DNA from: Methylophilus sp. 42
Lineage (GTDB): Bacteria; Pseudomonadota; Gammaproteobacteria; Burkholderiales; Methylophilaceae
NCBI RefSeq assembly: GCF_000384155.1
Contig: NZ_KB913031.1
Span: 868,001-932,000, forward strand
Direction: 5' to 3'
DNA: 64,000 nt
The notes beneath the pieces are model-generated. The model saw only the letters and a list, made by a program, of their open reading frames with translations, was not told the DNA's origin and did not search any database. The stretch's first letter is position 1, and the number at the start of each line of letters is the position of its first letter. Below are positions 1-64,000 of the stretch, in pieces. The translations under genes were made by a program, and so were the position numbers.

Positions 1-85
1 TTGTTACATGGGCGCACATTTTCCTTTTATTCATAATGGGTTGCGTCATCAATCGCGTTAATAACACAATCATTAGGAGAACGAC

Positions 86-637
86 ATGAATCACAAGCTT
101 GGCTTAGGCCTGTTGGTATTAGTTGCTGGACTCTCCGCCTGTGATAAACAGGCATCGACTACTGGCGCCGCCGGAGAATCTACTGCTGGAGCGTCTGCTA
201 GTGGTGAGGCCATTAAGTTCGTTAAAACACAGGATGGATCTCCGCTGGAAATCAAGGTCGAGTTGTTCGATACCCCTGCCGCCAAAGAGTTTTTAGCCAC
301 CGGTAAAAACCCCTATGTGGGCAAGGAAGATGCGATTGCCCAGGGTAAAAAAACCTTCCAGCTTTATTCCTGTACGCAATGCCATGGTCCGGACGCAGGT
401 GGACAGGTCGGGCCAGCGCTGACCGGGCCTAATTACAACTACGCCAAAGATGCCACCAATAAAGGCATGTTTGAGACGGTCTGGAATGGCACCAACGGTG
501 GGATGGGTGCTAAAGGCAAGGGCTTGATGGATCCCTCAGACCCAAACAACGGTATTACGCCCGACGAGTTGCTGAAAGTCATTGCCTGGATACGTAGCCA
601 TGGCAGCCTGACTGGCAATGAAGAGGCCGCTTCATAA
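86..637 (+). CDS. Cytochrome c-L-like (MxaG/XoxG-type) lipoprotein
   Basis: Class I c-type cytochrome of 183 residues. A lipoprotein signal ends in LSAC with Cys19, so it is probably membrane-anchored in the periplasm. One haem site is seen, CTQCH at residues 96-100, followed by a Gly-rich stretch (GGMG) that may hold the distal Met. The block FLATGKNPYVGKEDAIAQGK before the haem and the end DELLKVIAWIRSHG resemble cytochrome c-L, the electron acceptor of PQQ methanol dehydrogenases. A good ribosome site (TTAGGAG) precedes the ATG. No dehydrogenase gene is in the window. Sure of cytochrome c; the c-L assignment is by remembered family pattern. Confidence 0.75.
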   Translation: MNHKLGLGLLVLVAGLSACDKQASTTGAAGESTAGASASGEAIKFVKTQDGSPLEIKVELFDTPAAKEFLATGKNPYVGKEDAIAQGKKTFQLYSCTQCHGPDAGGQVGPALTGPNYNYAKDATNKGMFETVWNGTNGGMGAKGKGLMDPSDPNNGITPDELLKVIAWIRSHGSLTGNEEAAS

Positions 638-707
638 TTTATCCTACAGCTTTTTTGTAAAGACACTGACATACAGCTGTTAACCACATCATTAGCATGA
701 GTCTAAG

Positions 708-725
708 CCTGCCACATCTGGCAGG
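708..725 (+). terminator. Hairpin after cytochrome gene
   Basis: CCTGCCA and TGGCAGG form a 7-bp stem with a CATC loop between the cytochrome gene and the next gene. No strong U run follows, so it may be a weak terminator or an RNA-stabilising hairpin. Confidence 0.45.
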
Positions 726-751
726 TGACTTTAAAACTTGATGAGGATGCG

Positions 752-1057
752 ATGATGAAAAAATTACTTTCAATACTATTAGCCAGTACGTTTTTATGTT
801 CAATGACGGTTGTTTTTGCGGCACCAGCAGACAATGCGCCGCCCGCACAGCAGCAAAAAAATCAGGTACCTGATACCCACCAGAACGGCGATTATCTGGA
901 GCCACAACCTGACAATAATAATGCGGCCACCACTGGTAACAGCGATACGCAGGGTCGGCAGGGTAGTGGTAATAAACAGTCCAAGCCGGGCAACGTTGAA
1001 AAAAGCAAACGTTTTCATGAAAAGCCCCAAGACGGCGGCACGGGCGTGAAACAGTAA
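752..1057 (+). CDS. Secreted low-complexity hypothetical protein
   Basis: About 101 residues. A clear signal peptide (MMKKLLSILLASTF...VFAA) is followed by a Pro/Gln/Asn-rich, probably disordered chain with no domain I recognise. The ATG pair at 752/755 is preferred over the upstream ATG at 725 because it starts the signal peptide directly and has GAGGAT upstream. It lies between a periplasmic cytochrome and a copper-storage gene on the same strand. Function unknown. Confidence 0.6.
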   Translation: MMKKLLSILLASTFLCSMTVVFAAPADNAPPAQQQKNQVPDTHQNGDYLEPQPDNNNAATTGNSDTQGRQGSGNKQSKPGNVEKSKRFHEKPQDGGTGVKQ

Positions 1058-1076
1058 TGGCCCACATCAGTCGATT

Positions 1077-1115
1077 GCCCTGCATGGCTTAAGTTGTGTT
1101 TAAGTCTGGCAGGGC
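1077..1115 (+). terminator. Interrupted hairpin before the copper-storage gene
   Basis: Outer arms GCCCTGC and GCAGGGC and inner arms CTTAA/TTAAG make an interrupted stem just after the preceding stop codon. There is no U tract; it could be a weak terminator or a leader structure for the copper gene. Confidence 0.35.
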
Positions 1116-1166
1116 AGGGTGACTAAGTGCGGAGTATTCTTAAACGCTACTAAGCTGGAGAAAACC

Positions 1167-1505
1167 ATGACTGAAAAAGACCTGAAGTTATGTATGGAAC
1201 TGTGCAAGAAATGTGCAGACACCTGCGAAAGCTGTGCGATCGCCTGTGAAACTGAGGCCAATCCCATGTTGCGAACCTGTATTGAACTGGATATGGATTG
1301 TGCAGATTTCTGTCGCCTGACGGCTTCATTTATTGCGCGTCGCAGCGACTTTGTTGAACTGGTTTGCCAGGACTGTGCGGAAATTTGTACTGCCTGTGCC
1401 GATCAATGCGAGCAACATGCCTCTGACCATTGCCGTGCGTGCGCACAGGCCTGTCGCAGTTGTGCAGAGGCATGCCTGAAAGTGGGCGCTGCTGCATTCG
1501 CATAA
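1167..1505 (+). CDS. csp3: Cytosolic four-helix copper-storage protein (Csp3-like)
   Basis: 112 residues with 19 Cys arranged as repeated CxxxC and CxxC steps along predicted helices. This is the pattern of the Csp/DUF326 four-helix bundles, which line their core with Cys and bind many Cu(I) ions. No signal peptide is present, which points to the cytosolic Csp3 branch rather than exported Csp1. The start at 1167 is chosen because GGAG sits six bases upstream and the encoded N-terminus matches the family; an upstream in-frame ATG at 1119 would add an unrelated tail. It probably buffers copper in a methylotroph rich in copper and cytochromes. Confidence 0.85.
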   Translation: MTEKDLKLCMELCKKCADTCESCAIACETEANPMLRTCIELDMDCADFCRLTASFIARRSDFVELVCQDCAEICTACADQCEQHASDHCRACAQACRSCAEACLKVGAAAFA

Positions 1506-1580
1506 TATGCAAATGATCTCTCTTCGCTTCTATGAGCAGGTGGTGATGCCTGAGTGCAAGCCACCTTGCACGCAGTGTAT

Positions 1581-3032
1581 TTAACCAGCTTGCTTAACCG
1601 TAAGTTTCAATATAATAAACTCGGCCGGTCGCACAACTGCCATACCCATTTCAATCCGCATCAGACCTTGCGCAATATCATTTGCCGTCATGGTTTTTCC
1701 CAGGCCAATATTCACAAAAAATGCCTGTTCCGGCTTGCTGCCCTGCAATGCACCTTGCCGCCACAACAAGATTAAAAAGTTTTCCACCATGGCTTGCGCA
1801 CGCACCCAAGTATTGGCATCGTTAGGCTCAAATACCATCTGCTGCAACCCTTGGCTAACGGATGCTTCTACCCAGCTAAACAATCGCCGCACAGGAATAT
1901 AACGCCATTCATTGTCGTTGCCAGCCAGTGTCCGTGCACCCCATATCTGCGTGCCTTTGCCCGTAAACTTGCGGATGATATTAATTGACTTGCCAGCGTC
2001 CACATCCACGTTGTAATCCTGTTGCTGTGTGCTGGTGAGGTTAAGCACTGGCCGTATCATCTCGTTAAGTGACACATTGGCGGGCGCCTTCCAGACGCCA
2101 CGCTTCTGATCGACCGCGGCATACACGCCCGCGACGGCACCCGTAGACGGTAAGATATTTAAAGCGATATTCGCAGCATCTATCCATTGCTTGGCGAGCA
2201 TATATTGTGCGTATAGCTTTTGGTTGAGCGACGCTAATTGCGCCTGGGACTCAGGCGTCGCCTTAACTAACCCGGCAGCACGTATTTGCGCCATCAGTGC
2301 CTGCATGCCCTGGTCCTGGGTCAGGCTTTCTGCGCTCACCACACTGCCATCGCTTTTACGTTTAAACAACAGTTGGTTAAAGTCGGTTGTTCTTGCCAGG
2401 CTGGTCACCAGCCACGGACCATAGGCTGCACCATATTTCAGGTGATCCATGCCCAGGCTTTGCCTGAAACGCGCGGCTTCAATGGCGAAGTCAGCCGGGT
2501 TATGTTGCAAACGCAAATCAAACAACGCAAACCGGTGTTGTACCTGAGCACATTGCGCCAGCGCAGTCGCTTCAAGCGCATGTGTCTCGCGACACAGGGT
2601 GGCCTCTGGCATGGCGATCAGTGTTGGTAGCGGGTCTGTCTCTATGGCGTTTAAACCAGCTGCCAATGTGGCTGCTGAAATCTGGTCGTTGTAATTGCCG
2701 ACGGAGACGATCACGCACTGGCCACCGCCATTGGCAAAAAACAGCCGCACGCTGTCATAGAGATAAAAAGGTTGATCGACCGTAGCGTCAATCACTTGGT
2801 TTTGCGCATCTAGCCACAGCGTAACCGCCGACCTGGCTGCGCCACCAAACAGGTTTTCATAATCCAATAAGGAGTTGATTTGTGTGGCGACGAGCGATAA
2901 TGACACACCTTGCCTATCCGCTTTTTCGGTATAGCCTATCAATGCCGGGATTGCCGTTTCCAGGGTTGGAATACTGGGCGGGAGCTTGCTCACTTCTTCA
3001 ATATAAACGCCGGGCGTTTTATAAACAGCCAT
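1581..3032 (-). CDS. Orphan contractile tail-sheath protein
   Basis: 483 residues. The N-terminus MAVYKTPGVYIEEV and the C-terminal block ending RIEMGMAVVRPAEFIILKL are typical of tail-sheath subunits of contractile phage tails and extracellular contractile injection systems. Sheath subunits polymerise round an inner tube and contract to drive it through a membrane. The start at 3032 has GGGGA upstream; 12 extra in-frame codons to 3068 are unlikely. No tube, baseplate, spike, AAA ATPase or other phage gene lies nearby: the neighbours are a copper-storage gene and a BON gene. Family assignment is firm, its use alone is unknown. Confidence 0.85.
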   Translation of the reverse strand: MAVYKTPGVYIEEVSKLPPSIPTLETAIPALIGYTEKADRQGVSLSLVATQINSLLDYENLFGGAARSAVTLWLDAQNQVIDATVDQPFYLYDSVRLFFANGGGQCVIVSVGNYNDQISAATLAAGLNAIETDPLPTLIAMPEATLCRETHALEATALAQCAQVQHRFALFDLRLQHNPADFAIEAARFRQSLGMDHLKYGAAYGPWLVTSLARTTDFNQLLFKRKSDGSVVSAESLTQDQGMQALMAQIRAAGLVKATPESQAQLASLNQKLYAQYMLAKQWIDAANIALNILPSTGAVAGVYAAVDQKRGVWKAPANVSLNEMIRPVLNLTSTQQQDYNVDVDAGKSINIIRKFTGKGTQIWGARTLAGNDNEWRYIPVRRLFSWVEASVSQGLQQMVFEPNDANTWVRAQAMVENFLILLWRQGALQGSKPEQAFFVNIGLGKTMTANDIAQGLMRIEMGMAVVRPAEFIILKLTVKQAG

Positions 3033-3151
3033 GATTGATGTCCCCGAATGTGGCACACGTGATGACAACAGAGTTCAAGCCATTATAGGCTGTTTAGCGT
3101 AGCAGGGGAGAGGGAGCTTGCAGAAGGCGAGAGAGGACTAGATCGTAAAAC

Positions 3152-3184
3152 TGCCCATAGGAATCGCGCTGATTCCTATGGGCA
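3152..3184 (-). terminator. Rho-independent terminator of the BON gene
   Basis: A perfect 14-bp stem (TGCCCATAGGAATC with its complement) closes a 5-nt loop. Read on the minus strand it follows the BON stop codon and leads into TTTTACG. Confidence 0.85.
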
Positions 3185-3202
3185 AGGTCATGTGCAGAAC
3201 AC

Positions 3203-3511
3203 TTATTGTGCAACCACAATATCGTCTTTCACGGCAGTCACACCTTTCACATTTTTAGCCAACAGCACTGCTTTGTCTGCTTCGGCTTTCGATTTCACTA
3301 CACCAGACAATTGCACCAGGCCATTGCTGTCGGTTTCCACTTTAATGTCAGTCGCACTCACCGCTTTGTCTTTGGCAAACGCTGTTTTCACTTTGGCAGT
3401 GATCACAGAGTCTTCAACCTTGGTGCCAATTGAGTCACCATCCGCGGCAAAGCCAGCCATAGGCAATGTCAAAGCACTTACTAATAACAGAGATTTGAAT
3501 GTGTTTTTCAT
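3203..3511 (-). CDS. BON-domain periplasmic protein (OsmY-like)
   Basis: 102 residues: signal peptide to about residue 22 (...LPMAGFAA), then one BON domain (VEDSVITAKVKTAFAKDK...VKVETDSNGLVQLSGVVKS). BON domains bind phospholipid surfaces and are common in envelope or osmotic stress proteins. E. coli OsmY has two such domains; this one has one. AGGAATCATC precedes the ATG. It is a single-gene unit with its own terminator. Confidence 0.85.
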   Translation of the reverse strand: MKNTFKSLLLVSALTLPMAGFAADGDSIGTKVEDSVITAKVKTAFAKDKAVSATDIKVETDSNGLVQLSGVVKSKAEADKAVLLAKNVKGVTAVKDDIVVAQ

Positions 3512-3635
3512 GATGATTCCTTGTTTGATTAATTTGTGGAGGTTTCATTATTCAGGCATCACGAAAAGTTAGGAATACAGCGCATTCTGATCCTGGCGTA
3601 GGAGTCCACTGACGATCACTTGGCGTTGAGTGTGT

Positions 3636-4544
3636 TTATGATTTTGGTTTGGTCAGCGCAATGGGCTCAATATCACGACAAATGTTTTCCAGTTGGTGTG
3701 CAATTTGGTGTATGAATTTTTCAGATGTGTTTTCTGGTCGTTGCGCATTAAAGTAGCGCTCGGGGTTCTTGCCATTGATGACGGCAATTTCTGAGCGTTG
3801 AGTATGCGTCACGTACCAGCCAGGCAGAGCGATCACGGCCTTTACGGTCACAGCCTCACCAACGGCATGACTCAACCACTGTTGCAAAGATTGCGCTTGG
3901 CGTGTTGCCTGTTCAGCAGGCTTATCTTCGCTCCAACCTGGAAAGCGCAGTCGCTTTCCGTCGAAATTAACCCTATGTTGATGGCCGCCATTTTTGAACA
4001 GCGGCTTTGATCGCCCTTTAGTTTCAATCGCATATACGCCGGTTTTACCAACCACCACATGATCAATATTAAAGCTGCTGATTGTATTTTTCAGCGTGAC
4101 ATCGTGAAAAACGTGATAACCATGTCGCATGAGCGTATTGAGCTCTTGGCCTACCGCCAGCTCAGCATCGTAGCCCAGTCGCAATTTTTCACGTAGTTTG
4201 ATCAGCTTGATTAGTTTGAACAGGATATAGCCGAAGAGAATGATGCCACTGATGGCACCTAGTATCAAAGGATGTTTAACCGAAGGGAGGTTTGAATAAT
4301 ACGCGTAAATAAATAATGAAATCATCGGCGGCATCATAAGATACATCGCTAGTTCGCTATCTACATCAGATAATCGCGCCTTCACTGACTCCCCTGCACT
4401 TCGTAGCAGGTACTGGGTGATTGGATTTTTTCTTCTGGCCGAGGATCGTTTTTTTGAATAAATCACAATCATTAAAATAACCGAAAAAGGCGCCAGGCAA
4501 ATCGCCATGGTGATTAAGGCTGTCGACAGGGAGGAAGTGAACAT
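3636..4544 (-). CDS. Membrane-anchored NERD-domain protein
   Basis: 302 residues. Hydrophobic segments lie near residues 8-28 and about 70-110, followed by a NERD (nuclease-related) domain at about 120-235. It contains FNIDHVVVGKTGVYAIETKG, where the Asp and the E-x-K triad fit the restriction-endonuclease-like fold. NERD proteins are thought to process nucleic acid, but the substrate is usually unknown. The gene stands alone between a BON gene and a divergent esterase gene. Confidence 0.8.
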   Translation of the reverse strand: MFTSSLSTALITMAICLAPFSVILMIVIYSKKRSSARRKNPITQYLLRSAGESVKARLSDVDSELAMYLMMPPMISLFIYAYYSNLPSVKHPLILGAISGIILFGYILFKLIKLIKLREKLRLGYDAELAVGQELNTLMRHGYHVFHDVTLKNTISSFNIDHVVVGKTGVYAIETKGRSKPLFKNGGHQHRVNFDGKRLRFPGWSEDKPAEQATRQAQSLQQWLSHAVGEAVTVKAVIALPGWYVTHTQRSEIAVINGKNPERYFNAQRPENTSEKFIHQIAHQLENICRDIEPIALTKPKS

Positions 4545-4676
4545 ATTAAATATGATTGTTAAAAAAAGTTATCTTATCTGAAGGGCTTGCAAAAGTCGAT
4601 TGGGCGTTGATCGATATTTATGATGGAGCACTTTGAGATACCATAGCGCTAAATTCAAACTACTTAATCGTTAAGC

Positions 4677-5426
4677 ATGCAATTACATACTCAAACGCTA
4701 GGCCAGGGCCAACCACTGGTTTTATTACACGGGCTATTCGGTTCGGCTGATAACTGGGGCAGCATCGCCAAACATTTTTCACAGTATTACCAGGTCATCA
4801 GCGTCGATTTACGTAATCACGGCCGTTCGCCGCACAGTGATTCACAAACCTATGCCGAGATGGCCGACGACTTATTAGAAACACTCAATGCGCTGGGGGT
4901 AGATCAAGTGCATCTGCTCGGCCACTCACTCGGTGGCAAAGTCGCCATGCAATTTGCCACGCAGTATCCTGAAAAAGTGAGCAAACTCATTGTAGTGGAT
5001 ATGGCCATGCGCGCTTATCCTGACAGATACACGCAGTTGATGGATCACATGCTGGCGGTCAATCTTAGCCAAATGGCATCGCGTAATGAGGTGGATCTGG
5101 CCTTAAAGGATGCGATCACTAATGTGAGGGTACGGCAGTTTTTACTCACGAATCTGGTCAAAAACGAAGCACAGTTGCAGTGGCGGATTAACCTGCCAGG
5201 GCTCAAAGCGAATTACGCGACATTGATTGCAGCGATTGCAGTACATTTTGATCCACCTGCTTTATTTATTCGTGGTGAGCGCAGTGATTATGTGCAAGAG
5301 CGTGACATCACCCAACTTCAACAGCATTTCCCACGCGCTGAATTTGTAACCTTGCCAACCGACCATTGGGTACATGCAGAACAACCGCAATTATTTATAC
5401 AAGCGGTAGAAGCCTTTCTTGTTTGA
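4677..5426 (+). CDS. Alpha/beta-hydrolase (YbfF-type esterase)
   Basis: 249 residues with a full alpha/beta-hydrolase set: the HGLFGSADNW oxyanion region (18-27), the GHSLGG elbow with nucleophile Ser84, an acid in FIRGERSDYV and a His in DHWVHAEQP near the C-terminus. It resembles small acyl-ester hydrolases such as YbfF. Natural substrate cannot be read from sequence. The 3' end shares a bidirectional terminator with the convergent AhpD-like gene. Confidence 0.85.
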   Translation: MQLHTQTLGQGQPLVLLHGLFGSADNWGSIAKHFSQYYQVISVDLRNHGRSPHSDSQTYAEMADDLLETLNALGVDQVHLLGHSLGGKVAMQFATQYPEKVSKLIVVDMAMRAYPDRYTQLMDHMLAVNLSQMASRNEVDLALKDAITNVRVRQFLLTNLVKNEAQLQWRINLPGLKANYATLIAAIAVHFDPPALFIRGERSDYVQERDITQLQQHFPRAEFVTLPTDHWVHAEQPQLFIQAVEAFLV

Positions 5427-5446
5427 GTCGTATCTATCAAGAAACA

Positions 5447-5472
5447 ATCAGGCCACATTTTTGTGGCCTGAT
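5447..5472. terminator. Bidirectional terminator
   Basis: An 11-bp perfect stem (ATCAGGCCACA and complement) with a TTTT loop lies between two convergent genes and can serve both. Confidence 0.75.
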
Positions 5473-5481
5473 CTCACATCA

Positions 5482-6015
5482 TTATAAATTCACTACTGGG
5501 AAATCAATCTCCGTCTGCGCAATATGGTTGGTGTAGTTGGTCAATGTGTTTAACGCGACATGAGCGATCACTTCCAGAATCAGGCCATCATCCAGACCTG
5601 CTAAATGCGCTTCAATAAAGTCCTGGTCAGAAATTACGCCGCGTTGTTGCACAATTTTGACCGCCAGTGTTAACAAACTCTCTGTCACGGCATCTGTTGC
5701 CTCAGCTTTGCGTGCCGCCTGAATCGCTTCAGTATTAAGACCTGCGCCTCTGGCAATCAGGCTATGTGCCGACAAGCAATACTGGCAACTATTGGCCTGA
5801 CCAATCGCCAGCGCCAGTGATTCTCTTTGTTTGGCGCTTAAGCGGCCTTTGGTCACCCCTTCGCTCAAACCCAGGTAAGCATTTAAAGCCACGGGAGCCT
5901 GCGCCAAGGTGGCAATCAAGTTAGGCACTTTGCCCAGTTTTGTTTTCACTGCATCCAGTGTTGCATTGACTTCTGCGCTAGCAGTTTCGCGGTTGATAGT
6001 TTGAATACGTGCCAT
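5482..6015 (-). CDS. AhpD/carboxymuconolactone decarboxylase-family peroxidase
   Basis: 177 residues of the CMD/AhpD helical family. The redox motif C-Q-Y-C in NSCQYCLSAHS matches the CxxC plus downstream His of alkylhydroperoxidase AhpD-like enzymes. The start at 6015 has AGGAG upstream; 19 further in-frame codons are rejected for lack of a ribosome site. It is divergent from an AraC-type regulator about 100 bp away, which probably controls it. The thiol partner is unknown. Confidence 0.85.
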   Translation of the reverse strand: MARIQTINRETASAEVNATLDAVKTKLGKVPNLIATLAQAPVALNAYLGLSEGVTKGRLSAKQRESLALAIGQANSCQYCLSAHSLIARGAGLNTEAIQAARKAEATDAVTESLLTLAVKIVQQRGVISDQDFIEAHLAGLDDGLILEVIAHVALNTLTNYTNHIAQTEIDFPVVNL

Positions 6016-6118
6016 GATGAATCTCCTTGTTTGGTTAATTAAGACGCTTTGTGCGTTGGAGATATCATGCAATACTCATGATTATTAAAGGTCTCGTTAT
6101 GTTGATCAGGAGTATCGT

Positions 6119-6928
6119 TTGGATCCATTGTTACCACTATTGAATCAAATCTCGCTCTCAGCCCAGGTGTTTTTTACCGGCGAACTGTGTGAGATTGCCA
6201 ATTTTGATGGGACGGGTCAGGTGGGCCATATTCATTTGCTACGCGCTGGCCAGCTCGACCTGATGTTCAGGGGCAAGCCGCTCGCCCGCATAGATCAGCC
6301 CAGCGTAGTGTTCTTCCCCAAACCAACCATTCATGTGCTCACACCTGTGGCAGGTGAGCCATGTGAACTGGTTTGTGCCATGATTGATCTCGGAGCCAAA
6401 GTGCGCAGCCCGCTGGCGACGGCATTGCCTGAATTTGTGATTGTGCCCTTGAGTGATATGCAGCAGATTGCACCCACCTTGCAGCTATTGTTTCATGAAG
6501 CATTTGAACAAGACTTAGGCAGGCAAGCTGCATTAGATAGGCTGGCAGAATATTTCCTGATCCAGATTTTGCGGCATGTGATTCAACATGGTCAGCTTCA
6601 GCAAAGCATTTTTGCCGCACTGGCAGAGCCGCGCTTGGCACAAGCAGTCAAGGCTATGCATGAAAATCCTTCGCACCCCTGGACACTGGAAACCCTGGCG
6701 GATGTCTCTGGCATGTCACGCGCCAGGTTTGCCGCCAACTTTAAAGCCACGGTAGGCACCACGCCATTAGATTACCTCACCGACTGGCGGCTCTCGATTG
6801 CGCAAAACCTGATCCGGCAAGGCAAGCCACTCAAAAGCATCGCCACCCAAGTCGGTTACCAAAGTTCCGCCGCATTCAGCCGCGTGTTTGCAAAACGGCT
6901 AGGTACTACGCCAACAGAGTGGCAATAA
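6119..6928 (+). CDS. AraC-family transcriptional regulator
   Basis: 269 residues: a cupin-type N-terminal ligand domain (about 1-160) and a C-terminal pair of AraC helix-turn-helices (about 170-269, with LETLADVSGMSRARFAANFKATVGTTPLDYL). The start is TTG or GTT-adjacent in context: the first in-frame codon is TTG at 6119, which also gives AGGAG upstream. It faces the AhpD-like peroxidase gene and likely regulates it in response to a small or reactive ligand. Confidence 0.85.
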   Translation: MDPLLPLLNQISLSAQVFFTGELCEIANFDGTGQVGHIHLLRAGQLDLMFRGKPLARIDQPSVVFFPKPTIHVLTPVAGEPCELVCAMIDLGAKVRSPLATALPEFVIVPLSDMQQIAPTLQLLFHEAFEQDLGRQAALDRLAEYFLIQILRHVIQHGQLQQSIFAALAEPRLAQAVKAMHENPSHPWTLETLADVSGMSRARFAANFKATVGTTPLDYLTDWRLSIAQNLIRQGKPLKSIATQVGYQSSAAFSRVFAKRLGTTPTEWQ

Positions 6929-7003
6929 CCATGCGGCTCACACTTTATTTAAAAATATTTCAGGGTTCATACAATATTTCCATTTGTGAAACGTCTTCAC
7001 AGC

Positions 7004-7591
7004 ATGGATATACATTTAGAAAACAATTTACTCACAACGCAGCACTATTTGGCACAGCGTGATATGGCCCAGCAAGATTCTGCGATCACAGAAACATTCA
7101 ATAAAGAAAAAGCCAGGCTGCGCAATTTCATCCGCAAAAGCGTACCGAATGCCGGTGACGCTGATGATATTTTGCAGGACGTGTTTTATGAGTTTGTATC
7201 CGCATACCGCCTGCCTGAGCCGCTGGAGCAAGTCGGCGCGTGGTTATACCGTGTAGCCAGAAACCGCATTATTGATCGCTTCAGAAAGCAAAAGCAGGAG
7301 GTCACGCTAGAGCAGGACGAAGATGACGATGCGCTCTGGCTGGAATCTATCCTTTCCATTGAAACCGAAACCCCGGCGTCAATTTACGAAAGAAAAATGC
7401 TGGTTGAGCACGTGATTGCAACACTGAATCAATTACCAAGTGAGCAACGGCAAGTGTTTATCGCACATGAGTTAGATGGTAAAAGTTTCAAACAAATTGC
7501 CGCAGAAACAGGTGTTGGTATCAACACCTTATTAGCAAGAAAACGGTATGCAGTGACTTTCCTCAGAGAGCAGCTGCATGCCAGTGACTAA
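7004..7591 (+). CDS. ECF-type sigma-70 family sigma factor
   Basis: 195 residues. Region 2 is seen in DADDILQDVFYEFVSAYRLPEPLEQVGAWLYRVARNRIIDRFRKQ and region 4 in LPSEQRQVFIAHELDGKSFKQIAAETGVGINTLLARKRYA. This two-domain layout is that of extracytoplasmic-function sigma factors. The ATG at 7004 is preferred, but an in-frame GTG at 6986 is possible; neither has a clear ribosome site. A small membrane protein follows at once and may be its partner; no classical anti-sigma zinc motif is seen. Confidence 0.85.
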   Translation: MDIHLENNLLTTQHYLAQRDMAQQDSAITETFNKEKARLRNFIRKSVPNAGDADDILQDVFYEFVSAYRLPEPLEQVGAWLYRVARNRIIDRFRKQKQEVTLEQDEDDDALWLESILSIETETPASIYERKMLVEHVIATLNQLPSEQRQVFIAHELDGKSFKQIAAETGVGINTLLARKRYAVTFLREQLHASD

Positions 7592-7623
7592 TCGTATTAA
7601 TGACTGAATTATTGGAGAGATGA

Positions 7624-7932
7624 ATGAAAAATTGTAAAAGTAAATGCGCTGCATTCGCAGCGTTAGCCGTAGTCTGCATCGCGGCCTTATCTTATGTGGT
7701 CATGCTGTTATGGAACCACGTGGTCATTTCATTGGCCGATGGCATTCACGCAATTGATTACTGCCACGCAGTTGGTCTGTTGATTCTAAGCAGAATTCTT
7801 TTTGGCGGATTCAGAGGTCGCCATGGGCATCACCATAGGCATTGCGGGAGTGAAGCAATGACAGCAGATGAACAAGAGAAAGTGCGTTGTGGTTTGTTCA
7901 GTCGCTTCAGATCTAAGAAAGATGCTGAGTAG
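7624..7932 (+). CDS. Small membrane protein linked to the ECF sigma factor
   Basis: 102 residues. One or two hydrophobic segments (about 10-30 and 45-62) are followed by FGGFRGRHGHHHRHCG, a basic His cluster, and a charged tail. GGAGAG precedes the ATG, 32 bp after the sigma-factor stop, so the two are probably cotranscribed. It may tether or sense for the sigma factor, perhaps through the His cluster and Cys; this is inference. I do not recognise a named family. Confidence 0.65.
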   Translation: MKNCKSKCAAFAALAVVCIAALSYVVMLLWNHVVISLADGIHAIDYCHAVGLLILSRILFGGFRGRHGHHHRHCGSEAMTADEQEKVRCGLFSRFRSKKDAE

Positions 7933-7964
7933 GGGCGCAATATATGCTTAATTGGTAAGAGATA

Positions 7965-7997
7965 AACAATGGCTTCCATGTTTTGGAAGCCATTGTT
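7965..7997 (+). terminator. Terminator after the sigma-factor pair
   Basis: A 14-bp perfect stem (AACAATGGCTTCCA and complement) with a 5-nt loop separates this unit from the convergent LysR gene. Confidence 0.75.
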
Positions 7998-8014
7998 GTA
8001 TTCGGCGACAGAAA

Positions 8015-8914
8015 CTACGCGTTGCTAGTGTGCTTAACCTGTGTAGCCAGGTGGTCAATAAATGCACGTACCACTGGCGGCAACCCGCGCCGTGTAGTGA
8101 ATACAATGTGCAGAATACCCAAGGTCGTTTTCCACTCCGGGAACACTCTGACCAATCTTCCGCTTTTTAACGCTTGGCTGCACGTATGGTCAGGCAATAA
8201 CGCCACCCCAATCCCTGCAATGGAAGCTTCCCGCACGGTTGAAAAATCCACACAACTCAATATGGGTTCATGCCAGATAGATTTTGTGCCTAATGACGCA
8301 TGATGAAATTGCCATTCGATGGCATGGTTCTGGTCTGAGGTCGCGATGGTTGGCAAAGCGGATAAATTATCCAGGCTGGATTGATCCATCTTGCTCGCAA
8401 ACGCAGGTGAAGCAACCAAAATGCGCTCGGAATGCCCAAGTGTTCTCATCACCAATGAGCCATCGGTATCCAATACGGTGCGCACCCTGATGGCGACGTC
8501 GATTCTATCCTCGATCAGGTTCACCGGATTGTCCCCGGCGACCAGTTGTAATCTGGCTTGCGGGTAAGCCAAAAGAAATGAAGAGAAAATTGGCGCCAGC
8601 GTTTCGTATAAGCCTAGCGGGCAACTGCATCTTACTAAGCCTTTGGGCTCACTGAGCGACTCAGAAACGATGGAGTCCGCCTGTTCCACATCCAGCATAA
8701 TGACTTTGCAACGCTCATAAAACGATTGCCCGATTTCCGTCACACGGAATCGCCTGGTCGATCTTTCGATCAAGCGAACGCCCAGCCTTTCTTCTAACAG
8801 GCCAATTCTTCTGCTGATAGTGGATTTAGGAATGCGCACGCGTCTGCTGGCAGCCGCAAAACTACCGCCACTCACCACCTCCGCAAACAGGATGTAATCA
8901 TTAATATCACGCAT
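8015..8914 (-). CDS. LysR-family regulator
   Basis: 299 residues: N-terminal winged HTH (FAEVVSGGSFAAASRRVRIPKSTISRRIGLLEERLGVRLIERSTRRF) and a C-terminal periplasmic-binding-like effector domain. It is divergent from a short-chain dehydrogenase gene with a 116-bp shared promoter region, the normal setting for a LysR regulator and its target. The subfamily is the one that often controls small oxidoreductases in response to quinones or electrophiles. Confidence 0.88.
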   Translation of the reverse strand: MRDINDYILFAEVVSGGSFAAASRRVRIPKSTISRRIGLLEERLGVRLIERSTRRFRVTEIGQSFYERCKVIMLDVEQADSIVSESLSEPKGLVRCSCPLGLYETLAPIFSSFLLAYPQARLQLVAGDNPVNLIEDRIDVAIRVRTVLDTDGSLVMRTLGHSERILVASPAFASKMDQSSLDNLSALPTIATSDQNHAIEWQFHHASLGTKSIWHEPILSCVDFSTVREASIAGIGVALLPDHTCSQALKSGRLVRVFPEWKTTLGILHIVFTTRRGLPPVVRAFIDHLATQVKHTSNA

Positions 8915-9030
8915 ATTGGCTCATTTTTGGAACAATTAAACTCACAAAGGCAGTCTAGTGCATTTATTGGCTCACTGGCAATATTTCATCCATGCAGTAA
9001 ACGTTATTTAATTACTTAAGGAGAAACATC

Positions 9031-9786
9031 ATGTCAGCAACATTTGAAAACAAAGTCGTCGTGGTTACCGGTGGTACTAGTGGTATTGGTCTTGCCACTG
9101 CCAAACACTTTGCAAACCAGGGTGCGAATGTCTATATCACTGGCCGTAGACAAGCCGAGTTAGAGGCCGCCATCAAAACCATAGGCGGTAAGGTGAAAGG
9201 CGTTCAGGCTGATATGTCTAAGCTGGCGGATATTGACCGTCTCTATGATGCCGTGCAGCAAGACCACTCCCAGATTGATGTGATCTATGCCAACGCAGGT
9301 GGCGGTAATATGTTGCCGTTAGGCGCCATTACCGAAGATCACTATGAAGATATTTTTGGCAGAAATGTCAAAGGCGTGATTTTCACGGTACAAAAAGCAT
9401 TGCCCTTACTTAAAGATGGCGCGTCCATTGTATTAACTGGCTCAACCACCAGCGTTAAAGGCACCGCCGCGTTTAGTATTTACAGTGCATCCAAAGCAGC
9501 CATTCGCAACCTCGCACGCAGCTGGATTTTAGACCTCAAAGATCGCGGCATTCGTGTCAATGTCGTCAGCCCAGGCCCAATCAAAACACCAGGTTTGGTA
9601 GAGCTGGCGGGTAACGACCCAGTGCAACAACAAGGCCTGCTGGATTATTTAGGTTCTCAAGTGCCTATGGGCAGAGTGGGTGACCCTGATGAAGTAGCGA
9701 AGGCCGTGGCGTTTTTATCATCACCAGATGCCAGCTTTATCAACGGTATTGAATTCTTTGTCGATGGTGGTCAGGCTCAGATTTAG
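9031..9786 (+). CDS. Short-chain dehydrogenase/reductase
   Basis: 251 residues, classical SDR. The cofactor motif TGGTSGIG lies at 13-20, NAG at 88-90, and the catalytic set Ser138, Tyr151 and Lys155 is intact (SIYSASK). AAGGAG precedes the ATG. It is NAD(P)-dependent by family; Gly-Arg-Arg after the second strand favours NADPH. Target of the divergent LysR gene by position. Substrate unknown. Confidence 0.88.
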   Translation: MSATFENKVVVVTGGTSGIGLATAKHFANQGANVYITGRRQAELEAAIKTIGGKVKGVQADMSKLADIDRLYDAVQQDHSQIDVIYANAGGGNMLPLGAITEDHYEDIFGRNVKGVIFTVQKALPLLKDGASIVLTGSTTSVKGTAAFSIYSASKAAIRNLARSWILDLKDRGIRVNVVSPGPIKTPGLVELAGNDPVQQQGLLDYLGSQVPMGRVGDPDEVAKAVAFLSSPDASFINGIEFFVDGGQAQI

Positions 9787-9800
9787 TTTTTAGCCGAAAT

Positions 9801-9824
9801 AAAAGCCCTGCATGCAGGGCTTTT
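9801..9824 (+). terminator. Terminator of the SDR gene
   Basis: AAAAGCCCTG and CAGGGCTTTT form a 10-bp stem round CATG, 15 bp after the stop codon, ending in a T run. Confidence 0.85.
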
Positions 9825-9907
9825 GACGTTTAGAGGCTTGTAGCTTAATTGCCAAAAGGTAACATGAACTTCATACTCTAACCTCCGATTTTATAAAGGC
9901 TGAGCGA

Positions 9908-10459
9908 ATGCTTTTACAAGAACTAGTGGTATGGAAGCTAAAGCTACTTACATTCATTAATGGCATCCCTCAGTTTGTTCTCGTCGCCACCTTAATTGTT
10001 CTCGTACTACTACTTTTTAAAAAGAAAACTCCCACTCAACCATGGTGGAAAGATGTTGAATGGCCTTTTTATGCAAAGCAATTGTTATCACAACCTGAGC
10101 AAGTCCTTTTTCATCGCTTAATTAATGCTTTACCTGATCATATTGTCTTGGCGCAAGTTCAGGTTTCACAAGTACTTGGTGTTAAAAAAGGGGTGAATTT
10201 TTATGAGTGGAATAATCGCATTAACCGCCTAAGCTACGACTTTGTAATTTGCAGAAAAGATTGCTCAGTTGTAGCGGTTATTGAATTAGATGATAAATCG
10301 CACGAAAGCAAAGACCGCATTGAGGCTGACAAAAGAAAAGATAGGGCAACTGCTTCAGCGGGTATTCGGATGATTCGTTGGCACGTAAAATCTATGCCTG
10401 ACGAAATTACTATTGTGGATACATTCATCACGCTATTGCCAACTGAAGTTCGTAGTTAA
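9908..10459 (+). CDS. DUF2726-domain protein
   Basis: 183 residues: an N-terminal hydrophobic segment (about 20-38) and a DUF2726 region (about 55-178) with FHRLINALPDHIVLAQVQVSQVLGV, DFVICRKDCSVVAVIELDDKSHESKDR and a late GIRMIRWHV. DUF2726 is thought to be related to restriction-endonuclease-like folds; the D...E-x-D pattern here would fit but is not proof. Start ATG at 9908 follows AAGGCTGAGCGA. The base composition is visibly more AT-rich than the genes on either side. It is followed by the HD-ATPase gene and may belong with it. Confidence 0.75.
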   Translation: MLLQELVVWKLKLLTFINGIPQFVLVATLIVLVLLLFKKKTPTQPWWKDVEWPFYAKQLLSQPEQVLFHRLINALPDHIVLAQVQVSQVLGVKKGVNFYEWNNRINRLSYDFVICRKDCSVVAVIELDDKSHESKDRIEADKRKDRATASAGIRMIRWHVKSMPDEITIVDTFITLLPTEVRS

Positions 10460-10561
10460 ACTAAAATAGTTAGAGTAATACTTTTCAACAATGCTTCATA
10501 TTGGTATAGAAGATTGATGCAGCTAGATTATGTGCAAAATGGAATTGTTAAGGAATACAAG

Positions 10562-13006
10562 ATGAACAAAATTTACGATGATTGGCATGCCGAAACGCAA
10601 AGCCGACTTGAGAAAAGCAACATATTCATCACATTAAAAAATAAATGCGTTGACGATCCAGCCGGAAATCAAGTGTTAACGCTTATTGATGAAGCAACCT
10701 ACTATGCTTTTCAAAGGACAAAGACAATTGTAAAACACATGGGCGAATTCACCCTTCATGACGGGGACCATTTGTTTCGTGTTTTAACTTTAATGGAAAG
10801 GCTTCTTTCACCGGATCAAATTAAAGAGCTATCTGTTCCTGAATTAATGCTTCTAATTTTAAGTGCTTTTTTTCACGATATAGGTATGGCACCGGATGAG
10901 GCAGATGTTCAGGCTTGGAAAAAATTTTTTGATAAAGAGCCTAAATTTGCCTCTGATCATGAAAGGAACGAATTCGAACTATTTCTAAGATTTTCTGTTT
11001 CAAGGCCTGATCAAATAGACAGAATTAATAGCTACCTGCAGCAAGGAAACACCAGCGCCTCGGACTTAGCCAAAAATTATCTGATAAGCGATTACATTAG
11101 AGTCACTCATGCAGACAGGGCGCGAAAAATAATCCAAAAAGATTGGGTTGATAAGATACTGTACAGGGATACAGACCTTACAGTTGAATTCGCAAATGTA
11201 TGCTTTAGTCACAATGAAGATGCCTTAAAAATCCTTGAGTTGGATAAGAACTACCTTTGTGGGCCTGAAACATACGCATGTTTGCCAGTGGTGGCTGCTA
11301 TTTTACGGTTGGCTGATTTGTTGGATTTCGATGCGAAACGAACCCCAAGCGTTTTATTTTCTCATCTTTTTGTGCGGCACCCTGTATCTATCCAGGAGTG
11401 GAATAAACACAGAGCTGTTGAAGCTTGGACTATAAGTTCAACCCTTATACAGTTTCATGCAAAATGTACACATCCTGCAATCCAATCATCCATAAATGCT
11501 TTCTGTGACATTATCGATAACGAGCTTAGCGCTTGTAATAATATTCTCTCGTCATTAAATGAATTTAACAAAAGCTTAGGTCGGAATTTGTCTATTAAAA
11601 TTCCTTTCAAAGTAGATCGTTCCAAGATCGAAACAAAAAAAATGATCGATGGGAAACCTGAGTTTCTATATAGGGAAACTCAATTTAACCTAAGCAAAAA
11701 TCAGGTTATTGATTTACTTATGGGTACAAAACTATATGGCGACCCCGAAGTAGCTCTACGCGAATTATTACAAAACTCAATTGATGCATGCTTATTGCGT
11801 GAAGCTATGGAACATAGCTGGGGAAATAATTACACTCCAGAAATTCATATCAAATATCACACACTTGATGATGAAGACATCCTTGAAATTATTGATAATG
11901 GAATTGGTATGGATCAGCATGTGATTGATAACTACTACTCTAAAGTCGGATCATCCTATTATAAGTCTTCCGATTTCTATGATTTAAAATCCAAATCTAA
12001 CGCCAAATTTACACCTACCTCTAGATTCGGAATAGGTATTTTGTCGTGTTTTATGGTCGCTGACACTATTGTGGTAGATACAAGAAAGCTATATGGTCCT
12101 CACGACTCAAGTGAAGCTTTAAATCTTACAATCGAGGGGCAGGAAAGCATTTTTTGGATCAAACCGGGTGATAGAAAAACGCCAGGAACTACAACGAAGC
12201 TTTATTTGAGAAAACAGCAAAATCCCTGGGAAAAAATGGATGAAAACGAATTCATAGAGTCAGTTGAAAATGTTGTCCCGAACCCACCATTTAGGATTTC
12301 TATTGAAAGTAAGTCTCATAAGAAATTCCGAGATCAAGATAGCTTCAAAGAATTGAAAGCAACCTCTCTTAAGAATTACTCATGGAATTCACACGAAAAT
12401 ATCCGAGAGTTTGTAATTGAGTTTAATAAACCCGAATTGGGGTTTATTGGTTCTGCCGTAGTAGCGATTCTGGAAAGCCATGGACTGCCCATTGATCAGA
12501 TTTCTATGACTACAAAGTCTGTGGAGATTGATGGTGAAAATTATAACCTTGAGAAATCAATTGAATTGGAAGGGAAGGAGATTAGTTTAAGTACAACTTC
12601 TATTACCATTGATGAAGACGGTAGGATTGAATCATCAAACAGCTCTAGTCGGCTTGCGCACTCCAAATCTCGCATCTCATTTCACGGAATTGAAGTTCCT
12701 TCCAGTCTTTTTACTGATTACTGGGCAACACAAAAAAATCAAGCTAATCTAATCTGGCCGGTGCCAATCCTTCTTGTAATTGATATATGTGGAACCAGAG
12801 ACTTAGAACTTAACTCTTCAAGGACACAAATTCTAAAAGGTGACAAGTGGACTAAATTTGAAGCTGCCTTTGCACATGAGGTTTTTTTTGCAATCATGAA
12901 AGCTGTTGAACCGGAGTATTGGGAAAAACTAAAGGGAATACTACTAACCGCATCCGACAACGAAATCATCACTCATGTATTGGATGACCTCGTTTATGAA
13001 ACATAG
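10562..13006 (+). CDS. HD-domain and HSP90-type ATPase fusion protein
   Basis: About 814 residues. An HD domain lies at about 60-250, with HDGDH (66-70) and HDIG (105-108), both metal-binding type. A GHKL/HSP90-type ATPase follows at about 385-510: N box in ELLQNSIDAC, G1 in EIIDNGIGMD and G2 in SRFGIGILSC. The rest (about 510-814) has no domain I recognise. The ATG at 10562 has AAGGA ten bases upstream; an earlier TTG/ATG at 10514/10517 lacks one. Strongly AT-rich against its surroundings. Such fusions are found among predicted conflict-system proteins; role here is inference. Confidence 0.8.
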   Translation: MNKIYDDWHAETQSRLEKSNIFITLKNKCVDDPAGNQVLTLIDEATYYAFQRTKTIVKHMGEFTLHDGDHLFRVLTLMERLLSPDQIKELSVPELMLLILSAFFHDIGMAPDEADVQAWKKFFDKEPKFASDHERNEFELFLRFSVSRPDQIDRINSYLQQGNTSASDLAKNYLISDYIRVTHADRARKIIQKDWVDKILYRDTDLTVEFANVCFSHNEDALKILELDKNYLCGPETYACLPVVAAILRLADLLDFDAKRTPSVLFSHLFVRHPVSIQEWNKHRAVEAWTISSTLIQFHAKCTHPAIQSSINAFCDIIDNELSACNNILSSLNEFNKSLGRNLSIKIPFKVDRSKIETKKMIDGKPEFLYRETQFNLSKNQVIDLLMGTKLYGDPEVALRELLQNSIDACLLREAMEHSWGNNYTPEIHIKYHTLDDEDILEIIDNGIGMDQHVIDNYYSKVGSSYYKSSDFYDLKSKSNAKFTPTSRFGIGILSCFMVADTIVVDTRKLYGPHDSSEALNLTIEGQESIFWIKPGDRKTPGTTTKLYLRKQQNPWEKMDENEFIESVENVVPNPPFRISIESKSHKKFRDQDSFKELKATSLKNYSWNSHENIREFVIEFNKPELGFIGSAVVAILESHGLPIDQISMTTKSVEIDGENYNLEKSIELEGKEISLSTTSITIDEDGRIESSNSSSRLAHSKSRISFHGIEVPSSLFTDYWATQKNQANLIWPVPILLVIDICGTRDLELNSSRTQILKGDKWTKFEAAFAHEVFFAIMKAVEPEYWEKLKGILLTASDNEIITHVLDDLVYET

Positions 13007-13092
13007 TAACCTTTACCTTTTATATTATGTGTAAGTTGGTAAACATTCAAATAACATGCGGCAATACTTGGCGGAAATTTTTTAATAGTTAG

Positions 13093-14295
13093 CTACTTAT
13101 TTTGATGTAGGTTTGCCTGAGCCAATTTGAACGAGATCATCCAAATCACTAATCCAATCACTGAAGTAGCGGCGCCAATCGTACCAAATACGTTGTAACC
13201 TAATCCATGGTCAATCGCCATTCCGCCCAGCCAAGGGCCTAAAGCATTCGCGGTATTTAAAGCGGCTTGAATGGCGGCGGCAGATAATACCTGTGCATCC
13301 CCGGCAATTTCCATCAAATGGGTTTGCAGCGTGACTGGCAATGCCATCATGGTGCCTACTGCGACTGCCGCAATCACAATGCCTGGCAGTGAGCCGGAAA
13401 TGAATGGAATCATCGCCAACACAAATATCGACCACACAATCAGCAGGCATGCGCCTTTGAATTTCATGGCATCTGCAATTTTTCCACCTGACAACATTCC
13501 GATGATGGAGCCTATGCCGAAGGCGACAACTAGCCAAGGCATATAGGACTCAGAAACCTTGGTGACATTGACTAACACCGGTGCCATGTAGCTAAACACG
13601 GTAAACATGCCGGTGAAACCAAATACGCCAATCAGGAGCACTAGCCAAATTTGTAATCGATTAAATGCTGCCAGCTCTTCCATCGGGCTGGATTTTTTCT
13701 CGTTCTCGTCTAAAGGTAACGACTTGTTTACCATCAATAATGTAATGAATGCGAGTACGCCGACTAAGGCAAAGGCTAATCGCCATGTAAATTGTTGCCC
13801 TAGCCAAACCGCAAGCGGGTTGCCCACCAGTATCGCAACGGCCAGGCCAAGCATGACCTTGGTGACGGCCATGCCTTTTTGCGAAGGCGGGCTGATAGAC
13901 GCTGCCACTAACGAAGCGATGCCGAAATAGGCACCATGCGGCAGGCCTGAAATAAATCTTGCGACTAGCATCGTGCCGTAAGTGGGGGCAAGCGCGCTGG
14001 CAATGTTGGCGATGGCATACATAAATGCGAGCGTAAGCAGCAAGTTTTTTCTTTTAAGGCCAGCGCCAAAAATCGCCAGCAAAGGTGCGCCCACCACCAC
14101 GCCTAAAGCATAAATGCTGATAGAAATGCCAACCTGGGATTCCGACACGCCTAATCCACGGCTGATTTCCAGCAGCAAGCCCATGCTTGAGAATTCACTC
14201 ACACCAATTGCAAATGCCCCGATGGAGAGCGCAAAAATAATCAGGTTTTGCCTGGCTTTAGAGAGTTGGATCTGTGGAGCTGAGTGATTCGACAT
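13093..14295 (-). CDS. MFS transporter, DHA1 drug/sugar exporter type
   Basis: 400 residues with 12 predicted membrane segments. The start FALSIGAFAIGVSEFSSMGLLLEISRGLGVSESQVG is typical of the AraJ/YdhP/NepI branch of DHA1 proton antiporters. A charged loop (LPLDENEKKSSPMEEL) separates the two halves. It is a single gene with weak ribosome-site signal. Likely an exporter; substrate unknown. Confidence 0.85.
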   Translation of the reverse strand: MSNHSAPQIQLSKARQNLIIFALSIGAFAIGVSEFSSMGLLLEISRGLGVSESQVGISISIYALGVVVGAPLLAIFGAGLKRKNLLLTLAFMYAIANIASALAPTYGTMLVARFISGLPHGAYFGIASLVAASISPPSQKGMAVTKVMLGLAVAILVGNPLAVWLGQQFTWRLAFALVGVLAFITLLMVNKSLPLDENEKKSSPMEELAAFNRLQIWLVLLIGVFGFTGMFTVFSYMAPVLVNVTKVSESYMPWLVVAFGIGSIIGMLSGGKIADAMKFKGACLLIVWSIFVLAMIPFISGSLPGIVIAAVAVGTMMALPVTLQTHLMEIAGDAQVLSAAAIQAALNTANALGPWLGGMAIDHGLGYNVFGTIGAATSVIGLVIWMISFKLAQANLHQNK

Positions 14296-14402
14296 GGACT
14301 TACTTAAAGAGTGAGTTGAAATGCAATTGCCGACTTTATGACGGAAGTGGGCAGGCGTCAGGCACCACCATTGTGTACTACCTCGTGGAACTCAGGCAAA
14401 AA

Positions 14403-14437
14403 AATAAGCCATTGATCTATTAAATCAATGGCTTATT
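14403..14437 (-). terminator. Terminator of tRNA-Met
   Basis: A 14-bp perfect stem (AATAAGCCATTGAT with complement) and 7-nt loop. On the minus strand it follows the tRNA 3' end and runs into a long T tract. Confidence 0.85.
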
Positions 14438-14445
14438 TAGTATTT

Positions 14446-14522
14446 TGGTGGTGAAAGAGGGACTTGAACCCTCGACCCCAGGATTATGAATCCTGTGCTC
14501 TAACCAGCTGAGCTACATCACC
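14446..14522 (-). tRNA. tRNA-Met (CAT), elongator type
   Basis: 77-nt cloverleaf with encoded CCA. Acceptor GGTGATG, D arm AGCTCAGCTGGTTAGAGC, anticodon loop TTCATAA, T arm GGGTTCAAGTCCC. Conserved positions follow elongator tRNA-Met rather than initiator (5'-G pairs normally at 1-72). A lysidine-modified Ile tRNA cannot be excluded on anticodon alone. Confidence 0.93.
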
Positions 14523-14620
14523 ATTAAAACTGAAGGCGCAATTCTATTGATTTTGCGCTTGATTGTCAAAGTAAATCCACGCCAATTTTCTTGTTTAGTG
14601 CATGTTGGCGCGGGCTTGCT

Positions 14621-15706
14621 TTAAACGTTAAAACGGAAATGCATCACATCGCCGTCTTGCACGATGTACTCTTTACCTTCCAGGCGCATTTTACCAGCTT
14701 CTTGTGAGCCTTTTTCGCCTTTAAATTGCACGTAGTCGTTGTAAGCAATCACTTCGGCACGGATAAAGCCGCGTTCAAAGTCGGTGTGGATGACACCGGC
14801 GGCTTGCGGGGCAGTCGCGCCTTTTTTAACCGTCCAGGCGCGCACTTCTTGTACACCGGCGGTGAAGTAGGTTTGCAGGCCTAGCAAGTCATATGCAGCG
14901 CGGATCACGCGGTTAAGGCCTGGTTCTTCCTGGCCTAGTTCTTCCAGGAACAGCAGTTTGTCTTCTTCGTCCAGCTCGGAGATTTCACCTTCGATTTTGG
15001 CGCAGATGGTAACCACAGGTGCGTTTTCGGTTTTGGCTAATGCCAGCACTTTGTCCAGGTGCGGGTTGTTCTCAAAACCGCCTTCAATCACGTTGGTGAT
15101 ATACATCACTGGTTTCACGGTGATCAGGCACAATGGTTTGAGCAAGTTGAGTTCATCGGCATCCAGGCCCAGTGTGCGCACGGCTTTGGCGTCGTTGAGG
15201 CAAGGCACGACTTTTTCGAGCACTTTGATCAGGGCGATCGCGTCTTTGTCGCCACTTTTGGCTTTTTTGCCTTCGCGCTGCATGGTTTTTTCTACGGTTT
15301 CCATGTCGGCCAGTGCCAGCTCGGTGTTAATCACTTCGATGTCGGCCAATGGGTCTACCTTGCCTGATACGTGAATGACGTTGCCGTCTTCAAAACAGCG
15401 CACGACGTGGGCAATGGCATCAGTTTCGCGGATATTGGCCAGGAACTTGTTGCCCAGGCCTTCACCTTTGGAGGCACCCGCCACCAGGCCGGCAATGTCG
15501 ACAAACTCGACAATCGCAGGTTGTACCTTTTGCGGTTTAACGATGTCGATCAGCGGTTGCAGGCGCTGGTCTGGCACCTCGACGATGCCGACGTTAGGCT
15601 CGATGGTACAGAAAGGATAGTTTTCTGCCGCGATGCCTGCTTTGGTGATGGCGTTAAACAAGGTGGATTTGCCTACATTAGGCAGGCCGACAATACCGCA
15701 TTTCAT
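14621..15706 (-). CDS. ychF: Ribosome-binding ATPase YchF/EngD
   Basis: 361 residues, close to the usual 363. OBG-family G1 motif GLPNVGKS at residues 6-13, [10 protein letters not shown] switch region, and [21 protein letters not shown] for G3. The C-terminal TGS domain includes [13 protein letters not shown] and ends VMHFRFNV. YchF prefers ATP and binds the ribosome, modulating translation fidelity and stress responses. Next in the conserved pth-ychF neighbourhood, here separated from pth by a GGDEF-EAL gene on the other strand. Confidence 0.95.
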
Positions 15707-15923
15707 AGTGGATGAACCTTAGCGTGAATATTGCCGCACCATTAATTTGCGGCAAAGATTGAATAAAACCAATATTTTACCGTTAGTATGGAGATAGAGC
15801 CAGAATCAATCTTGATTTGACGCAAGTTGCATACAAGATTTAAGTTTTATTATAAATAAACAAATGCATGACTGCGGGGGCATAATCATATGCGTCATGC
15901 GCCTTCCTGACAAAGGATGTGAA

Positions 15924-18692
15924 ATGTTTCGTTTCAATATGGCATCATTACAACAAGTTTTATCGTCACGATGGATTGCAGCAGCAGTCCTGTTATGCGC
16001 ATTGCAGACCACCTTTTTGCTGTGGATGAGTGAGCGCCATCATGCCGAGGCCTTACAGGCGGTCAAGTTCAAGCAGTCTACAGTGTCTGCGTCTGAGGCG
16101 ATTCAGCAACGGCTCAATGCTTACCGGCAAATCCTCAAGGGTGTGGAGCAGCTGTATATATCTTCGCAATTTGTCTCAGCCGAAGAGTTTAGACTCTATG
16201 TCGATGACTATCTCAAAAGTACCGAATACAACAGCCTGAATGCGCTGGGCTTTATCAAATATATCCACCTGCATCATCCGGAAACGTTTAAAGACCTGGA
16301 TATGCCTTTGCCACAATTACTCAGGCAATTGGATTTCATCAAAGGCGATGACGAGATTGCGCCTGTGTTGTATGTGGAGCCGCGTAACGATGCCAACCGT
16401 GACACCCTGCTGAAAAACACTTTTCTGGATGCGCAATTACGCGCGGATTTGCTGGAAGCGGGCGACGGTGACCGTTTGGTGTTGTCTGGGCATTACGCTG
16501 CCAATATCAGCGTGCAGCCTTATAAAAACTATATTTTCCATGCGCCGGTGTACCGTCAGCATGAGGGCCTGCAAACAGGCGATCGCCGCCATTGGTTAAA
16601 TGGCTGGGTGTTTTTACGTTTTGACGTGGCAGCCCTGTTGGCGGAGGCCTTGCACCCGATGGAGCAGCGGCTGGTGCATTTTGATGTGTTTGACCAGGGG
16701 CGTGAAGAAGGGCAAGTGCCTTTGTATCACAGTGGCTCTGAGGATGCGCACGTGCATGACAGCGAGGCCGAGTTTACGGTCGCCTATACTTTGAATGTGA
16801 GTGGCCAGGTCTGGCGTTTGCAGGCACGTTCTACGCCTGCCTTTGAAGCGGCCACTGATTACCGTGATGCTAACGATATGGGTGTATTAGGCGTGGTGAT
16901 CAGCCTGTTATTGGCTGGGCTGGTGCAATTCGCCGTGGTGCGTAATCGCACGCGTAACGCCTTGGAAAAATACAGCCTGGCACTCAATAGCAGCGAGCAG
17001 CGCTGGAAGTTTGCCATGGAGAGCACCGGGGATGGCGTGTGGGATTGGAATGTGCTCGAATCCAAAGTGGTGTTTTCTGATCATTGGAAGAAAATTCTGG
17101 GCTTTGCCGCCAATGAACTGGACCATAAACCGGCCACCTGGAACCAGCGCATACACCCGGATGATGCGCCGGTGGCGATGGATTTGCATCAGCAGGTGCT
17201 GGATGGTGAGCGTGAGCAATATGCGATTGAGTATCGCATGTTATGCAAGGATGGCAGCTGGAAGTGGGTGTTTGACCGCGGCATGGTGCTGATGCAGGAC
17301 GAGCAGGGCAAGCCGACACGCATATTGGGCACGCTGGCGGATATTTCGAAGATCAAGCAGTCAGAAGAAGTGGTCTGGCAATATGCCAACGTCGATACGC
17401 TGACCGGCTTGCCTAACCGCCGCCTGTTTTTTGACCGGCTGGATCAGGCGCTGCATGGCATTAAAAATAATAACCAGAAACTGGCGATTATCTTTTTAGA
17501 CCTGGACCGGTTTAAAGAGGTGAATGATAGCCAGGGCCATGACCAGGGTGACAAGTTACTGTTGCAGGCAGGTAAGCGTCTGACAGGTTGCGTGGGCAAT
17601 AAAGACCTGGTTGCGCGGCTGGGGGGCGATGAGTTTGTGCTGATGCTGAGTGATGCCCATGCCAGCCATGTGGAAGCATTGGCGCAACGCATACTGGAAG
17701 CCTTGTCGCAGCCTTTTCAACTGGATGATACGCATGCGTATGTCTCTGCCAGTCTTGGCATTGCGATCTTTCCTGATGATGCGGGCAATAAAGAAGACCT
17801 GATGAAGCGCGTGGACCAGGCGATGTATGCGTCCAAGCAAAAAAGCGGCAACTGCTTTACCTATTTCACGCCACGCATGCAGCAAAGTGCCGAGCACCGT
17901 ATGCGTTTGTCGCAGGATTTGCGCCAGGCGATCAGCAATGACGAGTTTTTCCTCGAATATCAGCCGGTAGTGGATTTGCAAACCAATATGGTGGTGAAAG
18001 CCGAAGCCTTATTGCGCTGGCAGCACCCGGTCAAAGGCCTGATTCCGCCGATGGAGTTTGTCTGCATTGCCGAGGACAATTTGCTGATTGTGCCCATTGG
18101 TGAGTGGGTGTTTAAAACAGCGATTGCGCAGTGCCGCCAATGGCGCCAGTCGCTGCATCCTATGTTCCAGGTGGCGGTGAATAAATCGCCGGTGCAGTTT
18201 GCCACCGAGCATAGAAAAAATGAAGACTGGCTATTTGAAATGGCGAAAAACCATCATGAAGGCAATATGGTGGTGGTTGAAATCACCGAGCGCTTGTTGC
18301 TGGATGCCAGTTCGCATGTCAGTGAGCGCTTAGCGCAATATCAGCGGGCGGGCGTGCAAGTGGCGCTGGACGATTTTGGTACCGGTTATTCAGCCTTGTC
18401 TTACCTGAAAAAATTCCCGATCGATTACGTAAAGATTGACCGTTCATTTGTGCGCGAACTGGGCACCTCAGGCGAAGACGAAGCGCTGTGCCGCGCGATT
18501 ATTGTGATGGCGCATAGCCTGGGCATGCAGGTGATTGCAGAAGGCATTGAGAACCAGCGCCAATTACGCATCTTGCAGGAGATGGGCTGCGATTTCGGCC
18601 AGGGCTATTACTTCTCGCCACCGCTACGCCCCGAGGCTTTTGTGAGCTGGCACCATGAGTGGCACCAGCATCCGGCGATTATTTCACGTTAA
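15924..18692 (+). CDS. CHASE-PAS-GGDEF-EAL cyclic-di-GMP protein
   Basis: About 922 residues. Order: N-terminal membrane segment, periplasmic CHASE sensor (about 45-260), second membrane segment, PAS (about 340-465), GGDEF (motif near 566) and EAL (motif near 692). The GGDEF is intact and the EAL keeps DDFGTGYSALSYL and KIDRSFV, so both cyclase and phosphodiesterase chemistry are possible. No RxxD inhibitory site is seen before GGDEF (NKDL instead). Start at 15924 is set by AAAGGA; two earlier ATGs lack a site. It interrupts the pth-ychF neighbourhood on the opposite strand. Confidence 0.9.
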   Translation: MFRFNMASLQQVLSSRWIAAAVLLCALQTTFLLWMSERHHAEALQAVKFKQSTVSASEAIQQRLNAYRQILKGVEQLYISSQFVSAEEFRLYVDDYLKSTEYNSLNALGFIKYIHLHHPETFKDLDMPLPQLLRQLDFIKGDDEIAPVLYVEPRNDANRDTLLKNTFLDAQLRADLLEAGDGDRLVLSGHYAANISVQPYKNYIFHAPVYRQHEGLQTGDRRHWLNGWVFLRFDVAALLAEALHPMEQRLVHFDVFDQGREEGQVPLYHSGSEDAHVHDSEAEFTVAYTLNVSGQVWRLQARSTPAFEAATDYRDANDMGVLGVVISLLLAGLVQFAVVRNRTRNALEKYSLALNSSEQRWKFAMESTGDGVWDWNVLESKVVFSDHWKKILGFAANELDHKPATWNQRIHPDDAPVAMDLHQQVLDGEREQYAIEYRMLCKDGSWKWVFDRGMVLMQDEQGKPTRILGTLADISKIKQSEEVVWQYANVDTLTGLPNRRLFFDRLDQALHGIKNNNQKLAIIFLDLDRFKEVNDSQGHDQGDKLLLQAGKRLTGCVGNKDLVARLGGDEFVLMLSDAHASHVEALAQRILEALSQPFQLDDTHAYVSASLGIAIFPDDAGNKEDLMKRVDQAMYASKQKSGNCFTYFTPRMQQSAEHRMRLSQDLRQAISNDEFFLEYQPVVDLQTNMVVKAEALLRWQHPVKGLIPPMEFVCIAEDNLLIVPIGEWVFKTAIAQCRQWRQSLHPMFQVAVNKSPVQFATEHRKNEDWLFEMAKNHHEGNMVVVEITERLLLDASSHVSERLAQYQRAGVQVALDDFGTGYSALSYLKKFPIDYVKIDRSFVRELGTSGEDEALCRAIIVMAHSLGMQVIAEGIENQRQLRILQEMGCDFGQGYYFSPPLRPEAFVSWHHEWHQHPAIISR

Positions 18693-18695
18693 TGG

Positions 18696-19268
18696 TTATT
18701 TGCTGTGCAGTTGCAGCATGGCTTTTTCAAATTGGCCTTGTGCCAGCAGGTCACTGACGGTGGTGGCTTTGATGATGCTGTCATCAATGGCTTGCTGTTC
18801 GTCTTTGCCCGCCGCTTTCAAGACAAAATTCACCACTTCAGCCTTATTGCCAGGATGGCCGATGCCGATGCGCAAACGCCAGTAATCCGGTGTGGCCAGC
18901 GCCGCGTGAATGTCGCGCAGGCCGTTATGGCCGCCGTGGCCACCGCCAAATTTCAGTTTGGCTTGTCCTGGCGGCAGGTCCAGTTCGTCATGCACCACCA
19001 GTACTTCTGCGGGCTGGATTTTGTAGTAATTGGCAATGGCGGCTACCGACTTGCCGCTGGCATTCATAAAGGTGCTGGGTTTGAGTAGCCATTTATCGCT
19101 GTGAGGTTGCCATTTGCCAGCGATGCCAAACAGTTTGGCCTCAGCCGCCAGGCGGCTACCGGATTGTTCTGCCAGTAAATCCACCAGCCAGAACCCGGCA
19201 TTGTGACGGGTCATGGTGTATTTTTCACCCGGATTGCCCAGGCCAACGATTAGTTTTATTCCACTCAT
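18696..19268 (-). CDS. pth: Peptidyl-tRNA hydrolase
   Basis: 190 residues. Recycles tRNA from peptidyl-tRNA released by stalled ribosomes. GLGNPGEKY, catalytic His22 in TRHNAGF, the KPSTFMNASG strand and HDELDLPPG are all present. The start MSGIKLIVGLGNPG at 19268 is the family start; 17 upstream codons are not. Follows rplY in the standard prs-rplY-pth order, with a terminator between, so it probably has its own promoter. Its stop lies 3 bp from that of the convergent GGDEF-EAL gene. Confidence 0.96.
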   Translation of the reverse strand: MSGIKLIVGLGNPGEKYTMTRHNAGFWLVDLLAEQSGSRLAAEAKLFGIAGKWQPHSDKWLLKPSTFMNASGKSVAAIANYYKIQPAEVLVVHDELDLPPGQAKLKFGGGHGGHNGLRDIHAALATPDYWRLRIGIGHPGNKAEVVNFVLKAAGKDEQQAIDDSIIKATTVSDLLAQGQFEKAMLQLHSK

Positions 19269-19322
19269 ATTTGTGTATTTACGATCTAGCTTAGATTGGT
19301 GCACAAAAACGCACACCAAAAA

Positions 19323-19348
19323 AAACGCGCACAGGATTGTGCGCGTTT
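19323..19348 (-). terminator. Terminator of rplY
   Basis: An 11-bp GC-rich stem (AAACGCGCACA and complement) with a 4-nt loop, followed on the minus strand by eight T. Confidence 0.9.
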
Positions 19349-19375
19349 ATTGTAGCGGATAACCGCCGGGCCTGC

Positions 19376-19984
19376 TTAGGCTGCTGGTGTTTCTTCAGCA
19401 GCTTCTTCGCTACCACCACGTGGTTTAGCAATTGAAACCACTGCAGCGTCATCACCGTGTGCCAGTTGAACGAACTCAATGCCTTTTGGCAGTTTGATTT
19501 CGGACAAGTGGATAGAGTGACCAGCTTCCAGTTTGGCCAGATCTACTTCGATAAACTCTGGCAAATCTTTCGCCAGGCAGCTTACGTCAGCTTCAGTCTG
19601 GATGTGGGAGATGTTGCCACCACCGGTTTTCACGCCAGGTGCCACATCTTCATTGATGAAGTGGAAAGGCACTTTCACGTGGATTTTCTCAGTCGCGGAT
19701 ACGCGCTGGAAATCGATGTGCTGAATCGTGTTGCGTACTGGGTGCAGTTGGTAGTCACGCAGTAAAACGCTTTCAGCTTTGCCATCCAGCACCAGGCTCA
19801 GGATAGACGCGTGAAAAGCTTCATGGCGGAATTCCATGAACAGTTCTTTGTGGTTCAACTCAATAGATACAGCGGCTTGATCGCCACCGTAAACAACACC
19901 AGGCACGCTGCCAGCGCGACGCAGGCGGCGGCTCGCACCCGTACCTTGAACGTCACGTTTGACTGCTTTAATTTCGATACTCAT
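19376..19984 (-). CDS. rplY: 50S ribosomal protein L25/CTC
   Basis: 202 residues, the long CTC form with an N-terminal 5S rRNA-binding L25 domain (about 1-92) and a C-terminal beta domain. RRLRRAGSVPGVVYGG and LHPVRNTIQHIDFQRV are typical. The C-terminal tail is Glu/Ala-rich. AGGAG precedes the ATG (AGGAGCCTCAAA). Cotranscribed with prs upstream in most betaproteobacteria. Confidence 0.95.
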   Translation of the reverse strand: MSIEIKAVKRDVQGTGASRRLRRAGSVPGVVYGGDQAAVSIELNHKELFMEFRHEAFHASILSLVLDGKAESVLLRDYQLHPVRNTIQHIDFQRVSATEKIHVKVPFHFINEDVAPGVKTGGGNISHIQTEADVSCLAKDLPEFIEVDLAKLEAGHSIHLSEIKLPKGIEFVQLAHGDDAAVVSIAKPRGGSEEAAEETPAA

Positions 19985-20030
19985 TTTGAGGCTCCTAAAA
20001 ACGCCACGAATGGCGGTACTGCACTAAAAT

Positions 20031-20054
20031 CCACCTGCCGCGACCAGCAGGTGG
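20031..20054 (-). terminator. Intercistronic hairpin between prs and rplY
   Basis: CCACCTGC and GCAGGTGG form an 8-bp stem with an 8-nt loop; on the minus strand ATTTTAG follows. Probably a partial terminator or attenuator between the two cistrons. Confidence 0.55.
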
Positions 20055-20095
20055 TGTAAAACTTAATCCATACCTTCTATTTGATTTATGGATGG

Positions 20096-21046
20096 TTAAT
20101 CCATAAATAAAGAGGACACTGACTCTTCCTGGCTGATGCGCTTGATGGTTTCTGCCAGCAAAGTGGCCGCGCTCAGCTGGCGGATTTTGCTGCAAGCCTG
20201 TGCGCCAGCATTTAATGCAATGGTGTTGGTGACCACTAACTCATCCAGTGCGGAAGCCGTAATGCGCTCACCGGCACCACCGGACAATACCGGGTGGGTG
20301 GCATAAGCAACCACTTTGGTAGCGCCACGGTCTTTCAAGGCGGCAGCGGCTTCACACAAAGTGTTGGCGGTATCCACCATGTCATCCATGATGACACAGG
20401 TACGGCCTTCAACTTCACCGATAATATTCATGACCTTGGCAACATTCGCTTTCGGGCGGCGTTTGTCGATAATCGCCAGGTCGGCATTCAATTGTTTGGC
20501 AGCTGCACGCGCACGCACCACGCCACCAACGTCTGGTGAAACGACTACCAGGTTTTCGTGACCTTGTTTGGCCAGGTCTTCCAGCAAAATCGGGGTCGCA
20601 TAAATATTGTCGACCGGGATATCAAAGAAGCCCTGGATCTGATCTGAGTGCAAGTCCATGGTCAACAAGCGGTTCACACCGACGCTGGTCAGCATATTGG
20701 CGACCACTTTCGCTGTGATCGCTACACGGGCTGAGCGCGGACGTCTGTCCTGGCGTGAATAACCCAGGTAAGGGATGGCTGCGGTAATGCGGCCAGCAGA
20801 AGAGCGGCGCAGCGCATCGACCATGACCATGACTTCCATCAGGCTGTCATTGGTCGGGTAGCTGGTAGACTGCAATACAAACACGTCACGGCCGCGGACA
20901 TTCTCCAGCAGCTCCAACATGATTTCACCGTCTGAAAATCGGCCAACATCGGCACGCCCTAATTCAATACCCAAATGCGTGGCAACTTCTTGTGCCAGTA
21001 CCGGATTGGCATTGCCGGTAAATACCATCATGTTGGCGTTACTCAA
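20096..21046 (-). CDS. prs: Ribose-phosphate pyrophosphokinase
   Basis: 316 residues, full length. Makes PRPP from ribose 5-phosphate and ATP for nucleotide, His and Trp synthesis. Seen: [16 protein letters not shown], the flexible-loop region [42 protein letters not shown] and the PRPP loop [14 protein letters not shown]. Lies downstream of tRNA-Gln and ispE, upstream of rplY, as in related genomes. Confidence 0.96.
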
Positions 21047-21122
21047 CGTTGTACCCTTTTTTAAGCGATGACGATGTCTTGAAACCTGATTCCAGCCATA
21101 GGTCCGGAATCTACAAAAAATT

Positions 21123-21154
21123 TAAGCGTGTAAATCGTTAAATCTACACGCTTA
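21123..21154 (-). terminator. Terminator of tRNA-Gln
   Basis: A 10-bp stem (TAAGCGTGTA and complement) with a 12-nt loop; on the minus strand it follows the tRNA 3' end and leads into AAATTTTTTG. Confidence 0.75.
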
Positions 21155-21158
21155 TGTT

Positions 21159-21235
21159 TGGCTGAGGAGGAAGGATTCGAACCTTCGCATGCCGGAATCA
21201 AAATCCGGTGCCTTAACCAGCTTGGCGACTCCCCA
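21159..21235 (-). tRNA. tRNA-Gln (TTG)
   Basis: 77 nt with encoded CCA. 5' TGGGGAG pairs with CTCCTCA (one G-T pair); anticodon stem CCGGA/TCCGG with loop TTTTGAT gives anticodon TTG. T arm AGGTTCGAATCCT. Lies between ispE and prs, the usual place in betaproteobacteria. Confidence 0.95.
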
Positions 21236-21249
21236 ATAACTTGTCTTAA

Positions 21250-22149
21250 TCACACGCTTTTTGTTACCTGGTCATCATCGGCGACCGAGGCAAAAAGCGG
21301 ATGGTATTTTAACCCTTTTGACCAAAAACCGGAAGTGTTTTTTGGTCTATTTTCAATCAATTCATGCGCTTTTTTTTCACTATCCACCGCGACGAATATC
21401 GAAGCGCCTGAGCCACTCATACGGGCATCGCCGTATTGTTTTAACCAGAGCAACGTATTTGCAACGTCGGGATATAACGCACAAACAACCGCTTCCATAT
21501 CGTTTTTGGCTTGCTGCCAGAACGCGCTGGAATTAGCGCCGTTTGAAAAGTCCGCCATTCTCAATGGTTTCGAGTCTCTTGTCAATGCTTGATGCGCAAA
21601 TATTTTTGCGGTTGGCACCTCTACCTGTGGTGTGATCACCACGTAGTATTTTTCCAGCATGCCAGCTGGCAGGGCAACGGCTGACAATTGTTCCCCCACG
21701 CCTTCTGCCCAGGCCGTTTGGCCAAAGATAAATACGGGCACATCGGCCCCTAATGTGAGCCCAATCGCCATCAGCTGTTGCCTTGAATAGCCGAGTTGCC
21801 ATTGCTGATTCAGTGCCATGAGTACCGTGGCAGCATCCGAACTGCCGCCGCCGAGGCCGCCGCCCATGGGCGTGCGCTTGATACATTCAATGTCTGCGCC
21901 CAGTGTGCATTGGCTGGCTTGCTGCAAGGCACGCGCGGCGCGTATGGTTAAATCTTTTTCTGGCGGCACGCCGGGTAGCGGGTTCATGTGCACAATTTGC
22001 CCATCCTGGCGTACGCGTATGCGCAGCTCATCACCGTGATCCAGCAGCAAAAAGACGCTTTGCAGCGCATGGTAGCCGTCAGCACGGCGGCCGGTAATAT
22101 GCAGAAACAGATTGATTTTACAGGGAGCGGGGTAGGTCAGCAGTTCCAT
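21250..22149 (-). CDS. ispE: 4-diphosphocytidyl-2-C-methyl-D-erythritol kinase
   Basis: 299 residues, GHMP kinase of the MEP isoprenoid pathway: phosphorylates CDP-methylerythritol at the 2-position. N-terminal PAPCKINLFLHITGRRADGYHALQSVF is diagnostic; the ATP loop is PMGGGLGGGSSDAATVL; the C-terminal ARMSGSGASIFVAV matches the third GHMP motif. Downstream of the carbonic-anhydrase-like gene, upstream of tRNA-Gln. Confidence 0.96.
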   Translation of the reverse strand: MELLTYPAPCKINLFLHITGRRADGYHALQSVFLLLDHGDELRIRVRQDGQIVHMNPLPGVPPEKDLTIRAARALQQASQCTLGADIECIKRTPMGGGLGGGSSDAATVLMALNQQWQLGYSRQQLMAIGLTLGADVPVFIFGQTAWAEGVGEQLSAVALPAGMLEKYYVVITPQVEVPTAKIFAHQALTRDSKPLRMADFSNGANSSAFWQQAKNDMEAVVCALYPDVANTLLWLKQYGDARMSGSGASIFVAVDSEKKAHELIENRPKNTSGFWSKGLKYHPLFASVADDDQVTKSV

Positions 22150-22189
22150 ACCCGTTATTGTAAAGCATGCCTGCAGCGTTCTGGCGTGC

Positions 22190-23596
22190 TTATTCCAGGA
22201 TCATACGGCCTTGACCATCCTGCACCGGGCGCTGGTTGGGCTCGCCGATGGCTTGCTGCAAGCTGCCTAGCTGGAATTTGGACACTTTGATGGCTTCTTT
22301 CATGATCACCCACTGCACGCCTTCGGTACATGGTGGCGCTGTCAGCGAGCCACTGTAGCGATAATACGCAGGCTTGGTCGGCATCAGGTCGGCAGGTGTG
22401 ACGCGTATTGCCAACGGTTTGCTTTGTTCTTTTTCTTTAGGCAAGCTGCCTAACAATTTTTCCAGCCCGGTGTGTGTACTGCCTTCTTCCAGCATGACCG
22501 CGATAATCACGCGGTGTCCGGCTTTATCTTCATGCACCATCTGCAGTTCTGCGGCATATGATTTCTGTTTGATCTGGTGTTCGCTCGGCACATGCACACT
22601 GATATATTTCAGCTGGTATGGCTTTTGGTCCAGCACCATCATATTGCCGGTGCCCGCATCCAGGATTAGGCTGTGGTCCTTGAGAACAATATTTTTGAGT
22701 GGAAACTTCTGCAAGCGCTTAATCGGCTTAAGGGCGGCTGTGATCGTATTATCGACGTTAATCGGCGATTGCTGGCTACCGGCATTGCACACCGCATAGT
22801 CCGGGTTTAGGCTGCCCCATTTGTCAGGCCCGCGTGGACCGCTATAGGCCCAGGACTTATCATTGGCCTTGTCGGCTTTAGCGGTTTTTTCCTTGTCTTT
22901 ATTACTATCAGCGCCTTTGTCTGTTTTGCCGGCGGCTGCTTGTTTGGTGGCTGCCGTTTTGTCTTCGGCAGGTTTGGCCGCAGGCTTGGCATCTGCCGGT
23001 TTTGCTTCAGCGGCTTTTTCTTCCGGTTTGGCGGCTGGTGGCGCAGCGGCAGGCTCGGCAACACTATCAGGCGCGACAGGTTTGTCTTTGCTATTGGCAA
23101 CGGCAGGCACCACCGGGTTGGCGGCACGTCTGGCGGCGGCTTCTATACGCTGTTTTTCCTTAGCTTGCCATTTGCATACATATTGCTGTGCGACTTCTAC
23201 TTCAGACTCCGGCAGCGGCTCAATAAAATCTGCCTGTTTTGAGGTGGTGCCTGCTGAATAGACCAGCTCTTCGTCATCGTATTGAAACACCTGAATGGTC
23301 GCGGCTTTGCGTTTGTCGCAATCAAAATACCATAAGGCCTTGGCATGGTTGTAGACACGGTCTACCGACTCCACATTTTTCTGCGGATTGCGGTAATCGA
23401 CCTTCACCCAGGCTTTGATATAAGGTTTTTCTTCCAGCAGAGATTGCTTGTCTATCATGAGCTGGTTGTCATCGGTTTTCTTGATCGATAACCACTGTGA
23501 TGCATGGCCGTGGCCAGGCATCAGGCCCAGCACTAGCCATAAGCTAAATGCCAGCCAAAGTCGGTAATAAGTGGGGGTGAGAAGATAACAGCTCAT
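22190..23596 (-). CDS. Exported adhesin-E-like/alpha-carbonic-anhydrase-like fusion, probably inactive
   Basis: 468 residues. Signal peptide to about 32, a domain like surface-adhesin protein E (about 33-145, QWLSIKKTDDNQLMIDKQSL...YFDCDKR), an Ala/Lys/Pro linker (about 150-245), then an alpha-carbonic-anhydrase fold (about 248-468: QQSPINV, VPSEHQI, SLTAPPCTEGV, NQRPVQ). Two of the three zinc His are gone: by alignment on VPSEH the residues are Ser333, His335 and Gln352 where active enzymes have His, His, His. It is therefore likely a binding protein, not a hydratase. It sits between lolB and ispE, which are normally adjacent. Confidence 0.8.
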   Translation of the reverse strand: MSCYLLTPTYYRLWLAFSLWLVLGLMPGHGHASQWLSIKKTDDNQLMIDKQSLLEEKPYIKAWVKVDYRNPQKNVESVDRVYNHAKALWYFDCDKRKAATIQVFQYDDEELVYSAGTTSKQADFIEPLPESEVEVAQQYVCKWQAKEKQRIEAAARRAANPVVPAVANSKDKPVAPDSVAEPAAAPPAAKPEEKAAEAKPADAKPAAKPAEDKTAATKQAAAGKTDKGADSNKDKEKTAKADKANDKSWAYSGPRGPDKWGSLNPDYAVCNAGSQQSPINVDNTITAALKPIKRLQKFPLKNIVLKDHSLILDAGTGNMMVLDQKPYQLKYISVHVPSEHQIKQKSYAAELQMVHEDKAGHRVIIAVMLEEGSTHTGLEKLLGSLPKEKEQSKPLAIRVTPADLMPTKPAYYRYSGSLTAPPCTEGVQWVIMKEAIKVSKFQLGSLQQAIGEPNQRPVQDGQGRMILE

Positions 23597-23612
23597 AGTG
23601 CCATTATCGACG

Positions 23613-23642
23613 CCTTGCGCTGAATCTTTAATCAGCGCAAGG
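23613..23642 (-). other. Intercistronic hairpin upstream of the carbonic-anhydrase-like gene
   Basis: An 11-bp stem (CCTTGCGCTGA and complement) with an 8-nt loop lies between lolB and the next gene. No T run follows, so it may stabilise or process the mRNA rather than end it. Confidence 0.5.
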
Positions 23643-23669
23643 TCGGGTGATGCGTGTGTGAGTGACTGC

Positions 23670-24311
23670 TTACCAGTGCTGAATCACCAGTTTCAGGCGT
23701 ACATCCTGCTGTTGCAGGCGCGTGGTGTAAGGGAGTTGTTCCAGTGCGCCATTGAGGGCTGTTTGCTGGTAATCATCATAGGTGATTTGCCATTGATCTT
23801 GCGTCAGGCTGGCCGGGGCGCCATTTTCAAGATAATTGGCCTGGAACGGGCTGTCGCGGTGAGGCGCACCTAAAATCCATTGGCTTAAACCGGAGAGTGG
23901 CAGTCGCCAGCCGAGCAGTCGCTCGGTCAGGCTGGCGACATCGGCCGCGGTGTGTTGTTTGCCACTTTGGTCGGTCAGGGTAACCGTTTGCGGTGTGCGG
24001 TGAATCAGCGCGACTTGCTGGCCCAAGGGGCTGAAAATGCGCATGGTATCTTCTTGCGCATCATGCTGCCATTCCAGGCGGGCGGTATAGCCTTTGCCTG
24101 CATATTGCACCGCCAACTTGGCCTCTAGCGCAAACGGCTGCCTTGCTTGCAATCGCTGTATGCGTTGCTGGGTAGCGGTGCTTGCCGTGGTCTGGGTCGG
24201 CGGCGCAGGCAAGGTGGAGCAACCGGCCAGCGCCACGCCCAGCAGGCCAGCCATGACTCGGTGGCCTGTGTGCGACTTCCAGCGCGCCAGCGTGGGCAGT
24301 GTGACCAGCAT
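23670..24311 (-). CDS. lolB: Outer-membrane lipoprotein LolB
   Basis: 213 residues. Last step of the Lol pathway: accepts lipoproteins from LolA and inserts them into the outer membrane. Lipobox LAGC with Cys31, RIQRLQARQPFALEAKLAVQY and FSPLGQQVALI fit LolB. Its ATG overlaps the TAA of the upstream TPR gene (TAATG), so translation is probably coupled. An alternative start at residue 20 (MAGLLGVALAGC) would give a more usual signal length. Confidence 0.88.
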   Translation of the reverse strand: MLVTLPTLARWKSHTGHRVMAGLLGVALAGCSTLPAPPTQTTASTATQQRIQRLQARQPFALEAKLAVQYAGKGYTARLEWQHDAQEDTMRIFSPLGQQVALIHRTPQTVTLTDQSGKQHTAADVASLTERLLGWRLPLSGLSQWILGAPHRDSPFQANYLENGAPASLTQDQWQITYDDYQQTALNGALEQLPYTTRLQQQDVRLKLVIQHW

Positions 24312-26017
24312 TACAGGGCGGATTTCAGTTTTTGCGCAGTGGCGACCAGCACTTCGTTGTCAGGATTGGCAGAGAGTGCCTGATCCAGGATTTTCTGCGC
24401 TTCGTCGCGTTGGCCTTGCTTCCATAATACTTCAGCCAGGTGGGCAGCAATTTCAGGGTCTTGCTGAATGGTGTATGCGCGACGTAACTCCTCAGTGGCA
24501 TGGCCCAGGTCGCCGAGGCGGTAATACACCCAGCCCAGGCTGTCCATAATGTAGTGGTCTTCTGGAGACAGCTTGGTGGCAGTTTCAATCAGGCTCTTGG
24601 CTTCCATCAGCTTGATATTGCGATCCGCATAAGAATAGCCCAGCGCATTGTAGGCGGCAGCCATGTCTGGCTTCATTTTAATGACCTTGGATAAAGTCTC
24701 TTCCATGATGTCAAATTTGCCTTTGCGTTCCGCATTTAAGGCGTAGTCGTACAGTAGTTCCGGGCTCTCGGGGAAGCTTTGCACCGCCTTTTCCAGCAGG
24801 GTGTAGGCTTCGTCGGTGCGTTTGGCCTGGTTAAGCATCAAAGCTTCATTTTGTACCACTAATGCTTGCTGTTCCGGTGTTAAACCATCGACATTGTCCA
24901 GCATGGTAATTGCTGCATCAATGCCGTCCCGGCGCGCGATAATGCCGGCTGATGCCAGGCGACCTGCCAGAAACTGCTCGCCTTCGCCGATTTTGTCAAA
25001 CCACTGCAGTGCGCGTGCATCATCTTTTTGCTCGGCAGCCGAGCGGCCCAGGTTGAAATACACTTTGTTGGGCTCTTTAAAACCAACCTCAAGGCCGTGC
25101 TCCAGGTAACGGTCAGCAAAACTGTACTCTTTGGCATCCAGCGCCAGCAGGCCAACGATGACATTCATTTCCGGGTTGTTTTTATGACGTTCCAGCAATT
25201 TGGTGAACTCGACCTTGGCATCCGTGGCGTTTTTCTGTACCAGTAAGGCACGCGCCAGCGCCAGGCGGATCTGGTCAGCTTCCGGGAAGGTGCTTAAAAA
25301 ATCACGATAAAACGCAATACCTTTTTGCGGGTCTTGCTCACTCAGCATCTGGCCGCGGATTTGTGCTGGTGGCTCCCAGCCCGGGCGCAGTTTGGACGCT
25401 TCTTTGAGTTCGGCCACCATCAGGCTTTCGTTATGGGCAAAATAAGCGGCTTGTGAAACCGCAAAATGGGCTTCAGGCAGTTTTGGGTAAGGCTTGGCCA
25501 GCTGCTGAATCGCTTCCAGCACACTGGTTTTGTCCGTGACGCGCATCATCAGGCTGTTCAATTCCATGAAGGCATTCGGGCGGATATTGTCGTTGGCGAG
25601 TACTTTCTGGATTTGCGGAATGGCTTTTTTCAGGTTGCCGTTGGCAATGAATAACTGGCTCGCCGTTTGTGCGGCAGGAATCGAGTCTGGGGCCAGCTCT
25701 GACCATAGTTCGGCCGAAGGCAAGGCCAGTTGCGGCGTGCGCGCAATCGTGGCGGCCTGGGTCGCACGTTCAGCCAGCAATGGGTCGCGTGTCTGTTTGG
25801 CTAAGTCGAGGAACAGCTGGCCTGCCAACACAAATTCGCCACGCTGGGCAGCGACTTCGCCCAGCAGGTATTTGTAGACAAATTCTGCTGTGGGTGTGGT
25901 GATCGTAGGGGAACTGCTGGCTGACCAGGCCGGGGTTGTCAGCAATGCCAGGCAAAGCGCCAGGGCTGTGCGGCGCTTTGCAGTGGGTTTAAGCGTGAAA
26001 CGGCTGGTTTGAGGCAT
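24311..26017 (-). CDS. Exported tetratricopeptide-repeat protein
   Basis: 568 residues with a signal peptide (MPQTSRFTLKPTAKRRTALALCLALLTTPAWS) and TPR units through most of the chain, clearest near the C-terminus (MAAAYNALGYSYADRN..., DHYIMDSLGWVYYRLGDLGHATEELRRAY). The start at 26017 has AGGA upstream. TPR proteins before lolB are common in this group and are thought to act in envelope assembly; partner unknown. Confidence 0.85.
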   Translation of the reverse strand: MPQTSRFTLKPTAKRRTALALCLALLTTPAWSASSSPTITTPTAEFVYKYLLGEVAAQRGEFVLAGQLFLDLAKQTRDPLLAERATQAATIARTPQLALPSAELWSELAPDSIPAAQTASQLFIANGNLKKAIPQIQKVLANDNIRPNAFMELNSLMMRVTDKTSVLEAIQQLAKPYPKLPEAHFAVSQAAYFAHNESLMVAELKEASKLRPGWEPPAQIRGQMLSEQDPQKGIAFYRDFLSTFPEADQIRLALARALLVQKNATDAKVEFTKLLERHKNNPEMNVIVGLLALDAKEYSFADRYLEHGLEVGFKEPNKVYFNLGRSAAEQKDDARALQWFDKIGEGEQFLAGRLASAGIIARRDGIDAAITMLDNVDGLTPEQQALVVQNEALMLNQAKRTDEAYTLLEKAVQSFPESPELLYDYALNAERKGKFDIMEETLSKVIKMKPDMAAAYNALGYSYADRNIKLMEAKSLIETATKLSPEDHYIMDSLGWVYYRLGDLGHATEELRRAYTIQQDPEIAAHLAEVLWKQGQRDEAQKILDQALSANPDNEVLVATAQKLKSAL

Positions 26018-26314
26018 ACTGAATTCCTGTTTGGTTGGTCTGTTGATGAACAGTGTCATGGCGGCGATTTAAGCGGTCGTTGTGTGATGCTGAATTGTTG
26101 TTTAGTCCGTGACAGTTGCTGCAAGTTCATCCATAATGTGCGATTTGTAACTGAATTGTAATTGACGGTTTGGCTCGGGCTAAAACCGCATGCTACAACA
26201 GTAGTATTGGCACTATAACTTTTTGATGAAATCTTTGTCTAGGGATTTGCTGGTCAGCAGTGGTACTGTGGGCGCAATGCAGTTGTCTTTAGTCGGTAGG
26301 TGTGTGAAAGAATC

Positions 26315-27265
26315 ATGGCAAATTTGACAGTTGAAGCAATCGAATTGACCCGTTTGTATGGTGGCCGCGCAGCGGTCAGTGACGTAACGTTTAGTCTGCA
26401 ACAGGGGCAGGTATTAGGCTTTTTGGGGCCTAACGGTGCTGGTAAGTCGACCACCATGAAAATGTTGACCGGTAATCTGGCGCCCAGTGCCGGTAGCGTC
26501 AAAATCTGTGGCATCGATATGATGGAGCATCCGAAAGAAGCCAAAGCCCTGATTGGTTACTTGCCGGAAATGCGTCCTTTATATAAAGAATTTACGGTAG
26601 ATGAGTATCTGACGATTGCTGCACGTTTGCATAATGTGGCGGGCAAGCATATTAAAAAAGCGGTTGAGCATGCCAAAGAGCGCTGTGGCCTCACCCATAT
26701 GAGCAAACGCCTGATTGAAAACCTGTCTAACGGTTACCAGCAGCGTGTGGGGATTGCCCAGGCGATTATTCATAGCCCGATGGTGGTGATTCTGGATGAA
26801 CCGACGGTCGGCCTGGATCCGATCCAGATCCGTGATATCCGTGCCTTGATCAAAGAAATCGGCCAGGCGCACAGCGTGATTGTCTCTACCCATATTCTGC
26901 CGGAAGTCGAGATGGTGTGCGACCATGTGCAAATTATCGATAAAGGCCAACTGGTGTTTAACGGCGGCATTGAGGTGCTTAAACAGCAGCGCATTGGTAA
27001 TAAATTGCTGGTCGGTTTACGGAATGCCCCAGAAGCGGTGCAACTGGCCGCGATTGCCGGTGTGGCTGAAGTGGAGCCGGCGGATGGGCTGTGGCGTATT
27101 CGTTTTCATGAAGGCACACAACCGCATGAAGCCATTGTGCAGGCCGCCGTGCAAAACGGCTGGGGCTTGTATCATATCGCCCCTGACCAGACCAGCCTGG
27201 AAGACGTGTTTGTACAGCTGACTTACCACGAGGCAGCAGGTACGGATGAGGCCAAAGCGGCTTAA
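26315..27265 (+). CDS. ABC exporter ATPase (GldA-like)
   Basis: 316 residues. Walker A GPNGAGKST, signature LSNGYQQRVG, Walker B VVILDEPTVGLDP and the H loop STHILPEVE are complete. The C-terminal extension resembles GldA/CcmA-type ATPases. First gene of a unit with an ABC-2 permease, a GldG-like protein and a DUF4340 protein. Start ATG at 26315; GTG at 26300 is less likely. Confidence 0.9.
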   Translation: MANLTVEAIELTRLYGGRAAVSDVTFSLQQGQVLGFLGPNGAGKSTTMKMLTGNLAPSAGSVKICGIDMMEHPKEAKALIGYLPEMRPLYKEFTVDEYLTIAARLHNVAGKHIKKAVEHAKERCGLTHMSKRLIENLSNGYQQRVGIAQAIIHSPMVVILDEPTVGLDPIQIRDIRALIKEIGQAHSVIVSTHILPEVEMVCDHVQIIDKGQLVFNGGIEVLKQQRIGNKLLVGLRNAPEAVQLAAIAGVAEVEPADGLWRIRFHEGTQPHEAIVQAAVQNGWGLYHIAPDQTSLEDVFVQLTYHEAAGTDEAKAA

Positions 27266-27300
27266 GCCAGCAGATTGAGTGTAGACGGAAAGATTTAAGT

Positions 27301-28044
27301 ATGTTGAATATTGCAAGAAAAGAACTCAAGAGTATGTTCGCCTCACCAATGGGGTGGATTATTCTGGCACTGCTGACCTTCTCCTTCGGCACCTATTATC
27401 TCAATGGAGTGAATAATTACTTTGAAGTCATGTCCGGCTCCATCCGCCCGGCCGAGCGTATTGGCGTGACGCAGTTTGTCGGCCAAACCGTGTATGGCCT
27501 GGCATCTTTTATCATGCTGTTTGCTGTGCCCTTGCTCTCGATGCGCTTGATTTCAGAAGAGCGTCGCAGTCAGACCATGCCGTTTTTGTTCAGCGCACCG
27601 TTGTCTATCAGCGAGATCGTGGTTGGCAAGTTTCTGGGCCTGGTGGTGTTTTTGAGCATATTGGTGGTCTATATTGCCGCCATGCTGTTTACGCTGAACA
27701 TTTGGGCAGACATTGATTTCGGCTATATTTTTGCCAACTCGCTGGGTTTGCTGCTGCTGGTTTCCAGTTTTGCCGCGCTGGGCCTGTATTTCTCCAGCCT
27801 GACCGCGCAGCCGATTATTGCCGGTATCCTCAGTTTTATTGCCTTGTTTGTGCTGATGATCCTGGATCGTTTTTTTGCTGGTGACCCGACCAGTACCATG
27901 CTCAAGTTTTCGCTCATGCGCCATTTTCAGTCGTTTGCCGGTGGCTTGATGGATACGGCGGATCTGGCCTACTTCGGCCTGTTTATCCTCACTTTTATTA
28001 CTCTGACGATTCGTCGTCTGGATGCGGATCGTTTACGCGGTTAG
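27301..28044 (+). CDS. ABC-2 type permease (GldF-like)
   Basis: 247 residues with about six membrane segments. MLNIARKELKSMFASPMGWIILALLTFSFGTYYLNG and LISEERRSQTMPFLFSAPLSISEIVVGKFLG are typical of GldF-type permeases. Lies 35 bp after the ATPase gene. With the ATPase and GldG-like protein it should form an inner-membrane ABC complex; in gliding Bacteroidota these proteins support motility, but here the cargo is unknown. Confidence 0.88.
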   Translation: MLNIARKELKSMFASPMGWIILALLTFSFGTYYLNGVNNYFEVMSGSIRPAERIGVTQFVGQTVYGLASFIMLFAVPLLSMRLISEERRSQTMPFLFSAPLSISEIVVGKFLGLVVFLSILVVYIAAMLFTLNIWADIDFGYIFANSLGLLLLVSSFAALGLYFSSLTAQPIIAGILSFIALFVLMILDRFFAGDPTSTMLKFSLMRHFQSFAGGLMDTADLAYFGLFILTFITLTIRRLDADRLRG

Positions 28045-28074
28045 TCGCGACATTGTTTTTAAGCTGAATGCATT

Positions 28075-29469
28075 ATGAAAATTAACCGTAAATTTAGATG
28101 GCAGTTATTGGCGCAAAACTGGATGTTTGTGCTGGTGTTTTTGGCCTTGGTGGTCATGCTGGGGTATTTGTCCAGCCAATACCGCTGGGCCAAGGATATT
28201 ACCCAGGCCAACCGCAATATTCTGACCCAGGGCAGTGTCAATGTGCTCAAGCAAATGGATGGTGACGTCAATATCACGGTATTTGCCACCAACGATGACG
28301 CCAATAATGGCGATACTTTCCGTAAAGGCATGCTGGATTTTGTCGCCCGCTACCAGCGCGAAAAGAAAAACGTTTTTATCAAGTTCATCAATCCGTCCGA
28401 AGAGCCAAAACTGGCACAAGAAGCCGGTGTGAAGGTCGATGGCGAGACGATTGTGGAGTACAACAAGCGTTCCGAGCACATCACGCCACCGTTTGCTGAA
28501 CAGGAAATGACCAACTTGCTGGTGCGTTTGTCTCGTACCAATAACCAGCCAGTCATGTACCTGGATGGCCATGGCGAGCGTTTGCTGCAAGGCCTGAAAA
28601 ACCATGACCTGGGTGAGTTCGGCAAACAGCTGGAAAGCAAAGGCTTTAAATTTGCCAACCCTGACCTGACCATTGCCCAGGCCGTGCCTGCCAATGGTGC
28701 CATGCTGGTGATTGCAGCACCGCAAGTCGATATCAGCGCCGTCGAAGCGAAGAAAATCAAGGCCTATATTGAAGCAGGTGGCAATGTGTTGTGGCTGCTG
28801 GATGACGATAACCTGCATGGGTTGCAAGAAGTGGCCGAGTACCTGGGCATTAAAGTGTCTGCCGGTATCGTGGTTGACCGTGCGGCTGAACAATACGGCG
28901 CCGATCCGAAAATGGCGTTTGCCAGCCTGTATGGCGACCATGCCATTACACGTAACTTTATGCTGCGTACCGTGTTCCCTGAGGCACATCAGATCGATGG
29001 CCAGGCGTCAGATGACCTGGGTTGGAAAGTGGGCCGCCTGATCGACGTGGCGCCGAATGGCTGGCTGGAATCTGACAAGATTCCGGCGGGTGCGCAAAAC
29101 CTTAAGGTCAGTTTTGACCAGGGTAAAGACAAAGCAGGCCCGATTAACGTCGGCGTGGCTTTGGAGCGCGAATACGGTAAAAAAGGCCAACGCGTGGTGG
29201 TGATCGGTAATGCCAACTTCCTGGCCAATACCTTTATTACTAACGGCGGTAACCTGGATTTGGGCATTAATATCATCAACTGGCTGGCGGGTGATGATCG
29301 CCTGATTACGATACAGCCGATGCCACTGAAAGATATTAACGTCACGATTCCAGCCACCGATCAAGGCCGCCTGGTGGCCTGGATCGTATTCCATGCTTTC
29401 CAATACCTGATTCCAGTCGGTTTGTTTGTTGCAGGCCTGTTCCTGTGGTGGAAACGCCGCAAGGCTTAA
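28075..29469 (+). CDS. GldG-like ABC auxiliary protein
   Basis: 464 residues: N-terminal membrane segment (about 12-32), a large periplasmic region with the ABC_transp_aux fold (TVFATNDD..., QPVMYLDGHGERLLQGLKNHDLGEFGKQLESKGF, GGNVLWLLDDD), and a C-terminal membrane segment (about 438-458) ending in WWKRRKA. Starts 31 bp after the permease stop, so part of the same operon. Confidence 0.88.
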   Translation: MKINRKFRWQLLAQNWMFVLVFLALVVMLGYLSSQYRWAKDITQANRNILTQGSVNVLKQMDGDVNITVFATNDDANNGDTFRKGMLDFVARYQREKKNVFIKFINPSEEPKLAQEAGVKVDGETIVEYNKRSEHITPPFAEQEMTNLLVRLSRTNNQPVMYLDGHGERLLQGLKNHDLGEFGKQLESKGFKFANPDLTIAQAVPANGAMLVIAAPQVDISAVEAKKIKAYIEAGGNVLWLLDDDNLHGLQEVAEYLGIKVSAGIVVDRAAEQYGADPKMAFASLYGDHAITRNFMLRTVFPEAHQIDGQASDDLGWKVGRLIDVAPNGWLESDKIPAGAQNLKVSFDQGKDKAGPINVGVALEREYGKKGQRVVVIGNANFLANTFITNGGNLDLGINIINWLAGDDRLITIQPMPLKDINVTIPATDQGRLVAWIVFHAFQYLIPVGLFVAGLFLWWKRRKA

Positions 29470-29500
29470 TGTCTAACGGTCTGGTTGTCGGAGTGGTGTC

Positions 29501-30406
29501 ATGAAAAAAAGATGGATATTGAATCTGTTGTTATTGGCTGTGGTGGTCGGCATAGCCGTGTTCCTGCATTTGAAACCGCAGGAACAGGCAACATCAGCCA
29601 GGTTTGAAGTTTCCAGCCTTAAAATGGCTGATTTCGACACCGTGAAAGCGGAGTTTCCGGCCAAGGCTCCGACCATTTTTGAAAAGCAGGATGGTTACTG
29701 GATGATGCGCAAGCCGTATGCGGCACGTGCAGACCAATCCTCTGTGCAGCGCGTGATGTCTATTATTGCTGCAACCACGGCGACCAGGCTGCCATTGCAA
29801 GAGGCAGCTAAATACGGGCTGGATCAGCCGGTATTGAAGTTAACGCTATCTGGCGCCAAGGGTGAGCAAGTGTTCACGTTTGGCACTTACAATCCTGTTT
29901 CAGAAGAACAGTACGTAGGGTATGCGGGACAAGTGTATTTGTTGCCCGGGCAGTATAGCGAAGCAGCGTCTACGCAGCCGATCGAAATGGTGGATAAAAC
30001 ACCATTGTCCCCGGTCGAGCGCAAACAGCTGGCTGGTTTCGACCTCGCGCATCTGGAGCAGTGGGAAGAGAATGCGCTTAAAGTGCAGATGTCTGGCGAA
30101 GGTAAATGGCTGGCCAACGATGCCAAAGCCAAGCCTACACAGAATGATATGAATGAGTGGATGGATTTCAGCTGGGTGCAGGCGCAAGCAACCTCGGTTG
30201 AGTTTTATACACCAGATCGCAAGCAAACCTATCCTTCTTTTGAAGTGCTGTTGCGCAATGGCAAGAAGGTCCATTTTGACAAGCTGCAGGAGTCGCCAGA
30301 GTATCTGCTGGCGCGTCCAGATGAAGGGATTATTTATCACTTCAGCAACGACACCGGTTTTACCATGGTGAACCCGCCGGTGAATATCCAGGCGCCGAAA
30401 CAATAA
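29501..30406 (+). CDS. DUF4340-domain protein
   Basis: 301 residues with an N-terminal membrane anchor (about 5-24) and a DUF4340 beta-rich periplasmic region (SLKMADFDTVKAEFPAKAPTIFEKQDGYWMMRKPYAARADQSSVQRVMSII; YGLDQPVLKLTLSG). DUF4340 proteins regularly follow GldA/F/G-type ABC genes and are taken to be accessory subunits. mutM starts 2 bp downstream. Confidence 0.85.
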   Translation: MKKRWILNLLLLAVVVGIAVFLHLKPQEQATSARFEVSSLKMADFDTVKAEFPAKAPTIFEKQDGYWMMRKPYAARADQSSVQRVMSIIAATTATRLPLQEAAKYGLDQPVLKLTLSGAKGEQVFTFGTYNPVSEEQYVGYAGQVYLLPGQYSEAASTQPIEMVDKTPLSPVERKQLAGFDLAHLEQWEENALKVQMSGEGKWLANDAKAKPTQNDMNEWMDFSWVQAQATSVEFYTPDRKQTYPSFEVLLRNGKKVHFDKLQESPEYLLARPDEGIIYHFSNDTGFTMVNPPVNIQAPKQ

Positions 30407-30407
30407 C

Positions 30408-31259
30408 ATGCCTGAATTACCCGAGGTTGAGGTCACGCGGCGTGGATTGCTGCCTGTAGAAGGCGCGCAGATTGCGCAAGTGACTATCCGTCATCATGGC
30501 TTGCGCTGGCCGATTCCGGCCGATTTGCCGCAACATTTACAAGGCCGTCGTGTACTTAAGCTCACGCGCCGTGCGAAATATATTCTGGCCGAGATTGGCA
30601 CTACTGAAGCAGAAGGCGTGTTGTTGCTGCATCTGGGCATGTCGGGTCGCCTATGCTTGCTGGAGCGCGATTTCCCTGCCGAAAAGCATGATCACTTTGA
30701 TATCCGCTTTGAAGATGGCCGCGTGATCCGCCTGCGCGATCCACGTCGGTTTGGGGCGGTGTTGTGGCTGGATAAGCACCCATTGCAGCATGCGCTGCTC
30801 AGCAGCCTGGGGCCCGAGCCCTTAGAGGCTGGTTTTAACGCTGACTATTTATATCAACATATACGCACACGTAGCGCACCGATTAAAACGACCATCATGG
30901 ATGCGCACCTGGTGGTGGGCGTGGGGAATATTTATGCCAGTGAGTCTTTATTCAGGGCGCGCATACACCCTGAAACGCCTGCCAAGGCCTTAACACTGAC
31001 GCAATGCGCATTGCTGGTAGACGAGATCAAATCCACCTTGCAGGCAGCGTTAGAGGCTGGCGGCAGCAGTTTGCGGGACTTCTTTGGCGCCGATGGTAAC
31101 CCTGGTTATTTTCAACAGACGTATACCGTGTATGGCCGCACTGGTGAGCCTTGCCGCGTGTGTAGCAGGCCGATCCTGAATATCCGCCTGGGTCAGCGTT
31201 CTACGTTTTATTGTGAGCACTGCCAGCCACGTGCGGCTGGTAGCATACGCAAAAAATAA
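30408..31259 (+). CDS. mutM: Formamidopyrimidine-DNA glycosylase
   Basis: 283 residues. Removes 8-oxoguanine and Fapy bases and nicks DNA. After Met removal the catalytic Pro and Glu (PELPEVEVTRRGL) are N-terminal. The helix-two-turn-helix region (TTIMDAHLVVGVGNIYASESLFRARIHP) and C-terminal zinc finger (four Cys, in CRVCSRP...YCEHCQ) are intact. Probably cotranscribed with the upstream DUF4340 gene. Confidence 0.97.
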   Translation: MPELPEVEVTRRGLLPVEGAQIAQVTIRHHGLRWPIPADLPQHLQGRRVLKLTRRAKYILAEIGTTEAEGVLLLHLGMSGRLCLLERDFPAEKHDHFDIRFEDGRVIRLRDPRRFGAVLWLDKHPLQHALLSSLGPEPLEAGFNADYLYQHIRTRSAPIKTTIMDAHLVVGVGNIYASESLFRARIHPETPAKALTLTQCALLVDEIKSTLQAALEAGGSSLRDFFGADGNPGYFQQTYTVYGRTGEPCRVCSRPILNIRLGQRSTFYCEHCQPRAAGSIRKK

Positions 31260-31279
31260 GTATCACAGCAACGTCTGCG

Positions 31280-32740
31280 TTATGCCGTTTCGTCGTCGTC
31301 GATGTCTGGCTTGATGCAGTTACGCCCGGCACGCTTGGCGGCATACAGGTGATGGTCTGCACGTTCTACCACCTGGCCCAGTATTTCATCGGTTTGCATT
31401 TCGGCGATCCCGGCGCTGACGGTGATTTGCACCACTTTATTGCTAAAGTGGAATTGCAGTCCGGCGACTGCCGAGCGTATGAGTTCGGTAATGTCCCGGG
31501 CGTGTTGCATATTGCAGCCGGAAAGCAGAATCAAAAATTCTTCCCCGCCCCATCGACAAACCACATCTTCTTCGCGAACGTGCGACTTGATCAACTGCGC
31601 CACACGCGTGAGCACTCTGTCTCCGGCTTCGTGGCCATAAGTATCATTCACTAGCTTGAACAGATCGATATCCAACAGCACCAGGGACAATGACTCGTCG
31701 CGGCGTTTGCCGCGTGCGACGGCTTGCTTGAAGTAGAACTCGAATACCTGGCGGCTGGTGACACCGGTCAATTTGTCCTGGGTCGCCATCATCTCCAACT
31801 TGTCGTGATAGCCACGCACGGCAAAATGCGCCAGTGCCAGTACGATCATGCTGATCACGACAGCCACGGCCAGGTTGATGAGGAAGGCAGTTTCGATGCG
31901 TTCTGAGCTTGGATCGTTGACTTGCTCGACGATTAAATACCAGTCAAATTCAGGCACCAGGCGACTATTGAGGTAGAGCATATTGCCGCTGCTGGTTTTA
32001 AACGACAGCGATGAACTAGGTGAGGTCAGTACTTGCAGAAACGCTTTATCCAGCCCGGATTTGTTTTGCAAATGCAGCTCAGAGCGGTATTGGCTGCTTT
32101 GCAGCATGACCTCGCCCTGGCGATTCACAAAGTAGATTTCGCGGCCATAGCGTTTCTGGTAGTTTTCAATTAGCTCAACTACGGTTTGCAGCGATAAGCC
32201 CACACCAATCACGCCAATAAACTTGCCGGATTTATCTTCAATGCGGTAATTTACAAAAATACTCAGGCGTTTTTTGTCTGCAGTATCGCGGTCAATATTG
32301 ATGACGTAAGGGTTGCGTGAGTTTCTGGCATCAAAATACCAGTGATCCTCAGGATTTGCTGGCGATACGCGTTTTAAAACGCCAGACGGATGGTAGTAAT
32401 TGCCTGAGCTTTCAGATACGAAAAAGGCGGTGATGGTATTATATTTTTTCTGGATTTGCGCCAAGTAACTGGTCATTCTATTGGCGTCTTGCTCGCCATT
32501 ATTGATCCAGTCGAATACAAAGACATCATTGGCCATCAGTGAGGAAATCAAGAGCGGCTGCAACAAGTCGCGCTGGATTTCAGAGTAGATATTGTCGCTG
32601 GTGAGCGGCAGCATTTCCTGCTGCAAGCGGTCAGTCAGCGAGTCTTTGGCGACAAAGTAACCAATCAGGCTGGTAGCCACAAAGCCAATGAGCACAATGG
32701 CGCTGAGGAGTAGGGTGTAGTAACGCTTGTTAACGGCCAT
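31280..32740 (-). CDS. Cache-GGDEF diguanylate cyclase
   Basis: 486 residues. Two membrane segments (about 10-30 and 280-302) bracket a periplasmic double-Cache sensor region; a GGDEF domain follows with active motif GGEEF near 399 and an RxxD inhibitory site (REED) five residues before it. Predicted to make cyclic-di-GMP under feedback control. Single-gene unit convergent with mutM. Confidence 0.9.
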   Translation of the reverse strand: MAVNKRYYTLLLSAIVLIGFVATSLIGYFVAKDSLTDRLQQEMLPLTSDNIYSEIQRDLLQPLLISSLMANDVFVFDWINNGEQDANRMTSYLAQIQKKYNTITAFFVSESSGNYYHPSGVLKRVSPANPEDHWYFDARNSRNPYVINIDRDTADKKRLSIFVNYRIEDKSGKFIGVIGVGLSLQTVVELIENYQKRYGREIYFVNRQGEVMLQSSQYRSELHLQNKSGLDKAFLQVLTSPSSSLSFKTSSGNMLYLNSRLVPEFDWYLIVEQVNDPSSERIETAFLINLAVAVVISMIVLALAHFAVRGYHDKLEMMATQDKLTGVTSRQVFEFYFKQAVARGKRRDESLSLVLLDIDLFKLVNDTYGHEAGDRVLTRVAQLIKSHVREEDVVCRWGGEEFLILLSGCNMQHARDITELIRSAVAGLQFHFSNKVVQITVSAGIAEMQTDEILGQVVERADHHLYAAKRAGRNCIKPDIDDDETA

Positions 32741-32857
32741 AAATGTTCAATTATCTAAAGGCGGATCATGCTCAAAAAAGCATTATCATCAATATAAGGC
32801 GACTTTGTTTATTTGAATAGTCGCTGTTTTAAAGCCGTATTCCCGCATTGACGAGGT

Positions 32858-34327
32858 TTAATGCGGGTGGCTGCTTGCCGCGTGCTCGTGTAAATAGCCG
32901 GAAGGGCTGTGCGGCGTACCGCCAATTTTCTGTGGTAGCAATGAGCCGATGATCATTGCCACAGCACTGATGAGCAGCCCCACCAGTTGCGCCGGGACCA
33001 GGCTGGCTTCGCCTACCAGTATCTCGATCAATACCCAACTGCCGATGCCGAAGATTATCGCCGCCAGTGCGCCCTGGCTGCTTGCGCGCTTCCAGAAGGC
33101 GCCAAAGAACAGCGGTACAAACGCACCTGCTAGCGTGACTTTATAGGCGCTTTCTACCATACCAAAGATCGACAGCTCTGAGTTAAGCGCATAAAACAAT
33201 ACCATGGCGGCAAAGCCCACCAGGCACAGTCGCATCACGCGCAAAAATGCATGGTCGTTCATGTGCGGCATAAAGCCTTTCATCACGTTTTCAGCAAAGG
33301 TGACAGAAGGTGCCAGCAGGGTCGCTGAGGAACAACTCATGATGGCTGATAGCACTGCGCCAAAGAAAATCGCTTGTGCGACCAGTGGCGTGTGCGTAAG
33401 CACCAGTGTCGGCAGGACGCGCTGCGAATCGGTTTCGACCAGCGTGCCAAATACCGCCGGGTCTATCAGCGTCGCGGCATAAGCAATAAACATGGGCACA
33501 AAGGTAAAGCAGAAATAGATACTCGCGCCCAGCAATGAGCCCCATAACGCGATTTTTGCTGTTTTGGCAGAGGTAATGCGCTGGAATACGTCTTGCTGCG
33601 GAATCGATCCCAGCATCATGGTCAGCCAGCCGCCGAGGAAAGTCAGCCATACGCTCCAGTTTGTAGATTGCGGAAAGAAATGCAGTTTGCCCGCGTTGCG
33701 CGCGTGCTCTATCACCGGCGCGACGCCGCCGGTTTGACCAGAGACGATATTGGCGATATAAAGCAGGCCGCCGATGACGACGATCATTTGCACAAAGTCG
33801 AGAATCGCCACCGAGAGCATGCCGCCCAGCGTGGTATAGGTGAGCACGATGGCGGTGCCGACGATCATGCCGGTGTGTTCTGAAATGGCGCCATGGCTGA
33901 TCAGGTTGAAAATCAGGCCGAGTGCCTTGATTTGCGCGGCGACCCAGCCCATGTAAGAGATGACGATGGCAATGGTGGTCAGCACCTCAACCGAGCGGTT
34001 ATAGCGCATGCGGTAGAAGTCACCCAGCGTCAGGATGTTGAGTTTGTACAGGCGGCTGGAGAAGAAAATGCCAGCGATAATCAGGCACATGCTGGAGCCA
34101 AACGGGTCGGCGGCAACGCCGGTCAGGCCTTCACGCACAAAGGTGGCGGAGACGCCAAACACAGCCTCGGCCCCAAACCAGGTGGCAAATACGGTTGCCA
34201 TGACCACAGGCAGCGGCAGGTGACGGCCTGCCACGGCATAATCTTTGGTGCTGTGCACATTTCTGGCGGCAATCAGGCCGATGCCGATTGAAACCAGTAA
34301 ATACGCCACGACAAACCATATCAGCAC
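32858..34327 (-). CDS. Sodium:solute symporter (SSS family)
   Basis: About 489 residues, 13-14 membrane segments. VAGRHLPLPVVMATVFATWFGAEAVFGVSATFVREGLTGVAADPFG fits the SSS fold and its sodium site. GTG at 34327 is chosen because GGGAAAC precedes it and it opens the first membrane segment; an ATG at 34390 would add a polar 21-residue tail. Substrate is not evident; organic acids, amino acids and pantothenate are used by relatives. Confidence 0.85.
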   Translation of the reverse strand: MLIWFVVAYLLVSIGIGLIAARNVHSTKDYAVAGRHLPLPVVMATVFATWFGAEAVFGVSATFVREGLTGVAADPFGSSMCLIIAGIFFSSRLYKLNILTLGDFYRMRYNRSVEVLTTIAIVISYMGWVAAQIKALGLIFNLISHGAISEHTGMIVGTAIVLTYTTLGGMLSVAILDFVQMIVVIGGLLYIANIVSGQTGGVAPVIEHARNAGKLHFFPQSTNWSVWLTFLGGWLTMMLGSIPQQDVFQRITSAKTAKIALWGSLLGASIYFCFTFVPMFIAYAATLIDPAVFGTLVETDSQRVLPTLVLTHTPLVAQAIFFGAVLSAIMSCSSATLLAPSVTFAENVMKGFMPHMNDHAFLRVMRLCLVGFAAMVLFYALNSELSIFGMVESAYKVTLAGAFVPLFFGAFWKRASSQGALAAIIFGIGSWVLIEILVGEASLVPAQLVGLLISAVAMIIGSLLPQKIGGTPHSPSGYLHEHAASSHPH

Positions 34328-34414
34328 AGCTTGTTTCCCTTTGAGTTTGTTGCAAAAGGCTGATTTTAAAACAAAACCATGCCTAAACATGGTTTTGTGA
34401 TGATTGCGAAAGCT

Positions 34415-34441
34415 AAAAAGGCCTGAAAATCAGGCCTTTTT
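34415..34441 (-). terminator. Terminator of the ubi cluster unit
   Basis: AAAAAGGCCTGA and complement form a 12-bp stem with a 3-nt loop directly after the DUF2147 gene on the minus strand. Confidence 0.85.
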
Positions 34442-34455
34442 ACAATTCTGCACAA

Positions 34456-34899
34456 TTACTCGACCCGCTTCCAGGTTTGCGAGCGCCCAAGCAGCGAGAA
34501 GCCGATAAATCCTCGTACCTCAAGCTCATTACCGTTTGCGCCTAGTGTCATTTTGCATTTGTAGGTTTTGCCATTTTCCGGGTCGAGAATCTCGCCGCTA
34601 TCATAGACATTGCTATTGGTACTTTTCTTTAAATGTTTGGCAATAGTCATGCCGACAATTTTTTGGCCTTTACGCTCGTCCGTGCATTTGTCGCACACGG
34701 CATCGCCGGTGTCGGTGGCAAGCAGGCCTTTTTCGACAATCGCGCTATATTCACCTGCGTTTTCAATAATGCGCACCAGTGATCTGGGCTTGCCGGTTTT
34801 GTCGTCGGTGGTTTGCCACAGGCCGCCTAGGTCTGCCGCATGTAGCGCATAGGGCAACATGAGTAGCGTGCTAACCAGCAGGTACTTGATCAGTCGCAT
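34456..34899 (-). CDS. DUF2147 exported protein
   Basis: 147 residues with a signal peptide (MRLIKYLLVSTLLMLPYALHAA) and one DUF2147 domain (LGGLWQTTDDKTGKPRSLVRIIEN..., GQKIVGM, NGNELEVRGFIGFSLLGRSQTWKRV). Lipocalin-like beta fold by family; function unknown. Last gene of the DUF971-ubiE-ubiJ-ubiB run, 12 bp after ubiB. Confidence 0.85.
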   Translation of the reverse strand: MRLIKYLLVSTLLMLPYALHAADLGGLWQTTDDKTGKPRSLVRIIENAGEYSAIVEKGLLATDTGDAVCDKCTDERKGQKIVGMTIAKHLKKSTNSNVYDSGEILDPENGKTYKCKMTLGANGNELEVRGFIGFSLLGRSQTWKRVE

Positions 34900-34911
34900 G
34901 GTCGATCTCCT

Positions 34912-36459
34912 TTAGTGGTTAAACAGCAGGAACAAACTTGCAAATTGCAGTAACACCAGCACGACGATAGCGGTCGTCGCCCATTTCTGCCAGGTGGCTT
35001 GTTGGTGCTGCGAGGTGAGCAGGGCGTCGATACGGCTTTGTTGCTTGCCAAGCTCGGTCTGGTTGCGCAGGTATTGCTCAAACAGACGCGGCATTTCTGC
35101 TGCGTGGGTCAGGATATAAGGCAGTTCACGCTTGGCCGATTTAAGCAGGCTGCGCCAGCCGATCTGTTCGCTCATCCAGCGTTTGAGGAAAGGTTTGGCG
35201 CTATGCCATAAATCAATATTCGGGTCGAGCTCGCGGCCCAGGCCCTCAATGTTCAACAAGGTCTTTTGCAGCATGATCAGCTGTGGCTGGATATTGACGC
35301 CAAAGCGGCGTGACATCTGGAACAGGCTGAGCAGGGTGCGGCCAAATGAAATATTCTTGAGCGGTTTTTCAAAGATCGGCTCGCAAATCGCGCGCACCGC
35401 AGTTTCCAGTGCCTCAACATTGGTATCCGCAGGCACCCAGCCGGATTCAATATGCGCCACGGCGACATCGCGGTAATCACGGTTAAAAAATGCCAGGAAA
35501 TTACGCGCCAGGTAATATTGATCGGTAGGTGACAGACTGCCCATGATGCCAAAATCGAGCGCGATAAATTTGCCTTTGTCCGGCCCCTCGGTCACAACCT
35601 GAATATTGCCAGGGTGCATGTCGGCATGGAAAAAGCCATCACGAAATACCTGGGTGAAAAAAATCTCCACACCTTCGTGCGCCAGTTGCGTCAGGTCTAT
35701 GCCGTAGGCGCGCAAAGATTCGGTATCCCTGACCGGCGTGCCGAACATGCGCTGCATGGTCATGACGTGTTTGTGCGAGTAATCCCAATAAACGGTGGGC
35801 ACCAACAGGCGGCGATCGCTGAAGTTGCGACCTAGCTGCGCGCATTGCGCCGCTTCCAGGGTCAGGTCTAGCTCGTGTTCGGTATGGCGCGCAAACTCGT
35901 CGACCATTTCATCTGGTTTCAGGCGTCGGCCTTCACGCGAGAATTTTTTAACCCACCAGGCCAGTGTGCGTAACAAGGCGATATCGCGATGGATGGTGGC
36001 GGCAATGCCTGGGCGCAATACCTTCACTGCCACTTGCTCGCCGCTATGCAGTTTGGCAAAGTGCACTTGTGCCACTGAAGCGCTGGCAACAGGGGTGATG
36101 TTGAACTCTGCGTACACCGAGCTCAGTGGTGCAGCAAAGGCGTCTTCAATAATAGTTTCAACTTGCGCATAAGCAAATGGCGGTACCTGGTCTTGCAACT
36201 TGGTGAGTTCGTCGGCAACGTCGGTTGGTAGTAGATCGCGGCGCGTTGACAACATTTGGCCAAATTTGACGAAAATTGGACCCAGTTTCTCTAGCGCGAG
36301 GCGTAAGCGTACGGCACGTTGTTCAGGGGCATGACGCCAGAAGAAAAAGACATTCAACAGGCGATACATCCAGCCAGGTTGCTCATCGCGGACGAAAAAA
36401 ATATCCAGGCGATACCAGATCAGCACGCCGATAATATGAAAAAAACGTAACCAATGCAT
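34912..36459 (-). CDS. ubiB: Ubiquinone biosynthesis kinase-like protein UbiB
   Basis: 515 residues. ABC1/ADCK atypical kinase-like ATPase needed for ubiquinone synthesis. KxGQ motif in FVKFGQMLSTRRDLLP, Ala-rich loop ASASVAQVHFA, metal site ALDFGIMG, and two C-terminal membrane segments ending in a short tail. Three bp after ubiJ. Confidence 0.95.
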   Translation of the reverse strand: MHWLRFFHIIGVLIWYRLDIFFVRDEQPGWMYRLLNVFFFWRHAPEQRAVRLRLALEKLGPIFVKFGQMLSTRRDLLPTDVADELTKLQDQVPPFAYAQVETIIEDAFAAPLSSVYAEFNITPVASASVAQVHFAKLHSGEQVAVKVLRPGIAATIHRDIALLRTLAWWVKKFSREGRRLKPDEMVDEFARHTEHELDLTLEAAQCAQLGRNFSDRRLLVPTVYWDYSHKHVMTMQRMFGTPVRDTESLRAYGIDLTQLAHEGVEIFFTQVFRDGFFHADMHPGNIQVVTEGPDKGKFIALDFGIMGSLSPTDQYYLARNFLAFFNRDYRDVAVAHIESGWVPADTNVEALETAVRAICEPIFEKPLKNISFGRTLLSLFQMSRRFGVNIQPQLIMLQKTLLNIEGLGRELDPNIDLWHSAKPFLKRWMSEQIGWRSLLKSAKRELPYILTHAAEMPRLFEQYLRNQTELGKQQSRIDALLTSQHQQATWQKWATTAIVVLVLLQFASLFLLFNH

Positions 36460-36462
36460 GTG

Positions 36463-37050
36463 TTACTGGCTTTCTGAAGCTGCTGCGAGGAGTTTGTCGA
36501 CGTGTTGCTGTAATCGGTCGGTGTCTTCGCGTAACTGGTCCACCGACTGGTTAAATTGCGCGATGCGGGTTTTCTTGGCGATGATAGGTTGCTCTTCTTG
36601 CCAGTATTCCACCAGCATCTCGCCCAGATTTTTGGCCTGGCTTTGCCAGCGCTGCAACTTTTCCTGGCCGATTTGCACGACCTGGTAAGCGGCAATATCA
36701 CCAACAACTTTGCTCAGATCATCTTCTATGTCCCACCGCACGGCGGAGAGTATCTTGCCGACGGCTATGCCGAGCGCGGCGTCGCCTTCAATTTTAATCA
36801 GGCTATGTGCAAGCGGGTCCTGTCGTAACAGTCGCATGGCCAGGCTGGGTGGTAAATGGATGGTGGCATCTGCTTCTGCCGTGTCTCCGGCCACCGCCAG
36901 TTCGCCATTATTTAGAATGGTGAGTGTGGCCTGGGCGACTTTAAAGTCCAAACGCAGATTTTTGTGTGCATAAGGCTGTAGCAGCGGCGCTATCCAGCTA
37001 TTTTGCTGCATCAGGTGCTGCAACACGAATTGAATCAGGGGTTTAAACAT
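36463..37050 (-). CDS. ubiJ: Ubiquinone biosynthesis accessory factor UbiJ
   Basis: 195 residues with an SCP2 lipid-binding domain (about 15-125: LRLDFKVAQATLTILNNGELAV) and a C-terminal coiled coil (FNQSVDQLREDTDRLQQHVDKLL). UbiJ holds ubiquinone intermediates in the soluble Ubi complex. Lies between ubiE and ubiB with gaps of only 4 and 3 bp, as in many proteobacteria. Confidence 0.92.
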   Translation of the reverse strand: MFKPLIQFVLQHLMQQNSWIAPLLQPYAHKNLRLDFKVAQATLTILNNGELAVAGDTAEADATIHLPPSLAMRLLRQDPLAHSLIKIEGDAALGIAVGKILSAVRWDIEDDLSKVVGDIAAYQVVQIGQEKLQRWQSQAKNLGEMLVEYWQEEQPIIAKKTRIAQFNQSVDQLREDTDRLQQHVDKLLAAASESQ

Positions 37051-37054
37051 GGGC

Positions 37055-37822
37055 TTAGATCTTGATGCCTTTATGCAAGGCCACCACGCCAGCTGTCAGG
37101 TTGTAATAATCTACTTTGCCAAATCCGGCGTCATACATCATTTGTTTTAGCGTTTCCTGGTCAGGGTGCATGCGTATGCTCTCTGCCAGGTAACGGTAGC
37201 TGGGCTCGTCGTTGGCGATCCATTTGCCAAACTTGGGCAGCAGTTTAAATGAGTAGGTGTCGTACAGTTTTTCCAGCGGTTGCCAGACTTTAGAGAATTC
37301 GAGTACCAGCAAGCGGCCACCTGGCTTGAGCACGCGCTGCATTTCACGCAAGGCAACGTCTTTGTGCGTCATGTTGCGTAAGCCAAAGGCGACAATGACA
37401 CAATTAAAGGTTTCGTCAGCAAATGGCAAAATCTCTGCATTACATTGTGCCGCCGGGATACTCAGCCCGGCATCTATCATACGGTCACGGCCCACGCCTA
37501 GCATGGAGGCATTGATGTCTGTCAAAATCACGGTGCCAGGATTGACCGCGGATTGCGTGCCAACTTTTTTGGCAAACAGGCGTGACAAATCACCGCTGCC
37601 ACCGGCAATATCCAGCACCTTGTCGCCTTGGCCTACGCCGCTAACGTCAATCGCAAAGCGCTTCCATAAGCGATGCATGCCTGCGGACATGACGTCGTTC
37701 ATGATGTCGTATTTTTGCGCGACAGAATGAAACACCTCGCCAACTTTTTTCTGCTTGTCGGTTTCGGCAACGGTATCAAAGCCAAAGTGAGTGGTTTTTT
37801 CCTGATCAGTGTTTTGCTGCAT
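37055..37822 (-). CDS. ubiE: Ubiquinone/menaquinone C-methyltransferase UbiE
   Basis: 255 residues. SAM-dependent C-methylation of the quinone ring. [31 protein letters not shown] and [20 protein letters not shown] (SAM site) are characteristic, with [13 protein letters not shown] and [26 protein letters not shown] at the end. Its ATG overlaps the upstream DUF971 gene by 17 bp. Confidence 0.97.
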
Positions 37823-38201
37823 GTGTCGGTTCCTTGCGGGTATGGCCAGCCATAGACAGTTTAGTCACATAGTCTTGCCACAGGCTTTCATAATGTTGCG
37901 CCAGATAGTACAGATAATCCCATGAATACAGGCCAGTATCATGACCATCGTCAAATATCAGTTTGATGGCGTATCTGCCAACCGGTTCAATATCGTTAAT
38001 ATTGACGTTTTCTTTGTCCAGTTGCAGTACTTCCTGTCCGGCACCATGGCCGCGCACTTCGGCCGAGGGTGAATACACGCGCAAAAACTCGCAAGACAGC
38101 ATGCACTCGGTATGGTTATCGAAGTGTATTTCAAGCAGGTGTGAGGCCTGATGCAGTTGTATCAGGGTCGGGGTCGGACAATCTGGATGTAGACCGCTCA
38201 T
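37806..38201 (-). CDS. DUF971 (GBBH-like N-terminal) protein
   Basis: 131 residues of the DUF971 family: [36 protein letters not shown] and [34 protein letters not shown]. The fold occurs at the N-terminus of gamma-butyrobetaine hydroxylase and alone next to ubiE in betaproteobacteria. Some stand-alone members act in iron-sulphur or quinone-linked processes; role here not settled. Start may be a few codons off. Confidence 0.85.
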
Positions 38202-38435
38202 AAGATTGAAGAAAGTGGTGGATTGGGTCGTTAACTTTAATTATGCGCATGATAGCAGATGCATGGTAGCCGCGCATGGGTAGTAATTGTTGTATCTTAT
38301 GGTTGATAATTCATTTTATTTGTGAATTAATGGCTATACCTACATGATTTATTTGAACTTTTATTATTTCATGATAGATTACTAAAAAAACAAACCATCA
38401 TGAATAGGTTACCTAACAATTCTTAAGCAGGTCCT

Positions 38436-40391
38436 ATGGAAAATAACAGACTGGCACAACAATTTGATTTGTACACGCGATGGCGTCAATCGATTGCTGA
38501 TGTTTTGGGGGATTATCGGCGCTGGTTGGCTGATAAACAGCTCAGCGATGTGCAAATAGAAGAGCGGATACAGCAGCAACTAAACCGTTTGCGTGAGGAC
38601 AAGTTAAACGTGGCATTTGTCGCCGAATTTTCGCGTGGCAAATCCGAGCTTATTAATGCGATCTTCTTTTCCGGCTATGGTCACCGTTTGCTGCCATCTG
38701 GCGCAGGGCGGACCACCATGTGTCCAACTGAATTGCGTTATGACACCGGCAAACCGGTCAGTTTGTCATTGTTGCCGATTGAAACCAGCACCCACCAGAT
38801 ATCCATTAGCGAATACCGTCGCATGCCACAAGCCTGGTCTGCGGTCGAATTTGATGCACACTCACGCGAAAGCATGGTCGAAGCCTTTAAAGAGGTGAGC
38901 CGTACCCGTCGCGTCACTGTTGATGAAGCACAGTCCCTGGGCTTATATCACCCGGACCAGCCAGATGATGCCATGCTGATTGGTAACGATGGCCTGTTGG
39001 AAATTCCCTGCTGGCGTTACGCGGTGATTAATTTCCCGCACCCCTTGCTCAAGCAAGGCCTGGTGATTCTGGATACGCCAGGATTGAATGCGATAGGTGC
39101 CGAGCCCGAGCTCACCATGAGCATGCTGCCGAATGCGCATGCGGTGCTGTTTATTTTAGGCGCCGATACTGGCGTGACTAAATCTGAAATGGAAGTCTGG
39201 CGCCGTTATATCAGCGGTGCACGCTGGAAGCAAAAAGGCCGTATAGCCGTACTTAACAAAATTGATGGGTTGTGGGATCCACTGAAAACAGATGATGAAG
39301 TGGAAACAGAACTTTATCGCCAGTTACAAAACACGGCTGAATTATTAGGTTTGCCGCGCGACCAGATTTTACCGACCTCCGCGCAAAAAGGCCTGTTGGC
39401 CAAAGTGAAGGGCGACCAGCAGTTGCTGCTCAAAAGCCGTTTGCTGCAACTGGAAAGAAACCTGTCTGATGAGCTGATCCCGGCCAAGCAGGAGATCGTA
39501 CGCGAAAGCATACAGGGCGAAATTGAAGACATGGTGCATCAGACGCGCATCACGTTAGAAACGCGTTTGCAAAGCGTCCTGGATCAAGCCGATGAGCTGC
39601 GTTGTTTGCAGGGCAAGAATGAAGACGTGATTGCGCAGATGATGCGCAAGGTCAAGCAAGACAAGGTCAATTTTGAAGTCGGTTTGCAGCGTTATCAAGC
39701 CTTGCGTAGCGTGTTTTCGGCGCAGTCCAACCAGGTATTCCATCATTTAGGCATGCCTGCGCTTAAAAACAAGGTGCGTGAAACCCGCGATACCATGATG
39801 AAAGCAGCGTTTACCAAAACCATGCGGCAGGCCATGGATGACTTTTTCAGTGACCTCAAGCGTCGCATGATGGATGCCGATGTGCATGTGCATGAAATCA
39901 AGAAAATGATGGAAGCCATGTATGAGAAGTTTTCCAAAGAGCACGGTTTGCTGCAAAAAGCGCCTCCCCCATTTTCTACCTCACGCTATTTAAAAGCGCT
40001 CAATAAACTGGAAGCCATTTACCGTGACCAGTTCAACACCACCTTCAACATGATTGCCCACGAAAAACTGACGCTAACCAGCAAGTTTTTTGAAACGCTG
40101 GCCAGTCATGTGATTCTGGAATATGAGGCTGCGAACCGTGATACCGAGAGCTGGCTAAAAGCCGTCATCGCGCCGATGGAAAGCCAGATGCGCGAACACC
40201 ATGTGCAACTCAAGCGCCGTGTGGAAAGCATCAAGCGCATTTACCAGGCAACCGATACCCTGGAAGAGCGTATTGCCGATTTAGAGCAGGTGGAATTATC
40301 GATTCGCCAGCAACTGGCTGAGCTGGATCAACTCAATGGCAAAGCCATGTTTGCGTTGGCACACGAAGAAGTCATCGTACAAGCAGCCTAA
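38436..40391 (+). CDS. Dynamin-like large GTPase
   Basis: 651 residues. GTPase domain about 45-330: P loop AEFSRGKS (first Gly of the consensus is Ala), switch TTMCPTEL, G3 LDTPGLNAIG, G4 LNKIDG. The rest is helical with coiled-coil stretches, as in bacterial dynamin-like proteins. No membrane segment is obvious. Such proteins remodel or mend membranes; target unknown. GCAGGTCCT precedes the ATG weakly. Single gene, convergent with rpoH. Confidence 0.82.
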   Translation: MENNRLAQQFDLYTRWRQSIADVLGDYRRWLADKQLSDVQIEERIQQQLNRLREDKLNVAFVAEFSRGKSELINAIFFSGYGHRLLPSGAGRTTMCPTELRYDTGKPVSLSLLPIETSTHQISISEYRRMPQAWSAVEFDAHSRESMVEAFKEVSRTRRVTVDEAQSLGLYHPDQPDDAMLIGNDGLLEIPCWRYAVINFPHPLLKQGLVILDTPGLNAIGAEPELTMSMLPNAHAVLFILGADTGVTKSEMEVWRRYISGARWKQKGRIAVLNKIDGLWDPLKTDDEVETELYRQLQNTAELLGLPRDQILPTSAQKGLLAKVKGDQQLLLKSRLLQLERNLSDELIPAKQEIVRESIQGEIEDMVHQTRITLETRLQSVLDQADELRCLQGKNEDVIAQMMRKVKQDKVNFEVGLQRYQALRSVFSAQSNQVFHHLGMPALKNKVRETRDTMMKAAFTKTMRQAMDDFFSDLKRRMMDADVHVHEIKKMMEAMYEKFSKEHGLLQKAPPPFSTSRYLKALNKLEAIYRDQFNTTFNMIAHEKLTLTSKFFETLASHVILEYEAANRDTESWLKAVIAPMESQMREHHVQLKRRVESIKRIYQATDTLEERIADLEQVELSIRQQLAELDQLNGKAMFALAHEEVIVQAA

Positions 40392-40410
40392 AATAGCTGC
40401 CATGAAAACA

Positions 40411-40436
40411 AAAACGGGAGCATTTGCTCCCGTTTT
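40411..40436. terminator. Bidirectional terminator
   Basis: AAAACGGGAG and CTCCCGTTTT form a stem with A and T runs on both sides, between the convergent dynamin-like gene and rpoH. Confidence 0.85.
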
Positions 40437-40437
40437 G

Positions 40438-41292
40438 TTATTTGCTTTCCAGCATATAGGTTTTGATTTTTTGCATCGCCTTCTGCTCAATCTGGCGGAT
40501 ACGTTCGGCAGACACATTAAACTCTGCAGCCAATTCATGCAGCGTAGAGGCATTGCCCTCGGTCAACCAGCGTGCTTGCAGCACACGGCGGCTACGCTCA
40601 TCCAGTTGTTGCAAAGCCATGCTCAAGCCTTCAGTTTGCAGATGCTCGTTTTGCAGGTTTTCCAGCAAGGTCGATGGCTCAGGGCCTTCATCTTCGAGGA
40701 ACGCGATCGGGCTATACACTTCTTCGCCGTCGTCATCCAACTGCGCATCCAGTGAAATCTCCTGACCGTTCAGACGGTATTCCATCTCGGTCACTTCTTC
40801 CGGCTTCACATTCAGCTCGGTGGCGATACGGTGCACGTCATCCGGGCTCAGCGTTTCAAAGCCTTGCTTCATGCTGCGCAAATTAAAAAACAGTTTACGC
40901 TGTGCTTTGGTGGTCGCGGTTTTCACCAGGCGCCAGTTACGCACGATGTATTCATGGATCTCGGCTTTAATCCAGTGCATGGCAAATGAGACCAGGCGCA
41001 CGCCACGGTCAGGGTCAAAGCGTTTCACCGCTTTCATCAAGCCAATATTGCCTTCCTGAATCAGGTCAGACTGTGGCAAACCATAACCGCTATAACCACG
41101 GGCAATGCTCGCGACCAGGCGCAGATGCGACACGATCAGTGCGCGCGCAGCCTCCAGGTCACCACTTTGTTTCAACTCAGTCGCATAGCTGTATTCTTCT
41201 TCAGCCGTGAGCACTGGAAACTGCTTGATGGTGCGCAGATATTTATCCAGGCTGTCAGCCGAGGAAACGACAGGTAAAGTTAACGCGTTGAT
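40438..41292 (-). CDS. rpoH: Heat-shock sigma factor RpoH (sigma-32), apparent AUC/AUU start
   Basis: About 284 residues. Directs RNA polymerase to heat-shock promoters. Region 2 (LRLVASIARGYSGYGLPQSDLIQEGNIGLMKAVKRFDP), the RpoH box (KLFFNLRSMKQ) and region 4 (LAAEFNVSAERIRQIEQKAMQKI) are all there. The first ATG/GTG in frame (GTG at 41214) would remove the conserved N-terminus SLDKYLRTIKQFP, which is encoded in frame upstream. The only good ribosome site is AAGGAG at 41299-41304, six bases before ATC at 41292 (ATT at 41295); no ATG, GTG or TTG lies between it and the in-frame stop. CIRCE operator upstream. Confidence 0.9.
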   Translation of the reverse strand: MNALTLPVVSSADSLDKYLRTIKQFPVLTAEEEYSYATELKQSGDLEAARALIVSHLRLVASIARGYSGYGLPQSDLIQEGNIGLMKAVKRFDPDRGVRLVSFAMHWIKAEIHEYIVRNWRLVKTATTKAQRKLFFNLRSMKQGFETLSPDDVHRIATELNVKPEEVTEMEYRLNGQEISLDAQLDDDGEEVYSPIAFLEDEGPEPSTLLENLQNEHLQTEGLSMALQQLDERSRRVLQARWLTEGNASTLHELAAEFNVSAERIRQIEQKAMQKIKTYMLESK

Positions 41293-41298
41293 AATAAA

Positions 41299-41304
41299 CT
41301 CCTT
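41299..41304 (-). promoter_or_regulatory. Ribosome binding site deciding the rpoH start
   Basis: AAGGAG on the minus strand, followed by TTTATTATC. It points to ATC (6-nt spacing) or ATT (3-nt spacing) as the start; there is no such site near the GTG at 41214. Confidence 0.7.
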
Positions 41305-41330
41305 ATTGAAAGAAGATGTTTAAAATGATT

Positions 41331-41357
41331 TTAGCACTCAAAGCTTGAGAGTGCTAG
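41331..41357 (-). promoter_or_regulatory. CIRCE operator (HrcA site) upstream of rpoH
   Basis: TTAGCACTC, nine bases, then GAGTGCTAG: 17 of 18 positions match the CIRCE consensus bound by the heat-shock repressor HrcA. On the minus strand its end overlaps a TAAAAT -10-like hexamer, so HrcA binding should block rpoH transcription. Confidence 0.88.
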
Positions 41358-41785
41358 CCCATTCAAAAGTTCAATGCGATTGGACTTGTTTGTGTACAGG
41401 TATTTGTAGGATGAGTGTCGGATTAGCCATAAATATCGCAATCGGTGCCATAAACTACTTTTTCATCTCAATTAAGAATAATCACTTAGCTTATTGGCCT
41501 GTAAAGGCAATATTTAAGCCAGTTCAATCAAAACCTTTATCTTCGGATGCGCCGAAAACTGAAAGGCATGTGAGCGCTTTGTTCCGTGAAGATGTTTCTG
41601 ATTTGAAAGACTTAAATGCTTCGATTGCTGGATGTTGAATTGCAAGCAGTTAATGTGTTCTTTTTCGCATGGAAATGTTGGGCAGTAAGCATCCATGGCT
41701 CCGCCTTTTTAAGGATGGCTTTAAATTTAAGCTGGCACAGATTCTGCTGAGTTACGTAAAAATCAAAAAAACTGTAAAGCCATCT
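41358..41785. other. Intergenic stretch between rpoH and a secreted protein gene
   Basis: About 430 bp with no convincing gene. A 75-codon reading frame from ATG 41411 has only weak support. The stretch becomes AT-rich towards its end and marks the edge of the accessory region. Both flanking genes must have promoters here; only the CIRCE-linked one can be placed. Confidence 0.5.
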
Positions 41786-42316
41786 ATGAAGAAAATATTA
41801 ATTTCTCTAATTGTAGCAATTCAATTTCTAATGCCTGTAGCAGCAGACACCCTTTCAGAAAGGGACAAAGTCGAAATTGCCGCACTTTTCGATAAAGTTA
41901 ACCAAGCATTAGCTACTAGGGAACCAAAGGTAATTACAGAAACTACTTTTGGTCCGATTCTAGCCATCATGGGTGGGCAAGAAAAATATATCGAGCGGTT
42001 AGAAAATACGTTTAAAGATATGGATGCACAAAAGCTAAAACTCATCTCTTACACAAATAAAATCCCAGACACTGCGGCAAAATCAAAACAATATTTAATT
42101 TGTACTATCAGAGAGGTCTCAATTCTGGAGAAGCCCGGTCTGAAACTTCAGGTCAATGGATTTACTTTGGCAGTGAGAAAGATTTCAGGTGGTGAGTGGA
42201 AGTTAATTGGAGGCAATGGTGTATCTAAAAATCCGAAAGTTCTGAATTTTTTATTTCCTGGATTAGATAAAAATTTCGAAGTGCCTGAGTATGTATCATT
42301 TAATTTAGACTCATAG
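41786..42316 (+). CDS. Secreted hypothetical protein
   Basis: 176 residues with a signal peptide (MKKILISLIVAIQFLMPVAA) and a mature part with no family I know (ITETTFGPILAIMGGQEKYIERLENTFKDMD; GGEWKLIGGNG). The size and WKLI-type strand suggest a small alpha+beta fold of the NTF2-like kind; this is a guess. ATG 41786 is chosen because it begins the signal peptide. AT-rich, isolated. Confidence 0.65.
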   Translation: MKKILISLIVAIQFLMPVAADTLSERDKVEIAALFDKVNQALATREPKVITETTFGPILAIMGGQEKYIERLENTFKDMDAQKLKLISYTNKIPDTAAKSKQYLICTIREVSILEKPGLKLQVNGFTLAVRKISGGEWKLIGGNGVSKNPKVLNFLFPGLDKNFEVPEYVSFNLDS

Positions 42317-42450
42317 ATGTTGTACATTTCTTTCTCTGGTAGTTTGTCGACTTTGCGTTTCATGTATTAGGTCGACATCCACGTTAGCTATCATTGATAG
42401 AGATAGATCATGGTGCATGATTGGACGCGCAAAGCGTGGCCATATTTTAT

Positions 42451-43203
42451 TTATAAAGTGCGCCCAAGCCCTAGCAATACTCTATCTTTCACTGCAAGTA
42501 GCTCCGTTTTGAAGTTTTCCAGATCAGTGTCAAAACGACAACTTGGAGTGACGATTGCAATGACGTAATTTCCCATAAAGGTTTCTAGTGCGATACCTAT
42601 TGCGCTGATGCCTATAATGTATTCATTGCGGTCAATCGCAAACCCTGTCTCCCTGGTTTGTTTCAAGTCTTCAAGAAGGCTTTGCAAGTCCTTCGTATGT
42701 TCCGTGTGTTTGGGGTATTTTTTCCCAATTCTTTGAACCACTTCTTTGTCAGATAGGCTTGCAAGAAGAAGCTTGCCATCTACTGCCGTATAAAGTGTAT
42801 GTACCGCTCCCAGTGCGGCAACTACGCGTAACTCCCTTTCAGCGACAATTCGGTCAATTACATTGGTCTGTTGAGATGAAAAGGAAGATAAGACAACGGT
42901 CTCGTTGACCTTTTTCGATAGTTGCTCCAGTTGAGGCCGCATCACAGAGATGATATCAATTTGCGTCTCATGAATGAGTTGGCCAAAAGTCATACCCAAT
43001 TTGAATCCTCTGCCGCCATCCATCATGGCAACCAGACCTTCATGCTCTAACGCTTTGACAATTCGTTGGACTGTTGAACGCGGCAGATCAACCAACTCTG
43101 AAATTTTCCCAAGACTAAGTCCGGCCGGATTTTTTGCCAGTACTCGAAGAATGGTTGAGGCGCGGTTGATTACCTGGATGCCATTAGCGGATTCACTATT
43201 CAT
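42451..43203 (-). CDS. IclR-family transcriptional regulator
   Basis: 250 residues: winged HTH (about 8-68: RASTILRVLAKNPAGLSLGKISELVDLPRSTVQRIVKALEHEGLV) and a C-terminal GAF-like effector domain (about 80-248). It is transcribed away from the receptor-oxidoreductase genes downstream and is the likely regulator of that locus. Effector unknown, plausibly the substrate or its acid. Confidence 0.88.
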   Translation of the reverse strand: MNSESANGIQVINRASTILRVLAKNPAGLSLGKISELVDLPRSTVQRIVKALEHEGLVAMMDGGRGFKLGMTFGQLIHETQIDIISVMRPQLEQLSKKVNETVVLSSFSSQQTNVIDRIVAERELRVVAALGAVHTLYTAVDGKLLLASLSDKEVVQRIGKKYPKHTEHTKDLQSLLEDLKQTRETGFAIDRNEYIIGISAIGIALETFMGNYVIAIVTPSCRFDTDLENFKTELLAVKDRVLLGLGRTL

Positions 43204-43300
43204 TTCTATGATTTTTAAGAAAACAATACTGTGAATTATCCGCCTATATACAACGCTATGCCACCTCTAAAATTTAACCGTATGTTGGTATGTTGTATCG

Positions 43301-43315
43301 TTATGTGGTACATAA
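43301..43315. promoter_or_regulatory. Candidate operator upstream of the IclR gene
   Basis: TTATGT, GGT, ACATAA: a perfect 6-bp inverted repeat with 3-bp spacer, 98 bp upstream of the IclR start in an AT-rich intergenic region of about 270 bp. Could be an autoregulatory site. Based on symmetry only. Confidence 0.3.
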
Positions 43316-43470
43316 TTTGCAGTCACTAATGATGATTGATATTTATTTATCGCTTCTGGCCGTACGCATGCATAAAAAAGTACACGATGTTTGATACGCA
43401 ACTTTTACTGTTCGCTATCAAACATTTTTGTCGGACTGGCAGAAGCAATTTTCGGTGATTTTTCCAATTC

Positions 43471-43944
43471 ATGAGTATGAAACCAACACGAGAACTGATA
43501 AGAATTTCAGACAAGTCGGAGGATAGTCTTTTACGGGCTGTACAAATCATCCGTAAAACAAAAGACTTGTCTCAACTGAGGCAAGCACAAGCCTTTTTGT
43601 TGACTTGCGTTCATGGAATGACAGCAAGTGAAGCCTCCTCCTTATTAGGAATATCAGTCAATTGGGTCTATAAACTTCGTCAGAATTTCCTGAAAGGTAA
43701 TCTGGTGCTTGGTAGGAATGCTTCTGCATTGGGTGGGCGACGCCGCGAAAATATGACCTTGGCGCAGGAAAGTAGGTTTTTGCATCCATATTTCCAAGCC
43801 GCCAAGCATGGAGAGGCTATCAGGGTATCTGATGTTAAGACGGCTTTAGAAGAGCATTTAGGCCGGAAAGTAGCGTTGTCTTCAGTATATAACCTTTTAA
43901 AACGCCATAAGCTGATGCAGATATCCTCGAAAGTTACCAAATAG
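43471..43944 (+). CDS. Stand-alone IS630-type winged-HTH protein
   Basis: 157 residues. SQLRQAQAFLLTCVHGMTASEASSLLGISVNWVYKLRQNFL and LGGRRRENMTLAQESRFL...ALEEHLGRKVALSSVYNLLKRH match the N-terminal DNA-binding half of IS630/Tc1-type transposases. The DDE catalytic half is absent and the reading frame ends soon after the second HTH. It may be a truncated insertion-sequence remnant or a domesticated regulator; the open frame and lack of inverted repeats favour the latter weakly. It lies just upstream of the TonB-dependent receptor gene. Confidence 0.72.
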   Translation: MSMKPTRELIRISDKSEDSLLRAVQIIRKTKDLSQLRQAQAFLLTCVHGMTASEASSLLGISVNWVYKLRQNFLKGNLVLGRNASALGGRRRENMTLAQESRFLHPYFQAAKHGEAIRVSDVKTALEEHLGRKVALSSVYNLLKRHKLMQISSKVTK

Positions 43945-44101
43945 TTTTTGAGCAACCTCTAATTTTTTCGATGTTCTTTTATTAATGAAATAGAAATTAA
44001 CGCTAACTGATGGTTAGGCATGTATGTTGCCATTTTAAGCCCACAGAAATTAATAAAACATTAGTTTCGATTTTTTCATTAATTTTAAGGGTGAAGAAGG
44101 A

Positions 44102-46408
44102 ATGTCTCACAACATTATTAAGAAGCCTGCCATCAAAAAGCTCACGCTGGCAGTCTACGGTGCCATGTTTCTCTCTGGGGCGGGAGTTGCTCTGGCGGAA
44201 GACGCTCAAGGTAACAGTGAGGAGTCGGCAGATTTGGGTGCTGTCGTTGTTCAAGGCAAGACTCAGCCACTTGTCGGTGATACACCTAAAGAAACCATCG
44301 CAGAATCTAGAGCAACTTTAAGTAAGTCCCAGCTTGAGAAGTTTGTCGGCCTGGATTCAGCTGTCACAGGCGCGTTGAAATATTTGCCCGGCATCCATTT
44401 TAGTGGTGGGGATACATCAGGGATCAGTGAAGGTAATTTATCTATTAGAGGGTTTTCTCAAGATCAAATTGGTGTAACCAGAAATGGTATTCCTTTGAAT
44501 GATCCACTATACCTGACCCCTCACAGCGATTTCTTCGGAGATCCGGAGAATTACGAATCCATTAGCGTCATATACGGTGGGCAGTCGATTAATGCACCTA
44601 CACTCACGGCGAGTGGCGGCAGTATAGAAATTCAAACTGTCAAACCTACCAAAGAGGCAGGCTTATTGGTCAAGCAAGGTTTCGGTAGTAATAATACTCG
44701 TCGTTCATTTGTCCGAGCGAATCTCGGCGAAAAAAATGGATTCTCTGCCTGGGTATCGGCCTCCAGAACAACGGCTGACTTATGGACTAGTGGCACAGGC
44801 GCAGTCGAATCGAACCGCTTCGAGGGCAACTTGCAATACGAATGGGGAAATAACAATAGCATCAATGCTATCTTTTCCATATTTAGTATGAGAAGTAACA
44901 GTTATTCTCACCCAACCCTTGCTCAATATAAGTTTCAGCCGTACGACGCGAATTATTCAAGTGCCATTAACTCCACCTATGGTGGAACGAATGGCGTTGC
45001 TGATATTTCTGCAGCAACATCTAATAGTGCGAAACTACAGCGAGCTGACTTCAAAATTCAGACCTACGGCCTTAATGGTTTATTCAACCTGACCGACAAT
45101 GCGCATCTTCATGTCGACCCATACTTCGTTCGAGTAACAGACGGTACGGCAACAGTGTTCGCATCAGCGATTCCCGAGTCTGTGCTGAATGCTGATGTGA
45201 ACGGGGATGGCGATCTTCTTGATATCAGGCCATTTGCTGGCGGTGTATTCCCAACGCAATATCGCGTAGGTTCATCTCAAAAGATCGACTTTGATCTGAC
45301 TGATACGAATGTATTGCAGGTTGGTGCCTGGTTTGATTACACCCATGCAACTAACCAAATGGCGGCGATTCCCTTAAGAAGTGATGGTAAGCCTGTTGCT
45401 ATTGATGGAAGCAAAATCATTCGAGATGTGAATGGTAAAGAGATCTTTTTCACTGATCAGAGAAGCAGGATGACAACCCAAAAACTCTGGGTACAGGACT
45501 CTTGGAACTTTGCTTCGCAATGGAATGCGAAAGGTGCGCTTGCGTGGCAGCATACCGAATATGAAGGTGAGAACATCGCAGGTGTGTTAAGTGGGTCAGC
45601 TTTCAAGCGATCGGCTGATTACTATAAGCTCCTCCCGAGTTTCAGCCTTGATTATCAGTATGATCAAAATAATCAGATTTACTACAACGCGACCACCAAT
45701 ATTCGTGTACCGGCTGTTGCTTCTATCTATGGTAACAACACGGGTGGTGATCAGAAAGCTGAAACTACCTTCAATCAGGAAATCGGCTGGCGCTACAGTA
45801 CGCCTGATGTATTAGTGAGTGCTGCACTGTTCTACGACCAATTTAAGAATCGTCAGGTTTCATACACGTCGTTGGGAACTACGTCCTATATCAATGCCGG
45901 TGCCGTGACGACAAAAGGCCTTGAGTTGGCTTTGAATGGTAAGTTGCCACACAACTTTAACTATCGTGGTTCCTGGACATACGTAAAAGCAGAACAGGAA
46001 GACAACTATGCTGCTGGAGGTCTGGAAGAAAATACCAAAGGCAATCAGCTATTCAACACGCCTAAGAATCTTTTATCCCTTGGGGTCGGATATGACGATG
46101 GTCGCTTATATAGCAATTTGCTAGCGCGCTACACCGGTAGCTTTTATGGCGATCTGGCGAATACAGAAAAGTTGAGCGGTTACACAGTTGTTGATCTTAA
46201 TCTTGGTTACAAGTTTGATCTCGGCAGCAAGATCGTCAAGAAAAGTACCATTAGCCTGAACGTGAATAATCTGTTTGATAAAGAGGCACTTTCAGGGCTG
46301 TATGCAGGCACTGTTTCTGCTAATACATCAAGCGCATTCTTTGCCGCACCTACCTACAACAGACTTCAACCACGAAGTGTGTTCGCTAATCTGACGTTGG
46401 AATTCTAA
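44102..46408 (+). CDS. TonB-dependent outer-membrane receptor
   Basis: 768 residues. Signal peptide to about residue 35, a TonB-box-like DLGAVVVQG, plug domain (about 60-185: GALKYLPGIHFSGGDTSGISEGNLSIRGFSQDQIGVTRNGIPLND), then a 22-strand barrel ending in the aromatic F of FANLTLEF. Energy-driven uptake of a molecule too large for porins. GAAGAAGG precedes the ATG. It heads the set receptor, GMC dehydrogenase, aldehyde dehydrogenase, MFS, TonB on one strand. Confidence 0.92.
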   Translation: MSHNIIKKPAIKKLTLAVYGAMFLSGAGVALAEDAQGNSEESADLGAVVVQGKTQPLVGDTPKETIAESRATLSKSQLEKFVGLDSAVTGALKYLPGIHFSGGDTSGISEGNLSIRGFSQDQIGVTRNGIPLNDPLYLTPHSDFFGDPENYESISVIYGGQSINAPTLTASGGSIEIQTVKPTKEAGLLVKQGFGSNNTRRSFVRANLGEKNGFSAWVSASRTTADLWTSGTGAVESNRFEGNLQYEWGNNNSINAIFSIFSMRSNSYSHPTLAQYKFQPYDANYSSAINSTYGGTNGVADISAATSNSAKLQRADFKIQTYGLNGLFNLTDNAHLHVDPYFVRVTDGTATVFASAIPESVLNADVNGDGDLLDIRPFAGGVFPTQYRVGSSQKIDFDLTDTNVLQVGAWFDYTHATNQMAAIPLRSDGKPVAIDGSKIIRDVNGKEIFFTDQRSRMTTQKLWVQDSWNFASQWNAKGALAWQHTEYEGENIAGVLSGSAFKRSADYYKLLPSFSLDYQYDQNNQIYYNATTNIRVPAVASIYGNNTGGDQKAETTFNQEIGWRYSTPDVLVSAALFYDQFKNRQVSYTSLGTTSYINAGAVTTKGLELALNGKLPHNFNYRGSWTYVKAEQEDNYAAGGLEENTKGNQLFNTPKNLLSLGVGYDDGRLYSNLLARYTGSFYGDLANTEKLSGYTVVDLNLGYKFDLGSKIVKKSTISLNVNNLFDKEALSGLYAGTVSANTSSAFFAAPTYNRLQPRSVFANLTLEF

Positions 46409-46521
46409 AAGAATAGAAAACACAGGTAGTGAAATCTCTGATGACCTTGGGGATTTGACGTAGTTGATACCTGTCAGTTGGGAGCGTCTGTTCCTGACTG
46501 GCAGGCCTGACAAGGAAAGTG

Positions 46522-48120
46522 ATGATGACAGTACAAACATATGATTATGTGATCGTTGGTGGTGGCACAGCTGGCAGTGTGTTAGCTAATAGACTATCAA
46601 AAGATCCATTAACCAAGGTGCTATTGATAGAGGCCGGTATTGATACGCCTGAAGATGGCATTCCGCCTGAGATAAATAATGGGTTACAACCTTGGTTACC
46701 AAGGCTTGCTGGAGAGCGATTCTTTTGGCCTGGGCTGAATGTATATCGAACCGCTTTGCATCCTGATATTGATCGTGAATTACAGTTTATCGAACAAGGC
46801 CGGATTCTGGGTGGTGGCTCTAGTGTCAATATGGTCGTTTCTAATCGTGGCTTACCGCGTGATTATGATGAGTGGGAGGCGCTTGGGGCTGAAGGGTGGA
46901 ACTGGGATGGTGTATTGCCTTATTTTAAGAAAGCAGAAACCGATAAAACCTATGGATCTCATGAGCTACATGGCGACGATGGTCCTATCCCGATTGACCG
47001 TGTAGATCCCGATCATTGGACCGACTTCACGCTATCTGTGACAGAGGCTTTACAAAGTATCGGTCTCAAAAATATTCATGATCAGAATGCAAACTTTGAG
47101 GACGGTTACTTCCCTCCTGCATTCACCTTGAAAGGTGATGAACGATTCTCTGCTGCGCGTGGCTATCTTAGTCAGGACGTGAGAGCGCGCAGGAATCTCA
47201 CATTATGGACTGACTCTCAAGCATTAGACCTGATATTGGATGCAGAGACAGTCAAAGGTGTAACGGTGGATCATGGCGGCAAGGTAGAAAAGGTTTTTGC
47301 CTCTGAAGTGATTCTGGCTGCCGGGGCATTGCAGTCTCCGGCATTTCTTTTAAGGGCTGGGATAGGGCCAGCTGAAGACCTGAATAATCTTGGTATCGAA
47401 GTTATTGCGGATCGAGATGGTGTTGGCCAGAACCTTTGGGAACACTCTTCTATCGGAGTCGTTGCTGAGTTATCTGATAAAGCCAAAGCTGCCGCAAGAA
47501 ACGAGTTCTCTACTGGTCGCCATCAATTAGGAGTCAGGCTCTCATCGGGGGTTGACCCAAATACGCCATCTGATCTTTTTCTGCATATCGGCGCTGATGC
47601 TAACTCTGGACTTGCATCTGCAGTCTTTTGGGTTAACAAACCCGATTCGATCGGGCATTTAAAGCTGAAGGGTAACGACGCCAGGACTTATCCTGAAGTC
47701 GACTTTAATCTTCTTTCTGATGAGCGTGACCTTGAAAGAGTCAAAGCAGGATTGCGAGTGATTGATCAATTATTCAAGCACCCATCCTTGGCCAAGTATG
47801 AACTGTCTTTGACGTTATCACGCTTTGCCGCCCCCCAGTCTGGAGGGCCTTTGTTATCCGAGCTTCTGAATGACAGCGCTGCATTGGAGCGTTACATTCG
47901 CGTCAATATTGGCGGGGTATGGCATCCAAGTGGCACGGCAAAAATCGGTTCTGAAGATGATCCACTAGCGGTGGTTGATCCCCATGGGAAAGTGTACGGC
48001 TTATCGGGTCTTCGAATCGCTGACGCGTCAATCATGCCGGTCGTGCCAACTGCCAATACCAACCTGCCGACACTCATGGTTGCAGAAAAAATAGCTGATT
48101 CCATCCTCAGTGGAAATTAA
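46522..48120 (+). CDS. GMC-family FAD alcohol dehydrogenase
   Basis: About 532 residues. FAD site YVIVGGGTAGSVLANRLS, GMC signatures GRILGGGSSVNMVVSNRG and AAGALQSPAFLLRAGIGPA, and the C-terminal active-site region GGVWHPSGTAKIG with its His. Oxidises a primary alcohol to aldehyde by family logic. Choline dehydrogenase, polyethylene glycol dehydrogenase and alkanol dehydrogenases share this fold; the substrate is not clear. AAGGA precedes ATG 46522 (46525 also possible). Confidence 0.9.
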   Translation: MMTVQTYDYVIVGGGTAGSVLANRLSKDPLTKVLLIEAGIDTPEDGIPPEINNGLQPWLPRLAGERFFWPGLNVYRTALHPDIDRELQFIEQGRILGGGSSVNMVVSNRGLPRDYDEWEALGAEGWNWDGVLPYFKKAETDKTYGSHELHGDDGPIPIDRVDPDHWTDFTLSVTEALQSIGLKNIHDQNANFEDGYFPPAFTLKGDERFSAARGYLSQDVRARRNLTLWTDSQALDLILDAETVKGVTVDHGGKVEKVFASEVILAAGALQSPAFLLRAGIGPAEDLNNLGIEVIADRDGVGQNLWEHSSIGVVAELSDKAKAAARNEFSTGRHQLGVRLSSGVDPNTPSDLFLHIGADANSGLASAVFWVNKPDSIGHLKLKGNDARTYPEVDFNLLSDERDLERVKAGLRVIDQLFKHPSLAKYELSLTLSRFAAPQSGGPLLSELLNDSAALERYIRVNIGGVWHPSGTAKIGSEDDPLAVVDPHGKVYGLSGLRIADASIMPVVPTANTNLPTLMVAEKIADSILSGN

Positions 48121-48130
48121 GGAGACATAT

Positions 48131-49540
48131 ATGTCTAAATATTCGTTGTACATCGATGGTGATCTTGTTTCTTCTGATCGCTATTTCGATGTGATTAACC
48201 CTGCAACAGAAGAGATTGTTGCTCAGGCGCCATATGCCAGCAGTGCTCAGGTAGATGCCGCTATTCAAGCTGCACATAAAGCATTCCCTAGCTGGACCAA
48301 AGACGAGAGCTCACGAAGCGTCGCGCTTAAACTGGCGGCTGAGGCGATTCGGAAACGCAGTGAGGATATTGCAAAGCTCATCACGCTTGAGCAAGGACGG
48401 CCAATTCACTTCGCGATTGGTGAAGTTGCCGGGGCCGCTGCTACTTTAGAACACTATGCGAATTTCGATTTACCACCACTTTTACCACTACGTTCTGATA
48501 GCGAGAAATTTGTAGCTATTGAGCGTAGAGCATTGGGCGTAGTGGCTGCGATAACCCCCTGGAATGTGCCAATCATCCTGCTCATTCTGAAGGTTGCACC
48601 AGCACTCAAAGCGGGAAACACCGTGGTGATCAAACCATCAGAGTTTACCCCGTTATCAACATTATTGTTGGGCGAAGTCCTGAATGGAATATTCCCTGCT
48701 GGTGTGCTGAATATCATCTCCGGAGATGGTGAGGTGGGGGCACAGTTAAGCCAGCATCACCTGGTAAAGAAGATCACATTTACAGGTAGTGTGGCTACCG
48801 GTAAAAAGCTCTATGCAGGTGCAGCATCAGATGTTAAGCGGCTGACGCTTGAGCTTGGTGGTAATGATGCAGCAATTGTGCTTGATGATGCTGATCCTAA
48901 AACGATCGCCGAAAAGATCTTCTGGGGAGCATTCTGGAACAGTGGGCAAATTTGTTTCGCTATCAAGCGTGTGTATGTGCATGAGCGGATCTTCCCGCAA
49001 TTGCTGGAAGCATTGATTGAGCGAGCCAAAGCTGCAAAGGTAGGGAATGGGTTTGAACAAGATGTCGAACTTGGACCTATTACCAATGCTATCCAATTCG
49101 AGAAAGTGAAATATTTTGTAGCCGATGCGTTAAAGCATGGTGCAAAAATTCATACTGGTGGAGCCGCTCTTGCCGGTCTTGGCTACTTCTATCCTCCAAC
49201 CATCGTCACGGGTGTCGGTGAAGGGGTTGCCTTGGTTGATGAAGAGCAGTTCGGTCCTGTTCTCCCTATCATTCCCTTCTCTGATGAAAAAGATGCCATC
49301 CGGCAGGCTAATGCAAGTCCGTTTGGCCTTGGTGCTTCTGTGTGGACTGCGGATGCGCAACGTGGGCTTGCTGTTGTGCGTCAGTTAGATGTTGGGCTAG
49401 CTTGGGTGAATCAACATGGCGATATTCATCCTGGTGCACCAAAAGGTGGGTTCAAATGGAGTGGGCTTGGCTATGAAGGTGGGCTCAGAGGTTATGAAGA
49501 GTTCAGCGAGCTGCAAGTGGTAAATGCTGCGCTTAATTAA
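48131..49540 (+). CDS. NAD(P)-dependent aldehyde dehydrogenase
   Basis: 469 residues. Catalytic Cys275 (SGQICFA) and Glu241 (LTLELGGND), cofactor segment ITPWNVP and FTGSVATGK. Start at 48131 is set by AAGGAG; an upstream ATG at 48110 overlaps the GMC gene and has no site. Eleven bp after the GMC stop, so probably coupled. It would oxidise the aldehyde made by the GMC enzyme to the acid. Confidence 0.92.
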   Translation: MSKYSLYIDGDLVSSDRYFDVINPATEEIVAQAPYASSAQVDAAIQAAHKAFPSWTKDESSRSVALKLAAEAIRKRSEDIAKLITLEQGRPIHFAIGEVAGAAATLEHYANFDLPPLLPLRSDSEKFVAIERRALGVVAAITPWNVPIILLILKVAPALKAGNTVVIKPSEFTPLSTLLLGEVLNGIFPAGVLNIISGDGEVGAQLSQHHLVKKITFTGSVATGKKLYAGAASDVKRLTLELGGNDAAIVLDDADPKTIAEKIFWGAFWNSGQICFAIKRVYVHERIFPQLLEALIERAKAAKVGNGFEQDVELGPITNAIQFEKVKYFVADALKHGAKIHTGGAALAGLGYFYPPTIVTGVGEGVALVDEEQFGPVLPIIPFSDEKDAIRQANASPFGLGASVWTADAQRGLAVVRQLDVGLAWVNQHGDIHPGAPKGGFKWSGLGYEGGLRGYEEFSELQVVNAALN

Positions 49541-49569
49541 TCAGAAAATTATTCAAAAAGGAAATAAAA

Positions 49570-50757
49570 ATGCGTGCTGGAAGTTGGCCATCTATCGCTT
49601 TAACACTCGCTTTTGCAGTCATCATTGCTGCTTGTCACGGCAAAACCATTGTCTTGGTTGGTGATATTGCACATGCTTTTTCAGTGACTCCTGCCCATGC
49701 AAGTTGGGTAGTTTCGGCAGTAGCATTGGTTGCTGCTTTAGCTTCTCCTATCGTGAATTGGGCAATTGCACATATCGGTGAGCGCAGATCAATTGTTCTG
49801 GGGTTGGTCGTAGCTGGGACATTCAGTTATCTGGATAGCCTGGCCACGACTTTTCAAGGCCTTTTAATCTTAAGGGTTCTTGAGGGCTTAGGCTATATCC
49901 TCGTTGTATTGGCTGCTTTGGCGTTGATTCTTCATACGACTGATGGCAAACGCAGAACCTCGGCGCTTGCGTTCTGGTCAGTTGCATCTCCATTAGGTGG
50001 AGCAATCGCTATCTTTTCTGTTTCACCTTATGTGGGAGTAGATTGGAGAATCGTTTTTTCTGGCCATGCGTACATCTTGTTCGGACTTGTATTGCTGACG
50101 CCATTACTTCCAGGCGGTAACCTAGTTCATAAAACAGAGCGAAAGCCGTTGTCCAAAGTTTTTGACATTTATTCCGATCCTTCATTGATCAGATTGGCTG
50201 CTGCGGTAGGTGCCCCATTAACCTTAGCGTTAGGGCTGGTTGCGATTGTGCCGGTATATTTCATTACAAAGCTGCATGTGGCTCCCACAACGATTGGTGT
50301 CATCTCTACTGTGGGCATTCTCTCTAGTGTATTGGCTGGGATTTTTGCTGGATTTATCTTGAATATAAAACGGCTGGGTCCTTGGGTTGTAGTGTCGAGT
50401 GCTTTAATCGGCCTTGCGTTAGAGTTCGTTGTATTTCTCCCTGGGACAAGTCCATCAGTGGCTATCGTGGCAAAAATAGCGCAGGGATTCTTCGGAAGTT
50501 TCGTTGTTGCATGGATATTTACCAGTATCCCCAAAATGTCTACCCATGGAGATGTGATGGGGGCAGGGGGGATCGCAGAGCAGTTTTTATATATCTCCAT
50601 GTTCTTGGGACCAGTTCTTTTGTTCCCACTGTTCGTTCTGCCAACATTGATTCCGTTTTTTGTCGTTGTGACAATCGCGCATTTGCTTCCGCTCTTCTTG
50701 CTACCTTTGGATATACCAATTCGGAGAATACTGAGATTGGGCGCTAAAACCGCGTGA
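49570..50757 (+). CDS. MFS transporter of the alcohol-oxidation locus
   Basis: 395 residues with 12 membrane segments. VISTVGILSSVLAGIFAGFIL and HIGERRSIVLGLVVAGTFSYL (motif A-like) support MFS. Starts 30 bp after the aldehyde dehydrogenase gene behind AAGGAAAT. By position it moves the substrate or its acid product across the inner membrane; direction unknown. Confidence 0.87.
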   Translation: MRAGSWPSIALTLAFAVIIAACHGKTIVLVGDIAHAFSVTPAHASWVVSAVALVAALASPIVNWAIAHIGERRSIVLGLVVAGTFSYLDSLATTFQGLLILRVLEGLGYILVVLAALALILHTTDGKRRTSALAFWSVASPLGGAIAIFSVSPYVGVDWRIVFSGHAYILFGLVLLTPLLPGGNLVHKTERKPLSKVFDIYSDPSLIRLAAAVGAPLTLALGLVAIVPVYFITKLHVAPTTIGVISTVGILSSVLAGIFAGFILNIKRLGPWVVVSSALIGLALEFVVFLPGTSPSVAIVAKIAQGFFGSFVVAWIFTSIPKMSTHGDVMGAGGIAEQFLYISMFLGPVLLFPLFVLPTLIPFFVVVTIAHLLPLFLLPLDIPIRRILRLGAKTA

Positions 50758-51089
50758 CATTTTCATCCTATATTCTTTTTTCAGGAGTGATGATTACTTA
50801 ACGAATTACTAGTCATTATTCAAACAGCAAGGAATCGGATTTCTAAATAAAGCAACGAAGTATTGTGAGTTCTGCTTTGTTAGTCCGAGCGATTCCTTGC
50901 TGCCTGAATCTGTCAGTAGGAAATTCAATTTTTATAGTATCAAGCATGTTGAAGATGCTTGTTGACATAGATGTTGAGCGCTGCTGCTCAACGATGTATT
51001 CCGCATCAGCCTCAAGCGACCTTGTGATGATGCGCTAACAACTTGTATTTAGCTTGTATCAAAGTAAGTGTTTTCATTGAAAAGATAAA
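50758..51089 (+). other. Structured intergenic region between MFS and tonB genes
   Basis: No gene seen in 332 bp. It holds three inverted repeats: 50825-50902 (13-bp arms), 50941-50961 (CAAGCAT/ATGCTTG) and 50973-50992 (GTTGAGC/GCTCAAC). The first may end the upstream operon; the other two lie in the tonB leader. Confidence 0.6.
50825..50902. repeat. 78-bp element with 13-bp perfect inverted termini
   Basis: CAGCAAGGAATCG and its complement bound 52 bp that contain a second pair of short arms (AAAGCA/TGCTTT). Either a long terminator-like RNA or a small non-autonomous mobile element. Confidence 0.6.
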
Positions 51090-51938
51090 ATGACCATGTC
51101 TAATCTTACTAATTACCCAGTTTCTGAGCCTCTGCAGAATATTGAAGAGGGTCTGAATGCAGTAAAAGATGCTGATTCAAAGGCAGCTACCGACAGTGGC
51201 GAGCAATTTGATTTTTTTCACAAGCATGCTCCTCAACCATTTGATAGGCCAAGTAGGTGGATCAGTCGCCGTAATGTCAGTATCGTTGTGCTTGTGATTG
51301 GATCACATGTTGTTGCATTTGCTACTTACTTATATGCGCAGCATGATCTGGTTGTGATTCCCAAGAAAAAAGAAGTTTTGATCGAGTTTGTTAGGCCTGT
51401 GGTGCCAGAACAAAAAATAGAGCCGCTACCGCCTCCTCCACCTCGCAACGTGGAGCGTAAGCCTCAACCAGCGAAACCAACCCCTGCGCTAAAGACTCAG
51501 CTTGCGCAGCAAGATATTCGCCCTGATGATATTACCGTGCAGGAAAATACCACAGCCCAGCATACGCCAGAACCTGTGGCAGCAGCACCAACAAGACCGT
51601 CTGAGCCTGTGGCAGCAGGGCCCGTGGCACCACCACCACCGGCACCTAAGGAAGAGCCTGTGACGGAGGCTACTGGTTATGCAGGATATCTAAATAATCC
51701 ACCACCTGAATATCCTTTATTTGCACAGCGTCAAGGTTGGGGAGGCAAGGTAATTTTACGCGTTCGTGTGCTTGCCAATGGTAAGGCCGGTTCAGTTGAG
51801 GTAAAACAGTCAAGTGGACGAAAAATTCTTGATGAAGCGGCTCAAGAGGTTGTGAAGACATGGATGTTTGCACCAGCCAGGCGTGGCAATACGCCTATTG
51901 ATGGATGGGCTACTGTTCCGATTGAATTCCGAGTGTGA
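51090..51938 (+). CDS. tonB: TonB-family energy transducer
   Basis: 282 residues: cytoplasmic N-terminus of about 60, one membrane segment (about 65-85), a Pro-rich periplasmic spacer (PPPPPRNVERKPQPAKP..., PPPPAPKEEP) and a TonB C-terminal domain (about 200-282, PPPEYPLFAQRQGWGGKVILRVRVLANGKAGSVEV). It links the proton motive force to TonB-dependent receptors, here presumably the receptor in the same locus. exbB and exbD are not in the window, so it must borrow them. Confidence 0.92.
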   Translation: MTMSNLTNYPVSEPLQNIEEGLNAVKDADSKAATDSGEQFDFFHKHAPQPFDRPSRWISRRNVSIVVLVIGSHVVAFATYLYAQHDLVVIPKKKEVLIEFVRPVVPEQKIEPLPPPPPRNVERKPQPAKPTPALKTQLAQQDIRPDDITVQENTTAQHTPEPVAAAPTRPSEPVAAGPVAPPPPAPKEEPVTEATGYAGYLNNPPPEYPLFAQRQGWGGKVILRVRVLANGKAGSVEVKQSSGRKILDEAAQEVVKTWMFAPARRGNTPIDGWATVPIEFRV

Positions 51939-52191
51939 AAATAATTTTTGTGCAGTCCAGTTTCTTTTGTAAAAGGTCTGGACCTTAATTCCTGCTCAGC
52001 AAAGTAGATACAAACTCACTATGTAATAAGCGTTTATCTGGGCTCATGGATCAGAAAGAGGAAGCATAAAATGATCTCCCCTCACATTGTTTGATATATT
52101 GCTGCCTCACTGGACATTAGGCCTGCACTAGCTTGCCGTGCATCATGAAGGGAGGTGGGCTCCTCCCCCTCAAGATTGAGCTTACCTACAA

Positions 52192-52848
52192 TTAGCTGGC
52201 GGGATACATGGTTTCTGCCGTCCACTGACCAGCAGATTGAGCATGCAATGTCCAGAATTGTTCGGCGACATCATGAGACTCTTTTGAGTCAGGGCTCACA
52301 AAGGTGGCCACGGTGACAGTGGCAATATGAATGTTATGTTCTTTCAGGTTTTCAAACAGTCCCAAAGTCAACGCGCGAATGCCAGCTTTGCCAATACTCA
52401 GCGAGAGATAGTCTGGGCTTGGATATAGCGCAAACCCGCCGCCTGTGAGCAGGATAGAACCTGATTTGGCTTCGGTCATTAACGGTACCACGGCTTTAAT
52501 CGCCGATAAGGCACCGCCAATATTAACGGCCAGATCACTGTTAAACGTGTCGTTGGCTTGACTGGCTATTGTGGCCTGGCGAAGATTTGCCGCGTTGTAG
52601 TGCAGCACATCAATGTTACCTTCCTGATTGGCAACGGCGGTAATGAGCGCGGCTACCTGGCTTGCATCAGATGCGTCCACCACCTTGGCTTCGGCTTGAT
52701 AGCCTTTGCTATTCAATTCGGCGACTAATTTGCCAGTGTTTTCGGCGTTACGGCTCGCCAGAATGATTTTGAACCCCTCTTTGGCAAAGCGTTCTGCCGT
52801 TGCGACGCCCATGCCTGGGCCGGAACCAATGCCTAAAAATACTTTCAT
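52192..52848 (-). CDS. Atypical SDR-fold protein lacking the catalytic Tyr
   Basis: 218 residues. The Rossmann motif GIGSGPGMG and following strands fit the SDR fold, but the YxxxK site reads LSIGK (in PSPDYLSLSIGKAG), so Tyr is Leu, and NAG is NAA. It probably binds NAD(P) but may not be a normal dehydrogenase. Start at 52848 has AGGAG upstream. Divergent from a LysR gene that likely controls it. Confidence 0.8.
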   Translation of the reverse strand: MKVFLGIGSGPGMGVATAERFAKEGFKIILASRNAENTGKLVAELNSKGYQAEAKVVDASDASQVAALITAVANQEGNIDVLHYNAANLRQATIASQANDTFNSDLAVNIGGALSAIKAVVPLMTEAKSGSILLTGGGFALYPSPDYLSLSIGKAGIRALTLGLFENLKEHNIHIATVTVATFVSPDSKESHDVAEQFWTLHAQSAGQWTAETMYPAS

Positions 52849-53010
52849 GTGAAATCTCCTATTCAATAATGACATTCAATGTTCGCCTATTAACAGGGCA
52901 TAGAAGCGCTTTTTAATAGGCGCGCTTTACTGCATGAACGCTATTCTGATGATTACAATCACTTTGATAAATAGCATAATATTAAAAATATTATTTACTG
53001 AGAGTGATGA

Positions 53011-53892
53011 ATGGACAGATTCACCAGCATGCAGGTGTATACATCAGTGGTGGAGTTAGGCAGTTTTACAGCCGCAGCGAATGTGTTTCGAATGTCTCCT
53101 GGCATGGTGACCAAACACATCAACGCCATTGAAAAGAGGCTGGATGCGACGCTCATCAAACGCACCACGCGCAGGCTGCAAGTGACTGAAGTTGGAAAAG
53201 CCTATTACGAAAGCTGTAAGGAGATTCTGAAGAAAGTCGAAGATTCAGAAGCCGGTACGGCCATTTTAAGCGGTAAACCTAAGGGCTTACTGAAAGTCAC
53301 CGCCTCACTCTGGTTTGGGTCTATTACCCTGACGCCAATTGTGTGTGATTATTTAAATCAGTTTCCGGATGTGAGTGTGGAGTTATCCCTTTCAGACCGG
53401 TTTGTAGACATTATTGATGAACACTTCGATGTGGCAATCAGGATTGGCGAACTGTCAGATTCGTCACTCATCGCCCGTAGACTGTCTACGTTTGAATTGT
53501 CGATATGCGCCTCTCCTGCCTATCTGAGCAGGCATGGTACGCCAACAAAACCAGAAGATCTGAAAAGTCATCAATGTTTGGGTTTTACCAATTGGCGCAG
53601 TCAAAGCGGCTGGAGGGTGGTTGAAAAAGCTCTGACTAACCAGAGTTTCAGTCACTCTAGATTTGACTCCAATAATGGGCAGGCATTGAGGGAGGCGGCA
53701 TTAAAAGGCATCGGCATTATCATGATGCCAAAAGTGCTGTTGGAAAACGATATACACACAGGGCAACTTGTAGAAGTGCTCAAAGCGTTTACGCCACCCT
53801 CTCGGCCAGTGAATGCGGTTTATCCCAAAGAGCGGCAGACGACACCTAAACTGGCTTCGTTTGTGGATTATTTAGTCGAGCATTTAAAGTAA
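53011..53892 (+). CDS. LysR-family regulator
   Basis: 293 residues: HTH (VVELGSFTAAANVFRMSPGMVTKHINAIEKRLDATLIKRTTRR) and substrate-binding-like domain. Divergent from the atypical SDR gene over about 160 bp, AT-rich, the probable operator. Same subfamily and same gene arrangement as the LysR/SDR pair near 8-9.8 kb, in mirror orientation. Confidence 0.88.
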   Translation: MDRFTSMQVYTSVVELGSFTAAANVFRMSPGMVTKHINAIEKRLDATLIKRTTRRLQVTEVGKAYYESCKEILKKVEDSEAGTAILSGKPKGLLKVTASLWFGSITLTPIVCDYLNQFPDVSVELSLSDRFVDIIDEHFDVAIRIGELSDSSLIARRLSTFELSICASPAYLSRHGTPTKPEDLKSHQCLGFTNWRSQSGWRVVEKALTNQSFSHSRFDSNNGQALREAALKGIGIIMMPKVLLENDIHTGQLVEVLKAFTPPSRPVNAVYPKERQTTPKLASFVDYLVEHLK

Positions 53893-54398
53893 TCAGCTTT
53901 TCCATTCCACAATTACTGTGGATAACACAGTGGATTGCTTCTTGGTAACGCGCCTAACTCTATGATTCGCTGAATTTTTGCGGCGTCGAGTAAACTTTGA
54001 CCAATCTGCGTCTAAACTTAAAACGATTATTTCAGCGGCGGGGCAGGAAAGGGGTTGGGGAATACGGGCGGATATTCATAAGGCGGGCATGAAATATCGC
54101 TGACTGTCGTGGTCAATGATGGTTTCAATAAAAGATGCTGCAAAGTCCTTGTTCCTTGGTTAAACAACGTGCTGAACAAGGGGCAATTGCCTGTGCTACA
54201 TGCTTTTTAAACATGTGGTTAACAAGCAATAGCTTTTCAATCAGTTGTGACGTTTAAATCTGGCAGAGCTGCGCCAGCCTTTGAACTGGCGCATTTCTGG
54301 ATTTCATACCATAACAGCAATAGCTGACGGGCGCCTTACAATTTCAAAGAATCCGCATTGCTATGCGACCTGCCTGCGTGCAGACAGGCATGTGTTAT
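53893..54398. other. Gene-free stretch of about 500 bp
   Basis: No convincing gene on either strand. It holds inverted repeats CCTTGTTC/GAACAAGG (54147-54181), TGCGCCAG/CTGGCGCA (54270-54293) and TGCCTG/CAGGCA (54371-54390). The last two may end the minus-strand gene at 54399, though neither has a U run. Confidence 0.5.
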
Positions 54399-54851
54399 TT
54401 AGTCACGCCCACGGCCGCGACCATTGCCGTGTCCATTCCCATGCCCGTGTCCACGATCATCGTCATGCCAGTTACCGTGATCATGGTCATCATGTCTGCC
54501 ACCTGGCCCGCCATAGGCGTTATAGCGAGGCGCATACACGTTCTGGTACCAACTGTCCTGCACAAAGTAGACCTGGCGGCCACAGGCGCCATAATTACCA
54601 CAATAACGGCCCCATTTTTTCATTTGGCCAGGCGGCACACGCAAATACATGGGCTGTTGCACGACGGCCACTGGCGGTGGCTGAATAATCACTGGTTGGG
54701 CATAGACGAGTTGTGGCGCCGGATAGGCATTCCCCAGCACAATCTGCCCATAAAATCCTGGTTGACCTACGCTCACTGCGACGCCAACCTCTGCGAAGGC
54801 CGTGACTGCGCTAGCCATTAATACTGCACCCATCGCTAATTTTTTCATCAT
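54399..54851 (-). CDS. Exported protein with a His/Asp/Gly-rich tail
   Basis: 150 residues. Signal peptide MMKKLAMGAVLMASAVTAFA, a Pro/Val/Gln middle (PAPQLVYAQPVIIQPPPVAVVQQP), a short region with two Cys (YCGNYGACGRQVYFVQDSWYQNVYAPRY), then a tail of HDDHDHGNWHDDD and repeated G-H/G-R. The tail could bind metal ions. The family is common in betaproteobacteria but has no known job. Start may be 54848. Confidence 0.75.
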   Translation of the reverse strand: MMKKLAMGAVLMASAVTAFAEVGVAVSVGQPGFYGQIVLGNAYPAPQLVYAQPVIIQPPPVAVVQQPMYLRVPPGQMKKWGRYCGNYGACGRQVYFVQDSWYQNVYAPRYNAYGGPGGRHDDHDHGNWHDDDRGHGHGNGHGNGRGRGRD

Positions 54852-55029
54852 CGTTTATCCCTCTAAATAAGGCATTGTTGCCTGATACTTACGCATTAAA
54901 TTTCACGCGTATGCGCATTTTAGAAAACTGGATAATTTGATGACAGTCTCATGATTCTGATAGTCATGTCGGAATCTGCTGACGACGCTAACAGTAAAAA
55001 ACGATCGATGAACATGTGTTGGTGGCGGC

Positions 55030-55641
55030 TTATTTCAGGTTGCGAATGGCCATCCACCCCAGGTCATGCATACACACGACAAACGCCCGTTTGTAGGTTT
55101 GTGTTTTGTAATCCGGCAAATAGTCCGGTCCCAGTTTTTTCTCACAAGATAGCTGATCCTGTTTCAGCTGATTGGGGAAAGCACCCATCTTCCACCACGA
55201 GTTGATGGGATAGGTGACATCCGGCCCATCATTGGCAGTCGAGTGACTCGCCACACTTTTTGGCGCCTCATCAACTGCTGTCGTATTGCTCATGGCTGGT
55301 TTGCTACTCTGCCCTGGCGGCGCTGCTTGTGGTGTTTTTGCAACAGTTGGCGGAACAGGTTTTTGCAGGGTATCCGCCGGTAATTCTATAAATGGACTCG
55401 GTTTGGCCTGGCTGGCCTGCTTGTTATCTGTCACTTCTATGGTGGCAAATAGCGGGTCTAGCGCATCTACTTGCGGTTTTTGCCAGCCGTGTTCGGCCAG
55501 GCAGGCAGCAAGCTGGTCACCGCTGCCGCGGCAAGCCTGGTGCGCGCGGTCTATGTCTTGTTGCGAGCCGCCACGCTTATAAGATACTTCGCCGCATCCC
55601 GCCAATAAAGCAGTTAAAAGAAGGTAAGTTAAAAGACGCAT
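55030..55641 (-). CDS. Hypothetical lipoprotein
   Basis: About 203 residues. Lipobox LLAGC near residue 16, then a Cys-containing part (ACRGSGDQLAACLAEHGW), a Pro/Ala/Lys spacer, and a C-terminal part with two Cys (LSCEKKLGPDYLPDYKTQTYKRAFVVCMHDLGW). The two CxxxHGW/CMHDLGW units look like repeats of one motif. Start at 55641 is preferred because it begins the lipoprotein signal. Divergent from fmdC. Function unknown. Confidence 0.7.
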   Translation of the reverse strand: MRLLTYLLLTALLAGCGEVSYKRGGSQQDIDRAHQACRGSGDQLAACLAEHGWQKPQVDALDPLFATIEVTDNKQASQAKPSPFIELPADTLQKPVPPTVAKTPQAAPPGQSSKPAMSNTTAVDEAPKSVASHSTANDGPDVTYPINSWWKMGAFPNQLKQDQLSCEKKLGPDYLPDYKTQTYKRAFVVCMHDLGWMAIRNLK

Positions 55642-55734
55642 TGCTTGTCCCGTTATCAATTTGTTATGTGCAGTCTAGCTGTGTTTCGCAGTCACTATCA
55701 CTACGCAAATTGACGTATTTGTCCTACACCCCCC

Positions 55735-55790
55735 TCTCGTTAAGCTGAGCGCAAGTTTTGATCAACTGTGATTGTTTGAATTTAACGAGA
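55735..55790 (+). promoter_or_regulatory. Inverted repeat in the fmdC leader
   Basis: TCTCGTTAA (55735-55743) and TTAACGAGA (55782-55790) are perfect 9-bp arms with 38 bp between. The second arm touches the ribosome site AAGGGAG. It may be a regulator-binding site or an RNA switch on fmd expression. Confidence 0.5.
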
Positions 55791-55803
55791 AAGGGAGTTT
55801 TAA

Positions 55804-56979
55804 ATGATGAACTTGAAAAAATGTGCCTTGCATACAGCAGTAGCAATGGCTTGCGGCCTGGGTGCACAAATGGCAAACGCGGGTGCCACGATTACTTTTG
55901 GTGAGGACAAGTATATCAGTGCTGGCTTTGGTTTTATCGGCGGTTATTCTTCAGTAGAAGACGGTGCAGCTAACGGTAAAGACCGTTCTAACGATTTTTC
56001 TTTAGACAGTGCCCGTATTTATTTATCTGGTTCGTTCAACAAGTACATCAAAGGCATGTTGAATACAGAGAAAAACATTGCAGCACCAGGTGGTGGTAGC
56101 AGTGACACCATTCAAGTGATTGATGCCAACGTACAGTTCCAGTTAACACCAGAAGTGGCGATTTGGGCTGGTCGTTTCCTGTCACCAAGTGATCGCGCCA
56201 ACATGGCGGGTCCTTACTACTCCATGGGTGGCGGCTACTGGAGCGGCATCGCTTCACGTTATGGCTTCAACGGTGGTGTGATTGGCCGTGATGAAGGTGT
56301 GGCAGTGGTGACCAGCTTCCTGGAAGACCATCTGGCAGTGTCCTTCGGTGCTTTTGAAGGTGACAACATCTTCCGTTTGAGCGGTGTGGGTGCGCAATCA
56401 GAAACTGCGGGTACTAAAGACAAATTAATGTATGCAGGCCGTGTGCAATACAACTTCTGGGACGCAGAACCAGGTTATTACGGCACAGGCAGCTACTTTG
56501 GTGCCAAAGACATTCTGTCTGTTGGTGTGGCCGGTCGTGTGAAAAAAGACGGTGTGGTCAGCGGCTTGGGCGCGGTAGGTGACTACAGCTCCTACAGCGT
56601 TGACTTCTTGTTAGAGAAGAAAGATGTCGGTCCAGGCACATTCTCAGCTGAAGCTGCCTATTACTACTACGACACCGACAATGCCATTCTGGGTGAACAA
56701 GGTAAAGCTTACTCCGCTGCGGTTGCCTATTTGTTCCAGGACGAAATCGGCTGGGGCAAATTCAAACCTTTTGTCCGCTATCAAAAGTTTGACGCGGATG
56801 GTGTGACAACCGGTACATCCAATACCCGTACTGGCGCAGATACCAAGCGTGTAGAGATCGGTACCAGCTATGTGATCGCGCCATACAACGCCATGATTAC
56901 TGCCAGCTACGGTAAGACTGACACTTCAACCACATCTGATACCAACGACTTCAAAGTCGCTTTGCAGATGCAATTCTAA
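55804..56979 (+). CDS. fmdC: Outer-membrane porin FmdC
   Basis: 391 residues. Signal peptide MMNLKKCALHTAVAMACGLGAQMANA, then alternating beta strands rich in Tyr and Gly ending KVALQMQF with the C-terminal Phe of outer-membrane barrels. FmdC of Methylophilus is the porin made with formamidase for amide uptake. Behind GGGAG; first gene of the amide locus, 53 bp before fmdA. Confidence 0.88.
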   Translation: MMNLKKCALHTAVAMACGLGAQMANAGATITFGEDKYISAGFGFIGGYSSVEDGAANGKDRSNDFSLDSARIYLSGSFNKYIKGMLNTEKNIAAPGGGSSDTIQVIDANVQFQLTPEVAIWAGRFLSPSDRANMAGPYYSMGGGYWSGIASRYGFNGGVIGRDEGVAVVTSFLEDHLAVSFGAFEGDNIFRLSGVGAQSETAGTKDKLMYAGRVQYNFWDAEPGYYGTGSYFGAKDILSVGVAGRVKKDGVVSGLGAVGDYSSYSVDFLLEKKDVGPGTFSAEAAYYYYDTDNAILGEQGKAYSAAVAYLFQDEIGWGKFKPFVRYQKFDADGVTTGTSNTRTGADTKRVEIGTSYVIAPYNAMITASYGKTDTSTTSDTNDFKVALQMQF

Positions 56980-57032
56980 TCAAGACTGATAACCCTTTCT
57001 CACCTAACTTTTCTTATTAGGAGATGAGTGAC

Positions 57033-58256
57033 ATGAAAACAATAGTGAAGCTGGATTTGGATAAAAAGCCCTGGGAGCAGGACGGTCAGATTCATAACCG
57101 TTGGCATCCAGATCTGCCGATGATTGCCATGGTAAAACCTGGCGATGAGTTCCGCGTCGAGTGTATGGACTGGACCGGTGGCCAGATTGGCAACAATGAC
57201 AGCGCCGATGATATCCGTGATGTGGACCTGACTCAGGTGCATTACCTGAGCGGCCCAATCGGCGTCGAAGGCGCTGAACCGGGTGACCTGATGGTAGTAG
57301 AAATTCTGGACGTAGGTACCTTTGACGACCAGCAATGGGGTTTTAACGGCTTGTTTGCCAAGGAGAATGGCGGTGGTTTCCTGACTGACCATTTCCCTAA
57401 AGCCAGCAAGTCGATCTGGGATTTTCACGGCGTATACACCACTTCCCGCCATGTGCCGAAAGTACGCTATGCCGGCATCATGCACCCGGGTTTGATTGGC
57501 TGCCTGCCATCACGTGAATTGCTGGAGACATGGAATGAGCGTGAAGCTGCGTTGATTGCCACGGATCCGGACCGCGTGCCGGCACTGGCACTGCCACCTG
57601 AGCCTAAATCTGCTGTGATGGGCCGTTTATCTGGTGAAGCTGCCACAAAGGCGGCGGCGGAGGGTGCACGTACCGTGCCACCACGTGACCACGGTGGTAA
57701 CTGCGACATCAAGAACCTGACCAAAGGCTCGAAAATATTCTTCCCGGTCTATGTGAAGGATGGCGGTCTCTCCATGGGTGACCTGCACTTCTCACAAGGC
57801 GATGGTGAAATCACGTTCTGTGGTGCGATTGAGATGGCCGGTTACCTGGATATCAAAGTCAGCCTGATCAAAGACGGTGTGAAGAAATATGCGATCAAAA
57901 ACCCGATTTTCCAGCCTAGCCCGATCACACCGACTTACCGTGATTACGTGATTTTTGAAGGTATTTCAGTGGATGAAGCGGGCAAGCAGCATTACCTGGA
58001 TGTACATGTTGCTTATCGTCAGGCTTGCCTGAACGCGATCGAGTACCTGAAGAAATTTGGTTACAGCGGCGAGCAGGCAGTAGCGATTCTCGGCACGGCA
58101 CCAGTAGAAGGGCATATCAGCGGCATCGTGGATATTCCTAACGCCTGCGCCACTTTGTGGATCCCGACCGAAATCTTCGAGTTTGATATCCGGCCAAATG
58201 CCGATGGACCGAAGATTGAAGTGCCACCTGGTATTAACGTGGCGCCGAGTACGTAA
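57033..58256 (+). CDS. fmdA: Formamidase
   Basis: 407 residues. Hydrolyses formamide (and slowly other short amides) to ammonium and formate; FmdA_AmdA family. MKTIVKLDLDKKPWEQDGQIHNRWHPDLPMIAMVKPGDEFRVECMDWTGGQI is characteristic, as are HPGLIGCLPS and RDHGGNCDIKNLTKGSKIFFPVYVKDGGLSMGDLHFSQGDGE. AGGAG lies nine bases before ATG 57033 and touches ATG 57024, so the later start is chosen. In a methylotroph formate can be burned and ammonium assimilated. Confidence 0.96.
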   Translation: MKTIVKLDLDKKPWEQDGQIHNRWHPDLPMIAMVKPGDEFRVECMDWTGGQIGNNDSADDIRDVDLTQVHYLSGPIGVEGAEPGDLMVVEILDVGTFDDQQWGFNGLFAKENGGGFLTDHFPKASKSIWDFHGVYTTSRHVPKVRYAGIMHPGLIGCLPSRELLETWNEREAALIATDPDRVPALALPPEPKSAVMGRLSGEAATKAAAEGARTVPPRDHGGNCDIKNLTKGSKIFFPVYVKDGGLSMGDLHFSQGDGEITFCGAIEMAGYLDIKVSLIKDGVKKYAIKNPIFQPSPITPTYRDYVIFEGISVDEAGKQHYLDVHVAYRQACLNAIEYLKKFGYSGEQAVAILGTAPVEGHISGIVDIPNACATLWIPTEIFEFDIRPNADGPKIEVPPGINVAPST

Positions 58257-58328
58257 GCCAGTACTTAACAAGAAAACGTTTTCATCAGGCCAGGTTTGCC
58301 CAGGCAAACCGGCAAAGAAAGGGTACAG

Positions 58329-58667
58329 ATGCCTCTTTACGAATATGAGTGTGACAGTTGTGGCGTGTTTACCGCGCTACGCAAAATGAGTGAATCCAGT
58401 TTGCCAGCAGAGTGTGAGTGTTGCGGTGCCGAAAGTCCGCGCATTCTTTCTGTGCCCAAACTGGCCATTCTGGGCAAGCAGCAACGCTCCGCATATGAAC
58501 GTAACGAGAAATCTGCGCATGAGCCTCGCAGCGGTCGCCGCTCCAGTTGTGGTTGTACCGGGTCACATACCTGTAAGACCACGACCAAGGTGAATCCGGA
58601 TAACGGCAAACCTGCGATGCAAATGCAAACCAAGAAAACAGCAAGACCGTGGATGATCGGACATTAG
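58329..58667 (+). CDS. fmdB: FmdB zinc-ribbon protein
   Basis: 112 residues. N-terminal FmdB-type zinc ribbon with MPLYEYECDSCG and a second pair CECC; then a Ser/Arg/Cys-rich tail with SSCGCTGSHTC. In Methylophilus it was proposed to regulate the fmd genes. Behind AAAGGG, 72 bp after fmdA. Confidence 0.9.
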   Translation: MPLYEYECDSCGVFTALRKMSESSLPAECECCGAESPRILSVPKLAILGKQQRSAYERNEKSAHEPRSGRRSSCGCTGSHTCKTTTKVNPDNGKPAMQMQTKKTARPWMIGH

Positions 58668-58674
58668 TCCGATC
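58655..58674 (+). other. Hairpin overlapping the fmdB stop
   Basis: GATCGGAC and GTCCGATC form an 8-bp stem with a 4-nt loop across the fmdB stop codon. No U run; possible attenuator or processing site before fmdD. Confidence 0.45.
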
Positions 58675-58754
58675 GGACACTCGCCAGTATTCACATGTAT
58701 GTAAGCAGAAATAGCAATTAACTTAATTGATTTATCCATAAAGGAGAAGATGTA

Positions 58755-59993
58755 ATGAGTACCTTAAACAGACGAGGTTTTATGAAAGGCGCATTGCTGG
58801 GAGCTATGATGGCCGCAGGCCTCATCAGCGGTCATGCTTTTGCTGCAGATTTTCCAACGGCAAAAGTAAACACCACCGGCCTGGCAGTGACTGACACGAC
58901 GGTAAAAGTAGGTATTCTGCATTCCGCCACCGGTACCATGGCGATTAGTGAAACAGGGTCTATCCAGGCTGAAAAGCTGGCCATCGAGCAGATTAACGCC
59001 ATGGGCGGTATCCTGGGTCGCAAGATTGAAATCGTGCAGGAAGACGGTGCCTCTGACTGGCCAACCTTTGCTGAAAAAGCGAAGAAGTTGCTGGAAAAAG
59101 ACAAAGTGGCTTCTGTGATGGGTTGCTGGACATCCGCTTCACGTAAAGCTGCTTTGCCAGTGTTTGAAAAAGACAACGGCTTGCTGTTCTACCCAACCTT
59201 CTATGAAGGCCTGGAACAATCCAAAAACGTGTTCTACACAGGTCAGGAAGCCACACAACAAATTCTGGCAGGTCTGGACTGGATTGCTAAAGAGAAAAAA
59301 GCCAAAACCTTCTACCTGATTGGTTCTGACTACATCTGGCCACGTACCTCGATGAAAATTGCCCGTAAACATATCGAGCAACATCTGGGCGGCAAAGTGG
59401 TAGGTGAAGAGTACATCGCGCTGGGCGACACGCAATTTGGTTCTGTGATCAACAAAATCAAACTGAAAAAACCTGACGTGATCTACGCAGCGGTGGTGGG
59501 AGGCAGTAACGTGGCCTGGTTCAAACAGTTGAACGCAGCTGGTTTGAACTCTAGCAAGCAAACCATGTTGACTATCTCCGTGACTGAAGATGAAGTGTTG
59601 GGTATTGGCGGTGAAAACCTGGCTGGTTTCTACTCAGCGATGAAGTACTTCCAGTCGCAAGACAATGATTCCAACAAGAAATTTGTTGAAGCATTCAAAA
59701 AACGCTGGGGTAAAGATGCTGTGATCGGCGACGTGACACAAGCGGCTTACCTGGGTCCATGGTTGTACAAAGCGGCAGTTGAGCGCGCAGGTAGCTTCGA
59801 TGTCGATAAAGTACAAGCGGCATTGCCTGGCTACGAGTTCAAAGATGCACCTGAAGGTCCTGTGACTGTTGAGGCTAACCATCACCTGACGACCAAGCTG
59901 CGTATTGGTCAATGGGGTAAGGATGGCCAGGCCAAAGTGGTTTACACCTCTGACTACATCAAACCAGATCCATTTCCAAAAGGCTACCAATAA
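58755..59993 (+). CDS. fmdD: Amide/urea ABC transporter substrate-binding protein
   Basis: 412 residues, Urt/Fmd-type branched-chain-like binding protein. N-terminus has NRRGFMK, a twin-arginine-like motif, before a hydrophobic signal ending at AFAA. VKVGILHSATGTMAISETGSIQAEKLAIEQINAMGGILGRKIEIVQEDGASDWPTFAEKAKKLL is typical of UrtA. Captures short amides or urea in the periplasm. AAGGAG before the ATG. Confidence 0.93.
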   Translation: MSTLNRRGFMKGALLGAMMAAGLISGHAFAADFPTAKVNTTGLAVTDTTVKVGILHSATGTMAISETGSIQAEKLAIEQINAMGGILGRKIEIVQEDGASDWPTFAEKAKKLLEKDKVASVMGCWTSASRKAALPVFEKDNGLLFYPTFYEGLEQSKNVFYTGQEATQQILAGLDWIAKEKKAKTFYLIGSDYIWPRTSMKIARKHIEQHLGGKVVGEEYIALGDTQFGSVINKIKLKKPDVIYAAVVGGSNVAWFKQLNAAGLNSSKQTMLTISVTEDEVLGIGGENLAGFYSAMKYFQSQDNDSNKKFVEAFKKRWGKDAVIGDVTQAAYLGPWLYKAAVERAGSFDVDKVQAALPGYEFKDAPEGPVTVEANHHLTTKLRIGQWGKDGQAKVVYTSDYIKPDPFPKGYQ

Positions 59994-60018
59994 ACCGGTA
60001 GTGGCTTAAAAGCTTGAG

Positions 60019-60045
60019 CGGTAGCCGGAGAATATCCGGCTACCG
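60019..60045 (+). other. Intercistronic hairpin after fmdD
   Basis: An 11-bp GC-rich stem (CGGTAGCCGGA and complement) with a 5-nt loop, followed by TTTGG. Hairpins after binding-protein genes often protect the 5' mRNA and lower permease expression. Confidence 0.7.
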
Positions 60046-60100
60046 TTTGGCGCAAGTAGTAAACAATATTTTAGAGAAGTAGCATTTAAAGGAGACCGAT

Positions 60101-61018
60101 ATGTTTGGTTATTCAATGGCTGAGATAGGCAATATTGTGGTGATGCAGGGCTTTTCGGGTCTGAGCATGTTTACAGTGTTGCTACTGATGGCTCTGGGTC
60201 TCGCGATTATTTTCGGGCAGATGGGTGTGATTAACATGGCCCACGGTGAGTTTATGACGATAGGTGCCTATACCACGGTACTGATTTCCAAAGTGGCTGC
60301 GACGTATGGCTTCACGAATTATTACTTCGTGTTTGCGATTGCGATTGCCTTTGTACTGGCCTTCGCGGTTGGTTACTTTATTGAATTCATTATGATCCGG
60401 CACCTCTACAAGCGGCCGCTGGATACCTTGCTGGCTACCTGGGGTTTGAGCCTGGTCATGCAGCAAATTTTCCGCTCTTCATTTGGTGCCAAAGAAGTCA
60501 GTGCTGAGCTGCCTGAATGGATGCTGGGTTCGTTCCAGCCGACACCTGACATTGATATCCCGATTAACGGCGTGTTTGTGATGGTGCTGGCTGCGCTAGT
60601 GACCTTTGGCGTCTATATGTTCATGTTCAAGTCTCGCTGGGGCCTACGCGTGCGTGCCACGGTGCAAAACCGCACCATGGCGGGCGCGGTGGGGATTAAC
60701 ACCGCCAAAGTTGACCGTGTGACCTTTGCCCTGGGTTGCGGCATTGCCGGGATCGCCGGTGCGGCCTTTACCACCATTGCTTCTACCGGCCCGACCACAG
60801 GTACCTTGTACATCGTCGACAGCTTTATGGTGGTGGTATTTGGTGGTGCAGCCAGCATTGTCGGGACGATCGCCTCCGCCTTCGGTATCGCCCAGGCGCA
60901 ATCTGTCCTGCAGTTCTTTATGACCAGCTCTATGGGCAAAGTGTCTACCTTGCTCGTTATCGTCACTATCTTGATGATGAAACCAGAGGGCTTATTTGCC
61001 TCCAAACTGCGTAAATAG
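60101..61018 (+). CDS. fmdE: Amide/urea ABC permease (UrtB-type)
   Basis: 305 residues, LivH/UrtB family, about eight membrane segments. LGLAIIFGQMGVINMAHGEFMTIGAYT and GLRVRATVQNRTMAGAVGINTAKVDRVTFALGCGIAGIAGA (cytoplasmic coupling region) are diagnostic. AAAGGAGA precedes the ATG. Confidence 0.93.
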   Translation: MFGYSMAEIGNIVVMQGFSGLSMFTVLLLMALGLAIIFGQMGVINMAHGEFMTIGAYTTVLISKVAATYGFTNYYFVFAIAIAFVLAFAVGYFIEFIMIRHLYKRPLDTLLATWGLSLVMQQIFRSSFGAKEVSAELPEWMLGSFQPTPDIDIPINGVFVMVLAALVTFGVYMFMFKSRWGLRVRATVQNRTMAGAVGINTAKVDRVTFALGCGIAGIAGAAFTTIASTGPTTGTLYIVDSFMVVVFGGAASIVGTIASAFGIAQAQSVLQFFMTSSMGKVSTLLVIVTILMMKPEGLFASKLRK

Positions 61019-61025
61019 CAGGGTG

Positions 61026-61062
61026 ATGGCAACGTGTGAACAGGTTTTTCACGCGTTGCCAT
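61026..61062 (+). other. Intercistronic hairpin after fmdE
   Basis: A 15-bp stem (ATGGCAACGTGTGAA against TTCACGCGTTGCCAT, one T-G pair) with a 7-nt loop lies between fmdE and fmdF. No clear U run; RNA-stabilising or attenuating. Confidence 0.6.
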
Positions 61063-61133
61063 AAGTAAATGAACGTATTAATTGTTTCTACCTGCCGCAA
61101 TAGAATCAACGCATCAACAGAGGAGAAATCTTG

Positions 61134-62420
61134 ATGACATTATGGGAAAAAATGAAAGCCAGTCCTGTACTGGGCGGTAAGGAGGGGGTGATCGGCCTGG
61201 CTGTGCTGGCTGCCATCATCTTCGTTGTATTGCCACTGGGCGTAGATATCTTCCGCCTCAATCTAATCGGTAAATACCTGACTTACGCGTTTGTTGCGGT
61301 GGGGCTGGTCATGTTGTGGGGGCACGGCGGTATCCTGAGTTTAGGCCAGGGCATTTTCTTCGGCCTCGGTGGTTACGCCATGGCGATGTTCCTGAAGCTG
61401 GAGGCTTCTGATCCGCTGAGTACCAAAATCCAGTCTACGCCAGGCATCCCTGACTTTATGGACTGGAACCAGCTCACGGCCTTGCCATGGTTCTGGGAGC
61501 CGTTCAAGAGCTTGCCGTTTACCATCTTTGCCGTGCTGACGATCCCGGCATTATTCGCCTACATCATTGGTTACGCCATGTTCAAACGCCGGGTGGGCGG
61601 GGTGTATTTCTCCATCATCACCCAGGCGGTTGCCTTGATCCTGAGTATCCTGATTGTCGGCCAGCAAGGCTATACCGGTGGTGTCAACGGCATGACTGAC
61701 TTGCGCACCATGCTGGGCTGGGATATCCGTACTGACTCTGCTAAATACATCCTGTACTTTGTGAATGGCCTGTTGTTGTTCGGTGCGATTTTCTTGTCCA
61801 AATACATCATGAGCAGCAAGTTCGGCATGTTGTTGCTGGCCATGCGTGATAAAGAAGAGCGCGTACGTTTCTCCGGTTACGACGTCTCCAATTTTAAAAT
61901 CTTTATCTTCTGCCTGGCTGCGATGATGTCTGCGGTGGGTGGTGCCATGTTTACCCTGCAAGTGGGCTTTATGTCACCTTCTTTCGTCGGGATCGTGCCT
62001 TCGATTGAAATGGTGATCTTCTGTGCTGTTGGCGGTCGTGCGTCACTGATCGGTGCAGTCTACGGCACCTTACTGGTGAACTACGGTAAAACCGTATTCT
62101 CCGAGAATTACCCTGAAATGTGGTTATACCTGATGGGCGGCTTGTTTATCGCCGTGGTGATGTTCTTCCCGAGCGGTCTGGCGGGTATCTGGGATAAATA
62201 TGCGACTAAATACGGCTGGTTCAAAGAAAAAGCCAAGCCTGTAAAAAAGCCTGAGGTAAGTACTTCTGAGGTAGAAGCGCAAGCAGTCCTTACCGACACA
62301 GCCACTGAAGCATCCCTGGCCACTGAATCTACCAGTGTGGTCAGCAAAAAAGTGACACGCAAGAAAGCAGACGCAAGCCCTGCAATCGAGAGTAACAAAT
62401 TGAGAGGAGCAGAAGCATGA
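61134..62420 (+). CDS. fmdF: Amide/urea ABC permease (UrtC-type)
   Basis: 428 residues, LivM/UrtC family, about ten membrane segments. LWGHGGILSLGQGIFFGLGGYAMAMFLKLE, ITQAVALILSILIVGQQGYTGGVNGMTDL and MRDKEERVRFSGYDVSNFKIFIFCLAA are typical. The C-terminal 70 residues are a polar Ala/Thr/Lys tail, unusual for the family. GGAG stands eight bases before ATG 61134. Its stop overlaps the next start (ATGA). Confidence 0.92.
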   Translation: MTLWEKMKASPVLGGKEGVIGLAVLAAIIFVVLPLGVDIFRLNLIGKYLTYAFVAVGLVMLWGHGGILSLGQGIFFGLGGYAMAMFLKLEASDPLSTKIQSTPGIPDFMDWNQLTALPWFWEPFKSLPFTIFAVLTIPALFAYIIGYAMFKRRVGGVYFSIITQAVALILSILIVGQQGYTGGVNGMTDLRTMLGWDIRTDSAKYILYFVNGLLLFGAIFLSKYIMSSKFGMLLLAMRDKEERVRFSGYDVSNFKIFIFCLAAMMSAVGGAMFTLQVGFMSPSFVGIVPSIEMVIFCAVGGRASLIGAVYGTLLVNYGKTVFSENYPEMWLYLMGGLFIAVVMFFPSGLAGIWDKYATKYGWFKEKAKPVKKPEVSTSEVEAQAVLTDTATEASLATESTSVVSKKVTRKKADASPAIESNKLRGAEA

Positions 62421-63160
62421 GTAATACAGACTTCGTCTTGGCTGTAGAAGATTTAACCGTCTCCTTCGATGGCTTTAAAGCGGTGGATAGCCTCACCATG
62501 TATATCGACAAAAATGAGCTGCGTGTGCTGGTGGGCCCGAATGGTGCTGGCAAGACGACCGTGCTGGACCTGATCTGCGGTAAAACCAAATCGACCTCTG
62601 GTTCGATCAAATTTAACAATACCGAGCTGACCAAGCTGTCAGAGCATGAAATCGTACGCTCCGGCGTTGGCCGCAAATTCCAGAACCCGTCGATTTACGA
62701 AAACCTGTCGGTGTACCAGAACCTGGAAGTGTCTTATCCCAAGGGCCGTGGCGTGTTTGGTAGCCTGACCTTCAAACGCACCAAAGAGGTTGAAGACCGT
62801 GTGCGTAAAGTTGCAGAAGACATTATGTTGACCGAGTTTCTCGATATGGAATCTGCCTTGCTCAGCCACGGCCAGAAGCAATGGCTGGAAATCGGTATGC
62901 TGCTGATGCAAGAACCAGAGTTGTTGATGCTGGACGAACCAGTGGCGGGCATGAGTGCGAAAGAGCGTGACCAGACGGCCGACTTGCTCAACCGCATCTG
63001 CCAGAACCGTTCGGTGATTGTGATTGAACATGACATGGAGTTTGTGAAAAAAATCGCGCACAAAGTCACTGTATTGCACCAAGGCAAGATTCTGGCTGAA
63101 GGGCCGATGGAAAAGGTGCAGGCTGACGAAAAAGTCATTGAAGTTTACTTGGGTCATTAA
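62417..63160 (+). CDS. urtD: Amide/urea ABC transporter ATPase (UrtD-type)
   Basis: 247 residues. Walker A GPNGAGKTT, RKFQNPSIYENLSVYQNLEVSYPKGRG typical of UrtD, signature region LLSHGQKQWLEIG, Walker B LLMLDEPVAGMS. Starts inside the fmdF stop (ATGA), so translation is coupled. Confidence 0.92.
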   Translation: MSNTDFVLAVEDLTVSFDGFKAVDSLTMYIDKNELRVLVGPNGAGKTTVLDLICGKTKSTSGSIKFNNTELTKLSEHEIVRSGVGRKFQNPSIYENLSVYQNLEVSYPKGRGVFGSLTFKRTKEVEDRVRKVAEDIMLTEFLDMESALLSHGQKQWLEIGMLLMQEPELLMLDEPVAGMSAKERDQTADLLNRICQNRSVIVIEHDMEFVKKIAHKVTVLHQGKILAEGPMEKVQADEKVIEVYLGH

Positions 63161-63186
63161 TTACTGGGCCATTAAAGGAGCACAGC

Positions 63187-63876
63187 ATGTTTGAAATTGA
63201 GAATTTGCAGGTGAGTTATGGCCAAAGTCAGGTAATTCATGGCCTGAACTTCAAAGCCAACAAAAACGAAACCCTGGCGATTATGGGTCGCAACGGCATG
63301 GGTAAAACCACCTTGTTTAAATCGCTGATGGGCATTTTGCCAAGCAAGGCGACCAAGGCGACGGTCGATGGGGTGGATCTGCAAGGTGCTGCCACGCATG
63401 ACCGTGTCATGAAAGGCCTGGCCTATGTGCCACAAGGGCGCTGGATTTTCCCGAATATGACCGTGCAGGAAAATATCGAAACGGGGCTGGAGAAGTCTTC
63501 CTCTGGCGAAATTCCGGATGATATTTTTGCCTTGTTTCCTGTTTTGCATGAAATGCGCAAACGCAAGGGCGGTAACTTGTCCGGCGGCCAGCAACAGCAA
63601 CTGGCCATCGCCCGTGCGCTGGTGACCAATCCAAAAGTATTGTTGCTGGATGAACCGACCGAGGGTATTCAACCATCGATTATTAAAGACATTGCCAAAG
63701 TGTTGAATGAAATCCGCAAAATGCGTGAGATCACTATCATTGTCTCTGAGCAGGTATTGAGTTTCACCATGGAGGTCGCTGACCGTATTATCGTGATTGA
63801 TAAAGGCCGTTTTATTCATGAGGATACGCGTGATAATGTCGATGCGGCCAAGGTGAAAAGTTACCTGTCTGTTTAG
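63187..63876 (+). CDS. urtE: Amide/urea ABC transporter ATPase (UrtE-type)
   Basis: 229 residues. Walker A GRNGMGKTT (Met in place of Ala, usual for UrtE/LivF), Q-loop region YVPQGRWIFPNMTVQENIETGLE, signature LSGGQQQQLAIARAL, Walker B LLLDEPTEGIQPS. AAAGGAG precedes the ATG. With UrtD it should drive the FmdDEF importer. Confidence 0.93.
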   Translation: MFEIENLQVSYGQSQVIHGLNFKANKNETLAIMGRNGMGKTTLFKSLMGILPSKATKATVDGVDLQGAATHDRVMKGLAYVPQGRWIFPNMTVQENIETGLEKSSSGEIPDDIFALFPVLHEMRKRKGGNLSGGQQQQLAIARALVTNPKVLLLDEPTEGIQPSIIKDIAKVLNEIRKMREITIIVSEQVLSFTMEVADRIIVIDKGRFIHEDTRDNVDAAKVKSYLSV

Positions 63877-63891
63877 ATTCGGATAGTTTTA

Positions 63892-63983
63892 GCCACAGAG
63901 AGCACAGAGTTCACAGAGTTCACAGAGTTCACAGAGATGGCAAAAAGTTGGTTTTTCTCTGTGCTCTCTGTGTCCTCTGTGGC
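63892..63983. repeat. 9-bp-period CACAGAG inverted-repeat element
   Basis: Left arm of five 9-bp units (GCCACAGAG, AGCACAGAG, then TTCACAGAG three times), a 20-bp centre with AAAAA and TTTTT, and a right arm of three units (CTCTGTGCT, CTCTGTGTC, CTCTGTGGC). Outer and one inner units pair exactly. It follows urtE and could act as a terminator, but its tandem build suggests a dispersed repeat family. Confidence 0.8.
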
Positions 63984-64000
63984 AAATATAAAAAAATAAA

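What the first reader, a model, noticed from the sequence alone, without database searches (positions are those of the whole stretch)
9908..13006. AT-rich two-gene islet: DUF2726 protein and HD-HSP90 ATPase fusion
Between two ordinary metabolic genes lies a visibly AT-rich pair: a membrane-anchored DUF2726 protein and an 814-residue protein joining an HD hydrolase to a GHKL/HSP90-type ATPase and an unassigned C-terminus. ATPase-plus-hydrolase fusions with nuclease-like neighbours fit the pattern of bacterial conflict systems. The pairing itself may be an undescribed system.
Basis: partly seen in the sequence, partly recalled or inferred. Interest (0 to 1): 0.7.

Follow-up and report, generated by a model that had tools for sequence, protein, structure and literature searches.

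The report
Transferred HD-HSP90 putative phage-defence gene
A bacterium carries a probably foreign gene that joins a predicted nucleotide-cutting enzyme to a heat-shock-protein-90-like switch, likely an anti-virus device of a kind already predicted by others; the nuclease-like gene beside it is most likely a chance neighbour.

Summary
The 814-aa protein is HD-CE (Pfam PF24391, E 1e-55) joined to an HSP90-type ATPase; its "unassigned C-terminus" is most likely the HSP90 middle domain, with the dimerisation domain apparently missing. HD and ATP motifs are conserved. The gene is rare (own genome only, of 150 in its family), yet 58-79% identical in five distant records, so it travels horizontally. 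Four of five close relatives with usable flanks lie near restriction, OLD/Gabija-like, Lamassu-like or SIR2 genes; the same site holds a complete Lamassu in a congener. DUF2726 is not its partner: none of seven relative loci has it, six other HD-HSP90 genomes lack the family, and nine DUF2726 loci lack HD-HSP90. Best reading: a one-gene conflict system in which an HSP90 clamp gates an HD nucleotide hydrolase. Such HSP90-coupled HD-CE effectors were predicted in 2023 (recalled; paper not held), so this is a new member of a known kind. The two-gene claim is not supported; function is untested.

The parts
9825..13073 (.). Variable islet between SDR and MFS genes
   Evidence: DNA similarity to congeners ends at 9790-9824 on the left (L029, L031, L032) and resumes at 13074 on the right (L029); GC 0.376 over 9908-13006
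10562..13006 (+). HD-CE / HSP90 N-M fusion protein, 814 aa (the finding proper)
   Evidence: relatives L003/L033, L005-L009 at 58-79%
10742..11530 (+). HD-CE domain, residues 61-323
   Evidence: PF24391 189.6 bits, cut-off 27; H66, D67, H70, H105, H217, D252 conserved in all rows that cover them
11678..12316 (+). HSP90 N-terminal ATPase domain, residues 373-585
   Evidence: NCBIfam HSP90 models E 1e-27 and 6e-24, below their equivalog cut-offs; PDB Hsp90 N-domains, best E 4e-12; E401, N405, D408, D445, G447, G449, G490, G492 invariant in 7 of 7
12317..13003 (+). HSP90 middle-like domain, residues 586-814, with DLELNSSR motif (R754, 12821-12823)
   Evidence: Foldseek and VIA-align: model residues 381-814 on Hsp90/TRAP1 N+M, Z 14.3, 318 aligned, rmsd 6.2, on a model of mean pLDDT 58.6; R754 invariant in 7 of 7; hhalign to own HtpG picks this motif but not significantly, E 0.21-0.34
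9908..10459 (+). DUF2726 protein, one predicted membrane segment, REase-like fold; neighbour, not judged part of the system
   Evidence: PF10881 E 7e-24; hydrophobic segment 19-37; REase fold per PMC3710099 passages; pairing not recurrent
14446..14522 (-). tRNA-Met, an apparent integration hotspot in congeners
   Evidence: tRNA-Met-like partial copies in L029, truncated tRNA-Met beside an integrase gene in L030

Best explanation
The gene at 10562-13006 is a horizontally acquired, probably self-sufficient anti-phage (conflict) gene. Its HSP90 N-M part acts as an ATP-driven clamp that holds the protein off until it meets an infection cue; clamp rearrangement then switches on the HD-CE part, which hydrolyses nucleotides or a nucleotide-like substrate and stops phage replication or the cell. 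The HSP90 C-terminal dimerisation domain appears to be missing, so any dimer would form through the HD part or on ATP closure. DUF2726 is a neighbour, not a partner. Shown: architecture, conserved catalytic motifs, patchy distribution across phyla, defence neighbourhoods, variable defence site, lack of recurrent pairing. Inferred: sensing, switching, substrate, defence.
For: Domains. Motifs kept. Rarity and transfer: own genome only, of 150 in the family; 3 of 369 in the class; 1 of 398 in the phylum; yet 79% in a Nitrospirota MAG, 78% in an alphaproteobacterial MAG, 72% in an Acidobacteriaceae MAG, 59% in a Bacteroidetes MAG and in a Desulfovibrio. Defence neighbours in 4 of 5 close relatives with usable flanks (L005, L006, L009, L033; not L008). 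PADLOC at E<=1e-15: 50 (overlapping) families matched among 50 neighbour ORFs of six HD-HSP90 loci, against 1 family among 66 neighbour ORFs of seven DUF2726 loci. Same site in a congener: Lamassu LmuA/B/C (E 2e-94, 9e-168, 3e-50) plus a kinase. Distant relatives within about 5 kb of Shedu, AbiEii, Abi and Gabija genes on plasmids and on a contig of the viral collection. Precedents: GHKL-Shedu VcSduA (PMC12137116 passage); HD dNTPase Clover (PMC12265719 passages).
Against: No activity was tested. L008 and distant L034 have no defence neighbour that I recognise; L061 and L062, further HD-CE loci read by eye, lie among mostly housekeeping and toxin-antitoxin-like ORFs. L005 and L033 have an SMC-like ATPase in tight operon with it, so it may not act alone everywhere. 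The full-length model is poor (pLDDT 58.6), the HSP90-half model too (51.7). No att-like repeat was seen at the islet's edges. PADLOC gives only weak partial hits. Four of the five GTDB-contig relatives are MAGs. The defence-neighbour control is not matched for taxonomy.
Confidence: 0.6

Rival explanations
1. DUF2726 and HD-HSP90 form a two-gene system: a membrane-anchored REase-fold nuclease plus a switchable hydrolase.
For: Same strand, 102 bp apart, no promoter- or terminator-like site in the gap by a simple scan; same low GC and GC3; DUF2726 is REase-fold and fused to an Abi domain elsewhere (PMC3710099 passages).
Against: 0 of 7 relative loci hold a P0001 relative; 0 of 6 other HD-HSP90 genomes hold PF10881; 0 of 9 DUF2726 loci hold HD-HSP90; in the congeners read, DUF2726 sits among ordinary genes (by eye).
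Confidence: 0.08
2. HD-HSP90 is one module of a larger SMC/Lamassu-like complex; here it is an orphan that works with a distant partner or not at all.
For: LmuB-like SMC ATPase directly upstream in L005 (18 bp gap) and L033 (4-bp overlap with the upstream-most start, 23-bp gap from the aligned start), with a SIR2-like gene in L033.
Against: No such gene within the islet here; L008 and L009 have no SMC ATPase directly upstream yet keep the same motifs.
Confidence: 0.17
3. The protein is a stress or chaperone-related regulator carried as neutral cargo by mobile elements, not a defence gene.
For: HSP90 relationship; mobile-element and viral-contig settings; some loci without recognised defence genes.
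Against: Apparent lack of the HSP90 C-terminal domain; HD motif kept; defence-rich neighbourhoods and defence hotspot.
Confidence: 0.12

Closest known systems
HD-CE / HSP90-coupled nucleotide-targeting conflict systems (Nicastro et al. 2023, NAR gkad879; content recalled; Pfam PF24391, PF24401, PF24410 seen)
   Same: HD-CE domain fused to an HSP90-type ATPase; defence neighbourhoods
   Different: Paper not held, so whether this exact subfamily was listed could not be checked
VcSduA, GHKL ATPase-Shedu fusion (PMC12137116, passage seen)
   Same: GHKL/HSP90-class ATPase joined to an effector enzyme, with phage phenotypes reported
   Different: Effector there is a PD-(D/E)xK nuclease C-terminal to the ATPase; here an N-terminal HD hydrolase
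Clover CloA HD dNTPase (PMC12265719, passages seen)
   Same: HD-domain anti-phage protein; its system is credited there to the same 2023 survey
   Different: Octameric dNTPase with an accessory nucleotidyltransferase CloB; no HSP90 part mentioned in the paper's main text (term search)
HtpG / TRAP1 / HSP90 chaperones
   Same: N and apparently M domains, ATP motifs, Arg motif in the M domain
   Different: C-terminal dimerisation domain apparently absent; N-terminal HD-CE instead
Lamassu (LmuA/B/C)
   Same: Occupies the same chromosomal site in a congener; LmuB-like ATPase is operon neighbour in two relatives
   Different: No SMC ATPase in this islet

Membership tests
HD-CE (PF24391) | Profile match above curated cut-off | tested here: met
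   189.6 bits against 27
HD-CE (PF24391) | H...HD...D metal-binding residues (motif recalled) | tested here: met
   H66/H70, H105, D252 conserved in every row covering them; D106 follows in the HDIGM motif
HD-CE (PF24391) | Nucleotide hydrolysis | not testable with these tools
   Needs biochemistry
HSP90 | N-domain ATP motifs (E-x3-N, DxGxG, GxG; recalled) | tested here: met
   Invariant in 7 of 7; PDB Hsp90 matches
HSP90 | Middle domain fold and catalytic Arg | tested here: inconclusive
   Fold aligned over 381-814, Z 14.3 on a model of pLDDT 58.6; motif found but hhalign E 0.21-0.34
HSP90 | C-terminal dimerisation domain | tested here: inconclusive
   The last model residues (812-814) align with TRAP1 469-486, e.g. 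4ivg, titled NTD-middle domain; no residues remain for a further domain, but the model is weak
Two-gene DUF2726 + HD-HSP90 system | Recurrent co-occurrence | tested here: not met
   0 of 7 loci, 0 of 6 other genomes, 0 of 9 DUF2726 loci
Anti-phage defence system | Location in defence islands or hotspots | tested here: met
   4 of 5 close relatives; Lamassu at same site in G115
Anti-phage defence system | Protection against phage | not testable with these tools
   Needs phage assay
Lamassu | LmuA and LmuB genes together | tested here: not met
   Only DUF2726 and HD-HSP90 were found in the islet

The most novel reading that the evidence does not exclude
A single protein uses an HSP90 N-M clamp, stripped of its dimerisation domain, as an infection sensor that directly gates a fused HD nucleotide hydrolase: a chaperone-type switch doing the job that STAND or SMC ATPases do in other immune systems, and not found as an experiment in the held library (term searches and capped listings; most subscription papers are not held).
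Probability: 0.42. Interest if true: 0.62.

Novelty: new member of a known kind. Interest (0 to 1): 0.36.

Why it matters
It gives a compact, intact-looking example of the predicted HSP90-gated nucleotide-targeting class, conserved at 58-79% across phyla, in a setting with no obvious partner, which would make the class directly testable with one gene. It also removes a tempting but unsupported two-gene claim and points to a tRNA-Met site where congeners hold different defence cassettes.

Tried and rejected
Two-gene system: rejected on three co-occurrence tests. Lamassu membership: rejected, no SMC gene in the islet. Chaperone HtpG paralogue: thought unlikely; an HtpG-like gene lies elsewhere in the genome (place 2381081) and the fusion seems to lack the C-terminal domain. 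Islet as an integrase-borne element in this genome: no integrase in the islet, no tRNA fragment and no exact direct repeat over 9 bp between its edges, so the mode of insertion is unknown.

Led nowhere: AlphaFold models were poor (full length 58.6; HSP90 half 51.7, not searched further); viral-contig scan with P0002 alone found no relative; the phages collection gave one weak hit; PADLOC and NCBIfam gave no model for the full architecture. Paper searches listed no held paper on an HD-HSP90 defence protein.

Rows chosen: of 15 plasmid records, I opened five (H7, H8, H10, H11, H12); H9 has the same match figures as H8, and the rest were partial or HtpG-like. H11 (Azospirillum, L068) carried no annotation. 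Three further HD-CE stretches were read by ORF only (L061-L063): L061 and L062 lie among mostly housekeeping or toxin-antitoxin-like ORFs, L063 beside an ATPase-like and a Vsr-like ORF, all by eye and outside the counts. L007 was left out of the neighbour count because its contig is 3.1 kb; L006 has only 0.5 kb upstream. The control count used six HD-HSP90 loci (L005, L006, L008, L009, L033, L034) and seven of nine DUF2726 loci (L044 and L051 left out), ORFs of 130 aa or more within 6 kb; the plasmid loci were not in it. In one search the L033 LmuB-like ORF was added by hand because its 4-bp overlap had dropped it from the script's list. One search prints only 25 of its 50 families and not which ORF matched, so 'no defence neighbour' for L008 and L034 rests on reading ORFs.

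Full report
Observation. The two ORFs stand as described: 9908-10459 (+, 183 aa) and 10562-13006 (+, 814 aa; a TTG at 10514 would give 830). An AAGGA sequence lies just before the ATG at 10562. GC is 0.388 and 0.377 against 0.488 for the window; the islet (0.376) coincides with the window's lowest 3.1-kb stretch (0.373). GC3 is 0.33-0.34 against 0.47, 0.55 and 0.61 in SDR, MFS and YchF.

What the big protein is. Residues 61-323 match HD-CE (PF24391) at E 1e-55, and only weakly the form named iHD-CE (2e-12). Residues 373-585 match HSP90 models (NCBIfam E 1e-27, below the equivalog cut-off) and solved Hsp90 N-domains. The rest was unassigned by profiles. The AlphaFold model is poor (mean pLDDT 58.6), yet the 50 PDB matches that Foldseek shows (of 688) are all Hsp90 chains, and VIA-align places residues 381-814 on the N and middle domains of TRAP1/Hsp90 (best Z 14.3, 318 aligned, rmsd 6.2). 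A motif DLELNSSR at 747-754 resembles DLPLNVSR of the genome's own HtpG; hhalign of the C-terminal part picks this place but not significantly (E 0.21-0.34). The role of that arginine in HSP90 ATP hydrolysis is recalled. The sequence ends about where the HSP90 C-terminal dimerisation domain would begin. H66, D67, H70, H105, H217, D252 (HD) and E401, N405, D408, D445, G447, G449, G490, G492, R754 are conserved in every row of a seven-sequence alignment that covers them.

Where else it occurs. Among 150 genomes of its own family only this genome has it at E 1e-30, in the class 3 of 369 at E 1e-30, in the phylum 1 of 398 at E 1e-40. Still, a scan of GTDB contigs found relatives at 79% in a Nitrospirota MAG, 78% in an alphaproteobacterial MAG (3.1-kb contig), 72% in an Acidobacteriaceae MAG, 59% in a Bacteroidetes MAG and 59% in Desulfovibrio sp. 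DV; G499 has one at 65%. Four of the five are MAGs, two of them with isolate names of one series (OFTM), so binning errors could inflate single cases; G499, the Desulfovibrio and the absence from congeners still point to transfer. HD-CE as a family was found in 5 of 369 class genomes. More distant proteins with HD-CE plus HATPase domains sit on plasmids of Aliarcobacter (in two annotated ORFs), Hymenobacter and Lachnospira, an HD-CE protein on a Pantoea plasmid, and an HD-CE/HATPase protein on a contig of the viral collection that also has an integrase ORF.

Neighbourhoods. Of five close relatives with usable flanks, four have defence-type neighbours: L005 an SMC-like ATPase related to LmuB 18 bp upstream; L033 a SIR2-like gene, a 207-aa gene and an LmuB-like ATPase that overlaps the longest reading by 4 bp (23 bp from the aligned start); L006 a type III restriction-modification pair and a PDC-S06 ATPase; L009 an Old/GajA-like gene (in two ORFs) and AbiEii. 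L008 has none that I recognise, nor has the distant L034. On plasmids the distant relatives lie within about 5 kb of Shedu, AbiEii, an Abi protein and Gabija GajA/GajB. As a rough control, 50 neighbour ORFs of six HD-HSP90 loci matched 50 PADLOC families at E<=1e-15, while 66 neighbour ORFs of seven DUF2726 loci matched one. The families overlap, so these are not 50 separate genes, and the two sets differ in taxonomy.

The site here. In congener G115 the same LysR-SDR ... MFS-tRNA-Met-YchF order is kept (flanks 87-93% identical), but between SDR and MFS lies another cassette: a complete Lamassu (LmuA 2e-94, LmuB 9e-168, LmuC 3e-50) and a Ser/Thr kinase like mad6 and PD-T4-6, flanked by two tRNA-Met-like stretches, one a partial 50-base copy. 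In G110 a truncated tRNA-Met adjoins an integrase gene, followed by an SMC-type ATPase gene. In G120 the interval to tRNA-Met holds a UvrD fragment and an HNH gene. So this looks like a defence hotspot. SDR was found in 4 of 22 and MFS in 3 of 22 genus genomes, own included, so an empty site was not established. No tRNA fragment or long direct repeat was seen at the islet's edges in this window.

The DUF2726 neighbour. It is a PF10881 protein (E 7e-24) with one hydrophobic segment, residues 19-37. A REase fold was assigned to DUF2726 in PMC3710099 (passages). Relatives at 52-55% occur in 5 of 21 other genus genomes, there among efflux, metabolic and transposon- or resolvase-like ORFs, two of them beside a PIN-domain-like (VapC-type) ORF (by eye), and on one viral contig. 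Pairing tests: P0001 finds nothing in seven HD-HSP90 loci, P0002 finds nothing in nine DUF2726 loci, and PF10881 is absent from all six other HD-HSP90 genomes (several are MAGs and may be incomplete). For pairing speak the shared strand, a 102-bp gap without promoter- or terminator-like site, and similar composition, which joint low-GC origin or two insertions would also give.

Mechanism. I infer that the HSP90 clamp keeps the HD-CE hydrolase silent and, on an infection cue, changes state with ATP and frees it to degrade nucleotides, in the manner of an abortive or phage-starving defence. Precedents seen as passages: VcSduA joins a GHKL ATPase to a Shedu nuclease, with reduced phage plating and plaque size reported (PMC12137116); Clover has an HD dNTPase with an accessory nucleotidyltransferase (PMC12265719). 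The step from homology to function is not shown here.

Novelty. Nicastro et al. 2023 named HD-CE and described HSP90-coupled nucleotide-targeting immune systems; I recall this from the abstract. The paper is not held, its title was seen in reference lists, and Pfam holds HD-CE, iHD-CE and wHTH-HSP90_Na-assoc. Hence: new member of a known, still largely predicted kind; ordinary as a category, useful as a clean test case.

Noticed in passing
L029:3397-9576 (G115:C1): Complete Lamassu (LmuA/B/C) and a PD-T4-6-like kinase between tRNA-Met-like stretches at the same SDR-MFS site; an apparent swap-in defence hotspot of this genus.
   Followed up: partly
L068:6510-11093 (Azospirillum brasilense plasmid NZ_CP059450.1): 1527-aa fusion with caspase (Peptidase_C14), iHD-CE and wHTH-HSP90_Na-assoc matches, with ORFs that look like a restriction-modification pair downstream (by eye, not scanned).
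   Followed up: partly
L033:8539-15571 (G499): Tight operon SIR2-like, 207-aa unknown, LmuB-like SMC ATPase, HD-HSP90: a possible composite Lamassu-like system with an HSP90-gated fourth gene.
   Followed up: partly
L036:7824-10766 (IMGVR_UViG_2648501202_000001): A distant HD-HSP90 protein (980 aa) on a contig of the viral collection, beside a replication-type ORF (by eye), with an integrase-like ORF 4 kb away.
   Followed up: partly
L062 (G323:C303:32358-33123): HD-CE match split over two frames: possibly a decayed copy, in a genome with a second HD-CE gene in one frame (L061).
   Followed up: no
window 40501-45600: Second lowest-GC stretch of the window (3.1-kb windows starting 40501-42501: 0.41-0.44); its ORFs look ordinary by eye (sigma factor, regulator, transposase-like HTH, TonB receptor).
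   Followed up: partly
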